Assembly: GCA_017501565.1 (NCBI GenBank)
Contig: JAFVWP010000101.1
Coordinates: 1 to 64,000 of the forward strand
Origin: Elusimicrobiaceae bacterium
Lineage (GTDB): Bacteria; Elusimicrobiota; Elusimicrobia; Elusimicrobiales; Elusimicrobiaceae
Length of the DNA stretch: 64,000 nucleotides
Direction of reading: 5' to 3'
The notes below the pieces were generated by a model. That model saw only the letters and a program-made list of their open reading frames with translations, was not told the DNA's origin and ran no database searches. Positions 1 to 64,000 of this stretch are shown one piece after another (the first letter of the stretch is position 1; the number at the start of each line of letters is the position of its first letter). The position numbers and the translations under genes were made by a program.

Positions 1-1
1 A

Positions 2-1192
2 CTACTCAATAATTTTGGTTACAACACCGGCACCTACCGTGTGGCCGCCTTCGCGGATAGCAAAGCGTAAGCCTTCTTCCATAGCCACAGGGGTGATCAA
101 TTTTACTTCAATTTCAGCGTTGTCTCCGGGCATGATCATCTCAGTTTTGAAGTTGAGTTCCCCGGTTACGTCCGTCGTTCTCAAGTAGAACTGCGGTTTG
201 TAACCCGGCGTTAACGGAGTGTGACGTCCGCCTTCTTCTTTCTTCAAGATGTATACTTGACCCGTAAAGTGTTTGTGCGGCGTGATGGATTTAGGAGCAG
301 CCAATACTTGTCCGCGTTCCACTTGGTTCTTGTCAATACCGCGCAACAAGATACCTACGTTATCACCGGCCATACCTTCGTCCAACAATTTGCGGAACAT
401 TTCAATACCCGTAGCTACGGTGTTCAAATTGTCGCGGAAACCAATGATTTCCAAAGCATCGCCTACGTGTACCTTACCGCGTTCAATTCTGCCGGTAGCT
501 ACCGTACCACGACCCGTAATGGAGAATACGTCTTCCACAGCCATCAAGAACGGCTTTTCGGTGTCGCGGGCAGGTTCAGGAATCCAGGTATCCAAGGCTT
601 CCATCAAGCGTTTAATGCAGGGTTCACCCAATTCGCCAGCGTCGCCTTCAATCGCTTTCAAGGCAGAGCCGCGTACGATAGGAGTGTTGTCCCCGTCAAA
701 TTCATATTTAGACAAGAGTTCGCGGATTTCCATTTCTACCAAGTCCAACATCTCCGCATCTTCCATCAAGTCTACTTTGTTCAAAAATACTACCAATTTG
801 GGTACGTTTACTTGTTTGGCCAACAATACGTGTTCGCGCGTTTGCGGCATCGGGCCGTCTACGGCAGATACCACCAAGATGGCGCCGTCCATTTGCGCAG
901 CACCCGTGATCATGTTCTTAATGTAGTCAGCGTGGCCCGGGCAGTCAATGTGCGCATAGTGGCGGTTTTCGCTTTCGTATTCTACGTGAGATACCGCTAC
1001 CGTTACAATCTTAGAAGCATCACGTACTACACCACCTTTGGCGATGTCCGTGTAAGCCATAGCTTTGGCTTTACCTTCTTTGGCCAATACTTTCGTAATA
1101 GCCGTAGTCAACGTCGTCTTACCATGGTCCACGTGACCAATCGTTCCTACGTTAACGTGCGGTTTAGAGCGGGAAAATTTTTCCTTTGCCAT
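2..1192 (-). CDS. tuf: Elongation factor Tu
   Basis: GTPase that delivers aminoacyl-tRNA to the ribosomal A site. At 396 residues it has full family length. The GTP-binding motifs are visible: GHVDHGKT (residues 19-26), DCPGH (83-87) and NKVD (about 137), followed by the two beta-barrel domains. The effector loop (about residues 47-67) is unusual: where most bacterial EF-Tu read RGITI this one reads SKIVTV, although the following Thr and SHVEY are kept. The ATG at 1192 has AGGAG at a normal distance. It lies just downstream of tRNA-Thr and tRNA-Gly on the same strand, the order known from the E. coli thrU-tyrU-glyT-thrT-tufB operon, so cotranscription is likely. Its stop codon is the last thing before the window edge. 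Confidence 0.98.
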
Positions 1193-1256
1193 TTGTTATA
1201 GTTCTCCTGTGTTGAGTTTACTACGTACTTCAATGTTTGATTATTTCAAAAAAATA

Positions 1257-1329
1257 AGCTGGGGATGGGAATCGAACCCACGACCTTCTCCTTACCATGG
1301 AGATGCTCTACCAGCTGAGCTACCCCAGC
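1257..1329 (-). tRNA. tRNA-Thr (anticodon GGT)
   Basis: A 73-nt cloverleaf can be folded by eye. The acceptor stem is GCTGGGG paired with CCCCAGC, the D arm GCTC/GAGC, and the anticodon stem TCTCC/GGAGA. The loop ATGGTAA gives anticodon GGT, and the T arm carries TTCGAAT. No CCA is encoded. It sits between tRNA-Gly and tuf and is probably processed from the same transcript. Confidence 0.96.
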
Positions 1330-1334
1330 ATTTT

Positions 1335-1363
1335 GACGTTTCCACCGGTTAGTACCGAACGTC
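1335..1363 (-). other. Hairpin between tRNA-Gly and tRNA-Thr
   Basis: An inverted repeat, GACGTT...AACGTC with an inner CGGT...ACCG, lies in the 77-nt spacer between the two tRNAs. It could be a processing signal in the polycistronic tRNA-tuf transcript (inference). It has no T-run, so it is not a terminator. Confidence 0.45.
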
Positions 1364-1406
1364 CAAATTGTTTTTGCGGTGCAGGCTTTGAACCCGGACC
1401 TAAAAA

Positions 1407-1477
1407 AGCGGGCGATGGGAATCGAACCCACGTGACCAGCTTGGAAGGCTGACGTTCTACCATTGAACTACGCCCGC
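1407..1477 (-). tRNA. tRNA-Gly (anticodon TCC)
   Basis: A 71-nt cloverleaf: acceptor GCGGGCG/CGCCCGC, D arm GTTC/GAAC, anticodon stem TCAGC/GCTGG with a wobble pair, loop CTTCCAA giving anticodon TCC, and a T arm with TTCGATT. It is the first gene of the tRNA-Gly, tRNA-Thr, tuf unit. No CCA is encoded. Confidence 0.96.
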
Positions 1478-1495
1478 AAAAAAGACTACCTGTAT

Positions 1496-1523
1496 ATTAT
1501 ACAAAAAATATACATTCTTGCAA
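1496..1523 (-). promoter_or_regulatory. Sigma-70 promoter of the tRNA-Gly/tRNA-Thr/tuf unit
   Basis: On the minus strand TTGCAA (1518-1523) is followed, after a 16-nt spacer, by a perfect TATAAT (1496-1501). Transcription should start near 1489, about a dozen nt before the mature tRNA-Gly. Confidence 0.7.
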
Positions 1524-1604
1524 AAATACTTTTTAAAACTTTAAAAATGAGCGTGTCAAAAAGCAGAGCTTTTCTTTATTATAGCAAATCAAAAGATTTT
1601 TTAC

Positions 1605-1719
1605 ATAAAAACAGCACACCCGCCCATAAACAGGTGTGCAAGTAAGGAAAAATGGGGGAGGCCATGCCCTTTTACGGGGCGTAACCCTTAAAAATAGGTT
1701 CTGTGTTTTGCCTTCCCCT
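1605..1719 (-). ncRNA. Candidate structured small RNA of about 115 nt
   Basis: This stretch has no gene but a complete minus-strand transcription unit. A promoter (TTGAAA 1748-1753, 16-nt spacer, TATACT 1726-1731) leads into a sequence starting near 1719. A closing helix pairs GGGGAAGGC at its 5' end with GCCTCCCC near 1656-1664, one base bulged. Two smaller hairpins lie inside, including AACC/GGTT. A strong hairpin, GCACACC (1633-1639 on the opposite strand) with GGTGTGC (1614-1620), followed by GTTTTT ends it. It lacks the SRP RNA (GGAAG/AGCAG), tmRNA, RNase P and 6S signatures I know. It could also be a leader of an unseen peptide; no convincing ORF was found. Confidence 0.5.
1606..1639 (-). 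terminator. Rho-independent terminator of the candidate small RNA
   Basis: A 7-bp G/C-rich stem GCACACC/GGTGTGC with a 12-nt loop is followed on the minus strand by TGTTTTTA. Confidence 0.7.
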
Positions 1720-1725
1720 AAACTC

Positions 1726-1753
1726 AGTATAAAGAAGTTTTAAATTTTTTCAA
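1726..1753 (-). promoter_or_regulatory. Sigma-70 promoter of the candidate small RNA
   Basis: TTGAAA (1748-1753), 16-nt spacer and TATACT (1726-1731) on the minus strand. The predicted start, 7-8 nt downstream, falls exactly at the first base of the predicted closing helix. Confidence 0.65.
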
Positions 1754-1812
1754 GGCCTAATTTTTAAATTTTTTCCGACGTAAAAAAATCATCTTCTCAA
1801 AAGCAGCTTTTT

Positions 1813-1822
1813 TTGCTATAAT
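1813..1822 (+). promoter_or_regulatory. Extended -10 promoter of tRNA-Cys
   Basis: TTGC directly followed by TATAAT (1817-1822), an extended -10 box with only a poor -35 candidate. The predicted start lies about 10 nt before the tRNA. The same TTGCTATAAT string recurs at other promoters in the window. Confidence 0.65.
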
Positions 1823-1838
1823 ATCTTTACAATTTGAT

Positions 1839-1910
1839 GGTGCGGTGGCCAAGTGGTAAGGCGAGAGTCTGCAAAACTCTTATTCGTGGGTTCGATTCCC
1901 ACCCGCACCT
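1839..1910 (+). tRNA. tRNA-Cys (anticodon GCA)
   Basis: A 72-nt cloverleaf: acceptor GGTGCGG/CCGCACC, anticodon stem AGAGT/ACTCT, loop CTGCAAA giving anticodon GCA, and a T arm with TTCGATT. A terminator follows at 1923, so it is a single-gene unit. Confidence 0.96.
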
Positions 1911-1922
1911 TTTCTTTATATA

Positions 1923-1945
1923 CCCCGGGAAACCGGGGTTTTTTT
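1923..1945 (+). terminator. Terminator after tRNA-Cys
   Basis: CCCCGG-GAAA-CCGGGG hairpin with a GNRA-like tetraloop, followed by seven T. Confidence 0.9.
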
Positions 1946-1951
1946 ATGCAC

Positions 1952-1981
1952 AAAAAAACCCGCCGTTGTTTGGCGGGTTTT
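1952..1981 (-). terminator. Terminator of the 525-residue exported protein gene
   Basis: AAACCCGCC/GGCGGGTTT hairpin with a 7-nt loop. On the minus strand it is followed by a run of seven T and lies 9 nt past the stop codon. Confidence 0.85.
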
Positions 1982-1989
1982 GCAAAAGA

Positions 1990-3567
1990 CTAATAAGTAG
2001 ATACATCTCTTAAAGATTGGTCCGACGATACCGCCGCCGCGGCCGTTGCGCCAACAGCTATTTTCCAGCCATACCGCTGCAACGCAGATTTTACGTTTTG
2101 ACGCGTCCACCGAATAGCAGCCTTACCGGCGATTTCCACAACAGCCAAATCCATCAGGGCTTTTGCCGGCAACATTCTTGCTATTTGTTTTCCGGCTAAT
2201 CTTCCGCCCCAACCTAAAATTTTAAAAACACCGCCTATCAATTCTCCAACACCCAACCATTCTACGGCAACTTCGCAAGACCCCTGTACCACCGAGCAGG
2301 CTACCGACCAACCATAACCCGACTTCAATTTTTGGTGCAGTTCTTTTTGCAAAGTCTCTTCTTCCCGGTCCCAACCTTGAAGGCTGCTTTCGTTATGAAG
2401 GAGCTTTCCTAAACGCATACCGATTAAAGGCATATATAAGTAGTGGGCAAAGCTTCCGTCGGAATTTACCGCCATATATTGGCGAATAAATTGTTGCATT
2501 TTAGCAGAGCTTTCTTGTGTTTCTCTGGCATCATACGAAAGGAACAAAGCTTGTATCAAACGGCTTAATACTACGTGCCGACGGCCGTTTTCCGTATCGG
2601 GATTATTGCCTTTTCCGTCGGTCCCCGGAGTAACATGATGTAAATAAAACACTTCTCCTTGGTCGGAAAAACGTCCGGCTTCGCCGCGACCGATAAAATT
2701 AAATCCCCCGGTGCTGACCATTTGTTTCAACAAAGAGTCATCTTCTTTCATAGATAAGGCACTATTAGCCTGAATAAACAGAGAAATCAAAGAAGCCTGA
2801 TTGGATATATTCCACGCATCGCTACTCTTAATGCCCTTCATTACATAGTCTGAACGGCTGTTTTTTACCCAATCATATTTAGCGATCAAACTTTCCAATC
2901 TGCGTTCAAATCTATGACGATGGGAGTCGCCCATCACATAACCGAAATCATCATAATTTTCCTGGGCCAGCAAAAACAACAACTCTGCCGCCCATAAAGA
3001 TTTACAAGGGTGGCCTTTGTAAGACATCTTCTCCCCTTGCGCCAAAGCCGCTTCCATCACATTGTTAAAAGCCAAAGCATTGCTTCGGGCATAAGCGGCA
3101 GACATTAAATTATAAAAACCCAGCACGCTAAAGTCTTCCGCTTTTTCGTCATAGTCACTTTCAAGTGCCTGACGAATCAAAAACATCAAATTTTCCTGAC
3201 AGCTGTTTTGCGCTTGTGAAACAAAAGTCGCCAAATAAATCAAAAGTTCCGCCTCTTCCGCGTTTAAAGAAGCAATATATGCTTTGTCTTTAACAATGGA
3301 AAAATAATCGCACGGAGTTAAAAATCCGTTTTTATCAAAACGTTCCAACAAGGTATAAAGGTCCATTCCTTCCGGGCGGGTAGCTTGGGGGATTTGAATT
3401 TCCTGCAAACGTCCGTCTAAAAACTGAATCCTTTTTTGAAGATTCAAAGAGTTTTGTTTGACAAACGGATTTTGTGCATAAGGGGACACTTGAGCCGATA
3501 GGGCACAAGTAGAGAAAAGCAGAGAAAAACTTAAAATTAAATTAAATATTTTTTTAAACATCGTCAT
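1990..3567 (-). CDS. Exported protein of unknown function (525 aa)
   Basis: I do not recognise this protein. A signal peptide is clear: a lysine pair at residues 5-6, a hydrophobic core LILSFSLLFSTCA and a likely cleavage after ALSA (about residue 25). The mature part is largely helical in character, without recognisable catalytic or binding motifs. A hydrophobic stretch with many Gly and Ala (about residues 420-510) might insert into a membrane or mediate association. A second ATG two codons downstream is an alternative start; neither has a good Shine-Dalgarno. It is a single-gene unit between its own promoter region and a terminator. The export signal and isolation suggest a periplasmic or envelope role, nothing more. 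Confidence 0.85.
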   Translation of the reverse strand: MTMFKKIFNLILSFSLLFSTCALSAQVSPYAQNPFVKQNSLNLQKRIQFLDGRLQEIQIPQATRPEGMDLYTLLERFDKNGFLTPCDYFSIVKDKAYIASLNAEEAELLIYLATFVSQAQNSCQENLMFLIRQALESDYDEKAEDFSVLGFYNLMSAAYARSNALAFNNVMEAALAQGEKMSYKGHPCKSLWAAELLFLLAQENYDDFGYVMGDSHRHRFERRLESLIAKYDWVKNSRSDYVMKGIKSSDAWNISNQASLISLFIQANSALSMKEDDSLLKQMVSTGGFNFIGRGEAGRFSDQGEVFYLHHVTPGTDGKGNNPDTENGRRHVVLSRLIQALFLSYDARETQESSAKMQQFIRQYMAVNSDGSFAHYLYMPLIGMRLGKLLHNESSLQGWDREEETLQKELHQKLKSGYGWSVACSVVQGSCEVAVEWLGVGELIGGVFKILGWGGRLAGKQIARMLPAKALMDLAVVEIAGKAAIRWTRQNVKSALQRYGWKIAVGATAAAAVSSDQSLRDVSTY

Positions 3568-3645
3568 ACTTAAAGTATTCTAAAAAACGCAAAAAATAAC
3601 AAGGGTCTTTGGTCCTATACAAAATAGCCAAAAGACCTATTTTAC

Positions 3646-3676
3646 TTAAAAATCCCCGCCGAAGCGGGGATTTTTT
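3646..3676 (-). terminator. Terminator of the sppA/Yip1-like unit
   Basis: Hairpin AATCCCCGC/GCGGGGATT around 3651-3672 with a minus-strand T-run at 3646-3650. It overlaps the stop codon of the upstream gene. Confidence 0.8.
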
Positions 3677-4235
3677 ATACTAATAAACTCAAAAGCAGTA
3701 TCGGAGCTAATAAAAGCAGTAGCCCGATAGCCGAAGCGGGAATCATCGCAAAACATAAAATACAAAAAGCTTTGCCCCGTTTCACATCTGCCACGCGGGA
3801 AGTATTTACCACAATAAATACAAAACGCAAGATGAGCGTAATAACAAAAACCAACGCAGATAAAGGCTTTAACCAAGGAAGAGCCGTTGCAATTAAGGCA
3901 AAACTCAGCACCAGGCCTTGCACAAAACCGGAAAGCCCCAGCACCACAAACAGCGCCGAAGAGCCGTTACTGTTGGAAAAGAAATTCAAGAACAAGCCCG
4001 ACAAAGCCGCCCAAACATACCCTACGGTAATTTCCAACAAAAAGAAAAATACAAGTCTCCACAACAGACCCCATGCAGATAACGAGTCTCCGGTCCAAAA
4101 GAAGACCACCCAGCACAGAGCCGCCGCCACATAACCCCACAAAGCCGCATCAAAACGGCGCTCATGAATCAAAGAGCCTAAGGCTTGAGCGGGAGATTTG
4201 GCATAGGTAAAATAAGCGTTTAATAAAGCACCCAT
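3675..4235 (-). CDS. Yip1-like integral membrane protein
   Basis: This is a 186-residue protein with about five hydrophobic segments (roughly residues 30-50, 55-80, 90-115, 120-145 and 160-185). A short soluble N-terminus reads YAKSPAQALGSLIHERRF, which resembles the start of Yip1/YIF1-domain proteins, where a hydrophilic stretch with a conserved Pro precedes the membrane part. The assignment to that family is tentative. It starts 12 nt after sppA and is probably translated from the same transcript, so a membrane quality-control or envelope function is possible. No catalytic residues are evident. Confidence 0.7.
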   Translation of the reverse strand: MGALLNAYFTYAKSPAQALGSLIHERRFDAALWGYVAAALCWVVFFWTGDSLSAWGLLWRLVFFFLLEITVGYVWAALSGLFLNFFSNSNGSSALFVVLGLSGFVQGLVLSFALIATALPWLKPLSALVFVITLILRFVFIVVNTSRVADVKRGKAFCILCFAMIPASAIGLLLLLAPILLLSLLV

Positions 4236-4247
4236 AAAAGCTCTCCG

Positions 4248-5408
4248 TTACATGACCCACAAATAAGACACATTGGGGGTATTCATGCTTTGCAATTGTT
4301 TGACTACATTTTTATTTTCCATGGCAGAGCCGAAAGAAATGAATAAATCACGCAAATTTTCTGTTTTTTGGCTGATAATTTTCGGGTCTTTAATACCGGC
4401 CAATTCCCCGGCGAGCAAGCGGGCATCTTCTTCACCGCCCAATTTATCTACAAAGCCCAACTTAAAGGCGCGTTGTCCGGTAAAAATACGTCCGTCAGTG
4501 TAAGCGGCCATATCTTCGGGTTTTACATCGGGGCGACCGGCTTTTACGGCGGCTAAAAATTGCTCATACGTATCATCTACCATATCTTGCAAAATGGCTT
4601 TTTCCGCATCGGTCATCGGGCGGTAAGCAGAACCAATATCTTTATATTGACCCGAAGTAATAGGCGTAACGGAAATGCCCAATTTATTAAACAACCCCAC
4701 TACGTTGCCGGACTGCATAATCACACCGACAGAGCCGGTAATCGTGCCCGGTTCGGCTACGATTTTATCGGCAGCCATGGCAATATAAAATCCGCCGCTG
4801 GCGGCTACATCGCGAAACAAGGCCACCACTTTTTTGCCTTTTTCTTTGGCGGCTAAAATTTCAGAATGAATGTCCTGTACGGAAGCCACCGTTCCGCCCG
4901 GAGAATTAATATCCAACACAATGGCTTTGATATTTTCTTCTTTCGCCGCTTCGCGGATACGTTTGGAAATATAAGAAGCGCTGGAAGGCAGGCTGAAAGG
5001 CCCGTCTTCTCCGCTTTCGGCAATGACCCCGCGCACTTTAATCCAGGCAATTCCTTCCCCTTGATGTTTCTTTTTCGCACCGGAAAAAGCAAAAGAATTG
5101 CCACTGCATTTAGATACTTTGGGGCAAGACATACCCGGTTTTACCACCAAATAAATACCGCATACGGCAGAAATGGTAAACATGAAAAGCAATGCCAAAA
5201 ACCAAAAATTACCCGGTTTTTTCTTTTCGGTTTTTGCCGGCTTTTTTTCTTCTTTTTGTGTCAAACCGAAAACAGAATTAATCTCTTCCGTATCTACCGA
5301 AGTACTGCTGATATTGGAAAGATCCGTCTTTTCATTTTCTTTCAATTTTTTCTCCCAGCCGTCCATGCTGGTATTGTCTTGTTTGTTTTCTTGTTTGTTT
5401 TCTTGCAT
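4248..5408 (-). CDS. sppA: Signal peptide peptidase SppA (S49 family)
   Basis: Membrane-anchored serine protease that degrades signal peptides left in the membrane after export. The 386-residue protein has a charged cytoplasmic N-terminus (1-67), one membrane span (about 68-89) and a single S49 catalytic domain. The nucleophile is Ser204 in DVAASGGFY. Lys256 lies 52 residues later, the spacing known for the Ser-Lys dyad of the short Bacillus-type SppA. The motif SPGGTV (about 169-174) is also typical. The N-terminus contains a small repeat, QENKQENKQDN. AAGGGG upstream serves as ribosome binding site. It is transcribed divergently from dapA, and a Yip1-like gene follows after 12 nt. Confidence 0.92.
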   Translation of the reverse strand: MQENKQENKQDNTSMDGWEKKLKENEKTDLSNISSTSVDTEEINSVFGLTQKEEKKPAKTEKKKPGNFWFLALLFMFTISAVCGIYLVVKPGMSCPKVSKCSGNSFAFSGAKKKHQGEGIAWIKVRGVIAESGEDGPFSLPSSASYISKRIREAAKEENIKAIVLDINSPGGTVASVQDIHSEILAAKEKGKKVVALFRDVAASGGFYIAMAADKIVAEPGTITGSVGVIMQSGNVVGLFNKLGISVTPITSGQYKDIGSAYRPMTDAEKAILQDMVDDTYEQFLAAVKAGRPDVKPEDMAAYTDGRIFTGQRAFKLGFVDKLGGEEDARLLAGELAGIKDPKIISQKTENLRDLFISFGSAMENKNVVKQLQSMNTPNVSYLWVM

Positions 5409-5435
5409 AAAAAACCCCTTTTAAAATCTCTCTCC

Positions 5436-5458
5436 ATTATAGCAATTAATGGTAAAAT
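5436..5458. promoter_or_regulatory. Divergent promoters for sppA (-) and dapA (+)
   Basis: On the minus strand TTGC-TATAAT (TATAAT at 5436-5441) points to sppA. On the plus strand TGG-TAAAAT (TAAAAT at 5453-5458) points to dapA. The two extended -10 boxes are only 11 nt apart, so the two polymerases may compete. Confidence 0.6.
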
Positions 5459-5496
5459 ATTTGAAAGATACTGCATTTATATTTTGGGAGAGCATT

Positions 5497-6381
5497 ATGT
5501 TTAATGGCATTTTTACCGCATTGGTTACGCCTTTTACCCAAGAAGGAAAAATAGATTTTCACGCTTTAGAAACTTTGATTGAAAAACAAATTGCCGCCGG
5601 AGTGGACGGATTGGTGCTTTTAGGCACCACCGCCGAAACAGCCACTATGGACGAAGAAGAAAAAGAAGCACTTTTAACAGCGGCTACCCGCCACATTAAT
5701 AAACGCGTCAAAGTTATTATCGGCACCGGCACCAACAGCACGGCAATCACTTTGAAAAACACAAAAGCGGCCCTTTCTTATAACCCCGACGGAGTTTTGA
5801 TTGTAACGCCTTATTACAACAAGCCCAATCCTTCCGGACTAATCGCCCATTATAAACAGCTGGCCCAATTGGGGGCCCCCATAGTGCTCTACCATATCCC
5901 GGGCAGAACAGGGCTAAAAGTGCCGCATTCAGTTTTGCAAGATTTACTGCAAGCCGTTCCGCAAATCAAGGCCGTAAAAGAATCCGACTATGATATGTGC
6001 AGTGTTACGGATAATGCCGTAGGATTTGCGCAAAAAATAGATTATCTGTGCGGCAATGATGATTTATTTTTACAATATTTATCCGTCGGTTGCAGCGGCA
6101 TCATCAGCGCGGCGGCCAATGTAATGGCTCCGGCATTTGTAAAAATGTACCGCTCTTGGCAAAAAGGCGATACCCGCCAGGCGCTTGAAGTTTTTTCCCA
6201 AGCTTATCCGCTGATTAAAGCGTGCTATACAGAAACCAATCCCACTTGCGTAAAATATTTACTTTCCCGCTTATCCGTCGGGCAAGAACAGGTACGCCTG
6301 CCGTTGGGAGAAGTATCGGCGGCCAACAAACAAAAAATAAATGAAATTTTAACCCACACTCCGTCAGATTTATTAATTTAG
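5497..6381 (+). CDS. dapA: 4-hydroxy-tetrahydrodipicolinate synthase
   Basis: Condenses pyruvate with aspartate semialdehyde, the first committed step of the lysine/diaminopimelate pathway. The 294-residue TIM barrel carries GTTAE (43-47), the catalytic Tyr132 in LYHIPGRTG and the Schiff-base Lys161 in IKAVKES. I chose the ATG at 5497 because it gives the usual family N-terminus (MFNGIFTALVTPF) and has GGGAG upstream; an in-frame ATG at 5449 overlaps the promoter. It is the first gene of dapA-asd-dapB-murC-like, with asd following after 9 nt. Confidence 0.96.
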   Translation: MFNGIFTALVTPFTQEGKIDFHALETLIEKQIAAGVDGLVLLGTTAETATMDEEEKEALLTAATRHINKRVKVIIGTGTNSTAITLKNTKAALSYNPDGVLIVTPYYNKPNPSGLIAHYKQLAQLGAPIVLYHIPGRTGLKVPHSVLQDLLQAVPQIKAVKESDYDMCSVTDNAVGFAQKIDYLCGNDDLFLQYLSVGCSGIISAAANVMAPAFVKMYRSWQKGDTRQALEVFSQAYPLIKACYTETNPTCVKYLLSRLSVGQEQVRLPLGEVSAANKQKINEILTHTPSDLLI

Positions 6382-6390
6382 GAAACAGAT

Positions 6391-7269
6391 ATGAAAAAAA
6401 TAGGTATTATCGGTGCAAACGGCATGGTCGGGCGCACATTACAAGCAGAATTTAAAAAAATTAAAACTCCCTTTGAAGTGGTTGCGTTGGGAAGACAAGA
6501 TGAAGTACCGCCATTAGATGCGGCTGTATTTTGTACCGACAATCCGGACAGCGCACGCTTGTACCCTTTACTCAAAGACCGCATCGGCTACATCGTGGAT
6601 ATGTCGGCGCAATTTCGCCAAGAAAAAAACGTACCGCTAGTAATCCCGGAAATTAATCCGCATGCTATTACTGCCGATACCCGCCTAATTGCCAGCCCAA
6701 ATTGCACCACCACAGGGTTAGTAATGACCATGGCCCCTTTACGCAAGCTATACCCTTTAACGGAAGTTTTCTTTTGTTCGTATCAGGCCATCAGCGGGGG
6801 TGGGAAAAAACTTTTAGAAGAATTCCGCACGCCGGGTTCTTTATATGAAAACAATTGTGTCCCTTTAATCGGCTCTATCCAGGAAAACGGCTACTCCAGC
6901 GAAGAATTAAAAGGCATTTACGAAACCCGCAAAATTTTAGAGATGCCAAAGGTAAAAGTCTTTCCGCATACTATTCGCGTAGCCGTGGAAAACGCGCATA
7001 GCTTGGGAGTTACATTAAGGGCCGAAGCACCTTTTGATTTGCAACAGGTCAAACAAGCCTGGAACGCTTTTCCGAATCTGGCTTACCGCGAAGAAATCAT
7101 CACCCCCAAGCAAGCCAGCGGTCAAGAAACCACTTTCGCCTGCCGCTTACGGCGTGATGCGGAAGACCCTTGCATCATTCATTATTTTATTACCTTTGAT
7201 AATTTGCTCAAAGGAGCTGCGATGAATGCCCGGCAAATTATTGAACTTTTATTGGAGAAATTTCTGTGA
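6391..7269 (+). CDS. asd: Aspartate-semialdehyde dehydrogenase
   Basis: Reduces aspartyl phosphate to aspartate semialdehyde, the substrate of DapA. A Rossmann NADP-binding start GANGMVG (8-14) and the catalytic Cys105 in SPNCTTTG are visible, and a substrate-binding segment RVAVENAHS takes the place of the usual RVPVxxGHS, with the His kept. At 292 residues it is some 40 shorter than most family members, losing loop segments rather than the core. It overlaps dapB by 4 nt, so translation is probably coupled. The reverse gene order, with asd after dapA, is common in DAP operons. Confidence 0.93.
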   Translation: MKKIGIIGANGMVGRTLQAEFKKIKTPFEVVALGRQDEVPPLDAAVFCTDNPDSARLYPLLKDRIGYIVDMSAQFRQEKNVPLVIPEINPHAITADTRLIASPNCTTTGLVMTMAPLRKLYPLTEVFFCSYQAISGGGKKLLEEFRTPGSLYENNCVPLIGSIQENGYSSEELKGIYETRKILEMPKVKVFPHTIRVAVENAHSLGVTLRAEAPFDLQQVKQAWNAFPNLAYREEIITPKQASGQETTFACRLRRDAEDPCIIHYFITFDNLLKGAAMNARQIIELLLEKFL

Positions 7270-7955
7270 AAAAAGTAATCATTAACGGCGGAAACGGAAG
7301 AATGGGCCAAGCTATTGCCCGCATCATAGCCAACCAACCGCAATTAGATTTAGAAATCGTCGCCGTACGCGAAGAAGGACAAGACGTCCACACCCAAGCA
7401 GATGTTGTCATTGATTTTTCTTCGGTACAAGGAGCACAGGAAGCTTTTACATTGGCCAGAGAATTAAAAGCCGCCTGTTTAATCGGCACTACCAATCTGC
7501 CGGAGCGTTTTTTGTTTCAAATGCAGGAAGAACACAAAATCCCGCTCTTTTATGCACCCAATGTCAGCCTGGGGGTTTATTTTTTCGGAGAACTCTTAAA
7601 ACAAGCCAGCCGTATGTATAGCGGCTATGAAAGAGCTTTGCACGAAATTCACCATATTCACAAAAAAGATGCCCCTTCGGGTACTGCCAAAAAATTGGCC
7701 GAAGCCATAGAGCTTCCCTTAAAGAAAGTATCTTACGAACGCTTTGGCGAAACCATCGGCACGCATATTTTGACCTTGTCCGGCCCGTACGAACAAATCA
7801 TGCTCAAACACGAAGCCTTGGACCGGGATTTGTTTGCCGCTTCCGCAGTACATATTGCCGCTTGGTTAGTCAAACAACCGGCCGGATTTTACACCATGCA
7901 AGATTATGCACAATTTATTCTAAAATCTTCTAAGAAAAAGGAAAATAATTTATGA
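7266..7955 (+). CDS. dapB: 4-hydroxy-tetrahydrodipicolinate reductase
   Basis: Second enzyme of the DAP branch, reducing the DapA product with NAD(P)H. The 229-residue protein has a Rossmann motif GGNGRMG (8-14) and the signature EIHHIHKKDAPSGTA, in which the paired His and the Lys bind the substrate. It starts with GTG inside the asd stop (GTGA overlap), and its stop overlaps the next ATG by 4 nt. Such tight overlap indicates translational coupling through the operon. Confidence 0.95.
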   Translation: MKKVIINGGNGRMGQAIARIIANQPQLDLEIVAVREEGQDVHTQADVVIDFSSVQGAQEAFTLARELKAACLIGTTNLPERFLFQMQEEHKIPLFYAPNVSLGVYFFGELLKQASRMYSGYERALHEIHHIHKKDAPSGTAKKLAEAIELPLKKVSYERFGETIGTHILTLSGPYEQIMLKHEALDRDLFAASAVHIAAWLVKQPAGFYTMQDYAQFILKSSKKKENNL

Positions 7956-9367
7956 AAATTCACTTTGTAGGTATCGGCGGTGTGGGTATGAGTGCCCTGG
8001 CCCAACTGCACGCCATGGGCGGAGATATTGTAACCGGTTCGGACCGCTTAATCAGCAAAGGGTATCACGATTTGGCCCTTTGGGACTACTTAAAAAAATT
8101 AAACATCGGTCTTTTTCCGCAAGACGGAAGCGGTTTAGACGAAAAAACAGACCTGGTCATTCTCTCTTCTGCCATTGAAGCGGACAATCCCGAAATCAAA
8201 AAAGCCAAAGAATTAGATATTCCCACCATGCACCGCTCTGAGCTTTTAGCCAAACATGTATCCGAGCATCGCACCATAGCCGTATCCGGCACCAGCGGGA
8301 AAAGCACCACTACCGCCATGGTGTACGAAATATTGGCCTATGCGGGCAAAAGTCCGTCCGTCATTACGGGCGCGGCCATTATGTCTTTGCAAAAAGAACA
8401 AGGAGTCTTTGGCAATGTATATAAAGGCGCATCGGATTTGTTGGTCATTGAAGCTGACGAAAGCGACGGCTCTATCGTTAAATATCAGCCGTATTTGGGG
8501 CTTTGCTTAAACTTACGCAAAGACCATAAAGAAATTGATGTTTTACAAGGTTTCTTTACCCAATTTGTCAAAAACTGCCAAAAAGCCATCGTCAATACGG
8601 AAGAAGACAACTTAAAAGCAGTCGCTTCCGCCGGCAAAACATTCGGCCTACATCATGGGGATATTCACCCCGAAGACGTCCGCGTAACGGGCTTTGGTTC
8701 TACTTTTATCATTCAGGGGCAACCTTTCAAAATCAATATTCCCGGCTTGCATAACGTAGCCAATGCCACTGCCGCCGTAGCGGCCGCCTTAGAGTGCGAC
8801 GTTGATTTGAAAACCTGTGCCGAAGCTTTGGAAAAATTCTCCGGCATTGCCCGCCGTTTTGCTTCTATCGGCTCTTATAACAATATTGAAGTAATTGATG
8901 ATTTTGCCCACAACCCGCATAAGTTGCATGCCACCATCGCGGCGGCACACTTGCGCGGTAAAAGAGTATTGGCTTTTTACCAGCCGCATGCTTTTACGTC
9001 TATTAAAATGTTAACGGCGGAATTTGTGGAAAATTTAGCCATCAGTATCGGCAAAGAAGACCACCTTTGGCTGACGGAAGTCTATTATCCCGGTGGCACC
9101 ATTCCCGAAGGGATCAGCAGCATCAATGTTTACAAAGGCCTTAAAAATAACGGAGTAAACGCGCATTACGACACTTGCCGTGAACGCATTTTAGCCGAAA
9201 TGGCGGCCGCGGCCCAACCGGGGGATATTCTTTTGGTTTTAGGCGCGCGTGACCCGACACTGACAGACTTTGCCAGAAAATTGCTGAATTCCTTGGAAAA
9301 GAAAGAAAAAATTACTACTTGCCAAGATTGTATGTTAGGCAATTGCTGTTTGGCTTATAACAAATAA
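7952..9367 (+). CDS. MurC-like Mur ligase with cysteine-rich tail
   Basis: Mur-ligase family member closest to UDP-N-acetylmuramate-alanine ligase (MurC) or Mpl. The N-terminus FVGIGGVGMSALA is MurC-typical, the central domain has an ATP loop GTSGKSTT (113-120), and EADESDGS follows. Departures from MurC are clear: the usual GTHGKT is GTSGKS, and the HHPTE motif near residue 320 reads HNPHK. The last 15 residues carry four Cys (457, 460, 465, 466), a metal-binding-like tail absent from normal MurC. It overlaps dapB by 4 nt. It may be the real MurC, a recycling ligase, or a ligase with another substrate; the family is certain, the reaction is not. Confidence 0.8.
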   Translation: MKIHFVGIGGVGMSALAQLHAMGGDIVTGSDRLISKGYHDLALWDYLKKLNIGLFPQDGSGLDEKTDLVILSSAIEADNPEIKKAKELDIPTMHRSELLAKHVSEHRTIAVSGTSGKSTTTAMVYEILAYAGKSPSVITGAAIMSLQKEQGVFGNVYKGASDLLVIEADESDGSIVKYQPYLGLCLNLRKDHKEIDVLQGFFTQFVKNCQKAIVNTEEDNLKAVASAGKTFGLHHGDIHPEDVRVTGFGSTFIIQGQPFKINIPGLHNVANATAAVAAALECDVDLKTCAEALEKFSGIARRFASIGSYNNIEVIDDFAHNPHKLHATIAAAHLRGKRVLAFYQPHAFTSIKMLTAEFVENLAISIGKEDHLWLTEVYYPGGTIPEGISSINVYKGLKNNGVNAHYDTCRERILAEMAAAAQPGDILLVLGARDPTLTDFARKLLNSLEKKEKITTCQDCMLGNCCLAYNK

Positions 9368-9380
9368 CCTGCTTAAAAAT

Positions 9381-9414
9381 AAACCCCCCGCTCATCAAAG
9401 CGGGGGGTTTTATC
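9381..9414. terminator. Bidirectional terminator between the dap operon and dnaJ
   Basis: AACCCCCCGCT/AGCGGGGGGTT hairpin with a 6-nt loop and TTTT on the plus strand. It lies between two convergent genes. Confidence 0.85.
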
Positions 9415-9424
9415 AAAACAATCT

Positions 9425-10525
9425 TTAATCAAACAACTTTTCAAATAAACTTTTCTTTCCGCCGGTTTCTTTGGCCAGCTCTTCCAAAAGTTCTTTTTGG
9501 CGGGCGGTAGGTTTCTTGGGCACGTCTATTTTTACATGGATTAACAAATCCCCAAAGCCTTTTTTACCCAGCTTGGGCATACCGCAACCTTGCATTTTTA
9601 ACACTTCGCCGAATTGCGTTCCTTTCGGAATATCCACGTCCACCTCTTTGCCTTCAATGGTGGGCACTTTGATACTGCCGCCCAACACCGCTTGCGGATA
9701 AGTAATGGTAGCATCAATAGATAAATGGTCCCCTTCGCGTTTGAAGATTTTATGTTCCTGCACGTGCATTTCTACATACAAATCCCCATAGCCGCCGCCG
9801 TTGGTGCCGATGTCTCCGCCGTTGGATACGCGTAAAGTAACACCCGTACGCACCCCGGAAGGAATTTTAACTTTAATACTTTCCTTAATGCGTTCCACAC
9901 CGCTTCCGCGGCAAGCTTTGCAAGGTTTCTCTACCACTGAGCCTTTCCCGCCACAATCCGGGCAAGTTTGGCGCATGCTGAAAAACCCTTGCTGATAGAC
10001 CACACTGCCGCGTCCGTTACAGGAGCGGCACGTTTTAACGGCACTGCCTTCTTCAGCCCCGGAACCGCCGCAAACATTACAGCGTTCCACGCGGTGGTAT
10101 TTTACTTCTTTTTCCATACCCGCATAGGCTTGCTCTAAGGTTAAATCCACATCTACTTTTAAATCTTCGCCGCGTTGGGCGCGCGGTTTACCGCCGCGGT
10201 TACCAAAACCGCCGCCGAAAATATCCCCGAACACAGAGCCGAAAATATCACTCACGTCCCCAAAGCCGGACGCATTAAATCCGCCAAAGCCGCCCGCGCC
10301 GGAATTTACGCCGTCGTGGCCGTATTGGTCATACATTTGCTTTTTTTGCGGGTCTGACAAAATCGTAAAGGCTTCGTTTACTTTTTTAAACCGCTCTTCG
10401 GCATCTTTGTCGCCGGGACAGCGGTCCGGGTGGCATTTCATAGCCGCACGGCGGTAAGCGGATTTGATTTCGCTTTCGCTGGCAGTGCGGGAAACACCTA
10501 AAACTTCATAATAATCTTCTTTCAT
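9425..10525 (-). CDS. dnaJ: Chaperone protein DnaJ
   Basis: Hsp40 cochaperone that delivers substrates to DnaK and stimulates its ATPase. Domains in order: J domain with HPD (in CHPDRCPGD), a Gly/Phe-rich linker (about 75-120), and four zinc-finger repeats ([32 protein letters not shown]). The C-terminal substrate-binding domains follow. I prefer the ATG at 10525, which gives the typical [11 protein letters not shown] start; an ATG four codons upstream (10537) is possible, and neither has a strong Shine-Dalgarno. It is separated by over 3 kb from dnaK and is a single gene facing the dap operon. Confidence 0.95.
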
Positions 10526-10611
10526 AGCGGTGGGCATACTCGGTTAATCAATAAAAATATTTATATTTATATTTTATTAAATTAGGGCGTTTACGCGCAA
10601 AGGCCTTTTCT

Positions 10612-10640
10612 TTGACAGAAGATACCAAACATTTTATAAT
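10612..10640 (+). promoter_or_regulatory. Consensus sigma-70 promoter of the PTS-nanE operon
   Basis: Perfect TTGACA (10612-10617), 17-nt spacer and perfect TATAAT (10635-10640). Being a consensus promoter, it is likely to be held in check by a repressor or by the leader hairpin that follows. Confidence 0.9.
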
Positions 10641-10648
10641 GAAAACAA

Positions 10649-10684
10649 GCGGTAAGCCGTCTGGCAAAAACTTCTTTTACCGCA
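10649..10684 (+). promoter_or_regulatory. Leader hairpin before the PTS gene
   Basis: GCGGTAA...TTACCGC form a 7-bp stem just after the predicted transcription start, with a small GCC-GTCT-GGC hairpin in the loop. No T-run follows, so it may be an operator or an mRNA-stability element. The function is inferred only from its position. Confidence 0.5.
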
Positions 10685-10710
10685 CATCATGACACCCAAA
10701 CAGGAGCCTT

Positions 10711-12207
10711 ATGTTTAAAAAACTACAACAAATCGGCAAAGCCTTTATGCTGCCTATTGCCATTTTACCTGCCGCCGGGTTATTGCTCGGTATCGGTAGC
10801 GGTTTATCCAACGAAGCCGCCGTCAAAGCTTATCCGTTCTTAGATATTGCTTGGTTGCAAGGGATTTTTAAAGTCATGGCCTCTTCCGGCAATATCATTT
10901 TTTCCAATTTAGCTTTGCTGATTTGTGTCGGCCTTTCTTTAGGCTTGGCTAAAAAAGACAAAGGCACCGCCGCTTTAGCCGGTGCGGTGGCTTATCTGGT
11001 GATGAACGGCGCCATTGCCGGGTTTATCAATGCGTTTAATCCGCAAATCGGCTCTATTGATACCGGTGTGGTAGGCTCTATCGTTATAGCTTTTGCCGTA
11101 TCTTATTTGCATGAAAAATACGCCGATATAAAATTGCCCAGCATGTTGGGCTTTTTCGGCGGGTCCAGATTTATTCCCATTGTGTCTTCTTTTTGTGCCA
11201 TTTTCATCGGTTTTGTATTCTTTTTGATTTGGCCCACTTTGCAAGGTTGGTTGGTTTCTGCCGGCAAAGGCATCGCCCATTTGGGGGCCGTCGGTTCATT
11301 TTTCTACGGATTTTTAATGCGTTTATGCGGAGCGGTAGGTTTGCACCACATGATTTACCCGATGTTTTGGTACACCGAGCTTGGCGGTACGGAAATGGTA
11401 GCCGGACAGATGGTAGTCGGCGCGCAAAAGATTTTCTTTGCCCAATTGGCAGACCCCAACCACGTTGGGTTATTTACGGAAGGAACGCGCTTTTTTGCCG
11501 GACGCTTTGCCACGATGATGTTCGGCTTGCCGGGGGCCTGTTTAGCCATGTATACTTGCGCTAAATCTTCCAAGAAAAAAGCCGTCGCGGGGCTTTTGTT
11601 AGGGGCGGGGTTGACGTCTTTCTTAACCGGCATTACGGAGCCGATTGAATTTATGTTCTTGTTCATTGCTCCGTGGTTATACGTCATTCATGCTTTGTTG
11701 GACGGCATTTCTTTCTACATTGCCGATATTTTAAACATTGCCATCGGCAACAGCTTCTCCGGCGGGGTCATAGACTTTTTACTCTTCGGTGTATTGCAAG
11801 GAAATGCGAAAACCAATTGGTTATTGGTCTTAATAGTGGGGCCGATTTATACCATGATTTACTATTTCCTGTTTGTTTTCTTAATTAAAAAATTCAATGT
11901 ATTAACGCCCGGACGTGAAGAAGATGAAACAGAAAAAGTGAATGTTGTTACACGTGACAGCATGACCCAAACCGCCCAGGACATTATTGTCGCTTTAGGC
12001 AATAAAGAAAACATTGAAGAAGTAGATGCCTGTATCACCCGTTTGCGCGTATCGGTTAAGGACGTGAAAAAAGTAAACAAAGACGAGCTTAAAAAATTAG
12101 GTGCGCGCGGCGTGTTGGAAGTTACCGGCGGGGTACAAGCGGTATTCGGCACTATGTCTGACCCGCTCAAACAGCGCATCAACGCCCTTTTGGGTAAAAC
12201 AGAATAG
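10711..12207 (+). CDS. PTS transporter EIICB, glucose/N-acetylglucosamine family
   Basis: Membrane permease that imports and phosphorylates a hexose or amino sugar with phosphate from HPr and EIIA. The 498-residue protein begins with the family start KLQQIGKAFMLPIAILPAAGLLLGIG and has about ten membrane segments. The EIIC signature GITEPIEFMFLFIAP lies near residue 315. The C-terminal EIIB domain (about 415-498) carries the phosphorylated Cys441 in DACITRLRV. No EIIA domain is fused. The next gene, nanE, after 8 nt, suggests that the substrate is N-acetylmannosamine or GlcNAc rather than glucose (inference). Confidence 0.92.
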   Translation: MFKKLQQIGKAFMLPIAILPAAGLLLGIGSGLSNEAAVKAYPFLDIAWLQGIFKVMASSGNIIFSNLALLICVGLSLGLAKKDKGTAALAGAVAYLVMNGAIAGFINAFNPQIGSIDTGVVGSIVIAFAVSYLHEKYADIKLPSMLGFFGGSRFIPIVSSFCAIFIGFVFFLIWPTLQGWLVSAGKGIAHLGAVGSFFYGFLMRLCGAVGLHHMIYPMFWYTELGGTEMVAGQMVVGAQKIFFAQLADPNHVGLFTEGTRFFAGRFATMMFGLPGACLAMYTCAKSSKKKAVAGLLLGAGLTSFLTGITEPIEFMFLFIAPWLYVIHALLDGISFYIADILNIAIGNSFSGGVIDFLLFGVLQGNAKTNWLLVLIVGPIYTMIYYFLFVFLIKKFNVLTPGREEDETEKVNVVTRDSMTQTAQDIIVALGNKENIEEVDACITRLRVSVKDVKKVNKDELKKLGARGVLEVTGGVQAVFGTMSDPLKQRINALLGKTE

Positions 12208-12215
12208 GGGAAATT

Positions 12216-12869
12216 ATGGAAAAAGGATTAATTGTTTCTTGTCAGGCTTTGGCCCACGAGCCGTTACACAGCTCTTTTATCATGGGGCGCATGGCCTTGG
12301 CCGCCCAAATGGCGGGCGCGGTGGGTATCCGCGCCAATAGTGTAAGCGATATTACCGAAATCCAAAAAAACGTAAATTTACCCATTATCGGTATTATTAA
12401 ACAGGACTATCCCGACCGCAAAGCCTATATTACCCCCACCCGCAAGGAATTGGAAGCCTTGTTGGCATTAAATATTGATGTCATCGCTTTAGATGCGACG
12501 ATTAATGCCGATGAAAATTTACTGCGCTCTTTGAAAAAAGAGTTTCCCAACCAGCAGTTCATGGCCGATATTTCCACCGCGCAAGAAGCCGTCCGCGCGG
12601 CGGAAGAGTTCGGCTTTGACTTCGTAGGCACAACACTCACAGGTTATACGGACCATTCCAAGCATTTGACGAACTTTGAAGTATTGGCCGAAGTGATAGA
12701 CCGCCTGCAAGTGCCCATTGTGGCAGAAGGAAACTTTGACACGCCCGAAAAAGCCCGCCGCGCTTTGGAAGCGGGAGCCTATGCCGTGGTGGTAGGTGGC
12801 GCGATTACACGTCCGCAGTTAATCGCCAAAAAGTTTGTAGAAGAAATGCAAAAAGCAAACGTGAAATGA
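12216..12869 (+). CDS. nanE: N-acetylmannosamine-6-phosphate 2-epimerase
   Basis: Converts ManNAc-6-P to GlcNAc-6-P in sialic acid and ManNAc catabolism. The 217-residue TIM barrel shows the NanE features VSCQA (residues 6-10), IIGIIKQDY, DVIALDAT and, near the end, a VVVGGAITRP phosphate-binding loop. It follows the PTS gene after 8 nt and ends the operon before a terminator. With the transporter it would turn an imported amino sugar into GlcNAc-6-P, the same compound made by MurQ further along. Confidence 0.95.
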   Translation: MEKGLIVSCQALAHEPLHSSFIMGRMALAAQMAGAVGIRANSVSDITEIQKNVNLPIIGIIKQDYPDRKAYITPTRKELEALLALNIDVIALDATINADENLLRSLKKEFPNQQFMADISTAQEAVRAAEEFGFDFVGTTLTGYTDHSKHLTNFEVLAEVIDRLQVPIVAEGNFDTPEKARRALEAGAYAVVVGGAITRPQLIAKKFVEEMQKANVK

Positions 12870-12926
12870 GAATACATCTTTTTCAACTTGCTGTTTAAAT
12901 TGCAATGCATAACTTTCTTAAAATGT

Positions 12927-12955
12927 AAAACCCCCGTCGATTGACGGGGGTTTTG
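12927..12955. terminator. Terminator shared by nanE and pilin-like gene 1
   Basis: CCCCCGTC/GACGGGGG hairpin with a 4-nt loop and TTTT on the plus strand; AAAA on the other side serves the convergent minus gene. Confidence 0.8.
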
Positions 12956-13483
12956 TTAACTGCTAGCTATTGTACTAAAACCATCTCCCTTCAAGGCATC
13001 ACACATTGCTTTCTGTGTCTTATCACTTGAAACATAAACACATTGTCTTCTTTCTTCTCCACCCATGGTATAGTGAAGTTGAATCCTTTTGACAGACTCC
13101 GTATTTCCACCCTGTGCAGTAACACCACAATAAACATATGGCTTGGAAAAAGAAGGAGGTGAATAACTATACGAACAAGCATAATACCAATTATCGGTAG
13201 AATACCATCTATCACCCCAACCAGCTCCCTGAGAGGCCCACTCTCCTCCCTGTAAATCTAATCCGGCAGCTTGAAGAACTTTTGGGATATAGGAACCACT
13301 CCCATAATATTCGTTCATTCCCGCAATCTGAGTAGCTTTCTTGATGGTATCCCAATTAACTAAAACTTCAGCCATTCTCGCACGAAAAACTGCTTTTCTG
13401 TATTGCGGCAAAGCCACAGCAGACAAAATACCGATAATTAAGACCACTACCAAAAGTTCTATCAAAGTAAAACCTTTTTTCAT
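12956..13483 (-). CDS. Type IV pilin-like protein 1
   Basis: Secreted pilin or pseudopilin of 175 residues. A very short leader MKKG is cut by prepilin peptidase before Phe5, and the conserved Glu of mature position 5 is present (FTLIELL). The hydrophobic helix continues VVVLIIGILSAVALPQYRKAV. The globular part has Cys pairs near the C-terminus. AGGAG precedes the ATG. Its N-terminus is nearly identical to pilin-like protein 2, 4.6 kb away, while the rest differs, as expected for a diversified pilin family. Roles could be pilus fibre, DNA uptake (comEC lies at 34-36 kb) or secretion; no assembly genes are next to it. Confidence 0.9.
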   Translation of the reverse strand: MKKGFTLIELLVVVLIIGILSAVALPQYRKAVFRARMAEVLVNWDTIKKATQIAGMNEYYGSGSYIPKVLQAAGLDLQGGEWASQGAGWGDRWYSTDNWYYACSYSYSPPSFSKPYVYCGVTAQGGNTESVKRIQLHYTMGGEERRQCVYVSSDKTQKAMCDALKGDGFSTIASS

Positions 13484-13496
13484 TTTTCTTCTCCTT

Positions 13497-13548
13497 GCGG
13501 GCTTTTACGAAACGGCAAATGGCATTTTATTTCGCCCGCACTGCCATT
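13497..13548 (-). promoter_or_regulatory. Possible pseudoknot in the leader of pilin-like gene 1
   Basis: In the predicted mRNA AATGGCA (13542-13548) pairs with TGCCATT (13518-13524). GCGGGC (13534-13539), inside that loop, pairs with GCCCGC (13497-13502) downstream of it. This is H-type pseudoknot topology, and the last strand directly touches the AGGAG ribosome binding site, so folding could control translation. Pairing is by eye only. Confidence 0.5.
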
Positions 13549-13556
13549 TCACATAA

Positions 13557-13564
13557 AGTATAGC
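13557..13564 (-). promoter_or_regulatory. Extended -10 promoter of pilin-like gene 1
   Basis: TTGC followed by TATACT (13557-13562) on the minus strand, with start predicted near 13550 at the foot of the pseudoknot. The shared 29-bp element lies immediately upstream. Confidence 0.55.
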
Positions 13565-13593
13565 AAAAAAAACGAGTCAAGTATTTTCTTTTT
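13565..13593 (-). repeat. 29-bp element shared by both pilin-like genes, copy 1
   Basis: Identical over 29 bp to 18145-18173. On the minus strand it contains ACTTGACTCG followed by a T-run. It could be a -35 region plus UP-like element or a regulator site common to the pilin family. Confidence 0.7.
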
Positions 13594-13640
13594 CCCCGAC
13601 GAAAAAACAACATCTGAAAAATAATTGCTTCTCTATTCTG

Positions 13641-13743
13641 ATTTTTCAAATTTAAGATGATTTTGGCGGATTTAGTTTGTGCGCAGTGTAGCGTTAGCTA
13701 CATAAGCACAAAGAGACGTCAAAAGAACTTAAATTTGGAAAAT
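13641..13743. repeat. 103-nt imperfect palindrome
   Basis: Nested complementary segments: 13641-13656 with 13728-13743 (16 bp, one G-T), TTTTGGCG with CGTCAAAA, TTTGTGC with GCACAAA, and TGTAGC with GCTACA around a GTTA loop. The whole folds into one long hairpin. No ORF or transposase is present. It may be a MITE-like remnant or a structured RNA. It lies between the dnaK terminator and the pilin promoter. Confidence 0.75.
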
Positions 13744-13805
13744 GGTTGAGCGTATAAGCAACAAAACCCGATATTTTACATATCGGGTTTTGTGCGAAAA
13801 TCTCA
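13734..13805 (-). repeat. 72-nt repeated terminator element, copy 1
   Basis: Nearly identical to 42978-43049. It contains a terminator hairpin and flanking segments that can pair with each other (GTTGAG against CTCA-CAAC). Both copies lie just past the end of a minus-strand gene. Its edge overlaps the right arm of the 103-nt palindrome. Confidence 0.8.
13761..13792 (-). terminator. Terminator of hrcA-grpE-dnaK
   Basis: AAAACCCGATAT/ATATCGGGTTTT hairpin with a 5-nt loop and TTTTG on the minus strand, 35 nt past the dnaK stop. Confidence 0.85.
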
Positions 13806-13826
13806 GCAACTGAAAAAGCCGTTATT

Positions 13827-15686
13827 TTATTTATCTACTACTTCGGCTTCCACTACATCGTCTTTCGGGCCGTTGCCGGCAGCTTGGGCCGCGTCCGGGC
13901 CGGGTTGGGCTCCGGGTTGCGCACCGGCCTGAGCTTGTTGGGCTTTATACATCGCTTCGCCCAATTTTTGGCTGGCTTGCAAGGCCGCATCTTTGGCGGT
14001 GCGAATCTTGTCGGCATCGTCGCCTTTTAAGGCTTCGCGCAAATCGCCCAAAGCGCGGTCAATGGCCAAGCGGTCGTCTTGAGATACTTTATCGCCGTAG
14101 TCTTTCAAGGCTTTTTCGGTTTGATAAAGCACGCTGTCGCCTTCGTTTTTGGCTTCCACAAATTCTTTGTGTTTTTTGTCTTCTTCGGCGAATTTTTCGG
14201 CATCTTTTACAAAGCGTTCCACTTCAGCATCGCTGAGCTTGTTGGGAGAGCTGATGGTAATGTGTTGCTCTCTGTTGGTGCCTAAGTCTTTAGCGGACAC
14301 TTTTAAGATACCATTGGCATCAATGTCAAAGGTTACTTCAATTTGCGGTACGCCGCGCGGAGCGGGAGGAATGCCGTCCAAATCAAATTTACCCAAGGGT
14401 ACATTGTCTTTAGCCATCGGACGTTCGCCCTGCAATACATTGATGGTTACCGCAGGTTGATTGTCAGAAGCGGTGGAGAAAACTTGCGTTTTCTTGGTCG
14501 GAATAGTGGTGTTGCGTTCAATCAAGCGGGTGCATACACCGCCCAAGGTTTCCAAACCCAAGGAAAGCGGAGTAACGTCCAACAACAAAACGTCTTTTAC
14601 TTCGCCCGTTAAAATACCGGCTTGTACGCTGGCACCGATTGCCACACATTCCATCGGGTCAATACCGCGTTCAATTTTCTTACCCACGTGGTCTTCCACA
14701 TATTTTTGCACAATCGGCATACGGGTCGGGCCACCTACCAAGATAATGCGGTCCACTTGAGAAGCGGTTAATTTAGCATCGCTCAACGCTTGGTCTACGG
14801 ATTTACCACAGCGTTTGACAATGCTGTCCACCAAGCTCTCCAATTTGGCGCGGGAAAGTTTAAGTTCCAAGTGTTTCGGCCCCGTAGCATCGGCGGTGAT
14901 AAAGGGCAAGTTGATGTCCGTTTCCATGGTGGTGGACAATTCAATTTTGGCTTTTTCAGCCGCTTCTTTTAAGCGTTGTTGGGCTTGTTTGTCAGCAGAC
15001 AAATCAATACCGGTGCTCTTTTTAAATTCATCTACCATCCAGGAAATGATGGCATTATCCATATCCGTACCGCCAAGTTGCGTATCGCCGGAAGTGGAAA
15101 GTACTTCAAAAGTCCCTTCGGCACCCATTTCCATAATAGTTACGTCTAAGGTACCGCCGCCCAAGTCAAAGACCAAGATTTTTTGTTCTTTGCCGGCTTT
15201 GTCGATACCGAAGGCCAAAGCGGCCGCGGTCGGTTCGTTGACCAAGCGTACCACTTCTAAGCCGGCAATGCGGCCGGCGTCTTTGGTGGCTTGGCGTTGG
15301 TTATCGTTAAAATAAGCGGGCACGGTGATAACGGCTTTTTCCACCGGTTCACCCAAGAAAGCTTCCGCATCTTTTTTTACTTTCTGCAAAACGAAAGCGG
15401 AAAGTTGTTGCGGGGTAAATTCTTGACCGCGCAAATTATATTTAAAATTTTCGCCCATTTTGCGTTTAAAGGCGGTTACCGTTCCTTCGGGGTTGGCAAT
15501 CGCCTGGCGGCGGGCCGGTTCACCCACTAAACGTTGTCCGTCTTTGGTAAAAGCTACATAAGAAGGGAATGCTTTTCCCCCGATAGAGCTACCTTCTGCA
15601 GAAGGGATAATGGTCCCTCTGCCGCCTTCCATAACAGCAGCTGCCGTGTTGGAAGTTCCTAAGTCAATACCAATAATTTTAGCCAT
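13827..15686 (-). CDS. dnaK: Chaperone protein DnaK (Hsp70)
   Basis: ATP-dependent chaperone for folding and stress protection. The 619-residue protein starts [18 protein letters not shown] and has the phosphate loops and [14 protein letters not shown] of the ATPase domain (about 1-370). The linker [13 protein letters not shown] (about 370-382) and the peptide-binding domain follow. The C-terminal lid ends in a Gln/Gly/Ala/Pro-rich tail closing with [10 protein letters not shown], close to the EEVxD tail of bacterial DnaK. AGGAG precedes the ATG. It is the last gene of hrcA-grpE-dnaK, under the CIRCE-like operator at 17405. Confidence 0.98.
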
Positions 15687-15726
15687 AGTTTTGTTCTCCT
15701 TTAGAAATCAGTTTAATTTACTGCTT

Positions 15727-16284
15727 TTATGCTTCTTCCCCCGCTTTGCCTACGACCACCCGGGCCGGGCGCAGCACTTTGCCGTCCATCATAAATCCCA
15801 TTTGCACTTCTTCCAACACCATGCCGTCTTGCTTGGAGGAAGAAGGTATCGTGGCAATACATTCCTCTTTCATGGGATCGTACGGCGTATCCACTACATC
15901 CATTTTTTCAATGCCTTCGGATTTGAAGGCTTTGTCCAACTCCCCCAGCACCATTTGAATACCACCCAATAAATTTTTCATTTCTTCGGCGCATTCCTGG
16001 CTGATGGTCTGTTTTTGCATCTTGGCCTGTTGGCGAAGGAGCACTTCGTAAGCAGGCAGTAATTTTTCCACGAAATCTTTTTTGCCGTAAGCCAACAAAG
16101 CGGCTTTTTCACGCTCTGTACGGCGGCGGAAATTTTCAAAATCCGCGCTTAAACGTACATATTTTTCGTAATAGTCCGGCTCGGCGGGAGCTTCGGCAGC
16201 GGTTTCTTGGCCCGGTTGCGCGGAAGTTTCTTTTTCTTCCGGCAAATCCTGTTCGGGCATCGTTTGTTTTTCTTTTTTACTCAT
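15727..16284 (-). CDS. grpE: Nucleotide exchange factor GrpE
   Basis: Releases ADP from DnaK. An acidic, disordered N-terminus (about 1-45) is followed by the long dimerisation helix containing YVRLSADFENFRRRTEREK. The C-terminal beta-wing domain holds GMVLEEVQMGFMMDGKVLRPARVVV. I chose the ATG at 16284, which overlaps the end of hrcA by 8 nt (ATGAGTAA); a longer reading frame upstream lies entirely within hrcA. The resulting 185 residues fit the family. Translational coupling to hrcA is likely. Confidence 0.95.
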   Translation of the reverse strand: MSKKEKQTMPEQDLPEEKETSAQPGQETAAEAPAEPDYYEKYVRLSADFENFRRRTEREKAALLAYGKKDFVEKLLPAYEVLLRQQAKMQKQTISQECAEEMKNLLGGIQMVLGELDKAFKSEGIEKMDVVDTPYDPMKEECIATIPSSSKQDGMVLEEVQMGFMMDGKVLRPARVVVGKAGEEA

Positions 16285-17374
16285 AATCGTCTTCTTTGCC
16301 GGGAAGTGCATTCCAATTACTGATAGTGCCTTCCAGCAAATCCCCCATAAATTTCACCAAAGACATTACTTTGGTATATTGCATGTGTTTCGGGCCGATA
16401 ATGCCCAACATACCAATCGTTTTATCCCCTACGCGGTAAGCGGAAGAGACGATACTGACATTTTGCAATTCCGCCAATTCGTTTTCACTGCCGATGCTGA
16501 CATTGATTTGTTTGCCGCTGCGGCGCAAATCTTCCATTTTTTCGGCGAGTAAGCCCGAAAGGCGTTGTCTTTCTTCCACTACGCGCATCATTTGTTTCAA
16601 ATCTTCATAATCGGCCTGCTCGGTGTTTTCCAGCATACGGCCGATGCCTTCAATATAAAGTTCTTCGGCAGAGGTTTGCGGCTTTTGCATATCCTTTAAT
16701 ACTTGGATTGCCAAATCAGCCACGTCGGCAATTTCGCGATGGCCCGATTGAATATATTGCCATAAGAACTTTTGCGCTTCTTTGAGCGTCATACCTTCAA
16801 TTTCGGTATTAATAAAATTGCTTAAAAGACGCACTTTGGCGGGGGCCAAATCATACCCCAAGCGCACCGGCCAATGGCGCACAATGCCCGACTCCGTCAC
16901 CAACACCGCCAACAACACCCCCGGCCCGATAGGCATAAAGTCTAAACGTTTGACCACTTGGTCTTCTACGTTTAAGGTATATACAAACCCGGCCGCACCG
17001 GACAAACGCGCCAACAAACGCGACGTATGCAACATGACATTGTTAATTTCGCTCACGCGTTCATCGTATTGTTGCTCAATTTGTTCGCGCTCTTGCGCGG
17101 CCATGCGTTGTACCCCGGTTAAATAGTCCACATAATAGCGGTAGGCCTTATCGGTAGGGATACGCCCGCCGGAAGTGTGCGGCTGATACAGATAACCTTC
17201 TTCTTCCAGCTCTTTCATGATATTGCGAATGGTAGCGCTGGAAACATCTTTCAGCGCGCTGGACGCAATCAGTTGAGAGCCGACCGGGCGGCGGTTTTCC
17301 ACAAATTGCTGCACCACCCAGCGAAGGATTTTCTCTTTTCTTTCTTTAGCCACTTCCGGACGTAATATTCTCAT
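16277..17374 (-). CDS. hrcA: Heat-inducible transcription repressor HrcA
   Basis: Repressor of the class I heat-shock genes that binds CIRCE operators. The 365-residue protein has a winged-helix domain (about 1-85, with RPVGSQLIASSALKDVSSATIRNIM), a GAF-like dimerisation domain and the C-terminal GIIGPKHMQYTKVMSLVKFM segment that marks the family. It is the first gene of hrcA-grpE-dnaK. A consensus promoter and an imperfect CIRCE lie directly upstream, so it should control its own operon. Confidence 0.97.
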   Translation of the reverse strand: MRILRPEVAKERKEKILRWVVQQFVENRRPVGSQLIASSALKDVSSATIRNIMKELEEEGYLYQPHTSGGRIPTDKAYRYYVDYLTGVQRMAAQEREQIEQQYDERVSEINNVMLHTSRLLARLSGAAGFVYTLNVEDQVVKRLDFMPIGPGVLLAVLVTESGIVRHWPVRLGYDLAPAKVRLLSNFINTEIEGMTLKEAQKFLWQYIQSGHREIADVADLAIQVLKDMQKPQTSAEELYIEGIGRMLENTEQADYEDLKQMMRVVEERQRLSGLLAEKMEDLRRSGKQINVSIGSENELAELQNVSIVSSAYRVGDKTIGMLGIIGPKHMQYTKVMSLVKFMGDLLEGTISNWNALPGKEDDYE

Positions 17375-17404
17375 AAAATGCTCGTCTTTGTTGATGTTTT
17401 TATT

Positions 17405-17431
17405 TTAGCACTCACTTTTAACATCTGCTAA
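17405..17431 (-). promoter_or_regulatory. CIRCE-like operator (HrcA site)
   Basis: TTAGCACTC, nine nt, then ATCTGCTAA. The left arm is a perfect CIRCE arm; the right arm differs from GAGTGCTAA at three positions. It covers the predicted transcription start of hrcA, as CIRCE elements do elsewhere. Confidence 0.85.
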
Positions 17432-17432
17432 T

Positions 17433-17461
17433 ATTGTAAATGTTTTTATTATTTTTGTCAA
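17433..17461 (-). promoter_or_regulatory. Sigma-70 promoter of hrcA-grpE-dnaK
   Basis: TTGACA (17456-17461), 17-nt spacer and TACAAT (17433-17438) on the minus strand. The start is predicted at about 17426, inside the CIRCE-like site. Confidence 0.88.
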
Positions 17462-17501
17462 CCTGTTTTTTAGACTGCTAATTTTGAAAGCCTTTGCTGA
17501 C

Positions 17502-17534
17502 AAAAACCCCTTCCTACACAAGTATAGAAAGGGG
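17502..17534 (-). terminator. Terminator of pilin-like gene 2
   Basis: CCCCTTTC...GGAAGGGG hairpin followed on the minus strand by TTTTTG, about 35 nt past the stop codon. Confidence 0.7.
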
Positions 17535-17568
17535 CTGACAAAACGGCAAGCTGTTTTTTGGGTTAGAA

Positions 17569-18096
17569 TTACGGCAAGTCGTAATAATAGGTATCTTCTC
17601 CATGATGGGAAAGAGCCCCGCCCATGCTTTTACAGGCACTTTTAGATTCTTCTTTATTTGAAAAACAAGAAATTACTCCTTTCTTTTCCGATTGGTCTAA
17701 GTAAAAAACAATCCCTGTCCTTTCCGTAGAATATTTAATATATATGTGAATGCGATTCGGATGCCCGCCATATCCGTTTAAAGACACTTCTGCCATTTGG
17801 TCATTTCCGAATAGATTTCTGCTGTAATTTTCGCTTACAGAAGAATCAACCGGACCGCCAAGGCCTATGTCCAACTCCTGCAAATTCGTCGTGTACTTTC
17901 CGTTCGCCATATAGTAAAGTTCTTCGGCATTTTTTAATGCACGCCCCATGACAAAGGCTTGCGACAAACGAGATTTTGCCACAGCCGCGCGATATTGCGG
18001 CAAAGCTACCGCCGATAAAATACCGATGATTAAGACCACCACCAATAATTCTATCAATGTAAAGCCGCTACGGGCTCTAATTTGCATTTTTTTCAT
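17569..18096 (-). CDS. Type IV pilin-like protein 2
   Basis: This is a 175-residue pilin or pseudopilin. A positively charged leader of 11 residues ends in Gly11, before FTLIELL, with the conserved Glu five residues into the mature protein. The helix VVVLIIGILSAVALPQYRAAV matches pilin-like protein 1 over some 25 positions. The globular domain contains two Cys (in ISCFSNKEESKSACKS) that could form the C-terminal disulfide loop of pilins. GGAGTC serves as ribosome binding site. Like gene 1 it stands alone, with a leader hairpin and the shared 29-bp upstream element, so the two are probably co-regulated. Confidence 0.9.
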   Translation of the reverse strand: MKKMQIRARSGFTLIELLVVVLIIGILSAVALPQYRAAVAKSRLSQAFVMGRALKNAEELYYMANGKYTTNLQELDIGLGGPVDSSVSENYSRNLFGNDQMAEVSLNGYGGHPNRIHIYIKYSTERTGIVFYLDQSEKKGVISCFSNKEESKSACKSMGGALSHHGEDTYYYDLP

Positions 18097-18110
18097 ACCT
18101 GACTCCTTTT

Positions 18111-18142
18111 TTGATTTAATGGGCTACACCCCATTAAATCAA
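18111..18142 (-). promoter_or_regulatory. Leader hairpin of pilin-like gene 2
   Basis: A 13-bp perfect stem (18111-18123 with 18130-18142) and 6-nt loop end about 4 nt before GGAGTC, the ribosome binding site. It has no terminator T-run. It occupies the same position as the pseudoknot of pilin-like gene 1 but is unrelated in sequence. Confidence 0.7.
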
Positions 18143-18144
18143 AA

Positions 18145-18173
18145 AAAAAAAACGAGTCAAGTATTTTCTTTTT
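18145..18173 (-). repeat. 29-bp element shared by both pilin-like genes, copy 2
   Basis: Identical to 13565-13593. On the minus strand it contains ACTTGACTCG and a long T-run, and lies immediately upstream of the leader hairpin. Confidence 0.7.
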
Positions 18174-18201
18174 ATTCTTACAAAAAGTTAAAATATAAGA
18201 T

Positions 18202-19008
18202 ATGAACTTTATAGATTCTCATGCCCATATCAACGATGAAGCTTTTGACCAAGACCGCGAACAGGTAATACAGCGGGTCTTTGAAAGCGGGGTTTACAAA
18301 TTTATAGAAATTGCGTGCGAACGCCACGAATGGAAGCCGGCCATTGCCCTGTGTGAAAAATACGCGGGCAAAGTGGCGGCCGCCTTGGGGATTCACCCGC
18401 AAGTGGCGCAAACTTATGATGAAGCGGCCCGCGCCGCGCTGCCGCAGTTTCTTAACAATACCCAGGTAGCGGCAGTCGGAGAAATAGGCCTAGATTATGC
18501 TTATTTACACGCCTGTCCCAAAGAAACGCAACTCAAAGTATTTGAAGAAATGTTGGATTTAGCCAATCAAGTGCAAAAACCGATTGTGTTGCATATCCGC
18601 CGCGAAGAAGAAAATTATGAGCCGTATGACACTACTTTTGCCATGTTAAAACATCTGTGGAAGCCCGCGTCTTCTTCAAAATATCCCGGGGTATTGCATT
18701 GTTTTTCGGCCCGCTACGAAGAAGCCAAACAAGCCTTGGACCAAGGTTTGCTTTTGGGCATTAACGGCTGTTTTACATACAAAAAGAATGAATATATCCG
18801 TGAAGCCGTTAAAAAAGCCGGAGCCGATAAATTGATTTTGGAAACGGATTGCCCGTACTTATCCCCACAAGGAAAACGCGGCACCCGCAACGACCCTTCC
18901 AATATCCCGCTCATTGCCCAATGGGTGGCGGATTATTTGGATATGCCAATTCAACAATTGGCCGAAATTACCACGCAAAACGCGTTGGATTTATACAACT
19001 TAAAATAA
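18202..19008 (+). CDS. tatD: TatD-family metal-dependent hydrolase
   Basis: TIM-barrel nuclease of the TatD family, of which characterised members are 3'-5' DNA exonucleases. The metal ligands are visible: HAHIND (7-12), GEIGLDY (Glu at about 93), HIRR, HCFS and ETDCPYLSP. At 268 residues it is of normal length. The ATG lies 7 nt after a TAAAAT box with no Shine-Dalgarno, suggesting a leaderless message. A small lipoprotein gene follows after 10 nt. Substrate and cellular role are not fixed by the sequence. Confidence 0.93.
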   Translation: MNFIDSHAHINDEAFDQDREQVIQRVFESGVYKFIEIACERHEWKPAIALCEKYAGKVAAALGIHPQVAQTYDEAARAALPQFLNNTQVAAVGEIGLDYAYLHACPKETQLKVFEEMLDLANQVQKPIVLHIRREEENYEPYDTTFAMLKHLWKPASSSKYPGVLHCFSARYEEAKQALDQGLLLGINGCFTYKKNEYIREAVKKAGADKLILETDCPYLSPQGKRGTRNDPSNIPLIAQWVADYLDMPIQQLAEITTQNALDLYNLK

Positions 19009-19018
19009 AGAGGTTTTT

Positions 19019-19366
19019 ATGAAAAAATTATATATTCTCCCCGCCGCCGCTTTGTTGTGCGCGTGTGCGACCGGAAACAAATGCACTATGAACCAAGTAA
19101 AAGAAGAAGTCTGGACACAAGACCCGATCAGTATGTGCGCAAGCTTGATTGAGCAAAACAAAAGCGCCTTGCAAACTATCAAAGCCAAATACGGGCAGGC
19201 CGTCGCCAACGAAATAGCCCCTCTATACCAGGAATTGGATTTACAAAGCAATGCCGTATGCCGCAGCCGCATCGTACAGCAAGCCCAAGTGGAACGTTTA
19301 AAAGAATTGCGTGCCGAATATTTAGAAAAAATAAACGTGATTTTAAATCAGGAAAAAGCAAAATAA
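19019..19366 (+). CDS. Small putative lipoprotein
   Basis: A 115-residue protein. The N-terminus MKKLYILPAAALLCAC fits a lipoprotein signal with the lipidated Cys at residue 16 (L-C-A-C is a slightly unusual lipobox). The mature part is helical and charged, with three further Cys and a segment (about 75-110) that looks like a coiled coil. No family was recognised. It is cotranscribed with tatD and followed by a terminator. Confidence 0.75.
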   Translation: MKKLYILPAAALLCACATGNKCTMNQVKEEVWTQDPISMCASLIEQNKSALQTIKAKYGQAVANEIAPLYQELDLQSNAVCRSRIVQQAQVERLKELRAEYLEKINVILNQEKAK

Positions 19367-19371
19367 AAGTA

Positions 19372-19400
19372 AAAGCCGCCTGTTAAAGGCGGCTTTTTTA
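19372..19400. terminator. Terminator between the lipoprotein gene and murD
   Basis: AAAGCCGCC/GGCGGCTTT hairpin with TTTTTT on the plus strand and AAAA on the other. It ends two convergent units and overlaps the murD stop. Confidence 0.85.
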
Positions 19401-20765
19401 ATGAGAAATCAGCTCTTGTACCAGCTGTTTAAACACTTGTCCGCGTTGTTCATAATCTTTGAATTGGTCAAAAGAAGCGCACGCGGGAGAAAGAAGCACC
19501 ACGTCCCCTTCTTGGGCATGCGTTGCGGCATATTGTACGGCTGTTTTTAAGTCGTTGCAACGGGTAATAGGCATTTGGCCTTTAAGTTCCTTTTCTATTT
19601 TATCCATGCTCTCACCGATGCTTAACACTTCTTTGACATAGGTTTTTAAGTAAGGCAATAATATTTCATACGATGCCCCTTTATCCCTACCGCCTAAAAT
19701 CAACCATATCTTAGGGGTTTTTTCAAAAGATTTTAAGGCAATAATCGTAGAGTCCAAATTGGTCGCTTTGGAGTCGTTAATATAGCTGACTCCTTTATAC
19801 GTTGCCACCGGCTCAATGCGGTGCTCCATCGCTTCAAAACGCTGAAAAACGCGCTGGATAATCTCTGCCGGCACTCCTACGGACAAAGCACACAAAGCTG
19901 CCGCCATGGCATTTTCTACATTATGAATCCCCTTCAGTTGCGGCGGACGTAAGCGGTGCCCCACACTAAAAATAATTTCATCTCCGTCATAAAAAACATC
20001 TGTTTTTAAAGGGTGATTGGGCAGTGCAGAAAACGCCGCCAGGTTAGCTTTCACCGCGCCGACTAAAGTGGCACAAAGTTCATCTCCGCCGTTTAAAACC
20101 GCAAAATCATTACTGCGTTGGTTTTTAAACAAACGTGCTTTCGCGCGAATGTATTTATCCATTCCGCCGTGATGGTCCAAATGGTCCGGCGTGATATTAA
20201 GCAAGCAAGCCACCTTCGGACGGAAAAAAGTGCTGTCTTCCAATTGATAGCTGGATACTTCCAATACCAAAAAATCTTGTGCTTTTATTTGAGTGGCAAA
20301 AGCAGAAAGCGGTGCGCCGATATTACCGGCTACATAGGTATTTCTGCGCGGGGTACAAGCCGCACCATACTCTTTTAATATTTCGCCCAACAGGCTGGTG
20401 GTGGTAGTTTTTCCGTTTGTGCCGGTAACAGCCAAAACGCAAGTCTCTTTCGGCACAAAAGCCAGAGCCACTTCCAATTCGGAAAATATAGCTATTTTGC
20501 GTTTTTTAGCTTCTTTTAATACGGCATGATTTGGGAAAATGCCCGGGCTTTTTACAATAAAATCACAGGCAAATACTTTTGCGGTATGGCCGCCGGTTTC
20601 CACTTCTATCTTTCCATCAAAGTCAGACAAGGTGGAAACTTTTTTCTCTTCGCTGACCAACACCTCAAACCCTTGCCCGGCCAACAACCGCGCCGCGGCA
20701 ATACCGCTGCGGCCCAAACCCAGCACACAAGCTTTTTTTCCTTGAAATTTTGCCGGTTTAAACAT
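19398..20765 (-). CDS. murD: UDP-N-acetylmuramoylalanine-D-glutamate ligase
   Basis: Adds D-glutamate to UDP-MurNAc-L-Ala in the cytoplasm. The 455-residue protein has the three Mur-ligase domains, with a Rossmann start CVLGLGRSGIAAARLL, the ATP loop GTNGKTTTTS (about 115) and the NITPDHLDHH and YINDSKATN signatures. Its start overlaps the end of murE by 8 nt, so the two are translationally coupled. No other mur or fts gene follows, so the usual dcw cluster is split in this genome. Confidence 0.96.
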   Translation of the reverse strand: MFKPAKFQGKKACVLGLGRSGIAAARLLAGQGFEVLVSEEKKVSTLSDFDGKIEVETGGHTAKVFACDFIVKSPGIFPNHAVLKEAKKRKIAIFSELEVALAFVPKETCVLAVTGTNGKTTTTSLLGEILKEYGAACTPRRNTYVAGNIGAPLSAFATQIKAQDFLVLEVSSYQLEDSTFFRPKVACLLNITPDHLDHHGGMDKYIRAKARLFKNQRSNDFAVLNGGDELCATLVGAVKANLAAFSALPNHPLKTDVFYDGDEIIFSVGHRLRPPQLKGIHNVENAMAAALCALSVGVPAEIIQRVFQRFEAMEHRIEPVATYKGVSYINDSKATNLDSTIIALKSFEKTPKIWLILGGRDKGASYEILLPYLKTYVKEVLSIGESMDKIEKELKGQMPITRCNDLKTAVQYAATHAQEGDVVLLSPACASFDQFKDYEQRGQVFKQLVQELISH

Positions 20766-22209
20766 TTTTTTCCTTGATGGCTTCGCGCGCGGTGGATTGG
20801 TCCGAAAAAGGCAAAACGCGATGCCCTACTTTTTGAGTTTGTTCATGCCCCTTACCCGCGATAATTACAATATCCCCTTTTTGCGCCATGGCGATTGCTT
20901 TAAAAATAGCTTGGCGGCGGTCCGGTTCTATTTCATAATTAGCAAACCCTTCCATGCCTTTTTGTATATCGGCAAAAATTTGCTGGGGGTCTTCGGTGCG
21001 GGGATTATCGTTGGTTAAAAAGACAAAATCACTATTCACACAAGCGGTACGGCCCATCAAAGGGCGTTTGGTGCGGTCGCGGTCTCCGCCGCAACCGAAC
21101 ACGCTGATTACGCGCCCTGTTTTGAAATTTTCTATGGTTTTATAAGCGCGTTGCAAAGCTTCGTCGGTGTAGGCAAAATCCACAAAGACAAAAAAATCCT
21201 GCCCTTCATCCATGCGTTGCATACGGCCCGGCACACCCGGCACTAAGGCCAATGCTTGCAAGGCGGTTTTTTCGTCTATCCCCTGCGAAAGAGCAATGCA
21301 CAAAGCCGCCAAAGCGTTATACACATTGTGTTTGCCCAATAAATTAATTTTTCCGGGCAGGCCGTTTACTTCAAATGTGGTCTGGCTTAAACTTTCTTGA
21401 ATATTAACGGCTCTAAAGTCAGCTTCTTGTTCCAACGCATAGGTAATGACGCGCACTTTACCTTTCAAAAATTCTGCCAATTTCCGTCCGTAAGCATCAT
21501 CGGCATTAATGATGGCAGTTTTCGGGCTTTTGTGATTATCGGGCGATAAAAGCTCTTCAAATAGTTTTTTCTTTGCCGCAAAATAGTTTTCAAATGTTAA
21601 ATGAAAGTCCAAGTGGTCGCGTTGCAAATTGGTAAATACTGCCGTATCAAAATGAATATGGCGCACGCGCTCTTGCTCTAAAGAATGGGAAGATACTTCC
21701 ATCACCAAGGCATCTGTTTTGGCTTCTTGCATTTGGTGTAATAGCTTAAACAGCGGCAAAGCCAGCGGCGTGGTATTAGGCGCGTCAGCCACAATTTGTC
21801 CGTTGATGCGGTAATTGATGGTCCCCAAAACAGAAACTTTTTTCCCCGCATGAGCCAGCGCCGATTCGGCTAAATAAGAAATACTTGTTTTGCCTTTGGT
21901 GCCGGTAATCCCCACAATAGAAAAATGATCCGATGGCCGCCCGTAAAATTCATAAGCGGCATCGGCCATATCGCGGTCTATATTTTGGGACAGAAAAAAA
22001 GCGGCTTTGCAATCAACAGCCAAAGGTTGGGCCGATACAATCAGTGCCGCGCCCTGTTGCACCGCCATAGGGATATAAGTGTTTCCGTCATGGTGTACCC
22101 CTTTAAGCGCAAAGAAAACATATCCCGCTTTTACTTCGGCGGAATTATAAGTCAAACCGGTAATATTTAAGCCTTTTTCTTGGGCAAAAAGAAGCACTTT
22201 TGAAATCAT
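20758..22209 (-). CDS. murE: UDP-MurNAc-tripeptide synthetase, meso-DAP adding
   Basis: Adds the third residue of the peptidoglycan stem. The 483-residue protein has ATP loop GTKGKTSISYL (about 110-120) and the specificity motif DNPR (in TNDNPRTEDP), which marks ligases adding meso-diaminopimelate rather than lysine. This matches the dapA-asd-dapB operon nearby. The ATG stands 6 nt after a TAAGAT -10-like box with no clear Shine-Dalgarno. murD overlaps its 3' end. Confidence 0.96.
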   Translation of the reverse strand: MISKVLLFAQEKGLNITGLTYNSAEVKAGYVFFALKGVHHDGNTYIPMAVQQGAALIVSAQPLAVDCKAAFFLSQNIDRDMADAAYEFYGRPSDHFSIVGITGTKGKTSISYLAESALAHAGKKVSVLGTINYRINGQIVADAPNTTPLALPLFKLLHQMQEAKTDALVMEVSSHSLEQERVRHIHFDTAVFTNLQRDHLDFHLTFENYFAAKKKLFEELLSPDNHKSPKTAIINADDAYGRKLAEFLKGKVRVITYALEQEADFRAVNIQESLSQTTFEVNGLPGKINLLGKHNVYNALAALCIALSQGIDEKTALQALALVPGVPGRMQRMDEGQDFFVFVDFAYTDEALQRAYKTIENFKTGRVISVFGCGGDRDRTKRPLMGRTACVNSDFVFLTNDNPRTEDPQQIFADIQKGMEGFANYEIEPDRRQAIFKAIAMAQKGDIVIIAGKGHEQTQKVGHRVLPFSDQSTAREAIKEKNV

Positions 22210-22262
22210 CTTTATATCTTATCAAATTGGGATAGACCCGGAAGAATATTTTGGAAAGAGCT

Positions 22263-23000
22263 TTATTTTTGGGCCTTTTTCTGCAATTTTTCCGTCAATT
22301 GCACCGCCATACCCGCCAAATGTTGGCGGATTTGGGGCTGTTTGGTTTGCAAAAGGGGCAAAAGCTCATGGCGCACCCAATTGCGGGTATAAATATCATC
22401 AAAATTTGTTTGGTCTGTAACAAAAGACAAATGGTTTTCCTGCAAATACTCTTCCACCTCGGCCCGCGTAATGCACAAAAGCGGACGCACGATTTCTACA
22501 TTTTTGTTCAATGCTCTTCTGGGCGGGATACCGCATAAACCTTCCGCGCGGGTACCGCGAAGCATATTAAGCAAGAAGGTTTCGGCCTGGTCGTCTAAAT
22601 GATGCCCGAGAGCTACCTTGGTGGCTCCTACTTGTTTGGCGGCTTCGGCCAAAGCTTCGTAGCGGGCTTTGCGCGCGGCGTGCTCAATACTTAAGTCTAA
22701 CTTTTTCGCCAAAGCGCGGACGGCTTTCTTCTTACTGATAAAATCAATCCCCCATTTTTTAGCGAAAACACGGCAAAATTTTTCATCGGCAGCGGCCTGT
22801 TCCCGTAAGCCGTGGTTAACGTGTAACGCCCAAATTTCAAAATGTTTTTTTTGGGATAAATGACGCAAAAAATGAAGCAGACATACAGAATCCGCTCCGC
22901 CTGAAAAACCGACAATAACCCTTTCTGCCCGCTTGAAAAAAGGCTCCGAATATGCAAGCATATTCTTCCAGGTTTTTGCATTAAATGTTTTTTTTGTCAT
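22263..23000 (-). CDS. tilS: tRNA(Ile)-lysidine synthase, short form
   Basis: Converts C34 of tRNA-Ile (CAU) to lysidine so that it reads AUA. The N-terminal PP-loop ATPase motif SGGADS (about 35-40) and the core GHHLDDQAETFLLNMLRGT are intact. At 245 residues it lacks the C-terminal domains of the E. coli enzyme and resembles the short TilS of Aquifex (established). The ATG is 7 nt past a TATACT box without Shine-Dalgarno, so the message may be leaderless. It is transcribed divergently from the receiver gene. Confidence 0.92.
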   Translation of the reverse strand: MTKKTFNAKTWKNMLAYSEPFFKRAERVIVGFSGGADSVCLLHFLRHLSQKKHFEIWALHVNHGLREQAAADEKFCRVFAKKWGIDFISKKKAVRALAKKLDLSIEHAARKARYEALAEAAKQVGATKVALGHHLDDQAETFLLNMLRGTRAEGLCGIPPRRALNKNVEIVRPLLCITRAEVEEYLQENHLSFVTDQTNFDDIYTRNWVRHELLPLLQTKQPQIRQHLAGMAVQLTEKLQKKAQK

Positions 23001-23037
23001 ATAAAAAAGTATAATAAAATATAGTAAGGTTTACAAA

Positions 23038-23406
23038 ATGAGAAAAAGAATTTTAATCGTAGAAGATGAGTTGTCCATCGTGCAATTGCTGAGCTTGGTA
23101 TTAACCAAAGCCGGCTATGAAGCGCACGTCTGCCAAAGCGGAAGAGATGCTATCGCCAGCATGAAAGCCATTCGTCCGCATTTGGTACTGATGGACGTGA
23201 TGTTGCCCGGCGTAGACGGCAGAGCCATCGTGTCTATCATGGAGCAAGATGACGAATTGTTAGGCATTCCCGTGATTGTGATGTCTGCTTTGGTGGAATC
23301 GGAAGCGATGTTCCAATTTTCCCCGATGGTCAAAGATTTTTGCGCCAAACCTTTTGTATTAAAAGAACTAATCGCCAAAGTAAAAGAATGCTTGGGTGAT
23401 GCATAA
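23038..23406 (+). CDS. Single-domain response regulator (CheY-like)
   Basis: A 122-residue receiver domain without output domain. The acidic pocket Glu9-Asp10, the phosphorylated Asp53 (VLMDVMLPG), Ser83 and Lys104 (CAKPF) are all present. It will be phosphorylated by a histidine kinase not encoded here. Without a partner gene its target (chemotaxis, pilus motility or a phosphorelay) stays open. It is a single-gene unit ending in a terminator, with TAAGG as ribosome binding site. Confidence 0.93.
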   Translation: MRKRILIVEDELSIVQLLSLVLTKAGYEAHVCQSGRDAIASMKAIRPHLVLMDVMLPGVDGRAIVSIMEQDDELLGIPVIVMSALVESEAMFQFSPMVKDFCAKPFVLKELIAKVKECLGDA

Positions 23407-23420
23407 AAAATACGCATTTT

Positions 23421-23449
23421 AAAACCCCGCCGAAAGGCGGGGTTTTTTT
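23421..23449. terminator. Terminator after the receiver gene, facing birA
   Basis: AAACCCCGCC/GGCGGGGTTT hairpin with a T-run on the plus strand and AAAA on the other side. Confidence 0.88.
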
Positions 23450-23466
23450 ATGCAAAGATATAATCT

Positions 23467-24066
23467 TTATTGTTGGCAGGAAAGCTGCCATTGGGCATAG
23501 CGCGTCCAAAATTCTTCCAATGTTTCTTCCAGCACCCATTCCGGGTCTATTTCACGACCCAATAATTTTTTGACACTGACAGCAGTATCGGTTAAAGATG
23601 GGCTTAAGCGGTTATTAACATTAATCCCGATGCCGACTAACAAGCATTTGGTCTTTTCCGCTTCGGTGGCAGACTCTATTAAAATACCGCAAATCTTCTT
23701 CCAGGATTTGGTTTTTTCTTCCCAAACCAAAACATCGTTGGGATATTTTATTTTTGTCTTAAAACCAAATAATTTTTGCAACATTGCGCAAACGGCTTCC
23801 GCCGTTTTCAGGCTTAAGTTTCCGTTGTAGCAAGAGCTTTTATTGGGGTGTAAAATCAAGGTAAAATAAACCCCGCCCCGTTTGGCTTCCCAACGGCGCT
23901 CATACTGCCCGCGCCCGCCGGTTTGTTCATAAGCTAAAACCAAGGTGCCGTCTTGGGCAGAGTCTTTGGCCAAGGTACGCGCTAAATTTTGTGTGCTGTC
24001 TATCACGTCCACACTGATCATGCGGCTGACAGAAGCAATAGGGAGTGTCTTTTCTTCCATACTCAT
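23467..24066 (-). CDS. birA: Biotin-[acetyl-CoA-carboxylase] ligase, no DNA-binding domain
   Basis: Attaches biotin to carboxylase carrier proteins. The 199-residue protein is a class I ligase: the catalytic domain alone, without the N-terminal helix-turn-helix of E. coli BirA, so it should not be a repressor. The biotin-binding motif appears as GGRGQYERRWEAKRGG (usual form GRGRxGRxW). KYPNDV and the GIGINVNN segment follow. TAAAAT abuts the first ATG; a second ATG two codons later lies exactly 6 nt from that box and may be the real start. It follows uvrB after 10 nt. Confidence 0.92.
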   Translation of the reverse strand: MSMEEKTLPIASVSRMISVDVIDSTQNLARTLAKDSAQDGTLVLAYEQTGGRGQYERRWEAKRGGVYFTLILHPNKSSCYNGNLSLKTAEAVCAMLQKLFGFKTKIKYPNDVLVWEEKTKSWKKICGILIESATEAEKTKCLLVGIGINVNNRLSPSLTDTAVSVKKLLGREIDPEWVLEETLEEFWTRYAQWQLSCQQ

Positions 24067-24076
24067 ATTTTACCAA

Positions 24077-26065
24077 TTATTTCAGCTTCATCTGTTTTAT
24101 TTCAAACAGCCTGTCGCGCAAATCTGCCGCCAATTCAAAGTTCAAATTATCTGCCGCTTCACGCATCTGTTTTTCCAGCTCTGCCGCTATTTTGTGAATG
24201 TTTTTTGCCGTCGGAACAGGCAAAGCGCTGTGCAAAATACCTAATCCTTCGTTTTTGCTGTTATTTTCAAATTCTTTCAGCTCTATTTCCGCTTTTTCAA
24301 TTGTTTTAGGAGTAATGTGATGCTCTTTATTGTAAGCTTCTTGAATAGCACGGCGGCGGTTCATCTCCCCCAGGGCATATTTCATACTTTCGGTTTCCCG
24401 GTCGGCATACAAAACCACTTCACCGCCCACATTGCGGGCAGCACGGCCCGAAATCTGAATCAGGGTGGTGGCATTTCTTAAAAATCCTTCATTATCGGCG
24501 CCCAAAATGGCTACCAAGCCAACCTGGGGAATGTCTATCCCTTCGCGCAACAGATTAATCCCCACCAAAACATCAAAAACACCTTGCCGGAATTGCTTTA
24601 AAATTTCTACCCGCTCCAGCGCATCTATATCGCTGTGTAAATAGCGGGTTTTAACCCCTTTTTCTATCAAAAAAGCACTCAAATCTTCCGCTGTTTTTTT
24701 CGTCAAAGACAAAACCAGCGTGCGTTGTTTTTTGGCTATATGTTCTTGTATTTTGCCGAGCAAATGGTCTATTTGGCCCGCGCTGGGGTGCACAATCACT
24801 TGCGGGTCCAAAAGGCCGGTCGGACGAATCACTTGTTCCACCACTTCCCCTTGACTGGCCGCAAGCTCATACGGCCCGGGCGTGGCCGACACAAAAATTG
24901 TGGAAGGCATTAAACTTTCAAATTCATCAAATTTCAATGGGCGGTTATCTAAGGCAGAAGGCAAACGAAAGCCGAAATTAACCAACATTTGCTTGCGGGA
25001 TTGGTCCCCGTTAAACATACCGCGCACTTGCGGTAAGGCCACGTGGCTTTCGTCCACTACCATCAAAAAATCATCATACCGGCGGAAATAATCTATCAAA
25101 CAATTAGGCCTTGCGCCCGGGGCACGGCCGTCCATATAGCGGGAATAATTTTCAATTCCCGGGCAAAAGCCGGCCTGCTCAATCATTTCCAAATCATACT
25201 CCGTGCGCTGCTTTAAGCGGTACGCTTCCATCTCTTTGCCTTGGGCTTGCAAAGCGGCATGTTGTTTGGCTAAATCGGCACGGATTTGTGCCAATGCGCG
25301 GTCGCGGTCTTCATCTTTTACCACAAAATGTTTGGACGGATAGACCCATGCTTCGTCTATTTCCTGAATTACGTCTGCGGTGATAGGGTGAATTTCATAG
25401 ATATTGGCAATGGTTTTCCCTTTGATTTCTACCCGTACGGCATTTTGTCCGTAAGGCGGGAAAATATCCACATACGGCCCACGCATACGAAAGGCCCCGC
25501 TGAGAAACTCCATTTCATTACGCGTATATTGTATTTTAATCAGCAATCCGCCCAATTGCCCGCGGCTCATTTCGGCCCCTTTTTTCAAATAAATGCACAA
25601 CTCGCTATAACTATCCGGAGAGCCGATATTATAAATACAGGAAACAGAAGCCACCACAATGGTATCGCGCCTGGTTAATAAAGAAGTAGTGGCTTTTAAG
25701 CGCAATTTATCTATGTGGTCATTTACGGCAGAATCTTTTTCAATATACGTATCTGTTTGCGGGATATAGGCTTCCGGTTGGTAGTAGTCGTAATAAGAAA
25801 TAAAATATTCTACTGCATTTTCGGGAAAAAATTGTTTAAACTCTGCATACAATTGTGCCGCCAACACTTTGTTGGGCGATAAAATAAGCGTGGGTCGGTT
25901 TACTTTTTCAATCACATTGGCGATGGTAAAAGTTTTACCGGAGCCGGTAACCCCCAATAAAGTTTGACGTTTTTGGCCGTCCAACACGCCGCGGGTCAGC
26001 GCATCAATAGCTTTGGGCTGATCCCCGGAAGGAGCAAAAGAAGATACGAGTTTAAACCGGTCCAT
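24077..26065 (-). CDS. uvrB: Excinuclease ABC subunit B
   Basis: DNA-damage verification helicase of nucleotide excision repair. The protein, about 662 residues with the chosen start, shows Walker A GVTGSGKT, the beta-hairpin SYYDYYQPEAYIP, the DESH box (VVDESHVALPQ) and helicase motifs with LREGIDIPQV. The C-terminal UvrC-interacting UVR motif (LEKQMREAADNLNFELAADLRDRL) is also present. I chose the ATG at 26065 (MDRFKLVS) because the longer frame runs through a terminator hairpin. It lies 6 nt after TACAAT with no Shine-Dalgarno: a candidate leaderless start. Confidence 0.96.
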   Translation of the reverse strand: MDRFKLVSSFAPSGDQPKAIDALTRGVLDGQKRQTLLGVTGSGKTFTIANVIEKVNRPTLILSPNKVLAAQLYAEFKQFFPENAVEYFISYYDYYQPEAYIPQTDTYIEKDSAVNDHIDKLRLKATTSLLTRRDTIVVASVSCIYNIGSPDSYSELCIYLKKGAEMSRGQLGGLLIKIQYTRNEMEFLSGAFRMRGPYVDIFPPYGQNAVRVEIKGKTIANIYEIHPITADVIQEIDEAWVYPSKHFVVKDEDRDRALAQIRADLAKQHAALQAQGKEMEAYRLKQRTEYDLEMIEQAGFCPGIENYSRYMDGRAPGARPNCLIDYFRRYDDFLMVVDESHVALPQVRGMFNGDQSRKQMLVNFGFRLPSALDNRPLKFDEFESLMPSTIFVSATPGPYELAASQGEVVEQVIRPTGLLDPQVIVHPSAGQIDHLLGKIQEHIAKKQRTLVLSLTKKTAEDLSAFLIEKGVKTRYLHSDIDALERVEILKQFRQGVFDVLVGINLLREGIDIPQVGLVAILGADNEGFLRNATTLIQISGRAARNVGGEVVLYADRETESMKYALGEMNRRRAIQEAYNKEHHITPKTIEKAEIELKEFENNSKNEGLGILHSALPVPTAKNIHKIAAELEKQMREAADNLNFELAADLRDRLFEIKQMKLK

Positions 26066-26080
26066 AAAAGTATTGTATAC

Positions 26081-26110
26081 AAAAAGAAAGGGGGGCGTAT
26101 AGAGCCCCCC
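26081..26110 (-). terminator. Terminator between marC and uvrB
   Basis: GGGGGGC/GCCCCCC hairpin with a 7-nt loop, followed on the minus strand by TTTCTTTTT. The uvrB promoter must lie within or just after it. Confidence 0.82.
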
Positions 26111-26133
26111 TTTTGTGTTAAATCTTCCGTCCG

Positions 26134-26811
26134 TCAAACGGCGCCGTGGATAAAGTTGGAGTTCAATACTCCCGGCAACAGCTGAGCGATGCCGTCAATC
26201 ATAAATTGCATGGCAATCGCACACAAAATCATACCCATAAAACGAATGACAATCTGCGTACCATTGGTGCCCAACATATCAAAAATAGAGCGGGAAACTG
26301 CCAAACAGGCTCCCACAACCACCGTCGCTAAAAACAGCACCAAAAGCATCATCAAAAACATCGGGAAAGTTTCCACTTTTTCCGCGTACAATACCACCGT
26401 GGTAATAGAGCCGGGCCCTACAAACAAAGGCATGGCCACCGGTACTACGATATGGCTTAACCGGTTGCGCGCTTGAGAAAAAGTGCCCCCTTGTGCCGAA
26501 GCGGTTTCAATCCCGCCGGCATCAAATTTGCTTTTACCTTGCAACATGCGAAGACCGACAATCAAAATAATCACAGACCCCGCCAAACGAAACGCGGGAA
26601 GCGTGATGCCGAACAGATTTAAAATTCGCGTACCGAATACAAAAAATACGGCCAACATAATAAACATGGAAACAGACATCAACACCGCCACCGCACGTTG
26701 TACGTTGGGATTATCTTTTTCCACGTGTTCCAAAAATATCGGCACGTTTCCGATAGGGTTTAAAATGGCCAAGATACCGATAAAGGCGTTAAACAACAGA
26801 CTCCATTCCAT
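26134..26811 (-). CDS. MarC-family integral membrane protein
   Basis: A 225-residue protein with six hydrophobic segments and the family signature FNAFIGILAILNPIGNVPIFL near the start. A second half repeat contains VAMPLFVGPGSITTVVLY. MarC proteins are named after the mar locus, but their transport function is not established. AAGGAG lies some 13 nt before the ATG. It is followed by a strong terminator, so it is a single-gene unit. Confidence 0.92.
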   Translation of the reverse strand: MEWSLLFNAFIGILAILNPIGNVPIFLEHVEKDNPNVQRAVAVLMSVSMFIMLAVFFVFGTRILNLFGITLPAFRLAGSVIILIVGLRMLQGKSKFDAGGIETASAQGGTFSQARNRLSHIVVPVAMPLFVGPGSITTVVLYAEKVETFPMFLMMLLVLFLATVVVGACLAVSRSIFDMLGTNGTQIVIRFMGMILCAIAMQFMIDGIAQLLPGVLNSNFIHGAV

Positions 26812-26914
26812 AATGCTGTCAAAAGCTCCTTGTGTGAACCGAAATTGATATACATAGAGTATAACAAAATAGCAGGCACTTGCTGTAAGAGAGTTTAAAG
26901 AAATAAAGAAAGAT

Positions 26915-26943
26915 TTGAGCCCCGGAGCGAAAATTGCTATAAT
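26915..26943 (+). promoter_or_regulatory. Promoter of tRNA-Val
   Basis: TTGAGC (26915-26920), 17-nt spacer and TTGC-extended TATAAT (26938-26943). The predicted start lies about 8 nt before the tRNA. Confidence 0.8.
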
Positions 26944-26957
26944 AAATATAGATTTCA

Positions 26958-27032
26958 GGGCAGTTGGCGCAGCGGTAGCGCGTCCGCCTCACACGCGGAA
27001 GGTCACAGGTTCAAATCCTGTACTGCCCACCA
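26958..27032 (+). tRNA. tRNA-Val (anticodon CAC)
   Basis: A 75-nt gene including an encoded CCA end. The acceptor is GGGCAGT/ACTGCCC, the anticodon stem TCCGC/GCGGA and the loop CTCACAC, giving anticodon CAC; the T arm carries TTCAAAT. It is the only tRNA in the window with an encoded CCA. Its last 19 nt belong to a 74-bp segment repeated 203 bp downstream. Confidence 0.95.
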
Positions 27033-27087
27033 TTTAAAAAACCCGCCTGGTGCGGGTTTTTTTATGGCAGTAGCGCATAAACTGCTT
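27014..27087 (+). repeat. 74-bp direct repeat, copy 1 (tRNA-Val 3' end plus terminator)
   Basis: It covers the last 19 nt of tRNA-Val with CCA, the terminator hairpin and about 25 nt beyond. It matches 27217-27290 with two substitutions. The arrangement resembles the duplicated attachment site left by tRNA-targeting integration, or a local duplication. Confidence 0.85.
27038..27063 (+). terminator. Terminator of tRNA-Val
   Basis: AACCCGC/GCGGGTT hairpin followed by TTTTTTT, just after the CCA end. Confidence 0.88.
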
Positions 27088-27216
27088 TATGCGCGGCAGG
27101 ATTTGAAAGGCGCAGCGATGTTTTTGTTTGAGCCGATATTCATTCCTTTCGGCGAAAGGCAAAAACCGCGAGCCCGGACTGCAGGCATTTTGGGTCAACA
27201 AAATGACCGGAAGGCT
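27088..27216. other. 129-bp insert between the tRNA-Val repeats
   Basis: There is no ORF. It contains three hairpins: GTTTTTG...CAAAAAC enclosing CCTTT-CGGCG-AAAGG, and CATTTTG-GGTCAA-CAAAATG. Short pieces resemble parts of tRNA-Val (GGCGCAGCG, CGGAAGG), so it may be a decayed second tRNA copy or the remnant of an integrated element. Confidence 0.5.
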
Positions 27217-27290
27217 AATCCTGTACTGCCCACCATTTAGAAAACCCGCCTAGTGCGGGTTTTTTTATGGCAGTAGCGCATAAACTGCTT
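27217..27290 (+). repeat. 74-bp direct repeat, copy 2
   Basis: Second copy, carrying a tRNA 3' end without the rest of the tRNA, and a duplicate terminator. It stops 2 nt before the stop codon of the nuclease gene on the other strand. Confidence 0.85.
27243..27268 (+). terminator. Duplicated terminator in repeat copy 2
   Basis: AACCCGC/GCGGGTT hairpin and seven T, as in copy 1. Its A-rich left side lets it also work for the minus-strand nuclease gene. Confidence 0.7.
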
Positions 27291-27292
27291 GA

Positions 27293-27742
27293 TTATTTTT
27301 CGCACCAATTTATTTTTTCTTTGTGACCGCCATTGTAAGCAACTGCCAAACTTTCTGCCAAAAGAGCTTCGGCAAGGTTATTTTCTCGTTCCCCCGTTTT
27401 TACAAAAACAGAACATAAAATGCGGAAATATTTATCTCTTCGGCAGCGGCGCAAAACAATATCCCCTTGGCGTAAAAAAGAACGCGTGAAAGATTTAGCT
27501 TTTTTTGCCGACAGCTTTTCGCAAGGGTCTTTGCTTTTAAGTTCGGGAGCATCTATTCCTTGCACCCGTACATTTATTTTTTGACAAAAAATAGGATAAG
27601 GGCAATCCAAAGACACTTTAAACGTATCGCCATCATACACGGAAAGAAAACGGACGCGCTCAAAATCTTGCGCCGATGTGGCATACAGATTTTGACCCAA
27701 GAAACCACACAACAAAAGGGAAAAGAAAAAATATTTTTTCAT
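27293..27742 (-). CDS. Exported thermonuclease-like protein (SNase fold)
   Basis: A 149-residue protein of the staphylococcal nuclease family, which cuts DNA and RNA with Ca2+. A signal peptide (about 1-21, ending ...LYATSA) precedes VYDGDTFKV (metal-binding Asp) and VQGIDAPE (catalytic Arg/Asp region). The expected downstream catalytic Glu/Arg region is present as RRDKYFRILCSVFV. It would act in the periplasm or outside the cell. It is probably cotranscribed with the TM2 gene, 2 nt upstream. Nucleic acid scavenging is one possible role. Confidence 0.85.
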   Translation of the reverse strand: MKKYFFFSLLLCGFLGQNLYATSAQDFERVRFLSVYDGDTFKVSLDCPYPIFCQKINVRVQGIDAPELKSKDPCEKLSAKKAKSFTRSFLRQGDIVLRRCRRDKYFRILCSVFVKTGERENNLAEALLAESLAVAYNGGHKEKINWCEK

Positions 27743-27744
27743 TT

Positions 27745-27996
27745 TTAGGTTTTATTTTGCTTAAAACGCCCCGCTATCAATAATCCCATATCCAACCAGG
27801 CACACAACAAAGCCGCCGGAAAACCGATAACGGATAAAGACAAAAACAAAAAGAAAAAACCTTCTCTTTTATCCCCGTTGTAAAAGCGATGAACACCCAA
27901 AAACCCTAATCCCATACACAAGGCCAGGCACACAGCAAAGGATTTTTTCTCCAACGAAAAATTTTTCAGACAGAACCGATTGGTTTGTTTATTCAT
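27745..27996 (-). CDS. TM2-domain membrane protein
   Basis: A small protein of about 83 residues with two membrane spans joined by a short turn. GFLGVHRFYNGDKREGF is the hallmark of the TM2 domain. The function is unknown for most bacterial members. I chose the ATG at 27996; a TTG seven codons upstream is possible. No good Shine-Dalgarno is seen. It is followed immediately by the exported nuclease gene. Confidence 0.8.
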   Translation of the reverse strand: MNKQTNRFCLKNFSLEKKSFAVCLALCMGLGFLGVHRFYNGDKREGFFFLFLSLSVIGFPAALLCAWLDMGLLIAGRFKQNKT

Positions 27997-28191
27997 ACAC
28001 GCGGGGGTTGAACGCAAAAAGATATTTAATTATAAATATATTTTACTACCTATATTTAATGTTATTTAATTATTACATTGAATACAATAAAATCTTTTCA
28101 ATAAAAAAATATTCCCTAGTGGCTTTTTCCTGTACGCGTAGTATGTTTTTTATGATAATATAAAGCTATACGATTTTCTGGGAGAACCTTT

Positions 28192-29208
28192 ATGTTAAAA
28201 AAAATAAAAGCAGAAGCCTATGCCCCCATTAACAATGCCTGTTTGCTGATTTTGGCGGGTACAGCGCTGACGTGGATTTTGATTTACGCTAAAACGATTC
28301 TGATGCCCTTTGTGATAGCGGTGTTTTTTTACATCGTCCTCAACACCATTGCCGTTTGGGTGCACAAACGTTGGCAAATCCCGCATTTGTTAGGGGTCAT
28401 CTTGGGGGTGTTTCTTTTCTTGGGAGTAGCGGCCCTTTCCATTGCATTCGTATCTAACTCTATTTCTTCTTTTGTGGACGGAGCCAACTCATACGCTGAT
28501 AAACTAAACGACACGATTGCCTGGGTCTTGCACCATGCAGAAAAGGTAGGCATTAAAATAAATTCCCAATTTATAGCAGACACTATCAACAAACTTCCTT
28601 TGCTTAATATGGCCAAAAGCATGGGCGGCGGGGTGGTGTCCTTTGTGTCTAACACCATGTTGGTCTGTTTGTTTTTAATCTTTTTGTTTATGGGGGGCTC
28701 TTCCGATGAAAAAAATTCCTTAGCGTCCACCATTGAACAACAAATCTCTTATTACTTAATCATCAAAATTTTGGTTTCTTTATTGGCTGCCGCCGTTACT
28801 TGGGTGATTTTGGCCGTGGTAGGCACAGAGCTGGCCTTTATGTTTGCGGTGCTGACCTTTGTGCTTAATTTTATCCCCAACATCGGCCCCTTTATCGCTA
28901 CGGCCTTACCGGCGCCGGTTTTATTTTTGCAATACGGATTGGATTGGCATATTGCCGTGGCCTTAATTTTATTAATTGCGGCACACTTTGTTATTGGAAA
29001 TATTTTAGAAACCAAGTGGCTCGGAAAAGGAATGGATTTAAACCCGGTAGTGGTAATCGCTTCCTTAATTTTCTGGGCATTGGTTTGGGGCGCGGTAGGG
29101 GCTTTGTTAGCTGTACCGCTCACGTCCATTATCAAAATGATTTTGGAGAGAAGCGAACCGACCAAACCTTTTGCTGACTTATTGGCCGGTCGGTTGCCAT
29201 TTAAATAA
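28192..29208 (+). CDS. AI-2E family transporter (PerM/YdiK-like)
   Basis: A 338-residue integral membrane protein with about seven to eight spans. It has the family signature in the C-terminal half, including FIPNIGPFIATALPAP and the ALVWGAVGALLAVPLTSIIKM end. Members have been linked to autoinducer or cation export, but the substrate cannot be read from sequence. GGGAGAAC gives a good ribosome binding site. The AmpG-like gene follows after 2 nt, so it seems to head the peptidoglycan-recycling operon. Confidence 0.9.
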   Translation: MLKKIKAEAYAPINNACLLILAGTALTWILIYAKTILMPFVIAVFFYIVLNTIAVWVHKRWQIPHLLGVILGVFLFLGVAALSIAFVSNSISSFVDGANSYADKLNDTIAWVLHHAEKVGIKINSQFIADTINKLPLLNMAKSMGGGVVSFVSNTMLVCLFLIFLFMGGSSDEKNSLASTIEQQISYYLIIKILVSLLAAAVTWVILAVVGTELAFMFAVLTFVLNFIPNIGPFIATALPAPVLFLQYGLDWHIAVALILLIAAHFVIGNILETKWLGKGMDLNPVVVIASLIFWALVWGAVGALLAVPLTSIIKMILERSEPTKPFADLLAGRLPFK

Positions 29209-29210
29209 TC

Positions 29211-30503
29211 ATGAAAAATACTTCCCCTTGGCGCTACATTCCTTCCCTTTATTTTTTGGAAGGTTTGCCTTATATTTTAATCAATGTTGTTTCCGGGGCA
29301 CTCTATACCAAAATGGGTGTGCCCAATGATGTTTTTGTCTTTTGGACCGGGTTTTTATATCTGCCTTGGACCTTAAAAATGTTTTGGAGTCCCTGGATAG
29401 ATGGAAAAAGTACCAAAAGAAAATGGTTGCTCTTGTGCCAATTTTTAGCCGCCGCGGTTTTTGCCTGGGTAGCGCTGGCTTTAGGAGCCAAGGGCTTTTT
29501 TGCCGCTTCGCTCATCGGGTTTGCGGTGGGAGCGTTTATTTCCGCCACGTGTGATATTGCTACCGACGGCTACTATATGTTGGCTCTTTCGCCTGAAGCG
29601 CAAGGCTATTTTGTGGGGATTCGCACCATCTTTTACCGCCTGGCAATGATTTTCGGCGGGGGTACTTTGCTGATGTTTATCGGTTTTTTGGAAAAGAAAA
29701 CAGCCCTTGTGCAAGCTTGGCAAATAGGATTTTTCTTTGTGGCAATATTGTTTGCTTTGGGGGCTATGTATCACTGCCGGATTTTACCCAAGCCCGAACA
29801 GGATAAACCCGCCGTTTCTGCCCAAGGAAAAACCGCTTTCACGCAATCTTTTAAAAGCTATTTTACGCAAAAAAATATTCTCTATATTCTTCTTTTCATT
29901 TTGTGCTACCGCGTGGGAGATGCGTTGTTGGAAAAAATCATTACGCCCTTTTTAATAGGCCCCGCCGAAAGCGGCGCATTAGCCGTCAGCACGGCTCAAT
30001 TGGGCTTTATTAAAGGGACGTTAGGGTTAGGGGCTATCATCGCGGGTAATTTATTAGGCGGGTGGTTGCTGGGTAAATACGGATTTAAAAAATGTATTTG
30101 GCCGTTTGCTATTGTATTGATTTTACCCAATTTCTTTTATGCTTATATGGCCTGGGCCAAACCTTCTATTTACTTCATTTCGGCGTTGATCACATTAGAG
30201 CATTTGGGCAACGGCTTGGCGATGATGGCCTTTTCTATCTTTATTATGTACGTTTCCCAAGGGCCTTACAAAACATCTCATTATGCTATATCCACCGGCA
30301 TTATGGCCTTGGGCATGATGCTGCCGTCTATGCTTTCGGGTAAAATACAAATGGCCTTGGGGTATGAACACTTTTTTATGCTTTCTGCGTTTATCAGTTT
30401 GATTACGCTGTGTATTGTACCGCTGACATTTAAAATAAAATCCATTGAAGAAACCGAAAAAACATTCCGCCAACATAAAATTAATTTAGGAGACGCCGAC
30501 TAA
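29211..30503 (+). CDS. ampG: AmpG-like muropeptide permease (MFS)
   Basis: A 430-residue major facilitator protein with about twelve spans. The opening YIPSLYFLEGLPYILINVVSG and the WTLKMFWSPWID loop resemble AmpG, which imports GlcNAc-anhydroMurNAc-peptides from the periplasm. Three enzymes that use this substrate (murQ, anmK, nagZ) follow with overlapping reading frames, which supports the assignment strongly. Its stop overlaps the murQ start by 1 nt (TAATG). Confidence 0.85.
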   Translation: MKNTSPWRYIPSLYFLEGLPYILINVVSGALYTKMGVPNDVFVFWTGFLYLPWTLKMFWSPWIDGKSTKRKWLLLCQFLAAAVFAWVALALGAKGFFAASLIGFAVGAFISATCDIATDGYYMLALSPEAQGYFVGIRTIFYRLAMIFGGGTLLMFIGFLEKKTALVQAWQIGFFFVAILFALGAMYHCRILPKPEQDKPAVSAQGKTAFTQSFKSYFTQKNILYILLFILCYRVGDALLEKIITPFLIGPAESGALAVSTAQLGFIKGTLGLGAIIAGNLLGGWLLGKYGFKKCIWPFAIVLILPNFFYAYMAWAKPSIYFISALITLEHLGNGLAMMAFSIFIMYVSQGPYKTSHYAISTGIMALGMMLPSMLSGKIQMALGYEHFFMLSAFISLITLCIVPLTFKIKSIEETEKTFRQHKINLGDAD

Positions 30504-31396
30504 TGCCCAAAATGTTGCTTATTCCTACCGAATCGGTTAACCCGCGCACAAAAAATTTGGCTTTATCCGCGCCGCGGCAAATTGCCCAAATGATTAATGC
30601 CGAAGATTTCAATGCCGCCCGCGCCGTAAAAAAAGCCACCCCCGCTATTGCCAAAGCCATTCAAACTGCGGCCGATACATTTTTGCGCAAAGGGAAAATT
30701 ATTTTTATCGGGGCCGGCACCAGCGGCCGCTTGGGCGTATTGGAAGCCGCCGAATGCGTGCCGACTTTCGGCACCAAACCTTCGCAAATCGTGGGTATTA
30801 TCGCCGGTGGAAAAAAAGCAATGTTCCGCGCGCAAGAAGGGGCAGAAGATAATGCAGAACAAGGCGGAAAAGATATTGCCAAAATAGCCCGAAAAGCAGA
30901 TTTCGTGATAGGGCTTACCGCCAGCGGGATTACCCCTTATGTGTTGGGCGCATTAAAAAAAGCCAAACAATTGCACTGCCAAACGGCCCTGTTGGCCTGT
31001 AACCCCCAAGCCGACACGCAAAATGCCGATATTTTTATCTGCCTGAAAACAGGGCCCGAAGCCTTAAACGGCTCTACCCGTATGAAAGCGGCCAGCGCAA
31101 CCAAAATGGCGCTTAATGCCATATCCACCGGAGCCATGGCGCGCGCCGGAAAAATATACAAAAACTTAATGGTGGATGTGCAACCTACTAACCAAAAATT
31201 AATCAAACGTTGTCTGCGCTTAATCGGCACGATTGCACAAACCGATGAAAAAACTGCAGAAAAATATTTTCACCTGTCCGGCAAAAAAGTAAAAACAGCC
31301 GTTTTAATGTGCGTTAAAAATATCACCAAAAAGCAAGCCGAGCTTTTACTTAAAAAACACCGCGGATTTTTAGAAGAGGCTTTGCATGAAAAATAA
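30503..31396 (+). CDS. murQ: N-acetylmuramic acid 6-phosphate etherase
   Basis: Cleaves the lactyl ether of MurNAc-6-P to give GlcNAc-6-P and D-lactate. The 297-residue SIS-fold protein shows TESVNPRTKNL at its start, the sugar-phosphate loop IGAGTSGRLGVLEAAECVPTFG (catalytic Glu within) and a GSTRMKAASATKM segment. It overlaps ampG by 1 nt and anmK by 11 nt, consistent with one coupled operon. Confidence 0.96.
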   Translation: MPKMLLIPTESVNPRTKNLALSAPRQIAQMINAEDFNAARAVKKATPAIAKAIQTAADTFLRKGKIIFIGAGTSGRLGVLEAAECVPTFGTKPSQIVGIIAGGKKAMFRAQEGAEDNAEQGGKDIAKIARKADFVIGLTASGITPYVLGALKKAKQLHCQTALLACNPQADTQNADIFICLKTGPEALNGSTRMKAASATKMALNAISTGAMARAGKIYKNLMVDVQPTNQKLIKRCLRLIGTIAQTDEKTAEKYFHLSGKKVKTAVLMCVKNITKKQAELLLKKHRGFLEEALHEK

Positions 31397-32477
31397 AAAG
31401 ATTGTTTTAGGATTTATGAGCGGCACAAGTTGCGACGGATTAACCATCTGCGCCATTACCGCTGTGCCTTTTCGCGTAATAGCATTTAAAAACTACCCGT
31501 ATGATAACGCCTTACAACAACGCCTTTTACAAGCCGTTACATTCAGTGTGCCAGAGCTTTCGGCTCTGCATTTTGAGTTGGGCAAACTTTATGCACAAAA
31601 AGCAAAACTTTTTTTAAAATCGTTTCGCATAAATAAAGCCGACATCGCTGTTGCCGGTATGCATGGGCAAACCATTTACCACGGCCCGCAAGACAGCGTC
31701 CCCAACACCTTACAAATAGCCGAACCATCTTTTTTGGCTGATTTTTTACAAGTACCTGTGGTCAGCAATTTTAGGGAAAAAGACATGGCCCTAGGCGGGC
31801 AAGGAGCCCCGCTGATGCCCTTTTTTGACGAGTTTCTTTTCGGGAAAAAAGACCCTAAAATTTTACTCAATTTGGGGGGAATTTCCAATATTTCCGTAGT
31901 GGGAAAAGGAGTAAAAACCTTCGGTTTTGATTGCGGCCCCGCCAATACTCTAATGGATTTGGCCTGTAAAAAATTTTTAAACATTGCTTTTGATAAAAAC
32001 GGCTCTTTAGCCGCACGCGGACGGGCAGACACCCACTTAGTAAAAAAACTGCTGACACAAAAATATTTCCGCCAACAGCCCCCAAAAAGCTTGGATAAAA
32101 ATCACTTTGGCTCTGCCTATTTAGAGCGATATTTTGCTTCGTTTTCAGACAAAAACATTACAGACTTACTTGCTACGCTCAACCTTTTTACAGCGGCGGC
32201 CATTGCGGAAAATATCCGTCGGTTCGTGCCTGCCAGGTATCAAAAAGAAATCATTGTTTCCGGCGGGGGAGCGGCTAACAAAACCCTGCTTAAAAACATT
32301 GCTTTACAAACCGCTCTGCCTGTAAAAACTTCTGCCCAAACCGGATTAGACCCGCAAGCCAAAGAAGCGGCGGCTTTTGCGCTAATGGCCTGGCTTGCGT
32401 TGAATAAAAAAACCAACCATTGTCCCACCGCCACCGGCGCAAAGAATAAAAGCATTTTAGGAAGGATAACTCTATGA
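31386..32477 (+). CDS. anmK: Anhydro-N-acetylmuramic acid kinase
   Basis: Hydrolyses the 1,6-anhydro ring of anhMurNAc and phosphorylates it to MurNAc-6-P, the MurQ substrate. The 363-residue protein starts with the family signature LGFMSGTSCDGL and contains GMHGQTIYHGP, LNLGGISNI and the C-terminal SGGGAANKTLL ATPase motif. It overlaps nagZ by 4 nt (ATGA). Confidence 0.96.
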   Translation: MKNKKIVLGFMSGTSCDGLTICAITAVPFRVIAFKNYPYDNALQQRLLQAVTFSVPELSALHFELGKLYAQKAKLFLKSFRINKADIAVAGMHGQTIYHGPQDSVPNTLQIAEPSFLADFLQVPVVSNFREKDMALGGQGAPLMPFFDEFLFGKKDPKILLNLGGISNISVVGKGVKTFGFDCGPANTLMDLACKKFLNIAFDKNGSLAARGRADTHLVKKLLTQKYFRQQPPKSLDKNHFGSAYLERYFASFSDKNITDLLATLNLFTAAAIAENIRRFVPARYQKEIIVSGGGAANKTLLKNIALQTALPVKTSAQTGLDPQAKEAAAFALMAWLALNKKTNHCPTATGAKNKSILGRITL

Positions 32478-33889
32478 ACATCAACCGCTTGATTTACCCC
32501 GGCTTTTGGTTTGGAAAAACAAAAATAGAAGAAGCATTGGAGCTATCCGCACGCGGGGTGGGCGGCTTTTGCATCTACGGCGGAAGCAGTAAAAAAGAAG
32601 TACAGGATTTAATAGCTTCCTTGCGGGCCGTATCCCCTTTAAAGCATCTGTTTATTTGTGCCGATTATGAAGACGGCCTGGGCCGTTGGATAGAAGGGGA
32701 AAGTTGGGTGCTTTCCAACATGGCTGTCGGCGCGTCGGGACAGGCGGAAGTAGCCTATCAAAAAGGGCTTACTTTAGCACAAGAAGCGCGCCAAATCGGC
32801 GTAGATTGGGTATTTGCACCCGTATTAGATTTATGCGATGAGCCGCAAAACCCCATCGTCAACACGCGCTCTTTCAGTGCAAATCCCGCTTTGGCGGCAC
32901 AAATGGGAACAGCTTTATGCCAGTGCTTAAAAGACGGCGGCGTGCTTAACAGCATTAAACACTTTCCGGGGCACGGACGCACGACCCAAGATTCGCACTT
33001 GGCTCTGCCGTCCTTGGCGCGCACTTTGGAGCAACTGCAAAAAAATGAGTTACTTCCTTTTCAAAAAGCCTTGCCCGTAGCCGATAGCGTAATGATAGGG
33101 CACTTATTATTGCCGTCATTAGACCCTGTAAATCCGGCTTCGCTTTCGCCTTTTGTTATTACGGATTTGTTAAAAAAACAGCTTGGCTTTAATAAATTAA
33201 TTTTTACCGATGCTTTATGTATGAAAGCCATCGGCGATGAAAAACAAGCCGCCTTACAAGCCTTGCGGGCGGGCGCACATATATTACTAGCGGCGGAAGA
33301 TTCTTTGGCCCTGTCTGATTTTTTACAAACACAAACGGGATTAGACGTCTTTGCCCTGGAATCAGCACGTTTACAGGACAATGCTTTTTTCTCTTTACCG
33401 GCTCAACCTAAGCAAGGCCTTTCGGCTGCCGCATTCAATCAACGATATGTTTCTCTTTGCGCCGTACAACAAGGGGACTCTGCAAGTATCAAACCGGGTA
33501 TGCGCGTAGCATACGAAGAACTTGGAAACGAAGAAAACTTGGCGGGCGAGCCCTTTGTCCGGGCACTTGAAGAAGCGGGGGTTTGTTTGGTTTCTTCCCA
33601 AGAAAAAGCAGATATACTGATTGCGGTTTCTTTTTCCAATTATAAAGCTTTTAAAGGCCATATTAACTTATCGGCCCGAGAAAAAGAAAAACTTGCCACG
33701 CTTTGCAAGGTTTACCCCCAAAGCATTTTTGTCAGTTTCGGCAGCCCTTTCGGCACTGAAGAGATACAAGCCTTAAACAGCCGTTTATACTTATTCTCTC
33801 CGGCCCGCGAAGCCCAAATCTGTGCGGCTAATATTTTACTTAAAAAACAAAAACCCGAAGGGAAAATTCCCTTCGGGCCCATTGAATAA
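32474..33889 (+). CDS. nagZ: Beta-N-acetylhexosaminidase NagZ-like (GH3)
   Basis: Removes GlcNAc from GlcNAc-anhMurNAc and its peptides. The GH3 barrel carries KHFPGHGRTTQDSH, with the His that acts as general acid in NagZ, and the nucleophile Asp in IFTDALCMKAI. At 471 residues it is longer than E. coli NagZ (341): a C-terminal extension (about 330-471) resembles the second domain of two-domain GH3 enzymes such as the Bacillus enzyme. No signal peptide is seen, so it should be cytoplasmic. Its last codons form the terminator of the convergent deaminase gene. Confidence 0.92.
   Translation: MNINRLIYPGFWFGKTKIEEALELSARGVGGFCIYGGSSKKEVQDLIASLRAVSPLKHLFICADYEDGLGRWIEGESWVLSNMAVGASGQAEVAYQKGLTLAQEARQIGVDWVFAPVLDLCDEPQNPIVNTRSFSANPALAAQMGTALCQCLKDGGVLNSIKHFPGHGRTTQDSHLALPSLARTLEQLQKNELLPFQKALPVADSVMIGHLLLPSLDPVNPASLSPFVITDLLKKQLGFNKLIFTDALCMKAIGDEKQAALQALRAGAHILLAAEDSLALSDFLQTQTGLDVFALESARLQDNAFFSLPAQPKQGLSAAAFNQRYVSLCAVQQGDSASIKPGMRVAYEELGNEENLAGEPFVRALEEAGVCLVSSQEKADILIAVSFSNYKAFKGHINLSAREKEKLATLCKVYPQSIFVSFGSPFGTEEIQALNSRLYLFSPAREAQICAANILLKKQKPEGKIPFGPIE
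33842..33877 (-). terminator. Terminator of the guanine deaminase gene, inside nagZ
   Basis: A CCCGAAGGG/CCCTTCGGG hairpin (33854-33862 with 33869-33877) is followed on the minus strand by TTTTTGTTTTTT. It lies wholly within the last codons of nagZ. Confidence 0.85.
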
Positions 33890-33895
33890 AACGCG

Positions 33896-34384
33896 CTAAT
33901 ATTGCACTTTGTCTTCTTTAGCGGTCCATGCCTTAAAAGGCTCTTCCTGCTCCTGCAATAATAAACGGACTGCCTTAATTTTTCGCTCTTGCGGGGGCAA
34001 ATCAAACTCATCATAGATAAACTTATCATCAAAGCCGTGTCGGGCGGCTGTATGCTGGTCTGCCGCATAATACAAAGCCTTCGGGCGTGCCCAATAAATA
34101 GCCCCCAAACACATCGGGCATGGCTCACAAGAAGAATAAATAACACAATCCTTTAAATCAAAACTTTTCAGTTTGGCACAAGCATTTCTGATGGCAGAAA
34201 CTTCCGCGTGCATCGTCGGGTCCTGCGTGCTTAATACTTGGTTGGTCCCCGTAGCTAAAACTTGGCCGTCTTTCACAATCACCGCCCCAAAAGGCCCGCC
34301 TTTACCGCTACCCACATTTTCTTGGGCCAACTGCACCGCCATAGCTAAAAACTTTTTATGTTGCTGTATTTCCTTTTGCTCCAT
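33896..34384 (-). CDS. guaD: Guanine deaminase-like cytidine deaminase-fold enzyme
   Basis: A 162-residue zinc deaminase. HAEVSAIR carries the ligand His and catalytic Glu, and SSCEPCPMCLGAIYWA carries the two Cys ligands. The C-terminal half with FDDKFIYDEF resembles the Bacillus-type guanine deaminase that turns guanine into xanthine, rather than tRNA adenosine deaminase TadA. Other nucleobase substrates cannot be excluded. It has AAGGGGGA as ribosome binding site and stands alone. Confidence 0.87.
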   Translation of the reverse strand: MEQKEIQQHKKFLAMAVQLAQENVGSGKGGPFGAVIVKDGQVLATGTNQVLSTQDPTMHAEVSAIRNACAKLKSFDLKDCVIYSSCEPCPMCLGAIYWARPKALYYAADQHTAARHGFDDKFIYDEFDLPPQERKIKAVRLLLQEQEEPFKAWTAKEDKVQY

Positions 34385-34429
34385 AAAAATCCCCCTTCCT
34401 TTCGGCTCTTATATTATACACTTTTGCGT

Positions 34430-36301
34430 TTATAAAACAATCTTTCGAGTGCTGTTTAACAGGTTATTTTGTACTTGTCCGTCTTGCAAAATAAAACGTC
34501 CGTTACCGGAAGTGATAAAAGAGAAGTCCTTTCCGCTGATTTGATAAGAAAGCCTATCATTTTTTCCGCCATAGCCCAATTGATGCCACAGGGCTTTTTG
34601 GCTGTCTTGCATGACAGCCCATCGGGCTTGAATATGCAAAGGTCCTTGCTTTATTTCTTCACCGGGCCAAATATCCTGAAACGGAAAAACAATCTTATTT
34701 ATTTTTATTTTTTCTTGCAGTGTTTCTATGTTTTTGAGTTGGCCTTTTTTTGCATTAAAAAGAAGCAAATAGTCCAATTCTTTTGCTCCGATGGAAAAAA
34801 GAGCTTTCGCTAATTTTTCGCCGTCTATTTCCGCTCCGATTAAAACGTGCTCTGCGTTGGAAGTTTTCAATAATATGGCGTTTTTATTCCAATCGTTTAA
34901 CAGATAAATTTCATGAGCCGATAAAAAGAAAAAATCAAAAACCAACAAAAGCAAAACAGCCCCCAACAAAGGCTTATACAATTTCAACACAAAAGATTTC
35001 AAAGGCAAATGAAAGAGCAAAAACAAAAGGGCATAATAACAAATAATCTTATTGGTTTTCCACGCGGCCACCGATACAGCCGCCAGCGGAAAAGCGGCAA
35101 AAGATTTTACTAAAAAAACAAATAAAAACAATAAAAATCCGACCACAGGTTTAAATAGCAACCCAAGCCCGATACAGGAAAATAAATAAAACAATGCACA
35201 CGCCGTCATCAGCACAGAAGCCAAAGGCACCAACACCATATTTGCCAAAAGCCCTACGAAAGAAACTTTATAAAAAATATTGGTAAATACGGGCAGTAAG
35301 GCCAATTGAGAGCTTAACGTAACCAAAAATATTTGCGCAAAAAAACGCACTCCTTTCGGCCACCGGTAAGAAAACTCATAATTATTTAAACAGATTACAA
35401 TGGCAAAAGTAGCCAAAAAAGACATTTGAAAACCGGTTTCAAAAATTGCACTCGGCGTAATCAGCAAAATAGCCCAACAAGAAAGAATAATCCCCTGAAA
35501 TACGCCGCTGTTTCTGTGAAAAACATACCCCAAAACAGCACAAACCGCCATAAAATAGGCGCGGGTCAAAGGGGCATCTGCCCCGGCAATTAAAGTATAA
35601 ACCCCAGCCAAAAGCAAAGCAACCCATGCCGTTTTACGCTTATTAAAACCTAACAAATTGCCCAGCACAAAAACAATCAACGTAACAAACGCCACATTGG
35701 CACCGGAAGCTACTAATAAATGAACGGCACCGCTATCTTGAAAAGCACTATATAACGATGCGGAAAGGTCCCCCCGCTCTCCCAACAAAATGCCGTTGGC
35801 GACGGCAGATAAATCTTCAGAAAAGTGAGCATAAAAGGTTTGTAAAACATCTTGCCTTATTTGCGTAATCCAACGGAAAAATAAAGGCGCCGCCGCCAAA
35901 GGGCGGACATCATTTACCTTTATTTCCGTAAAAATATTTTTACTTGCCAAATAAGCGCCCCAATCAAAATTTCCCTGTATGTCTTGGCTGTACGGCTTTT
36001 TTAATATACCCGACACTTGCACTTTTTCTTTCCATAAAGGGGCTTTTCCTTTTTCAAAACGTGCATACACCCGCCCTTTCGCCGGGTGTCCGTCTATACT
36101 TTGAACACGCAAAATAATATTCTGCTTATTGCCCTTGGAAACGGCAAATCCGGCCGCTTGGGCTGTTAGGGTAACTTCTTTTGGGGAAATGTGATGATAA
36201 ATATCCTGCGGATCGGGCCCGGGTTTGTAAAAGAATAGCAAACAAAGGATATAACAGATAAGGCCCCATAACAGAGGCCTTTTGTAGTAAGATGCGTGCA
36301 T
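34430..36301 (-). CDS. comEC: ComEC/Rec2-family competence protein
   Basis: Inner-membrane channel for single-stranded DNA during natural transformation. The 623-residue protein has an N-terminal OB-like domain (about 40-130) and the Competence domain with many spans (about 160-470), beginning ILLGERGDLSASLYSAFQDSGAVHLLVASGANVAF. A C-terminal domain of about 130 residues follows. This C-terminal part sits where the metallo-beta-lactamase nuclease domain is found but lacks HxHxDH, so it appears degenerate and another nuclease would be needed. It overlaps recR by 1 nt. With pilin-like genes in the window, competence is plausible. Confidence 0.9.
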   Translation of the reverse strand: MHASYYKRPLLWGLICYILCLLFFYKPGPDPQDIYHHISPKEVTLTAQAAGFAVSKGNKQNIILRVQSIDGHPAKGRVYARFEKGKAPLWKEKVQVSGILKKPYSQDIQGNFDWGAYLASKNIFTEIKVNDVRPLAAAPLFFRWITQIRQDVLQTFYAHFSEDLSAVANGILLGERGDLSASLYSAFQDSGAVHLLVASGANVAFVTLIVFVLGNLLGFNKRKTAWVALLLAGVYTLIAGADAPLTRAYFMAVCAVLGYVFHRNSGVFQGIILSCWAILLITPSAIFETGFQMSFLATFAIVICLNNYEFSYRWPKGVRFFAQIFLVTLSSQLALLPVFTNIFYKVSFVGLLANMVLVPLASVLMTACALFYLFSCIGLGLLFKPVVGFLLFLFVFLVKSFAAFPLAAVSVAAWKTNKIICYYALLFLLFHLPLKSFVLKLYKPLLGAVLLLLVFDFFFLSAHEIYLLNDWNKNAILLKTSNAEHVLIGAEIDGEKLAKALFSIGAKELDYLLLFNAKKGQLKNIETLQEKIKINKIVFPFQDIWPGEEIKQGPLHIQARWAVMQDSQKALWHQLGYGGKNDRLSYQISGKDFSFITSGNGRFILQDGQVQNNLLNSTRKIVL

Positions 36302-36894
36302 TAAATTTTAGTGCGCCCTTTGAGTGAATATAAAAGTGTCATCTCATCTAAATAATCAATATCGCCGCCCAAAGGTACTCCGTATCCGATACGTGTCACC
36401 TTTTCCACCAAGCCATGCAATAAGTCTGCCAAATACATAGCTGTTGTTTCCCCTTCGGTGTCGGGATCGGTGGCGATAATTACTTCCCGCACGGCGGCAT
36501 GGCCGGATTGTAAGCGGTCCAACAGCTCTTTCACTTTTACTTGTTGGGCTCCGCGCCCTTCCATGGGGGAAATAGCCCCATGTAATACATGATAAAGCCC
36601 TTTGAATGCGCCCGTTTTTTCTATGGCTTCTATGTCTTGCGGGTCTTCCACCACGCAAATAGAGCTATGGTCGCGGTCCGGGTCGGAGCAAATGTCGCAT
36701 ATATTTTTCTCGCTATACGCATGACAAACACTACAAAGCTTCACGTCTTGTTTCATGCTCATTACCGCATTTACAAATTCTTCCACTTCGCCCTGGGGAG
36801 CACGCAAAAAATAGGCCGCAAAGCGCTCCGCCTGCCGCGGGCCTACCCCGGGCAGTCTGCGTAAAGCGCGCACCAAGCGGTCTAAACTTTGCAT
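36301..36894 (-). CDS. recR: Recombination protein RecR
   Basis: Zinc-containing recombination mediator that works with RecO and RecF. The 197-residue protein has the helix-hairpin-helix LRRLPGVGPRQAERFA at the start and a four-Cys zinc motif (CSVCHAYSEKNICDIC, 57-72). The Toprim domain carries VVEDPQDIEAIE and ATDPDTEGE. It lies between dnaX and comEC with a 1-nt gap and a 1-nt overlap. The dnaX-recR neighbourhood is widely conserved; the ybaB gene usually between them is absent. Confidence 0.97.
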   Translation of the reverse strand: MQSLDRLVRALRRLPGVGPRQAERFAAYFLRAPQGEVEEFVNAVMSMKQDVKLCSVCHAYSEKNICDICSDPDRDHSSICVVEDPQDIEAIEKTGAFKGLYHVLHGAISPMEGRGAQQVKVKELLDRLQSGHAAVREVIIATDPDTEGETTAMYLADLLHGLVEKVTRIGYGVPLGGDIDYLDEMTLLYSLKGRTKI

Positions 36895-36895
36895 A

Positions 36896-38686
36896 TTAGG
36901 CTAATACCTCTCCGCCCATTACGTCTATAATTCCTTTCAATTCTTCCGGTACTTCGGCTAAAGGGTTTTCCGGGGCAATGTCTGCCGAAAAATCAGCCGA
37001 AACAAAAGGCTCTTCATCGCTGATAATATCCTGGGCAGAAGCCGCGGCGGCAGATTGTTTGGCAACCGCTTTCACGTCTGCCTTGGGAGTATTTTGGGTG
37101 GAACTTTGCGTGACAATGACTTGAAATTTAATCTTACGTCCGCTTAACTCAAAAGCCTTTTTTTCAATTTCCGGCAGTTTGGTTTTGGCAGGAGTTTTAT
37201 AAAATTCTTTTCCGGGGCCGAAAGCAATGGTCCATAAGTCTCCGTTGAACTGCACCGAACAATTGCTCAGCGCATCATATACAAACATACTGCGCTCAAA
37301 GGCTTTCAGCAACGCTTTCCAAAGAGAGGCATCGTCGGTAATTTTAGCCGCAGGCGCGACGGATTTTTCCGGGGCTGATACAGGTTGGCTCACCACAGCG
37401 TTTACAGCCGCCGCCGGTTTAACCGGCGCAGATAACGGCTTTTCTACCGCCATGGAAGAAAAAGTTTTTTGAGCCGCAACCGGGGCTTGTTGAACGGCCG
37501 GACGAGACGAAGGAGTCTTATGGCCGGAAGAAGGATAAGAAGGCGTTTCTCCCCGTTCCAAGGCTTCCAAACGGCGGATAAACCCTTCTATATCAAAGCA
37601 GCTGTCCATAATCGTAAAAAGGCCCACTTCCGCGCCGACTAAAGCATTATCGGAAAATTTAATTTCTTCGGCTAATTTATTGATTTTGCGCGAAAGCCCC
37701 GCCAACAATCCGGACGATGCTTGCGCCGCAATCGCTTCGGCTCCTTCAAACGGCAGAGAGCCTTGGCCCAAAGAAAAATAAAATAAATCGCCTAATGCAT
37801 TTTTTAAATCTTTCAAAAAAGAATTAGCATCAAACCCTTCCGCGCGCAATGTTTCAAAAGCACCATGTAAAGAAGCATTGTCTTTTTTTACCAAGGCCGT
37901 AATGGTTTGGTTTAAAAGTTCTTGTGGAGTTAAGCCCAGCATTTCTCCTACCAATTTGTCATCAATTTTTCCATCGGAAAAAGCAATGGCGCGGTCTAAA
38001 AGCGTCAAAGCATCGCGCAGCGCTCCACCGGCATTTTTGGCAATAATACGGGCGGCTTTTTCGGTTAAGCTCAGCCCTTCCGCTTCGGCTAAGTCCAATA
38101 AATGGTCCGTAATTTCGTCCGTGGTAATGGGACGGAAACGAAAAGTCTGGCAACGGCTGACAATGGTAGCGGGGACTTTGTGTTTTTCCGTCGTGGCTAA
38201 AATAAATACAACGTGAGCGGGCGGCTCTTCAATAGTTTTAAGCAAAGCATTAAAAGAGCTGTTGGTTAACATGTGTACTTCGTCTAAAATAAACACTTTA
38301 TAGCGGTCACGCGATGCCGCCAGGGCCACCGTGTCAATAATCGCTTCTCTTACTTTTTCCACTTGGGTATTGGACGCGGCATCTAACTCCAATACGTCCA
38401 TATCCGCACTTTGGGCAATTTCAAGGCATTGCGGACATTGACCGCAAGGCTCGCCGGTGGGCTTGGTTGTGCCGTTGCCGGTGCAGTTTAACGCTTTGGC
38501 TAAAATACGGGCCGTGGTGGTTTTTCCGCAACCGCGCGGTCCATAAAACAAATAAGCATGAGCAATACGGCCCAATTTAAGCGCATTCTTTAAAGTTTTG
38601 GAAATACTCTCCTGCCCCACCATATCTTCAAACGTCTGGGGGCGGTATTTATTGGCTAAACTGACATACGTTGTATTTTCACTCAT
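36896..38686 (-). CDS. dnaX: DNA polymerase III subunits tau/gamma
   Basis: Clamp-loader ATPase subunit. The 596-residue protein shows Walker A GPRGCGKTTTAR (about 50-60), a four-Cys zinc motif with CGQCPQC, DEVH and the AAA+ lid. A Pro/Ala/Val-rich linker (about 380-450) precedes a tau-like C-terminal domain. An A-AAA-AAG run at codons 509-510 could allow -1 frameshifting with a stop three codons later, but this is further downstream than in E. coli. It is followed by recR after 1 nt. Confidence 0.96.
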   Translation of the reverse strand: MSENTTYVSLANKYRPQTFEDMVGQESISKTLKNALKLGRIAHAYLFYGPRGCGKTTTARILAKALNCTGNGTTKPTGEPCGQCPQCLEIAQSADMDVLELDAASNTQVEKVREAIIDTVALAASRDRYKVFILDEVHMLTNSSFNALLKTIEEPPAHVVFILATTEKHKVPATIVSRCQTFRFRPITTDEITDHLLDLAEAEGLSLTEKAARIIAKNAGGALRDALTLLDRAIAFSDGKIDDKLVGEMLGLTPQELLNQTITALVKKDNASLHGAFETLRAEGFDANSFLKDLKNALGDLFYFSLGQGSLPFEGAEAIAAQASSGLLAGLSRKINKLAEEIKFSDNALVGAEVGLFTIMDSCFDIEGFIRRLEALERGETPSYPSSGHKTPSSRPAVQQAPVAAQKTFSSMAVEKPLSAPVKPAAAVNAVVSQPVSAPEKSVAPAAKITDDASLWKALLKAFERSMFVYDALSNCSVQFNGDLWTIAFGPGKEFYKTPAKTKLPEIEKKAFELSGRKIKFQVIVTQSSTQNTPKADVKAVAKQSAAAASAQDIISDEEPFVSADFSADIAPENPLAEVPEELKGIIDVMGGEVLA

Positions 38687-38689
38687 AAA

Positions 38690-39142
38690 TTAACCTCTGA
38701 AAAAACGGCTGGCGCGGCGTTGGCTTCGCTTAAAGTCCAAGCTAATCATACCCGGCCCTAAAAGAAGCAACGTGCAAAGCGGAGCAAGCTGCATCAAACA
38801 CAAAGCCACAAAAACTTTATTGTATCCGCCGGCAAAAAAGATAATGGCACAAAGAGTGCCTAACGGCAAAGCAAATAAGGCATTCAAGCGGGTGTGCCAC
38901 CCTAAAATTAAAAACAAACCCAAAAATAATTCCGCCGTTGCAAAAGAAAAAGCGACCGACACGACAAACGGAAAGCCCAGCGCATTGGTATTTACCAAAA
39001 ATTCACGCCAATAAAACAGGCTCCCCAAAGACAGGTAAACCATCGCCGCACCGGTAAAAAAACGGCAGAAAAACATAGCTTTGGAAAAAGCTTTTTCGTC
39101 AATATTACAATGCAATTTTACGGCCGGATTTATTTTTGTCAT
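38690..39142 (-). CDS. DoxX-family membrane protein
   Basis: A 150-residue protein with four hydrophobic segments. The pattern FFCRFFTGAAMVYLSLGSLFYWREF, then FATAELFLGLFLILGWHTRLNALFALPLGTLCAIIFF, matches the DoxX family, whose members often act in thiol or respiratory processes. The exact role is unknown. A basic C-terminal tail (KRSQRRASRFFRG) is probably cytoplasmic. GAGG precedes the ATG. It lies between the outer-membrane protein gene (10 nt) and dnaX (3 nt), so all are probably in one transcript. Confidence 0.82.
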   Translation of the reverse strand: MTKINPAVKLHCNIDEKAFSKAMFFCRFFTGAAMVYLSLGSLFYWREFLVNTNALGFPFVVSVAFSFATAELFLGLFLILGWHTRLNALFALPLGTLCAIIFFAGGYNKVFVALCLMQLAPLCTLLLLGPGMISLDFKRSQRRASRFFRG

Positions 39143-39152
39143 AAAACCTCAA

Positions 39153-40004
39153 TTAAAACTCCGTACTAGCGGACAAAGAAAAATACGTTTTGCGGTTTTC
39201 TTTGTGATTTTGCTCAAAAATTTCCACACCGCCGCTTAAAGTAGTGGCCCCTATTTTTAAAGCCAAACCCGCGGCAACGGAAATAGTATAATCACTACCC
39301 AACAAATATTTATAACGTGAATAAACCGCATACGGGGTAATCCACTGCGTGCGGTAAGCCACCCGGGCCGCGGCAATATCGCGCACGAACCCTTGCACCA
39401 CAGCCGTCATAAAAGGAATTTCCGTCCAATTAGATGCCAAATGCGCGCCGGGCTTACTACTATATTTTATCACTTTATCGTAGCGCACTTGCATAAAAAA
39501 ACGGCCCATTTCCGCGCCTACTTCGGCCACGGCGGCAGTAGCGGCGGTTTTAAATACATCTTCTAAAGGGCGGCCGTCGTCGTAAGCATCTATGCGGTAG
39601 CGCGATTGGCCTACATTTACTTTTATGTAAGGGTTTTTAAAAGGACCGCAATAATAGCAAAGCGTATATTTCGCGGCGGCTCCATAGGCATAATTTTCAA
39701 AGCCCAGCCGCTGTGGAATATACGTTCCCCCGGCAGAAAGCGTAAGGCGGTCCGTCAAATCATACTGCAAATTTAAGGCAAACTTGGTGGTAGCGCCGGA
39801 TTCGTCTTCTTCCTTATCGCTCATGCGGTAATAGCCCGCTTGCGGGATTAACACAAGCCCATTGTCCAGCTCCCACCGCACATCACCGCGCATGGCGGCA
39901 TAGCCTTTGTCTCCGTTTACTGCCGCAAAATGGATCTGCCCGTAGCATAACGCCAACGGGCAGACCATCAAAACTAAGACTAATACCGCTTTTAAGCGAA
40001 ACAT
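39153..40004 (-). CDS. Outer-membrane beta-barrel protein
   Basis: A 283-residue exported protein. The signal peptide ends after ...CPLALCYG (about 22). The rest is a series of alternating amphipathic strands rich in Tyr, Gly and Ala (for example KFALNLQYDLTDRLTLSAGGTYI), and the protein ends ...LSASTEF, a terminal Phe being the usual barrel-assembly signal. About ten to twelve strands are likely. The specific family was not recognised. Its start overlaps the deoxyhypusine-synthase-like gene by 1 nt. Confidence 0.8.
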   Translation of the reverse strand: MFRLKAVLVLVLMVCPLALCYGQIHFAAVNGDKGYAAMRGDVRWELDNGLVLIPQAGYYRMSDKEEDESGATTKFALNLQYDLTDRLTLSAGGTYIPQRLGFENYAYGAAAKYTLCYYCGPFKNPYIKVNVGQSRYRIDAYDDGRPLEDVFKTAATAAVAEVGAEMGRFFMQVRYDKVIKYSSKPGAHLASNWTEIPFMTAVVQGFVRDIAAARVAYRTQWITPYAVYSRYKYLLGSDYTISVAAGLALKIGATTLSGGVEIFEQNHKENRKTYFSLSASTEF

Positions 40005-41086
40005 TATTTTTTAGCTTTCGCTTCTTTTGCTTTTAACGCAGCGATTTTTTTGTCTTCATCTTGTAAGAATTTGACATAGTTGGTCGCTTTGCGTTTTTTC
40101 CAAGCGCCTTTGTGGTAGCCGTAGCCGATGATCAACGGGATCAAGGTCGTGCATTCGCCGTAAACCATTTGTTCCAAGGCGGTGGAAACTTTACCCCAAG
40201 AAGAGGCTTCTTTTAAGGTAGAGCCGGACAAGGCACCATCGCGTTCGTCGGCCACCGTGATTTGTACGGCATATTTGTGCATCGGGCAATCGGCACCCAA
40301 GATTTCAGCCGCCACTACGGTATCTTGAGCAAAGTTCTTCGGCACACCACCGGAGAACATCATCAAACCGGTTTCTTTGGCTTTCATTTTGATTTTGGTG
40401 AGTTCCAAGAAATCTTTGGCGCTGTCAATAGAAACGTGGGCGGTGGGGTGTTCGGTTTGGTGAGCCACAAAGCCGAAACCGGCAGAGCAGTCGGAGAAAG
40501 CCGGCACAAATACAGGTACGCCGTATTTGTAGGCATTGTAAACTACGCTGTCTTTGCCTTTTTTGTTCTTTTCCAACCATTTACCCATTTCCCAGATAAA
40601 TTCGCGGGAAGAGTACGGGCGGGGCTCTAATTCTTCACAAATTTGGTGAATGGTTTCATCGCAGACTTTCAATTCATCTTCATTGATGTAGGTATCGTAG
40701 ATGCGGTCAATGTGTAAGTCGCGCAAAAGGTTGTCATCAGCGTTGTGCGGGGTGCCCAAATAGTGTTTATAGCCCAAAGCTTCAAAGAAGTCTTGGTCCA
40801 CAATGTTGGCGCCGTTGGAAACGATAGCGTCCACCATTTTGTTTTGGATCATGTCCACAATAATTTTCTTCAAACCAGCGGAAATCAAAGAACCGGCGAT
40901 ACACAAAATAACGGAGCAGTTCTTATCAGAAAGCATCTGATGATAAATTTTGCTGGCGCGAGCCAAGTCGCGGGAAGAATACGCCATGGATTCAAAGGCC
41001 TCTACCATAGGGACCACATTGTATTTTTTCATATCAATGTGTTTAATGGTGGCTTTGAGGAAGTCTTTTTGCGTGAGTTTTGCCAT
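40004..41086 (-). CDS. Deoxyhypusine synthase-family protein
   Basis: A 360-residue member of the deoxyhypusine synthase (DHS) fold. VSNGANIVDQDFFEAL and PVFVPAFSDCSAGFGF match NAD- and spermidine-binding parts. EASSWGK contains Lys299 at the position of the catalytic Lys of eukaryotic DHS. Bacteria lack eIF5A, so the acceptor must differ; some bacterial relatives make homospermidine (established), others are untested. The Lys/Ala-rich tail is unusual. It heads the unit that continues with the outer-membrane protein, doxX, dnaX, recR and comEC. GAGGTG lies about 10 nt before the ATG. Confidence 0.85.
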   Translation of the reverse strand: MAKLTQKDFLKATIKHIDMKKYNVVPMVEAFESMAYSSRDLARASKIYHQMLSDKNCSVILCIAGSLISAGLKKIIVDMIQNKMVDAIVSNGANIVDQDFFEALGYKHYLGTPHNADDNLLRDLHIDRIYDTYINEDELKVCDETIHQICEELEPRPYSSREFIWEMGKWLEKNKKGKDSVVYNAYKYGVPVFVPAFSDCSAGFGFVAHQTEHPTAHVSIDSAKDFLELTKIKMKAKETGLMMFSGGVPKNFAQDTVVAAEILGADCPMHKYAVQITVADERDGALSGSTLKEASSWGKVSTALEQMVYGECTTLIPLIIGYGYHKGAWKKRKATNYVKFLQDEDKKIAALKAKEAKAKK

Positions 41087-41260
41087 TTTTTTATTACACC
41101 TCGTATGGTTGATTTTTTGCGCCGAAAAAGACGCGTTTTTTCTTTCCGATTTCTCGTAATATAAATTATATGAAAAATAAAGCTTTTTTCATAGTAAAAT
41201 ATAATAAATTACAAATCAAAATTTTTTCCTGAATTTTAAGCTGTCCGAAAAGGAGATTTT

Positions 41261-42508
41261 ATGTACCGCGAAATACAAAAACAAGACCCGGAAATTTTTA
41301 ATGCCATAACAGCGGAACTGAACCGCCAACGCAATAAATTGGAGCTGATTGCATCGGAAAATTTTACTTCTTTGGCGGTAATGCAAGCGCAAGGCTCTGT
41401 GCTTACCAACAAATATGCCGAAGGTTACCCCGCCAAACGCTATTACGGCGGCTGTGAAAATGTGGACGTAGTAGAAAATTTAGCCATAGAGCGGGCCAAA
41501 AAGATTTTCGGTGCTGAACACGCCAATGTGCAACCGCACTCCGGCGCACAGGCCAATATGGCGGTTTATTTTGCTTTATTACAACCCGGCGACACGATTT
41601 TGGGGCTGAATCTTGCTCATGGCGGGCATTTGACCCACGGACACCCGATGAATTTCTCGGGCAAACTTTACAACATTGTAGCCATGAACGTCCGCCAAGA
41701 CACCGAAGAAATAGATTACGACGAAGCCGCCCGCTTGGCACAAGAACACAAACCCAAACTTATTTTTGCGGGTGCGTCCAACTATTCCCGCGTATTTGAT
41801 TGGAAACGCTTGCGCGAAATTGCCGATTCTTGCGGGGCTTATTTAGCTTGTGATGTGGCCCACTATGCCGGGCTCATTGCCGCAGGAGAGTACCCAAACC
41901 CTGTCCCGTATGCCGATGTAGTAACTACCACCACGCACAAAACCTTGCGCGGGCCGCGCGGCGGGCTGATTTTGTGTAAAGAAAGTTTGGCAAAAGCTAT
42001 TAATTCTTCTGTCTTTCCGGGGGTGCAAGGGGGGCCTTTGATGCATGTTATCGCCGCTAAAGCCATTTGCTTTGGGGAAGCGTTAACCCCGCAGTTTAAA
42101 GCCTATCAACACCAGGTAGCGCTCAATGCCAAAGCCTTGGCAAAGGCTTTGCAAGAAAAAGGCTACCGCTTGGTGGCGGGCGGGACAGACAGCCATGTAA
42201 TGTGCTTGGATTTGCGCGCTAAGGGGATTACGGGTAAAGTAGCGGAAGCGGCCCTTGATAAAGCCGGCATTACCGCCAACAAAAACACCATTCCCTTTGA
42301 CCCCGAAAAGCCGTTTGTTACCAGCGGGTTGCGTATCGGTACTCCGGCAGTAACCACGCGCGGTATGAAAGAAGCGGATATGGCCAAAGTGGCCGATTTT
42401 ATTGACCGCGCCATTACTCATTATGATGATGAGCCCTATTTGGCACAAGTGGCCCAAGAAGTAGAAACCTTTTTACAAGCCTTTCCGCTCTATCCGAGTT
42501 TAGGGTAA
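41261..42508 (+). CDS. glyA: Serine hydroxymethyltransferase
   Basis: PLP enzyme that interconverts serine and glycine and supplies one-carbon units. The 415-residue protein has [10 protein letters not shown] near the start, [14 protein letters not shown], and [15 protein letters not shown] with the PLP-binding Lys (about 228). AAGGAG precedes the ATG. It is a single-gene unit ending in a terminator. Confidence 0.98.
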
Positions 42509-42524
42509 ATAAAAATCTAAAAGT

Positions 42525-42557
42525 AAAAACCCCGCCCTTTTGAGCGGGGGTTTTTTA
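42525..42557. terminator. Terminator between glyA and the PEGA-like lipoprotein gene
   Basis: CCCCGC/GCGGGG hairpin with an 8-nt loop, six T on the plus strand and AAAAA on the other. It lies between convergent genes. Confidence 0.85.
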
Positions 42558-42929
42558 TTGTTCTACAGGTACAAGATCTATTGCCACATTTTGTCTATCA
42601 AGTGTTTTTGCTCCCGGGAAAAATAGACCAATAACAGGAAATATAAACAAAATAGTACCTACAATATCAAGGATCCCTGTAGTACTAATTTCATTGTCAA
42701 TAGAACTATATCCGGGATAATATCCTTTTGCCTTTACCATAATTTGAACATCTTTATTTCTTTTAGCACTAAATTCTGCATGATTTCCGCGACCAATTAA
42801 TTCTCCGTTTGCATAAATTTCCGCTGTAGGAGTAGCCGTCATCACCGTCACTCTTTGACGGGAACCTACAAACGCAGAACAACCTGTTAGGTAACTAATC
42901 ATTAAAAAAACTGCTAATAATTTCTTCAT
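42555..42929 (-). CDS. PEGA-like lipoprotein
   Basis: A 124-residue protein. The signal with lipobox YLTGC places the lipidated Cys at residue 17. The segment VTVMTATPTAEIYANGELIGRG is typical of PEGA-type surface domains. A hydrophobic stretch near the C-terminus (about 85-108, GILDIVGTILFIFPVIGLFFPG) may be a membrane span. Such proteins resemble the short CsgG/PEGA lipoproteins of many Gram-negatives; the function is unknown. It has its own extended -10 promoter and AGGAG. Confidence 0.78.
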   Translation of the reverse strand: MKKLLAVFLMISYLTGCSAFVGSRQRVTVMTATPTAEIYANGELIGRGNHAEFSAKRNKDVQIMVKAKGYYPGYSSIDNEISTTGILDIVGTILFIFPVIGLFFPGAKTLDRQNVAIDLVPVEQ

Positions 42930-42960
42930 TTTTTTCTCCTTTTAAAGTTTTCTAGCAATC

Positions 42961-42970
42961 ATTATAGCAA
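42961..42970 (-). promoter_or_regulatory. Extended -10 promoter of the PEGA-like lipoprotein gene
   Basis: TTGC followed by TATAAT (42961-42966) on the minus strand, about 30 nt before the ATG; no good -35 was found. Confidence 0.65.
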
Positions 42971-42977
42971 AACTCAT

Positions 42978-43049
42978 TTTGGAAAATGGTTGAGCGTATA
43001 AGCAACAAAACCCGATACTTTGCGTATCGGGTTTTGTGCGAAAATCTCA
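42978..43049 (-). repeat. 72-nt repeated terminator element, copy 2
   Basis: Matches 13734-13805 outside the loop of its hairpin. The hairpin AAAACCCGATAC/GTATCGGGTTTT differs from copy 1 by one compensating base pair (C-G for T-A). It ends the SPFH gene unit. Confidence 0.82.
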
Positions 43050-43076
43050 TCAACCGAAGAAGTCTTTAATAATCCG

Positions 43077-43886
43077 TTACTTCACCATCACAAACGGCAT
43101 ATCTCCACTGCCCATATAATGCGGCATTCTGCCGTCCCATTTTTCAATGGCTTTGAGTTGAGCTTCCACTTGGCGGAGTTTAATCAAATTGTCGGACACT
43201 ACTTCTCTTTGCAAGCGTAAGGATTTGGCTTCCGCTTCGGCTTGCAAGATTTTCTGTTCGGCTTCTTTTTTTACTTTTTCTACCAAGTTAGTGGCGCGTT
43301 TGGCTTCTTGCTCGGCAATTTGTTTTTCTTCTACCGCTTTCAAAAATTGCGGAGAAAACTCAAAATTGGTGATAGCAATATCAGACACGATAACTTCTTT
43401 TTCTTTCATTTTTTCTTTCAAGATTTGGTCCAATTCTTTGGCCACTTGCACACGCGCGGAAATCAAGCTGTCGGCAGAGTATTTGGCAATAACGGCTTTA
43501 GTCCATTCTTCCACCATCGGGCGCAAAATAGTGTTGGTATAGTCCGGGCCTAAATTGCGGTAAATGGAAATAATGGTATCGGGCATAATGCGGTGGTTGA
43601 TCGCCAAGCGAAGGCCAACGGTTTGTAAGTCTTTGGAAAAAGCTTCCGTATCAAAAGAATCCTTTTTGATACGAACGGAAAATTTTTCCACTTTATCAAT
43701 CAAAGGCAGTTTTAAGTGAAGCCCTTCGGTATAAGAGCCAACCAATTTACCAAAGCGCAACTTTACGGCCACACTGCCGGCAGGCACCGTGAAATAAGAG
43801 CCCAACGCCACTATCAAAATAAAAAAGATAATGACGGGAAATACTAATTTTTTTATGTCTAAGGGTTTAATGGTTACGTTTTTCAT
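43077..43886 (-). CDS. SPFH/prohibitin-family membrane protein
   Basis: A 269-residue protein. One N-terminal span (about 14-32) is followed by an SPFH domain (about 35-190, with VPAGSVAVKLRFGKLVGSYTEGLHLKLP). A long Lys/Glu/Ala-rich helix (about 190-250) probably forms a coiled coil. Such proteins build large membrane-bound rings and often act as scaffolds for proteases, for example HflK/HflC with FtsH. No partner gene is adjacent. It lies downstream of the atp operon after a weak terminator. Confidence 0.88.
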   Translation of the reverse strand: MKNVTIKPLDIKKLVFPVIIFFILIVALGSYFTVPAGSVAVKLRFGKLVGSYTEGLHLKLPLIDKVEKFSVRIKKDSFDTEAFSKDLQTVGLRLAINHRIMPDTIISIYRNLGPDYTNTILRPMVEEWTKAVIAKYSADSLISARVQVAKELDQILKEKMKEKEVIVSDIAITNFEFSPQFLKAVEEKQIAEQEAKRATNLVEKVKKEAEQKILQAEAEAKSLRLQREVVSDNLIKLRQVEAQLKAIEKWDGRMPHYMGSGDMPFVMVK

Positions 43887-43904
43887 ATTCGTTTCCTGTT
43901 CTGT

Positions 43905-43931
43905 ATTAAAAAGGCCGACAAAGCGGCCTTT
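43905..43931 (-). terminator. Weak terminator of the atp operon
   Basis: AAAGGCCG/CGGCCTTT hairpin with a 6-nt loop just past the atpC stop. The minus-strand T-run is short, so some read-through into the SPFH gene is possible. Confidence 0.6.
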
Positions 43932-43934
43932 AAA

Positions 43935-44348
43935 TTAACCTAAATGGCGTTTTTTCACTTTCATACGCGTCAAAGCCTGTTTGATTTCTATTTCGGCAAG
44001 CTCAAAATCAATATCGGCATCTTTCTTGGATAAAGATTCTTTGGCGCGTTTGATTTTTTGTTTTTCTTCTTCTTCGTCAATTTCGTCTGCCAGGCCGGCC
44101 CCTTCGGCGAAAACATTTACACTCTCATGCAAAATTTCCGCAAAACCGCCCAAAACGGCAAATTCTTCTTCCTTGCCGTCTTGTTTATAACGCAAAGAGC
44201 CATACCCTAGTTGCACAATCATCGGGATATGCCCCGGCAAAACACCCAATTCCCCTTCCAAAGCAGGCAAAGCGACAAAATCCACCGCCACTGCGTTGAG
44301 TAGCTGTTTTTGGGGGGTAATCAGGTTTAATTGCAATGTTTTGGCCAT
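43935..44348 (-). CDS. atpC: ATP synthase epsilon subunit
   Basis: Central-stalk subunit that regulates F1. The 137-residue protein has the N-terminal beta-sandwich (LITPQKQLLNAVAVDFVALPALEGELGVLPGH) and a charged helical C-terminus, here longer in Lys and Glu than usual. It follows atpD after 2 nt and ends the operon. Confidence 0.93.
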   Translation of the reverse strand: MAKTLQLNLITPQKQLLNAVAVDFVALPALEGELGVLPGHIPMIVQLGYGSLRYKQDGKEEEFAVLGGFAEILHESVNVFAEGAGLADEIDEEEEKQKIKRAKESLSKKDADIDFELAEIEIKQALTRMKVKKRHLG

Positions 44349-44350
44349 AA

Positions 44351-46700
<2,350 letters not shown>

Positions 46701-46709
46701 AAAAAGTCC

Positions 46710-47639
46710 TTATTTATTCTTACCTTCTAAAATGCTCACATAATCGGCAATGGCCGTTTCTAACGTGAAATCAGGCGTATAACCGGTTTTTTCTTTTGCC
46801 AAGCTCATGTCCGCTTCGGTTTTGTTTTGGAAGAACGGATACGGATTGTCAATGTATTCCGGCTCTAAATTTGTGCCCAACTCATGGTTTAAGCATTTGA
46901 TAATATCGTTATAGCTGCGCGCAATACCGGTGGCGGCGTTCAACACACAGGTTTCTTTGCCGTTCTGCAAAGCGCACAAATTGGCTTTTACAATATCTTT
47001 TACATACACAAAATCGCGCAATTGTTCGCCGTGTTTAAATACACGCGGGCGTTGGCCGGCTTTCATTTGTTTATAAAGCTGATAAATCATGCTGGCCATT
47101 TTGCCTTTGTATTCTTCCCCGGGACCAAAGACATTAAAATAGCGCAAACCGATAATTTTCATATCTTGGTGGTCGCGGGAAAATTTATGGGCCAAATTAT
47201 CGTCAATCACTTTAGAAAAACCATACACATTTTCCGGGTGGGTGGGTTGGCTTTCTTTCATCGGCACTGCGCCGTTGCCGTAGGTGGCGGCGGAAGAAGC
47301 ATAAATCACTTTCGGAATTTCGTTTTCGGCCGCATAATTGAGCAAATTGCGGAAAGCTTCCACGTTTTGCTCCATCATTTGTTTTTGGTCCATAACGGTA
47401 GTGTCGGTAATGGCGGCTTCATGGAAAATAGCATCAAAATAATCGTTTTCCGGCAAATATTCAAATAAATCAGCCGCGATAACATCACCTTTAAAGCCGA
47501 TTAAATTTTTGAAATGGCCGTTTTTGGTAAAATCGTCAATAATGGTAACTTCATGCCCTTGCGCTTCCAAGGTTTTGGCAATATTGCTACCGATAAAACC
47601 CGCACCGCCGGTAACTAAATATTTTTTCTTATTTTCCAT
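46710..47639 (-). CDS. hldD: ADP-L-glycero-D-manno-heptose 6-epimerase-like protein
   Basis: Extended short-chain dehydrogenase of 309 residues. VTGGAGFIGSNIA (9-21) binds NADP, and SSAATYG and YGFSK hold the catalytic Ser/Tyr/Lys. The C-terminal half (QLRDFVYVKDIVKANLCAL) is typical of RfaD/HldD, which makes the heptose of the lipopolysaccharide core. Another sugar-nucleotide epimerase is less likely. It lies between atpA (8 nt) and atpG (9 nt) in the same direction with AGGAG, so it must be transcribed with the ATP synthase. Base composition looks like its neighbours. Confidence 0.9.
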   Translation of the reverse strand: MENKKKYLVTGGAGFIGSNIAKTLEAQGHEVTIIDDFTKNGHFKNLIGFKGDVIAADLFEYLPENDYFDAIFHEAAITDTTVMDQKQMMEQNVEAFRNLLNYAAENEIPKVIYASSAATYGNGAVPMKESQPTHPENVYGFSKVIDDNLAHKFSRDHQDMKIIGLRYFNVFGPGEEYKGKMASMIYQLYKQMKAGQRPRVFKHGEQLRDFVYVKDIVKANLCALQNGKETCVLNAATGIARSYNDIIKCLNHELGTNLEPEYIDNPYPFFQNKTEADMSLAKEKTGYTPDFTLETAIADYVSILEGKNK

Positions 47640-47647
47640 AAATTCTC

Positions 47648-49174
47648 CTATTTTTCACTCTTAAAGATACCCTTAAACTCCGTTAAGGCCGTATCCATTT
47701 TTTGCTTCAATTCGTCGGACAATTCCGCCGCGCTATCCAATTCTTGCGTTAAATCTTTTTTAGCGGTTGCCGCCCAAGCCAAGAGTTGTTTTTCGTAATC
47801 GCGCACTTGGCTGACTTCCACCTCATCGGTAAATCCGTTCACACCGGCATATAAAACCAATACTTCCTGCCACAGGCTCATCGGTTGGTATTGGTCTTGT
47901 TTCAAAAGTTCGCTCATGCGTTTACCGCGGGCAATTTGACGTTGGGATTCTTTGTCAAGCTCCGAGCCGAATTGGGCAAAGCCTTCCAATTCCTGATATT
48001 GGGACATATCTACACGCAAAGTACCGGCTACCTTGCGCATCGTTTTGCGTTGGGCAGAGCCGCCCACACGAGAAACGGATAACCCCACGTTAATAGCGGG
48101 TTTTACACCGCTTAAGAACAAACTGCTTTCCAAATAAATCTGTCCGTCCGTAATGGAAATAACGTTGGTAGGAATATAGGCAGACACGTCGTTGGCTTGC
48201 GTTTCAATAATCGGCAAAGCGGTCAAAGAGCCGCCGCCGTTTTCTTTGGAAAGTTTGCACGCGCGCTCCAACAAGCGGGAATGCAAATAAAATACGTCAC
48301 CGGGATAAACTTCACGCCCGGGGGGACGGCGCAACAACAAAGACATCTGGCGATAGGCTTGGGCGTGTTTGGATAAGTCATCATACACAATCAGCACGTC
48401 TTTGCCTTTCCACATAAAATATTCGCCGATGGCGCAACCGGCATACGGCGCAATATAAAGCATAGAGGCCGGATCTGCCGCCGTAGCAGCTACCACGGTG
48501 GTATATTCCATCGCACCGAAATCCGTCAACGTTTGCACTACTTGGGCCACGGTGCTGTTTTTCTGTCCGATAGCTACATAAATACATAAGCAACGTTGGT
48601 CCTGCGGCAAATTCTTTTGGTTGATAATCGCGTCAATGGCAATAGCGGTTTTGCCGGTTTGGCGGTCCCCGATGATTAATTCACGTTGCCCTTTACCGAT
48701 AGGCACCAAGGCGTCAATGGCTTTTAAACCGGTTTGTAAAGGTTGTTTGACAGGCTGTCTTTCCACAATACCGGGAGCGACAATATCCATCGGCATTACT
48801 TTATCGGTTTTAATTTCCCCTTTGCCGTCTAACGGGCGACCAAGCGGGTCCACTACGCGTCCGATAATATCTTCGCCCACCGGAATATTGATTACTTCGC
48901 CGGTCCGTTTCACAATGCCGCCTTCGTGCACCAAATCGTCTGCACCCATCAATACACAACCGACATTGTCATACTCTAAGTTCATAGCCATACCTTTGAC
49001 GCCATTGCCAAAGTCCACCAACTCAGAGGCTTTTACCTGGTTTAAACCATACACGCGGGCAATGCCGTCGCCTACTTGTATGACAGATCCCACTTCGCTC
49101 AAGTCTGCCTTCGTGTCAAACTTTTCAATTTTATTTTTGATAATATTGGTAATTTCTTCGGGTCTTATTGCCAT
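47648..49174 (-). CDS. atpA: ATP synthase alpha subunit
   Basis: Non-catalytic nucleotide-binding F1 subunit of 508 residues. It has [15 protein letters not shown] (Walker A, about 170-184), [26 protein letters not shown] and the [17 protein letters not shown] signature. It follows atpH after 11 nt. The conserved order of atp genes is broken on its 3' side by hldD. Confidence 0.97.
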
Positions 49175-49185
49175 ATTTGCACCAT

Positions 49186-49713
49186 TTATTTGGTTAATTC
49201 TTCCCGTAATTTTTCAAATCTTCTTTTTAAGGTGCCGTCTATTAATACGTCACCCATCTGCGCGCGGACTCCGCCTAACAAAGCGGGGTCCACTTCATAC
49301 TCGGCTTGCGCCTGTAACCCGCTAAAACGGCTCAAAGCCGTTTGCACGCGCTGTTTTTGTTCTTCCGTCAAGGCAAAGGCGGTTTGCACTTTTGCATGCA
49401 CGATGCCTTGTCTTTGGTCCAGCAAAGCGCCCGCTTCTTGCACACAGGCGGGCAACAGATAATACCGCTTGGCTTGCAACAGCACACAAATAAACCCTTT
49501 TACGGCGGGGTCATCTTGAAAAAGATCTTCTACAAAAGCGGTCTTTTGCACAGAGGGCACCGCCGGATCTGCCATAAAGCGACGGGCTTGTTGCAACGCT
49601 TTTTCCGCCGCACACAAAGCAACAAAATGCTCTTGGGCTTGCAAAGCATTTTGACTCAAGGCGTCAAACGCGCGGGCATATCGTTGGGCTAAAATACGAT
49701 CTGTACTTTTCAT
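49186..49713 (-). CDS. atpH: ATP synthase delta subunit
   Basis: Peripheral-stalk subunit joining F1 to the b subunits. The 175-residue protein with start [19 protein letters not shown] has the family C-terminus [36 protein letters not shown] chose the ATG at 49713, 7 nt after atpF; the longer frame lies within atpF. Confidence 0.93.
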
Positions 49714-49720
49714 GCTGATC

Positions 49721-50230
49721 TTAAGCGCGGGCTTGGCCCGATTCTTGCACCTGTTGCAACACGGCATCTACCACTCGGGTAGCGGCTTGTTGGTCTATTT
49801 GTTGTTGCGTTATTTTGGCCGCAGCCAACAAAGCCGTGCTCACCACTTGGGCGCGCACATCACTAAGGGCTTTGTTTTTTTCCGCTTCAATTTGCACTTT
49901 GGCTTGAGCAATCAAATGCTCTGCCTGTCTTTGGGTTTCTGCCAAAATTTGCTCTTTCTGGGCATTACCCAAGGCTACCGCTTCTTGTACTTTTTGGGCA
50001 GCTTGGGAAGCGATGTCTTGCAATTTAGCGTCCAAATCCGCCTTGATTTGTTGTGCTTCTTGGCGGGCTTGGGCGGCGGCGGCTTTGTCTTCTGCTATTT
50101 GCTTTTCACGTTTTTCAAGCGCGCCGATCAGGCCTTTCCACGCAAATTTGTGCAAAAGCCACACCAGCAGCAGAAAGTTGACAATCGTCAACGCCATAAC
50201 CCCAAAATCGGGATTTAACAGATTCTCCAT
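49721..50230 (-). CDS. atpF: ATP synthase b subunit
   Basis: Peripheral-stalk subunit with one N-terminal membrane span (about 8-26, FGVMALTIVNFLLLVWLLHKFAW) and a long Ala/Gln/Glu-rich coiled coil reaching up to F1. At 169 residues it is of normal size. Only one b gene is present, so it probably forms a homodimer. It lies between atpE and atpH. Confidence 0.94.
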   Translation of the reverse strand: MENLLNPDFGVMALTIVNFLLLVWLLHKFAWKGLIGALEKREKQIAEDKAAAAQARQEAQQIKADLDAKLQDIASQAAQKVQEAVALGNAQKEQILAETQRQAEHLIAQAKVQIEAEKNKALSDVRAQVVSTALLAAAKITQQQIDQQAATRVVDAVLQQVQESGQARA

Positions 50231-50251
50231 GTTTCCTCTTGCGGTGGAAAA

Positions 50252-50479
50252 TTACATGACCATGGTCAATAAACAAATAACCAGACCCAACATAGCGGCA
50301 CCTTCTAACAAGGCGGCAATGATGATCATGGTTGTGCGGATGGCGTTGGCGGCTTCCGGTTGGCGGGCCGTACCTTCCAAGGCGGCATTACCAATTTTTC
50401 CTAAGCCCAAAGCGGCTCCGATAACAGTCAATCCCGCGCCAATACCGGCAGCGATGAATTTAAGTGCGGCGAGTTCCAT
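50252..50479 (-). CDS. atpE: ATP synthase c subunit
   Basis: Rotor-ring proteolipid of 75 residues: two hydrophobic helices joined by ARQPEA. The ion-binding carboxylate is the Glu in ALLEGAAMLG. The residues next to it (GAA) and the absence of a Gln in helix 1 lack the Na+ ligands of Na+-type rings, so a proton-type ring is likely (inference). Confidence 0.95.
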   Translation of the reverse strand: MELAALKFIAAGIGAGLTVIGAALGLGKIGNAALEGTARQPEAANAIRTTMIIIAALLEGAAMLGLVICLLTMVM

Positions 50480-50519
50480 TTTTTCTCTCCTTTTGCGGGT
50501 ATATCCCGCTGATTTAAAA

Positions 50520-51281
50520 TTAGTGCGAATGTACCACTAAGCCCACATAAATAGACGTAAGCAACGTAAATACATAAGCCTGTAAAAATGCGACTAACAA
50601 CTCTAAAAACGTCATAAAAATTTCCAGCCCCATCGCCGGGAAAGCCGCCCCGACGCCGGCTATTTTACTCATCTGACCGATAATAAAAATGATAAGCAGT
50701 AAGCTCAGCAATACCATGTGCCCCGAAAGCATATTGGCAAACAAACGAATAGCCAACACACAAACACGAATCAGCAAGCTGATCACTTCCAACGGAAACA
50801 TCAAAGGAATCAGCCACCAGGGCGTACCACCCGGCACAAAACTTTTGATAAAACCCCAAAATCCATGCGCTTGTATGCCGGCATAAACAATCAACCCGCC
50901 GGAACACAAAGCCAAACCGCCTGTAACGGAAATATTGGAAGTAATGGTTTTCATTTGGGGAATAAGGCCGGCCAAATTGGAAAACAAAATAAACAGAAAC
51001 AAGGTGCAGAAATACGGCAGAAAAGCGACGCCTTCTTTACCGATACCGGGGATTACAATGCCGTCGCGCATGAAAGAAACATATTCTTCCCCGATTGTGT
51101 TCATCAAACGGGCAAAAAGGCTTTTGCCTTTCATGGACAGAAGCATCGCCACCGCCAGCAAAACAATACTGATGCCCAACATGGTCAGTGTATGTGCGGT
51201 AACGGGCAGGTGAAACCCGCCGAGCATTACCCCAAAATCGTGGTCCAAAATATGATGCGCTATGGTATGAGAAACGTCCAT
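50520..51281 (-). CDS. atpB: ATP synthase a subunit
   Basis: Membrane subunit forming the ion half-channels with the c ring. The 253-residue protein has five to six spans. Helix 4/5 contains RLFANMLSGHMVL with the essential Arg, and the C-terminus VAFLQAYVFTLLTSIYVGL is typical. It lies between the AtpI/AtpZ-like gene (1-nt gap) and atpE. Confidence 0.96.
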   Translation of the reverse strand: MDVSHTIAHHILDHDFGVMLGGFHLPVTAHTLTMLGISIVLLAVAMLLSMKGKSLFARLMNTIGEEYVSFMRDGIVIPGIGKEGVAFLPYFCTLFLFILFSNLAGLIPQMKTITSNISVTGGLALCSGGLIVYAGIQAHGFWGFIKSFVPGGTPWWLIPLMFPLEVISLLIRVCVLAIRLFANMLSGHMVLLSLLLIIFIIGQMSKIAGVGAAFPAMGLEIFMTFLELLVAFLQAYVFTLLTSIYVGLVVHSH

Positions 51282-51282
51282 T

Positions 51283-51558
51283 TTATTTCTGTTCCTTATT
51301 TTTTTCTTCTTGGCTTAAACGGCGCGACTCTTTAATCAAAATATACATACCCAAGGCAAAGCCGCAAAAGACCCCGCTGACCATGCCCCACGGAGCGGAA
51401 GAAAATCTTGTATCTATCCAAAATCCGCCGCCCACCCCCAACGCCACTGCTACGGCAAACTCTAAACCGAGTGTGGTAATCACCAAATGGTCTTGGGGAG
51501 AAAAGGGCCCCAGCCGTATCGGCCGTTTTTCTTTCGGAAAGTCTTTTTTCTTTGTCAT
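51283..51558 (-). CDS. AtpI/AtpZ-like protein
   Basis: A 91-residue protein with two membrane spans (about 28-48 and 55-77) and charged ends. Its position as the first gene of the atp operon, 1 nt before atpB, fits the AtpI/AtpZ group. Members of that group help assemble the c ring or carry Mg/Ca (established for some). FWIDTRFSSAPWGMVSGVFCGFALGMYILI resembles AtpZ-type sequences. Confidence 0.85.
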   Translation of the reverse strand: MTKKKDFPKEKRPIRLGPFSPQDHLVITTLGLEFAVAVALGVGGGFWIDTRFSSAPWGMVSGVFCGFALGMYILIKESRRLSQEEKNKEQK

Positions 51559-51655
51559 ATTAATAAAACTTTACGTCTTTAAAAAGCAGACTTCCCTCTT
51601 TTATATTGTATTAAATCCGTACAAAAACTTCATCAAAATTTTACGAAAATTATCG

Positions 51656-51688
51656 TCAAAAAACCCGCACGTTTTGATACGGGCGGGT
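51656..51688 (-). terminator. Terminator of the GH13 gene
   Basis: AACCCGC/GCGGGTT hairpin with a T-run on the minus strand, 14 nt past the stop codon. It separates this gene from the atp operon. Confidence 0.75.
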
Positions 51689-51701
51689 TGTCCGGCATAA
51701 A

Positions 51702-53165
51702 TTATATTTCGTACGTGAAAATCTTGCTTTCAAAGGGTTTGAGTTCCACTTCAAAACCTTTTTGTTGCATATCAGGTGTAAAAAGATGTTGCACTCCGGA
51801 AAATTCTTCTTTCAAAAATTTCCCATCGCCTTGGGCGGGTTTCAATTTCAAAAAGCCTTTGGCATCGGCCGGGCTGTAATTAATCAAAATAGTAAAAGCC
51901 GTATTCATTTGTTTCCACGTCCAACACAAAATATGACGGAAAGAATCATCATCTTCCCCCACCGCGCTTACAGGAGTCAAGGACCATTGTCCGCCATGAA
52001 AAGCCGGTTGGGAAGCAATATGCATCAGTTTGGCATAATAATTGCGGATTTCATCATCAATGGGGAAAAAGTCTTTAACGTATTGAATCGGCAAGCGCGC
52101 GGGGCGGCCTAACATTTGGAACAAATAAATCATACGCGCACCGGGCAAAGTGGCAATAATCGTGCTGGCGGCTAAAGATTTTTCACGTCCGAAAGCCTTT
52201 AAAGCTTCTTCTTCATCATGATTGGACGTAAAGCGGATAGAGCGCATTTGAAATAAATGTTCTGCTCCTAAATGGCCTTTGATGTCTTCGGAATTAGAAA
52301 AACGGAGCCGGTCATAAAGCACTTTATCATATGTATAATCAAAGCCCATTTCTTGTATTTCCCATTCCAAACCCCAATACACTTCGGCAATAAACGTAAA
52401 ATCAGGATATTTTCCGCGCACCAAAGATAAGGCTTCCGTCCAAAATTCCGTCCGGGGCAATTCCCCGCCGATAAACTCCCACCAGGTATCTCGGTGAACT
52501 TTGTTTAAAGAGAGCATCGCCATATCGCAACGGACGCCGTCGCACATATCGGCCACTTTCAGCAAATTGTGCAATACAAAATCTCTGGTTTTTGGATTAA
52601 AATAATTTAATTGGGCCGTATCGGTCCAAGGGGCAAAATACGGGTCGCGCCCATGGGCTACCCAGGTGCCGTTTGCATTTTGGAAAAACCAATCTTTATG
52701 AGCGTGCGGAATTTGGGTGCCGGTATTGATGTATAAATCCGGGTCCGAAGTAACAAAAGGGCAATCTATGGCTGTATGGTTGCTGACAAAATCTAAAAAT
52801 AAGGCCATGCCCATCGCATTTAATTTTTCACGCAAAGCCTTTAGGCTTTCATCACCGCCCAAATCTTCCGCAGTTTCATAGGCATATACCGCATACGGAG
52901 ACGCAATAATGTCTTCCGTAGAAAAATTCGGCTCTACGCGGCGGATTTCCGCTTGAATATCGGGGTGTTGGCGGGCAATTTCTCCGGCTTTGGGGCTTTG
53001 TTTCCACACGCCCATCAACCAAATAGCATCAAAGCCTCTTTCTTTGAACGTTTGCCAATATTCTTCGGGAATTTCATGCAAAGCAAACCGCCGCCCATGG
53101 CGTTGCTGTAAACGGGCCAACCATGCGCGGATATTAATTTCTAAAATGTGCGGATTTGTTCTCAT
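51702..53165 (-). CDS. Alpha-amylase family glycosidase (GH13)
   Basis: A 487-residue GH13 protein. Region I (LFLDFVSNHTA), the nucleophile Asp in DGVRCDMAML, the acid/base Glu in FIAEVYWG and the third Asp in FTSNHDEEEA are visible. No signal peptide is found, so it probably acts on cytoplasmic alpha-glucans or maltodextrins; the substrate is not clear from sequence. I prefer the ATG at 53165, with GGGGGA upstream, over the TTG one codon earlier. It is a single-gene unit. Confidence 0.9.
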   Translation of the reverse strand: MRTNPHILEINIRAWLARLQQRHGRRFALHEIPEEYWQTFKERGFDAIWLMGVWKQSPKAGEIARQHPDIQAEIRRVEPNFSTEDIIASPYAVYAYETAEDLGGDESLKALREKLNAMGMALFLDFVSNHTAIDCPFVTSDPDLYINTGTQIPHAHKDWFFQNANGTWVAHGRDPYFAPWTDTAQLNYFNPKTRDFVLHNLLKVADMCDGVRCDMAMLSLNKVHRDTWWEFIGGELPRTEFWTEALSLVRGKYPDFTFIAEVYWGLEWEIQEMGFDYTYDKVLYDRLRFSNSEDIKGHLGAEHLFQMRSIRFTSNHDEEEALKAFGREKSLAASTIIATLPGARMIYLFQMLGRPARLPIQYVKDFFPIDDEIRNYYAKLMHIASQPAFHGGQWSLTPVSAVGEDDDSFRHILCWTWKQMNTAFTILINYSPADAKGFLKLKPAQGDGKFLKEEFSGVQHLFTPDMQQKGFEVELKPFESKIFTYEI

Positions 53166-53250
53166 CAAAATTCCCCCAGATACTTTATACCACTTTACAA
53201 CGGCTTTGTAAAGCTCTTTTATTAGTTATTTCTTCTTCTGAAAAATCAAC

Positions 53251-53286
53251 AAAAAATCCCTGCTTTTTCAGGCAGGGAATTTTTTT
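53251..53286 (-). terminator. Terminator of the first HExxH exported protein gene
   Basis: CCCTGC/GCAGGG hairpin flanked by A/T runs. On the minus strand ATTTTTTG follows. It overlaps the stop codon of the gene. Confidence 0.82.
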
Positions 53287-54697
53287 AAATATAACCGGGC
53301 GGAACCGGCGGAAAATGCGGCTCTAAGTCATCTAGTTTTTTACGCAAAAACCGCTGGGCGCTGGGGTGTAACGGCAAAACGTCGTCTTGTTCGTATAAAA
53401 GCGTTTCTTCTTCGGCCCAAGGGAAATCCGGCTCTTTTTGCCATTGGCGGATCCATTGTTTGAGCAGAGCCGTTACCTGTTCTTGGGTCTCGTCAGGCAT
53501 ATTAAGCGTATTCACATATTCTTGCAAAGTAACTTTTGAAGACTCTTCCACTTTCCAAAGGTTTGTTTGCTCGCGGGAAACGTTTAAAACTTTATCTTTG
53601 TCTTTAGCTATTTGAGTATGCTTGGAAGATTTGGCCTGCATTTGCAAAAATTGGTCTTTTTGATTGGGATAATGCTTGGATATTTCATCTAAATCCAATT
53701 CAAACGTTTTTTCTCTTCTCATCAATAAATCTTGCCCCAAAAGAGCTAAATTTTCCATCATATTGGGAATCATGGTATAGTGTTGGTGCTGAATCCAGGT
53801 ACTCAAGCGATATTCTTTGAGCTGCGGATACACAAACAGCCCCAATAGCATTTCCCCATACTCTCTTTCCAAAGAATAACATTCGTCCAAAACTTTCATG
53901 TTATAAATCAAGTTTCTTGTCCCCCGGTAAAAACAGGCATTATGCGTAGGTTTTACCGGCAAACCATATTTACTTTGGGCAAAAAAAGCACCGATTTCGC
54001 TCACCATTTTATTTTCGCCGCTCTTCAACCAAGGCAACAGATGCGTAGCTTCGTGAATAGCGACATTTAAATCTTCCGCGAAAGAATTTTTATAATGGGG
54101 GACATTGATATAAGCCTGATAAACATTGTCTTCTTTATGGATAGAAGCCGCTTCCATCACATCATGGGCTTCAGCCACATAAATTTGCGGAAAACGCGTA
54201 TAACCCGCCGGCAAAAAAGAGTCTGCGGCATATCGCGCACCCAAATAAGTGGCTAAAATGCTCCAAAAATGAGTTTCGTCCAATAGGGGACCTTTCTTTT
54301 TCTGTTGCAAAAGCTCACAGATACTTCTCTCTTTTTCCGGAATTAAATCCAACTCTATTTTGTATTTTTTTCTGGTAGCAATCGGCAAAAGATGACGGGT
54401 AGAAAAAGACACTTTTTCTTTTTTTAATTTTTCCTCGTTCTTTTCAAGCCATTGTAAGAAGAGATTTACGCGGTACCAGCCGGTTTTGCGGTCCGGGTCG
54501 GAGAAATCGCGGCGGCCGTAATATTGTTCAAGTTCCGTACGGACCGATTGGTACAAGGGGCAACTACGCGCCATAATGGTTTGGCCGAAAAGGTCCACCC
54601 TGCTGCGCTGCCAAAGCGTCAGCTTGGTATCATCGGCAAAAAGAGGCATCGTAAACAACAAAACACAACTTAAAAAGAAAATTTGTTTTATTTTCAT
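53285..54697 (-). CDS. Exported putative zinc metalloprotease, paralogue A
   Basis: A 470-residue exported protein. The signal peptide ends after FTMPLFA (about 21). HEATH (215-219) is an HExxH zinc motif; Glu234, 14 residues after the last His, is a possible third ligand as in gluzincins. A conserved region CPLYQSVRTELEQYYGRRDFSDPDR (46-70) precedes it, and the C-terminus ends PPVPPGYI. I do not recognise the family. It is a paralogue of the next gene upstream, the two sharing signal, motif and tail. A hairpin (GTTTCAA/TTGAAAC) lies just before the ATG. The substrate is unknown. Confidence 0.85.
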   Translation of the reverse strand: MKIKQIFFLSCVLLFTMPLFADDTKLTLWQRSRVDLFGQTIMARSCPLYQSVRTELEQYYGRRDFSDPDRKTGWYRVNLFLQWLEKNEEKLKKEKVSFSTRHLLPIATRKKYKIELDLIPEKERSICELLQQKKKGPLLDETHFWSILATYLGARYAADSFLPAGYTRFPQIYVAEAHDVMEAASIHKEDNVYQAYINVPHYKNSFAEDLNVAIHEATHLLPWLKSGENKMVSEIGAFFAQSKYGLPVKPTHNACFYRGTRNLIYNMKVLDECYSLEREYGEMLLGLFVYPQLKEYRLSTWIQHQHYTMIPNMMENLALLGQDLLMRREKTFELDLDEISKHYPNQKDQFLQMQAKSSKHTQIAKDKDKVLNVSREQTNLWKVEESSKVTLQEYVNTLNMPDETQEQVTALLKQWIRQWQKEPDFPWAEEETLLYEQDDVLPLHPSAQRFLRKKLDDLEPHFPPVPPGYI

Positions 54698-54700
54698 AGT

Positions 54701-54722
54701 TTCAACGCCTTTTTTGAAACTT
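54701..54722 (-). promoter_or_regulatory. Inverted repeat before paralogue A
   Basis: GTTTCAA/TTGAAAC separated by 8 nt, between the two HExxH genes. It lacks a T-run and may be an operator or an mRNA hairpin separating the two genes. Confidence 0.4.
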
Positions 54723-56143
54723 TAAATATATCCTTTCGGTACGGGCGGTAAATGGGCTTTTAAACTGCGTAATTTTCTATTTAAAAAATTCTCTGCCGAC
54801 GGAGATAAGAAAGTAGTTCTTTCGGCTTTCAAAAAGAACTTTTCATATTCATACATCGGAAAATCCGGGTCTTTTTGCCACTCTTTTATCCAAACAGCCA
54901 ACATATCTTCCACCGGTTTGCGTGCTACCTGCGGCAAGTTTAATTTAGATACATAACTTGCCAAAGTCATTTCTTTGGTTTCTTTTACATTCCAGGTTTC
55001 TTCGTCTGTTTTAACAACAACCAAAGTTCTGTCATTCTCAAAAAAGGAGTCATAATGAATAAAAGCTCTTTCTTTTACGTCTTGCGGGAAAAAGTCCTGC
55101 TGATCCGGGTAATATTGGGATATTTCTTCTTTTCTCAAAGAATGCTCACGCGGATGAGGCTCAAACAAACGATGATGGCTCAGCGCGGCCATATCGTCCA
55201 TAAAAGCAGAAATAGTTTTTTGGCTGTTGAAATTTTCATGTAAAGCTAAAATGGGCATTTGTTTTAAATAAGGATACACAAAAATACCCAAGAGCATTTC
55301 GGCATATTCGGCAGATAAGTCTTTGCAGGAACCTATTTCATCTACGCTGTGCAGAAAGTTGCGCGCCCCTTTGAAAAAACATTTTTCTTCCAATTTGGTT
55401 TTCACCGGCATGCCGTATTCCGCTTGTGCATAAAAAGAAGCCGTTTCCCCCAACATTACATCTTCGCGGTTGGCCATCCAATACAAAAGATGCACCCCTT
55501 CGTGAAGGCCCAAATTTATATCTTCCGCCAAAGAAGTAATCATCTGCCCGACGTAAATAGCGCCTTTTTTTTGTTTTTTTACAGACACCAGGCTCGCGGC
55601 GGCGCCGTCTGACTCTACTTCTTTTATGGAAATAAAAGGGGTTTTTAAATTTTTCTTCGGCATAAAAACATCTTGTGTGTAGCGAAGACCTAAATAAATG
55701 CCGAGCGTTTTTTGTAAATGTTTTTTCTCTACTTCATTGTGCGTTTTACCTGTTACAAAATCACACAGCGGAAATTTATGATCTTCTGTCGTGGTAACCG
55801 ATGAAAAACTTCTCTCTGTTTTAACATGGACTTCAGTATGTTGGGAATAAAAAAGAATAGATTCTCTTTTTAATTTTTGCTCGTTTTCGGCAAGCCAGGT
55901 CAAGAAATTATCTACCCGATACCAACCGGTGGAGCGGTCCGGATCCGAAAAATCACTCCGGCCGTAATATTGCTGGAGTTCACTTCGCACCGATTGATAC
56001 AAAGGGCAACCGCGCGCTTGGATAGCTTGCCCCAAAAGCGCGATTTTTTCTTGCTCGGCCAAACCAAAAGACACCTGCTCCGCTTGTAATGTCAGCGGAG
56101 AAAGCATCAGCAATAATGCCGGCAAAAAGAAGAGAGATTTCAT
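54722..56143 (-). CDS. Exported putative zinc metalloprotease, paralogue B
   Basis: A 473-residue exported protein, paralogue of its neighbour. The signal peptide ends near AEQ (about 21). HEGVH (214-218) with Glu233, again 14 residues after the last His, repeats the motif of paralogue A. It shares CPLYQSVRSELQQYYGRSDFSDPDRS (46-71), AEDINLGL before the motif, FYAQAEYGMPVK after it, and PPVPKGYI at the end. TATAAT stands exactly 6 nt before the ATG without Shine-Dalgarno, so it may be leaderless. The pair probably arose by tandem duplication and has diverged in the middle region (residues 95-165). Confidence 0.85.
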   Translation of the reverse strand: MKSLFFLPALLLMLSPLTLQAEQVSFGLAEQEKIALLGQAIQARGCPLYQSVRSELQQYYGRSDFSDPDRSTGWYRVDNFLTWLAENEQKLKRESILFYSQHTEVHVKTERSFSSVTTTEDHKFPLCDFVTGKTHNEVEKKHLQKTLGIYLGLRYTQDVFMPKKNLKTPFISIKEVESDGAAASLVSVKKQKKGAIYVGQMITSLAEDINLGLHEGVHLLYWMANREDVMLGETASFYAQAEYGMPVKTKLEEKCFFKGARNFLHSVDEIGSCKDLSAEYAEMLLGIFVYPYLKQMPILALHENFNSQKTISAFMDDMAALSHHRLFEPHPREHSLRKEEISQYYPDQQDFFPQDVKERAFIHYDSFFENDRTLVVVKTDEETWNVKETKEMTLASYVSKLNLPQVARKPVEDMLAVWIKEWQKDPDFPMYEYEKFFLKAERTTFLSPSAENFLNRKLRSLKAHLPPVPKGYI

Positions 56144-56149
56144 AATTAT

Positions 56150-56155
56150 ATTATA
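56150..56155 (-). promoter_or_regulatory. -10 box of the paralogue B/A unit
   Basis: TATAAT followed by 6 nt and the start codon, preceded by GGC. Confidence 0.55.
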
Positions 56156-56180
56156 GCCTTTTTCTTTCTTTTTTCAAGCA

Positions 56181-56211
56181 AAAACCCCGGGCTTTTCTGT
56201 CCCGGGGTTTT
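56181..56211 (-). terminator. Terminator of the gyrase unit
   Basis: CCCCGGG/CCCGGGG hairpin with a 9-nt loop and AAAA/TTTT on both sides, just past the gyrA stop. Confidence 0.85.
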
Positions 56212-56227
56212 AAGTAAAAACAAGAAG

Positions 56228-58744
56228 TTATTTTTCTTCTTCTACTTCTTCGTCGTCTTTAACGACGGGAGCAATACGGGCGATTTTGTCACCTTCTTCC
56301 AATTTCACCAAGCGTACGCCCTGGGCATTACGGCCGACGGAGCGAATTTCTTCACAGCGGATACGGATGGTCATGCCTTTTTCCGTTACCACCATTAAGT
56401 CTTTGCTTTCGTCCACCAATTTAATACCCACTACTTCGCCGTTGCGTTCACTGGTTTTAATGGTAATGACCCCTACGCCGCCGCGGTGTTGGCGTCTGTA
56501 TTCGCCAAAGCCGGTGCGTTTGCCGTAGCCGTTTTCACAGACGGACAATACATCGGGCTCTTGGCCTTGGGGCACTTGTTCCATACCTACCACCAGGTCA
56601 TTGGCTTGTAAGTTAATGGCGCGCACACCTTTGGCCGGGCGACCCATAGCGCGGACTTGGTTTTCATCAAAGCGAATGGATTTGCCGTTTTTGGTGGCGA
56701 TAATCACTTCTGAATTACCATACGTCATTTGCACGCTGATCAAAACATCGCCTTCTTCCAAGCCGATGGCAATGATACCCGTTTTGCGGATATTGGCAAA
56801 CTCACCCAATTCCACACGCTTAATGGTCCCTAAACGGGTACACATAGTTAAATAGGCTTTTTCGCCTTCGTGCTTTTTGGGGTTAAAGTCTTCAATAGAC
56901 ACCGCCGAAGTTACTTTTTCTTCGCCGTTTAATTGCAGTAAGTTCACCAAGGCTTTTCCTTTGGACATTCTGTTTCCTTCCGGAATTTCAAAGGCGCGCA
57001 AAGCAAACACACGGCCGCGGTTGGTAAACATTAAGATAGTGGCGTGAGAAGAAGTAATAAATAAATGTTCCATAAAATCTTCTTCTTTGGTTTTACCGCC
57101 GATGATGCCTTTGCCGCCGCGGTTCTGACTCTTGTAAGTAGAAAGAGGAATACGTTTGGCATAGCCGTCATTGGAAATGGTAATGACCACATCTTCTTTT
57201 TCAATCAAATCTTCCATGGAGAATTCCGTCATGTCCGGGCCGATTTCGGTGCGGCGTTCATCGCCGTAGCTCTTTTTAAGTTCAGCCAACTCATTGACGA
57301 TAATATCCAAGATTTTTTGCGGATCGGCCAAAATGCCTTGCAATTCCGCAATCAGTTTCAACAAGTCTTTTTGTTCTTGTTCAATTGCCGCAGAAGACAA
57401 TTGTGTCAATTGATGCAAGCGCATATCCAAGATAGCCTGCGCTTGTACTTCGGACAAACTGAATTTGCTCATCAATGCCATTTTGGCGGTGGGTACGTCT
57501 TGAGAAGAGCGAATAATCGCCACCACTTCGTCCATATTGGCAATAGCAATCAACAAGCCCGACAAAATATGTTCGCGGCGAATAGCTTTGTTTAAGTCAA
57601 ATTTCGTGCGGTTGGTAACAATTTCCTGGCGGTGTTTGACATATGCTTTCATCACATCTTTTAAAGATAAGATGCGGGGACGTCCGTCCACAATAGCCAA
57701 CATATTAACCGCAAAAGAAGTTTGCAATTGGGTATGTTTGAACAAATGGTTCAACACTACTTGGGCATTTCCGTCGCGTTTAATTTCAATCACCAAGCGC
57801 ATACCGCGGCGGTCGGACTCGTCGCGAATATCGGAAATATCGGTAATTTTCTTATCGCGGACCAAACCCACAATGCTTTCAATCAAAGAAGTTTTGTTGA
57901 CCATGTACGGGATTTCCGTTACGATAATCGCTTCACGGCCACCTTTTCTTTCTTCAATTTCCGTTTTGGCTTGTACTTTTACACTGCCGCGACCGGTTTC
58001 AAAATATTCGTAAATACCTCTGGTACCGCGGATAATGGCCCCCGTCGGAAAATCCGGCCCTTTGATGATTTTCATCATTTCTTTGGTAGTAACAGCCGGG
58101 TTTTTGATATATTCAATAATTCCATCGCAAACTTCCCCCAAGTTATGCGTGGGGATATTGGTGGCCATACCTACGGCAATACCGGAAGAACCATTCACCA
58201 ACAAAGCAGGCACTTTGGCCGGCAAGACGGAAGGCTCCAATAAAGATCCGTCATAGTTGGGAATCATCTTGACGGTATCTTTATCCAAATCATTTAACAT
58301 TTCATCGGAAATTTTTTGCAGGCGGCATTCGGTGTAACGCATAGCCGCGGCAGAGTCTCCGTCAATAGAACCGAAGTTCCCCTGTCCGTCTACTAAAGGT
58401 TGGCGAATGGAAAAATCTTGCGCCAAACGGACTAAGGTATCATAAACAGCCGTATCGCCGTGCGGGTGATATTTACCAAGCACATCACCGACTACACGGG
58501 CGGATTTTTTGTAGGGTTTATTGTATTTTAAACCCATTTCGTTCATAGAATATAAAACGCGTCTGTGTACGGGTTTTAAGCCGTCGCGCACGTCAGGCAA
58601 AGCACGCCCGACGATAACGCTCATCGCGTAATCAATGTAATAAGAACGCATTTCATGCGCAATATCACGTTGTTGAATATTTCCGAATAAATCTACGTTT
58701 GTTTCTTGCGGCTCTTGTGCCGCGCCCGTCAATTCTTCGCTCAT
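56228..58744 (-). CDS. gyrA: DNA gyrase subunit A
   Basis: Cleaving subunit of the type II topoisomerase. The 838-residue protein has the quinolone-determining region [10 protein letters not shown], with Thr at the position of E. coli Ser83 and the Asp87 equivalent kept. The active-site Tyr is in [10 protein letters not shown]. The C-terminal pinwheel carries a GyrA box QNRGGKG (usual QRRGGKG) and ends in an acidic tail. The C-terminal domain and box indicate gyrase, not topoisomerase IV. It follows gyrB after about 60 nt with a hairpin between. Confidence 0.97.
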
Positions 58745-58780
58745 GGTTTATAAACTCCTGTAAAACCTTCAAAATCTATG

Positions 58781-58802
58781 CCCCGCCCCAGAAAGAGCGG
58801 GG
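58781..58802. other. Hairpin between gyrB and gyrA
   Basis: CCCCGC/GCGGGG hairpin with TTTT only on the plus strand, so it is a poor terminator for gyrB-gyrA. It could modulate gyrA expression or mRNA processing. Confidence 0.45.
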
Positions 58803-58807
58803 TTTTA

Positions 58808-61582
<2,775 letters not shown>

Positions 61583-61586
<4 letters not shown>

Positions 61587-62695
61587 TGAATTCTCGTAGG
61601 CATAATGACGTATTTTAATTCGTCATTTCCCACCGGCTCAATCAATACCGGTTGAGAAGCATTCACAAAAGAAAAAGTAACTTTTTCACTGCCTACATTT
61701 TTTAATACATCAATGATGAATTGCGGATTAAAGGCACATTCAAAAGGTTCTTGTGAATATTCGGTGGGTAATTCGTCCGAAAAATCTTTCGTTTGAGAAT
61801 TGGACGTAATGGTAATAGTATTGTTTTCCACATGAAATTTAACAATACTCTTAAATTCATCGGAACACAAAGCCGCACGGCGGGTGGCGGCTAATAATTC
61901 TTTGGTAAAAACTTCGTAAGAAATATTTTTCTTGCTGGGGATCACTTGTTTGTAATTGGGGTAATTCCCTTCTACCAAGCGGGAAATAAAGGTAGTTTCA
62001 TTGAGTTTAAAACTGACTTGGTTAGAAGAAACATATAACTCAATGATGCTGTCTTTGTCCGGTTTAGCCAAAGAAATACAACGCACCACTTCATTTAAAA
62101 TTTTGGTAGGAATAATAATTTTAAATTCTTCCGATTCCGGCAAAGCCGCATGAGAAGCAATAGCCAAACGGCCTCCGTCTGTGGCGACCACTTCAAACCT
62201 TTCCGCTGTATTGTTCCATAATAATCCGTTTAAGAAATAGCGTTCTGCTTGGGTAGAAGCGGAAAATGCCGTTTTATCAATCATGGTTTGTAAAGTAATA
62301 GGATTTAAAGCAATGCTTTTGTTATTTTCAATTTCGGGAATGGCGGGGTATTCTGACTTGGCTGTTCCGATAACCCAAAATTTACTTTTTCCGGATTTGA
62401 TATGAACTTTGTTATTTTCCGCGGTATAAATATTAATTTCTTTATCGTCGGGGAAATTTTTAATAATATCCGTAAAATCTTTTAAAGGAATGGTGATACT
62501 GCCTTCTTCTTCCACTTCAGCATTGATATAGTGAATGGTAGCCATTTCCATATCGGTACGCACTAATTTAATCTTGTTTCCTTGGGTTTCAAGCAAGAAA
62601 TTGTGCAAAATAGGATACGGAGTACGAGAAGAAGCACTCGTAGAAATAACCTGAATTCCTTCCAGAAGGGTCGTTTTAGTAATATTTATTTTCAT
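61583..62695 (-). CDS. dnaN: DNA polymerase III beta subunit (sliding clamp)
   Basis: Ring-shaped processivity clamp. The protein of about 370 residues has three similar domains; the first starts MKINITKTTLLEGIQVISTS and the last ends ...NDELKYVIMPTRIQ, both typical. I chose the ATG at 62695; the longer frame runs into the putative origin. A TATAAT box lies 15 nt upstream, beside a DnaA box. It overlaps the DciA-like gene by 4 nt. Confidence 0.97.
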
Positions 62696-62883
62696 ATTCT
62701 TGTTAATCCTATTATATATGTCCTGTTGATAATGTGGATTTTGTTTACAGCACAATACAAATTTTTGAGTCCGGCTGTGCATTAGTTTTAGTTTTTATTA
62801 ACATTATGCACATTTATTTTCATTTTTTAAGTTTTTCACCGGTTATCCTTTTTTTATTCACAGATTTTTACTTGTTATCCACA
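62696..62883. other. Putative oriC with DnaA boxes
   Basis: The AT-rich gap between dnaN and dnaA has DnaA boxes. TTATGCACA (62804-62812), TTATTCACA (62854-62862) and TTATCCACA (62875-62883) all fit TTATNCACA in the same direction. TTATCAACA (minus, 62724-62732) and TAATGCACA (minus, 62776-62784) have one mismatch each. The third box is written within the last codons of dnaA. No 13-mer repeats were identified. Confidence 0.75.
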
Positions 62884-64000
62884 GCTTTAATATCGCTGAG
62901 AATTTGGTTTATTTCTGCGGCAAAGAAAGGGTCTTTTTTAATCGTTTCTTTTACTAAATCTCTGGCATGAACCACGGTGCTATGGTCGCGGTTGAATTCC
63001 CGCCCTATTTCCGGCAAAGACATATCCGTCAAATCATTAGCCAAATACATAGCAATTTGGCGCGGCCAGGCAATAGATTGGGTTTTGCGCTTGGAGCTGA
63101 AATCTTCCATATTTATTTTGAAGTGTTTACCGACCACTTTTTTAATGGTGTTAATATTTACAGCCAGGCGTCTTTCTTCCAAGGTTAAAATATCTGCCAA
63201 AATTTCTTTAGCAATAGAAATAGTAGGGGTTACCCCTTGCATATCGCAATAAGACATCAGCCTAAACAATGCCCCTTCCAATTCGCGGATATTGGTTTGT
63301 ATTCCTTCCCCGATAAAGGCTAATACATCATCGCCGATGTTAAAATGGTTGGCATCTCTTTTTTGGCGCAAAATAGCTATGCGGGCTTCAAAATAAGGTT
63401 TTTTAATTTCACAGGTAGGCCCGGATAATAAACGCGAAGAAAGACGTTCGTCCAAATCCAGCTGTTGGGGGGTTCTGTCCGAAGATAAAATAATTTGTTT
63501 ACTGCTGTCAAATAAAGCATTAAACGTATGGAAAAATTCCTGCACGCTTACTTTGTCAGATTTTCCGGCCACAAATTGAATATCGTCCATTAATAAACAA
63601 TCTAATGAGCGGTATTTCCGGCGGAAATCATCGGTAGAATTATATTGTATGGCTTGCACATATTCGGCCACAAATTCTTCGGCAGACATGTATAATACTT
63701 TTGCATACGGATTATTTTGTAAAATTTGATTGCCGATGGCATGCAGTAAGTGGGTTTTACCCAAACCCGGGGTAGAATAAATAAATAAAGGATTATGCCC
63801 CCTATCGCCTAATTTATTGGCGGCCGCCTGGGATAGTTTATAAGCAAAGCGGTTGGAAGGAGCTTCAATAAAATTTTCAAAACGATACAACGAATTTAAT
63901 CTGGACGGAAAAGGATTTCTTTTTACCACCGGTTGTATAGGTAAAGTGCTGGTTGTGGTAACCGGTGTTTCAGTTTGCGTTGCATTTTCCGTATTTTCTT
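62868..64000 (-). CDS. dnaA: Chromosomal replication initiator DnaA (partial, 5' end beyond the window)
   Basis: Initiator ATPase that melts oriC. Visible are part of the Thr-rich linker domain II ([16 protein letters not shown]), the AAA+ domain with Walker [17 protein letters not shown] and Walker [11 protein letters not shown]. The C-terminal DNA-binding domain ends with the signature [15 protein letters not shown], followed by the last residues VDNK. The reading frame is open to the window edge; the GTG at 63929 is internal. The start codon and domain I lie outside. It is at the head of dnaA-oriC-dnaN-dciA-gyrB-gyrA. Confidence 0.97.

Follow-up and report, generated by a model that had tools for sequence, protein, structure and literature searches.

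A tandem pair of predicted exported proteins that probably belongs to a new family of gluzincin-type zinc metallopeptidases

Results

The two adjacent genes described here, A and B, are tandem duplicates that probably encode gluzincin-type zinc metallopeptidases exported through the Sec pathway, members of a new family found in two related genera. Their reading as zinc peptidases draws on the existence of a family, its invariant signature, export-like N-termini, purifying selection, tandem duplication and a predicted order of helices like that of gluzincins. Both genes lie in the window, by which we mean the whole stretch of 64,000 nucleotides analysed from an Elusimicrobiaceae bacterium (contig JAFVWP010000101.1):

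54722..56143, minus strand: member A, 473 aa, predicted exported gluzincin-like protein with the C-terminus PPVPKGYI
53285..54697, minus strand: member B, 470 aa, tandem paralogue of A with the C-terminus PPVPPGYI

The earlier note, made from the letters of the DNA, had reported these two open reading frames and described both products as carrying signal peptides, an HExxH motif with a Glu 14 residues further on, a shared CPLYQSVR...YYGRxDFSDPDR block, a PPVPxGYI end and a diverged middle region, and every part of that description was recovered here. By inspection the N-termini are signal-peptide-like (MKSLFFLPALLLMLSPLTLQA followed by EQ in A, MKIKQIFFLSCVLLFTMPLFA followed by DD in B). The motif reads HEGVH at residues 214-218 of A, followed after 14 residues by E233, and HEATH at residues 215-219 of B, again with 14 residues before the Glu. 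The two proteins are 37% identical across 457 residues (E 1e-109). The Cys of the CPLYQSVR block is specific to the pair, and the features found family-wide are YY, W-x-R-V, L-G-x-x-Y, P246, Y280 and the C-terminal P-x-G-Y.

Neither A nor B has a single match in Pfam or NCBIfam, nor does either match a PHROGs family, and no PDB sequence was matched by member A or by the family profile; no known peptidase could be linked to them by sequence. Some Pfam rows, DUF4434 and Phage_terminase among them, were weak, scattered and under the cut-offs, and were set aside. Literature searches found nothing on the family. Each window protein was also run in a pattern-plus-tblastn search across 84,980 species genomes, a method that reaches close relatives only, and gave no match. 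Profile searches recovered 28 complete relatives of 331-519 aa with a median identity of 23%. Within the genus, 16 of 66 genomes have members; for the class the count is 21 of 235 and for the phylum 22 of 341, and the family is confined to two of the phylum's 100 genera, the two being related to each other. Five close pairs are under purifying selection, with dN/dS values of 0.08-0.36.

The home genome (1.47 Mb in 141 contigs) holds four members. The window pair is flanked by gyrA and an alpha-amylase-family gene; the other two members form a second tandem pair, which lies on a different contig and is flanked by ppdK and gmk. A and B are sisters in the tree (support 100/98) and stand far from the second pair, which indicates that duplication happened more than once. 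The ppdK-gmk interval is the usual site of the family in the home genus, with one to three tandem copies, and in eight family-free genomes it is almost empty or occupied by other genes. A functional tie to ppdK or gmk was considered and rejected, the interval varying from 113 bp with no gene (L098) to several unrelated genes. Across genomes (e.g. L027, L028, L031-L034, L092-L099) this variable interval holds pilins, other small proteins or these predicted peptidases; one occupant (L027:10343-11740) is type IV pilin-like, with an N-terminal methylation motif and a long C-terminal region built from repeat units rich in Tyr, Asn and Gly.

Three elements flank the window pair:

56172..56225, minus strand: stretch from the gyrA stop to A in which a U run follows a GC-rich hairpin (z -3.0)
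56150..56177, minus strand: promoter-like TTGAAA-N16-TATAAT with 11 of 12 consensus bases, a consensus match only
53257..53278, no strand assigned: bidirectional terminator-like hairpin just beyond the B stop codon (z -4.1)

With a promoter-like element before A and terminator-like hairpins past gyrA and past B, the pair looks, as far as sequence can tell, like a self-contained two-gene unit. The promoter-like element ends six bases ahead of the A start codon and, if real, would yield a near-leaderless mRNA. The 24-base gap between A and B (54698-54721) folds as an 8-bp hairpin (AGTTTCAA...TTGAAACT) that abuts the second start codon.

The alignment of the 28 complete sequences has 277 well-filled columns, of which 18 do not vary (Y59, Y60, W74, R76, V77, L91, L151, G152, Y155, H214, E215, H218, E233, P246, Y280, P469, G471 and Y472). 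H214, E215, H218 and E233 are unchanged in all 28, and the chance that four named columns should all be invariant is about 1e-5. The loop from HExxH to the Glu ranges from 8 to 24 residues across the family, and the Glu is never lost. These lengths and the invariant Glu fit HEXXHX(8,28)E, the motif used for gluzincin-type peptidases (PMC3267712), which mutagenesis of both Glu supports in the gluzincin Svx (PMC9266454). The metzincin pattern HExxHxxGxxH/D is absent, as neither its Gly nor its His/Asp is found at the corresponding positions (e.g. HEGVHLLYWMA). E233 is a candidate third ligand of the predicted metal site.

Two AlphaFold models were made, one of moderate confidence for a window protein (pLDDT 76.5, pTM 0.77) and one for a compact member of 331 residues with a wider alignment (pLDDT 86.2, pTM 0.85). 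In both, one helix finishes with HExxH and the long helix after it starts with the Glu; in the compact model HExxH falls within helix 130-143 and E161 begins helix 161-171, and in the window model E233 begins helix 233-243. This predicted order, with the HExxH helix, a loop and the Glu in the first turn of the following helix, is the gluzincin topology; it is an indirect check on the refuting case named in the earlier note, a fold with the two His and the Glu far apart.

All Z-scores from realigned PDB entries are below 8 for both models, a range in which a likeness may be mere common arrangement: among the best 50 entries for the compact model, 48 are named zinc metallopeptidases, nearly all of them gluzincins (Z 3.5-5.6; ACE/ACE2, M32, M4, M1, M3, selecase, projannalysin and one metzincin, snapalysin), with a DUF885 protein and an entry whose whole title is 'CHT' as the remaining two, and the matches of the window model include leukotriene A4 hydrolase (5.8), F3 aminopeptidase (5.4), selecase (5.4) and vibriolysin (5.1). 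Foldseek alone gave no PDB match with E below 0.1 for either model, and it has terpene cyclases, GPCRs and further unrelated folds among its own top rows for the compact model, so a list as uniformly made up of zincins as the realigned one would be hard to obtain by accident. A structure search of a viral library returned no usable match, its SprT-like rows being weak. The list for the window model mixes gluzincins with GAF and roadblock-like folds, the latter on residues ~326-400 only. Residues about 326-395 of the protein encoded at 54722-56143 are a predicted insert of roadblock/GAF/PAS-like alpha-beta type (Z 4-5.5, within the same low range), which compact relatives do not have.

Outside the predicted metal site, nothing is as fixed across the family as the C-terminal tail. 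P-x-G-Y-[ILYMFH] terminates all 28 complete members and the C-terminal fragments as well, with nothing beyond it. When the home-genome DNA was searched for P-x-G-Y-I-stop (TAA/TAG), the pattern matched three genes of the family and one further site, at which no open reading frame ends, and hence no unrelated protein of that genome shares this form of the tail. The tail has a pLDDT of 76-91 across both models and a beta-bridge is assigned to residue 472 of the window protein, from which we infer that it probably packs against the protein. The minigluzincin proabylysin has a C-terminal tail that reaches into the cleft and binds the zinc (PMC5557861).

Genes resembling parts of type 9 secretion, a system that published papers confine to Bacteroidota, are present in these genomes. 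A protein like SprA/Sov, the type 9 outer-membrane translocon, is encoded in the home genome (L082:1330-6750, on contig C4) and in a genome of the second genus (L074:8792-14206), the latter copy matching TIGR04189 at E 8e-31, below the equivalog cut-off. Further genomes of the order, ten in number, all had an SprA-like gene, including five of the same genus that lack the A/B family. Four genomes of the second genus (L072, L074, L075 and L076) carry a compact member on the strand of the SprA-like gene, 113-125 bp upstream of it; in the three of these with a contig long enough, a gene pair of one family stands just upstream, encoding trypsin-like proteases in L074. The home genome also encodes a PorV-like protein (L100, C135:13010-13513; NF033709, E 8e-22, below cut-off), whose gene directly follows a 1629-aa reading frame with a weak match to a type 9 sorting tail (E 0.002; L083, C135:12528-12638). 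Together these two neighbours suggest more of a type 9-like system. That weak match is the genome's sole one to the type 9 C-terminal sorting domain (TIGR04183), and no family member matches the domain.

Discussion

Our results agree with the earlier proposal of a new secreted metallopeptidase family, as a prediction, in that no known family matches, the signature is invariant in 28 relatives and the compact model groups with gluzincins. By analogy with gluzincin chemistry, a single zinc ion would be held by H214, H218 and E233, E215 would activate water for its attack on the peptide bond, and the invariant Y280 may stabilise the transition state. The target would be periplasmic or extracellular, and the variable copy number and patchy distribution of the family suggest that it is fast-changing rather than housekeeping. 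As to the host or cell-wall proteins that the earlier note had in mind as targets, the analysis gave no indication in either direction. With less certainty, the P-x-G-Y-[hydrophobic]-COOH end could fold back and plug the active-site cleft of its own or a neighbouring molecule, to be displaced or trimmed once the enzyme acts.

What the tail does is a separate question from whether the protein is a peptidase. Reasoning from proabylysin, we tentatively suggest that the free C-terminus, P-x-G-Y-[I/L/aromatic], is an inhibitory pseudo-product docked in the protein's own or a neighbour's active site, an idea to which we give roughly one chance in a handful or a little better. If it is true, self-plugging would allow tandem diverged copies to cross-regulate. 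The main alternative, a sorting or binding signal, belongs to a reading that we consider possible at something under one chance in three, in which the protein is a peptidase whose tail is a signal for sorting, secretion or partner recognition, or else a structural clasp, and no plug at all. The absolutely fixed position at the very C-terminus would suit such a signal, as would the SprA-like, type 9-like translocon of the home genome and the close upstream placement of compact members in four genomes of one genus; however, no unrelated home-genome protein carries the P-x-G-Y-I-stop form, the family has no match to the type 9 C-terminal domain, and the SprA-like gene is equally present in all five family-free genomes tested from the same genus and in three of the sister family. 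Export of the family by a type 9 route was rejected on the last two of these grounds.

The peptidase reading itself could be wrong in two ways. A zincin fold reused in a non-catalytic binding protein or adhesin would account for the fast divergence, the tandem copies and the sites shared with type IV pilin genes, yet the general base Glu215 and all presumed ligands are invariant in 28 of 28 members. Non-catalytic copies of enzymes usually lose the general-base Glu, and we regard this reading as improbable. Still more so, to the point of being hardly credible, is an unrelated exported protein, no peptidase, in which HExxH is coincidental; it would fit the lack of sequence homology to any peptidase and the low Z-scores, but it has to contend with four residues whose joint invariance is far from a chance event and with a list for the better model that is made up near-exclusively of zincins. 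Within the preferred reading of an exported zinc peptidase there is also a narrower version, not an alternative to it, in which the substrate is a host glycoprotein (mucin) and the enzymes are akin to the M60-like peptidases of gut bacteria. This is unlikely in our estimation: HEXXHX(8,28)E, export and patchiness between related species match the description of M60-like enzymes (PMC3267712), whereas Pfam Peptidase_M60 goes unmatched at E 10 in 29 members and no carbohydrate-binding domain was found.

If exported zinc peptidases are indeed what these genes encode, the family is one that current profile libraries miss wholly, in a bacterial lineage of small genomes. The catalytic prediction is clear enough for one mutation to test it, and the fixed tail supplies a precise and cheap hypothesis on the control of activity.

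Comparison with known peptidases

Among known zinc peptidases the tubulin-tyrosine carboxypeptidase MATCAP appears in the matches of the window model, although its match is weak (Z 3.8), does not stand above other gluzincins and is accompanied by no sequence similarity. The M60-like (PF13402) enzymes resemble the A/B family in being exported, in carrying HEXXHX(8,28)E and in their patchy occurrence (PMC3267712), and differ in that PF13402 detects none of the 29 members at E 10 and that accessory glycan-binding domains were not found here. The gluzincins at large (M1, M2, M4, M32 and others) have HExxH and a downstream Glu on the next helix and are the nearest structural neighbours of both models; unlike them, the family has a short spacer of 8-24 residues and an invariant P-x-G-Y tail, and it shows neither a named-family match nor detected sequence similarity. 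The minigluzincins (selecase/projannalysin and proabylysin) consist of a minimal domain of ~105 residues as against 331-519 aa here, to which the A/B family adds further regions at both ends and a predicted signal peptide. Nevertheless, 95 of the 108 residues of selecase align at 2.8 A with residues 140-255 of the window model, HExxH and E233 included, and proabylysin, whose own C-terminal tail blocks it (PMC5557861), offers a likeness to the plug proposed for this family.
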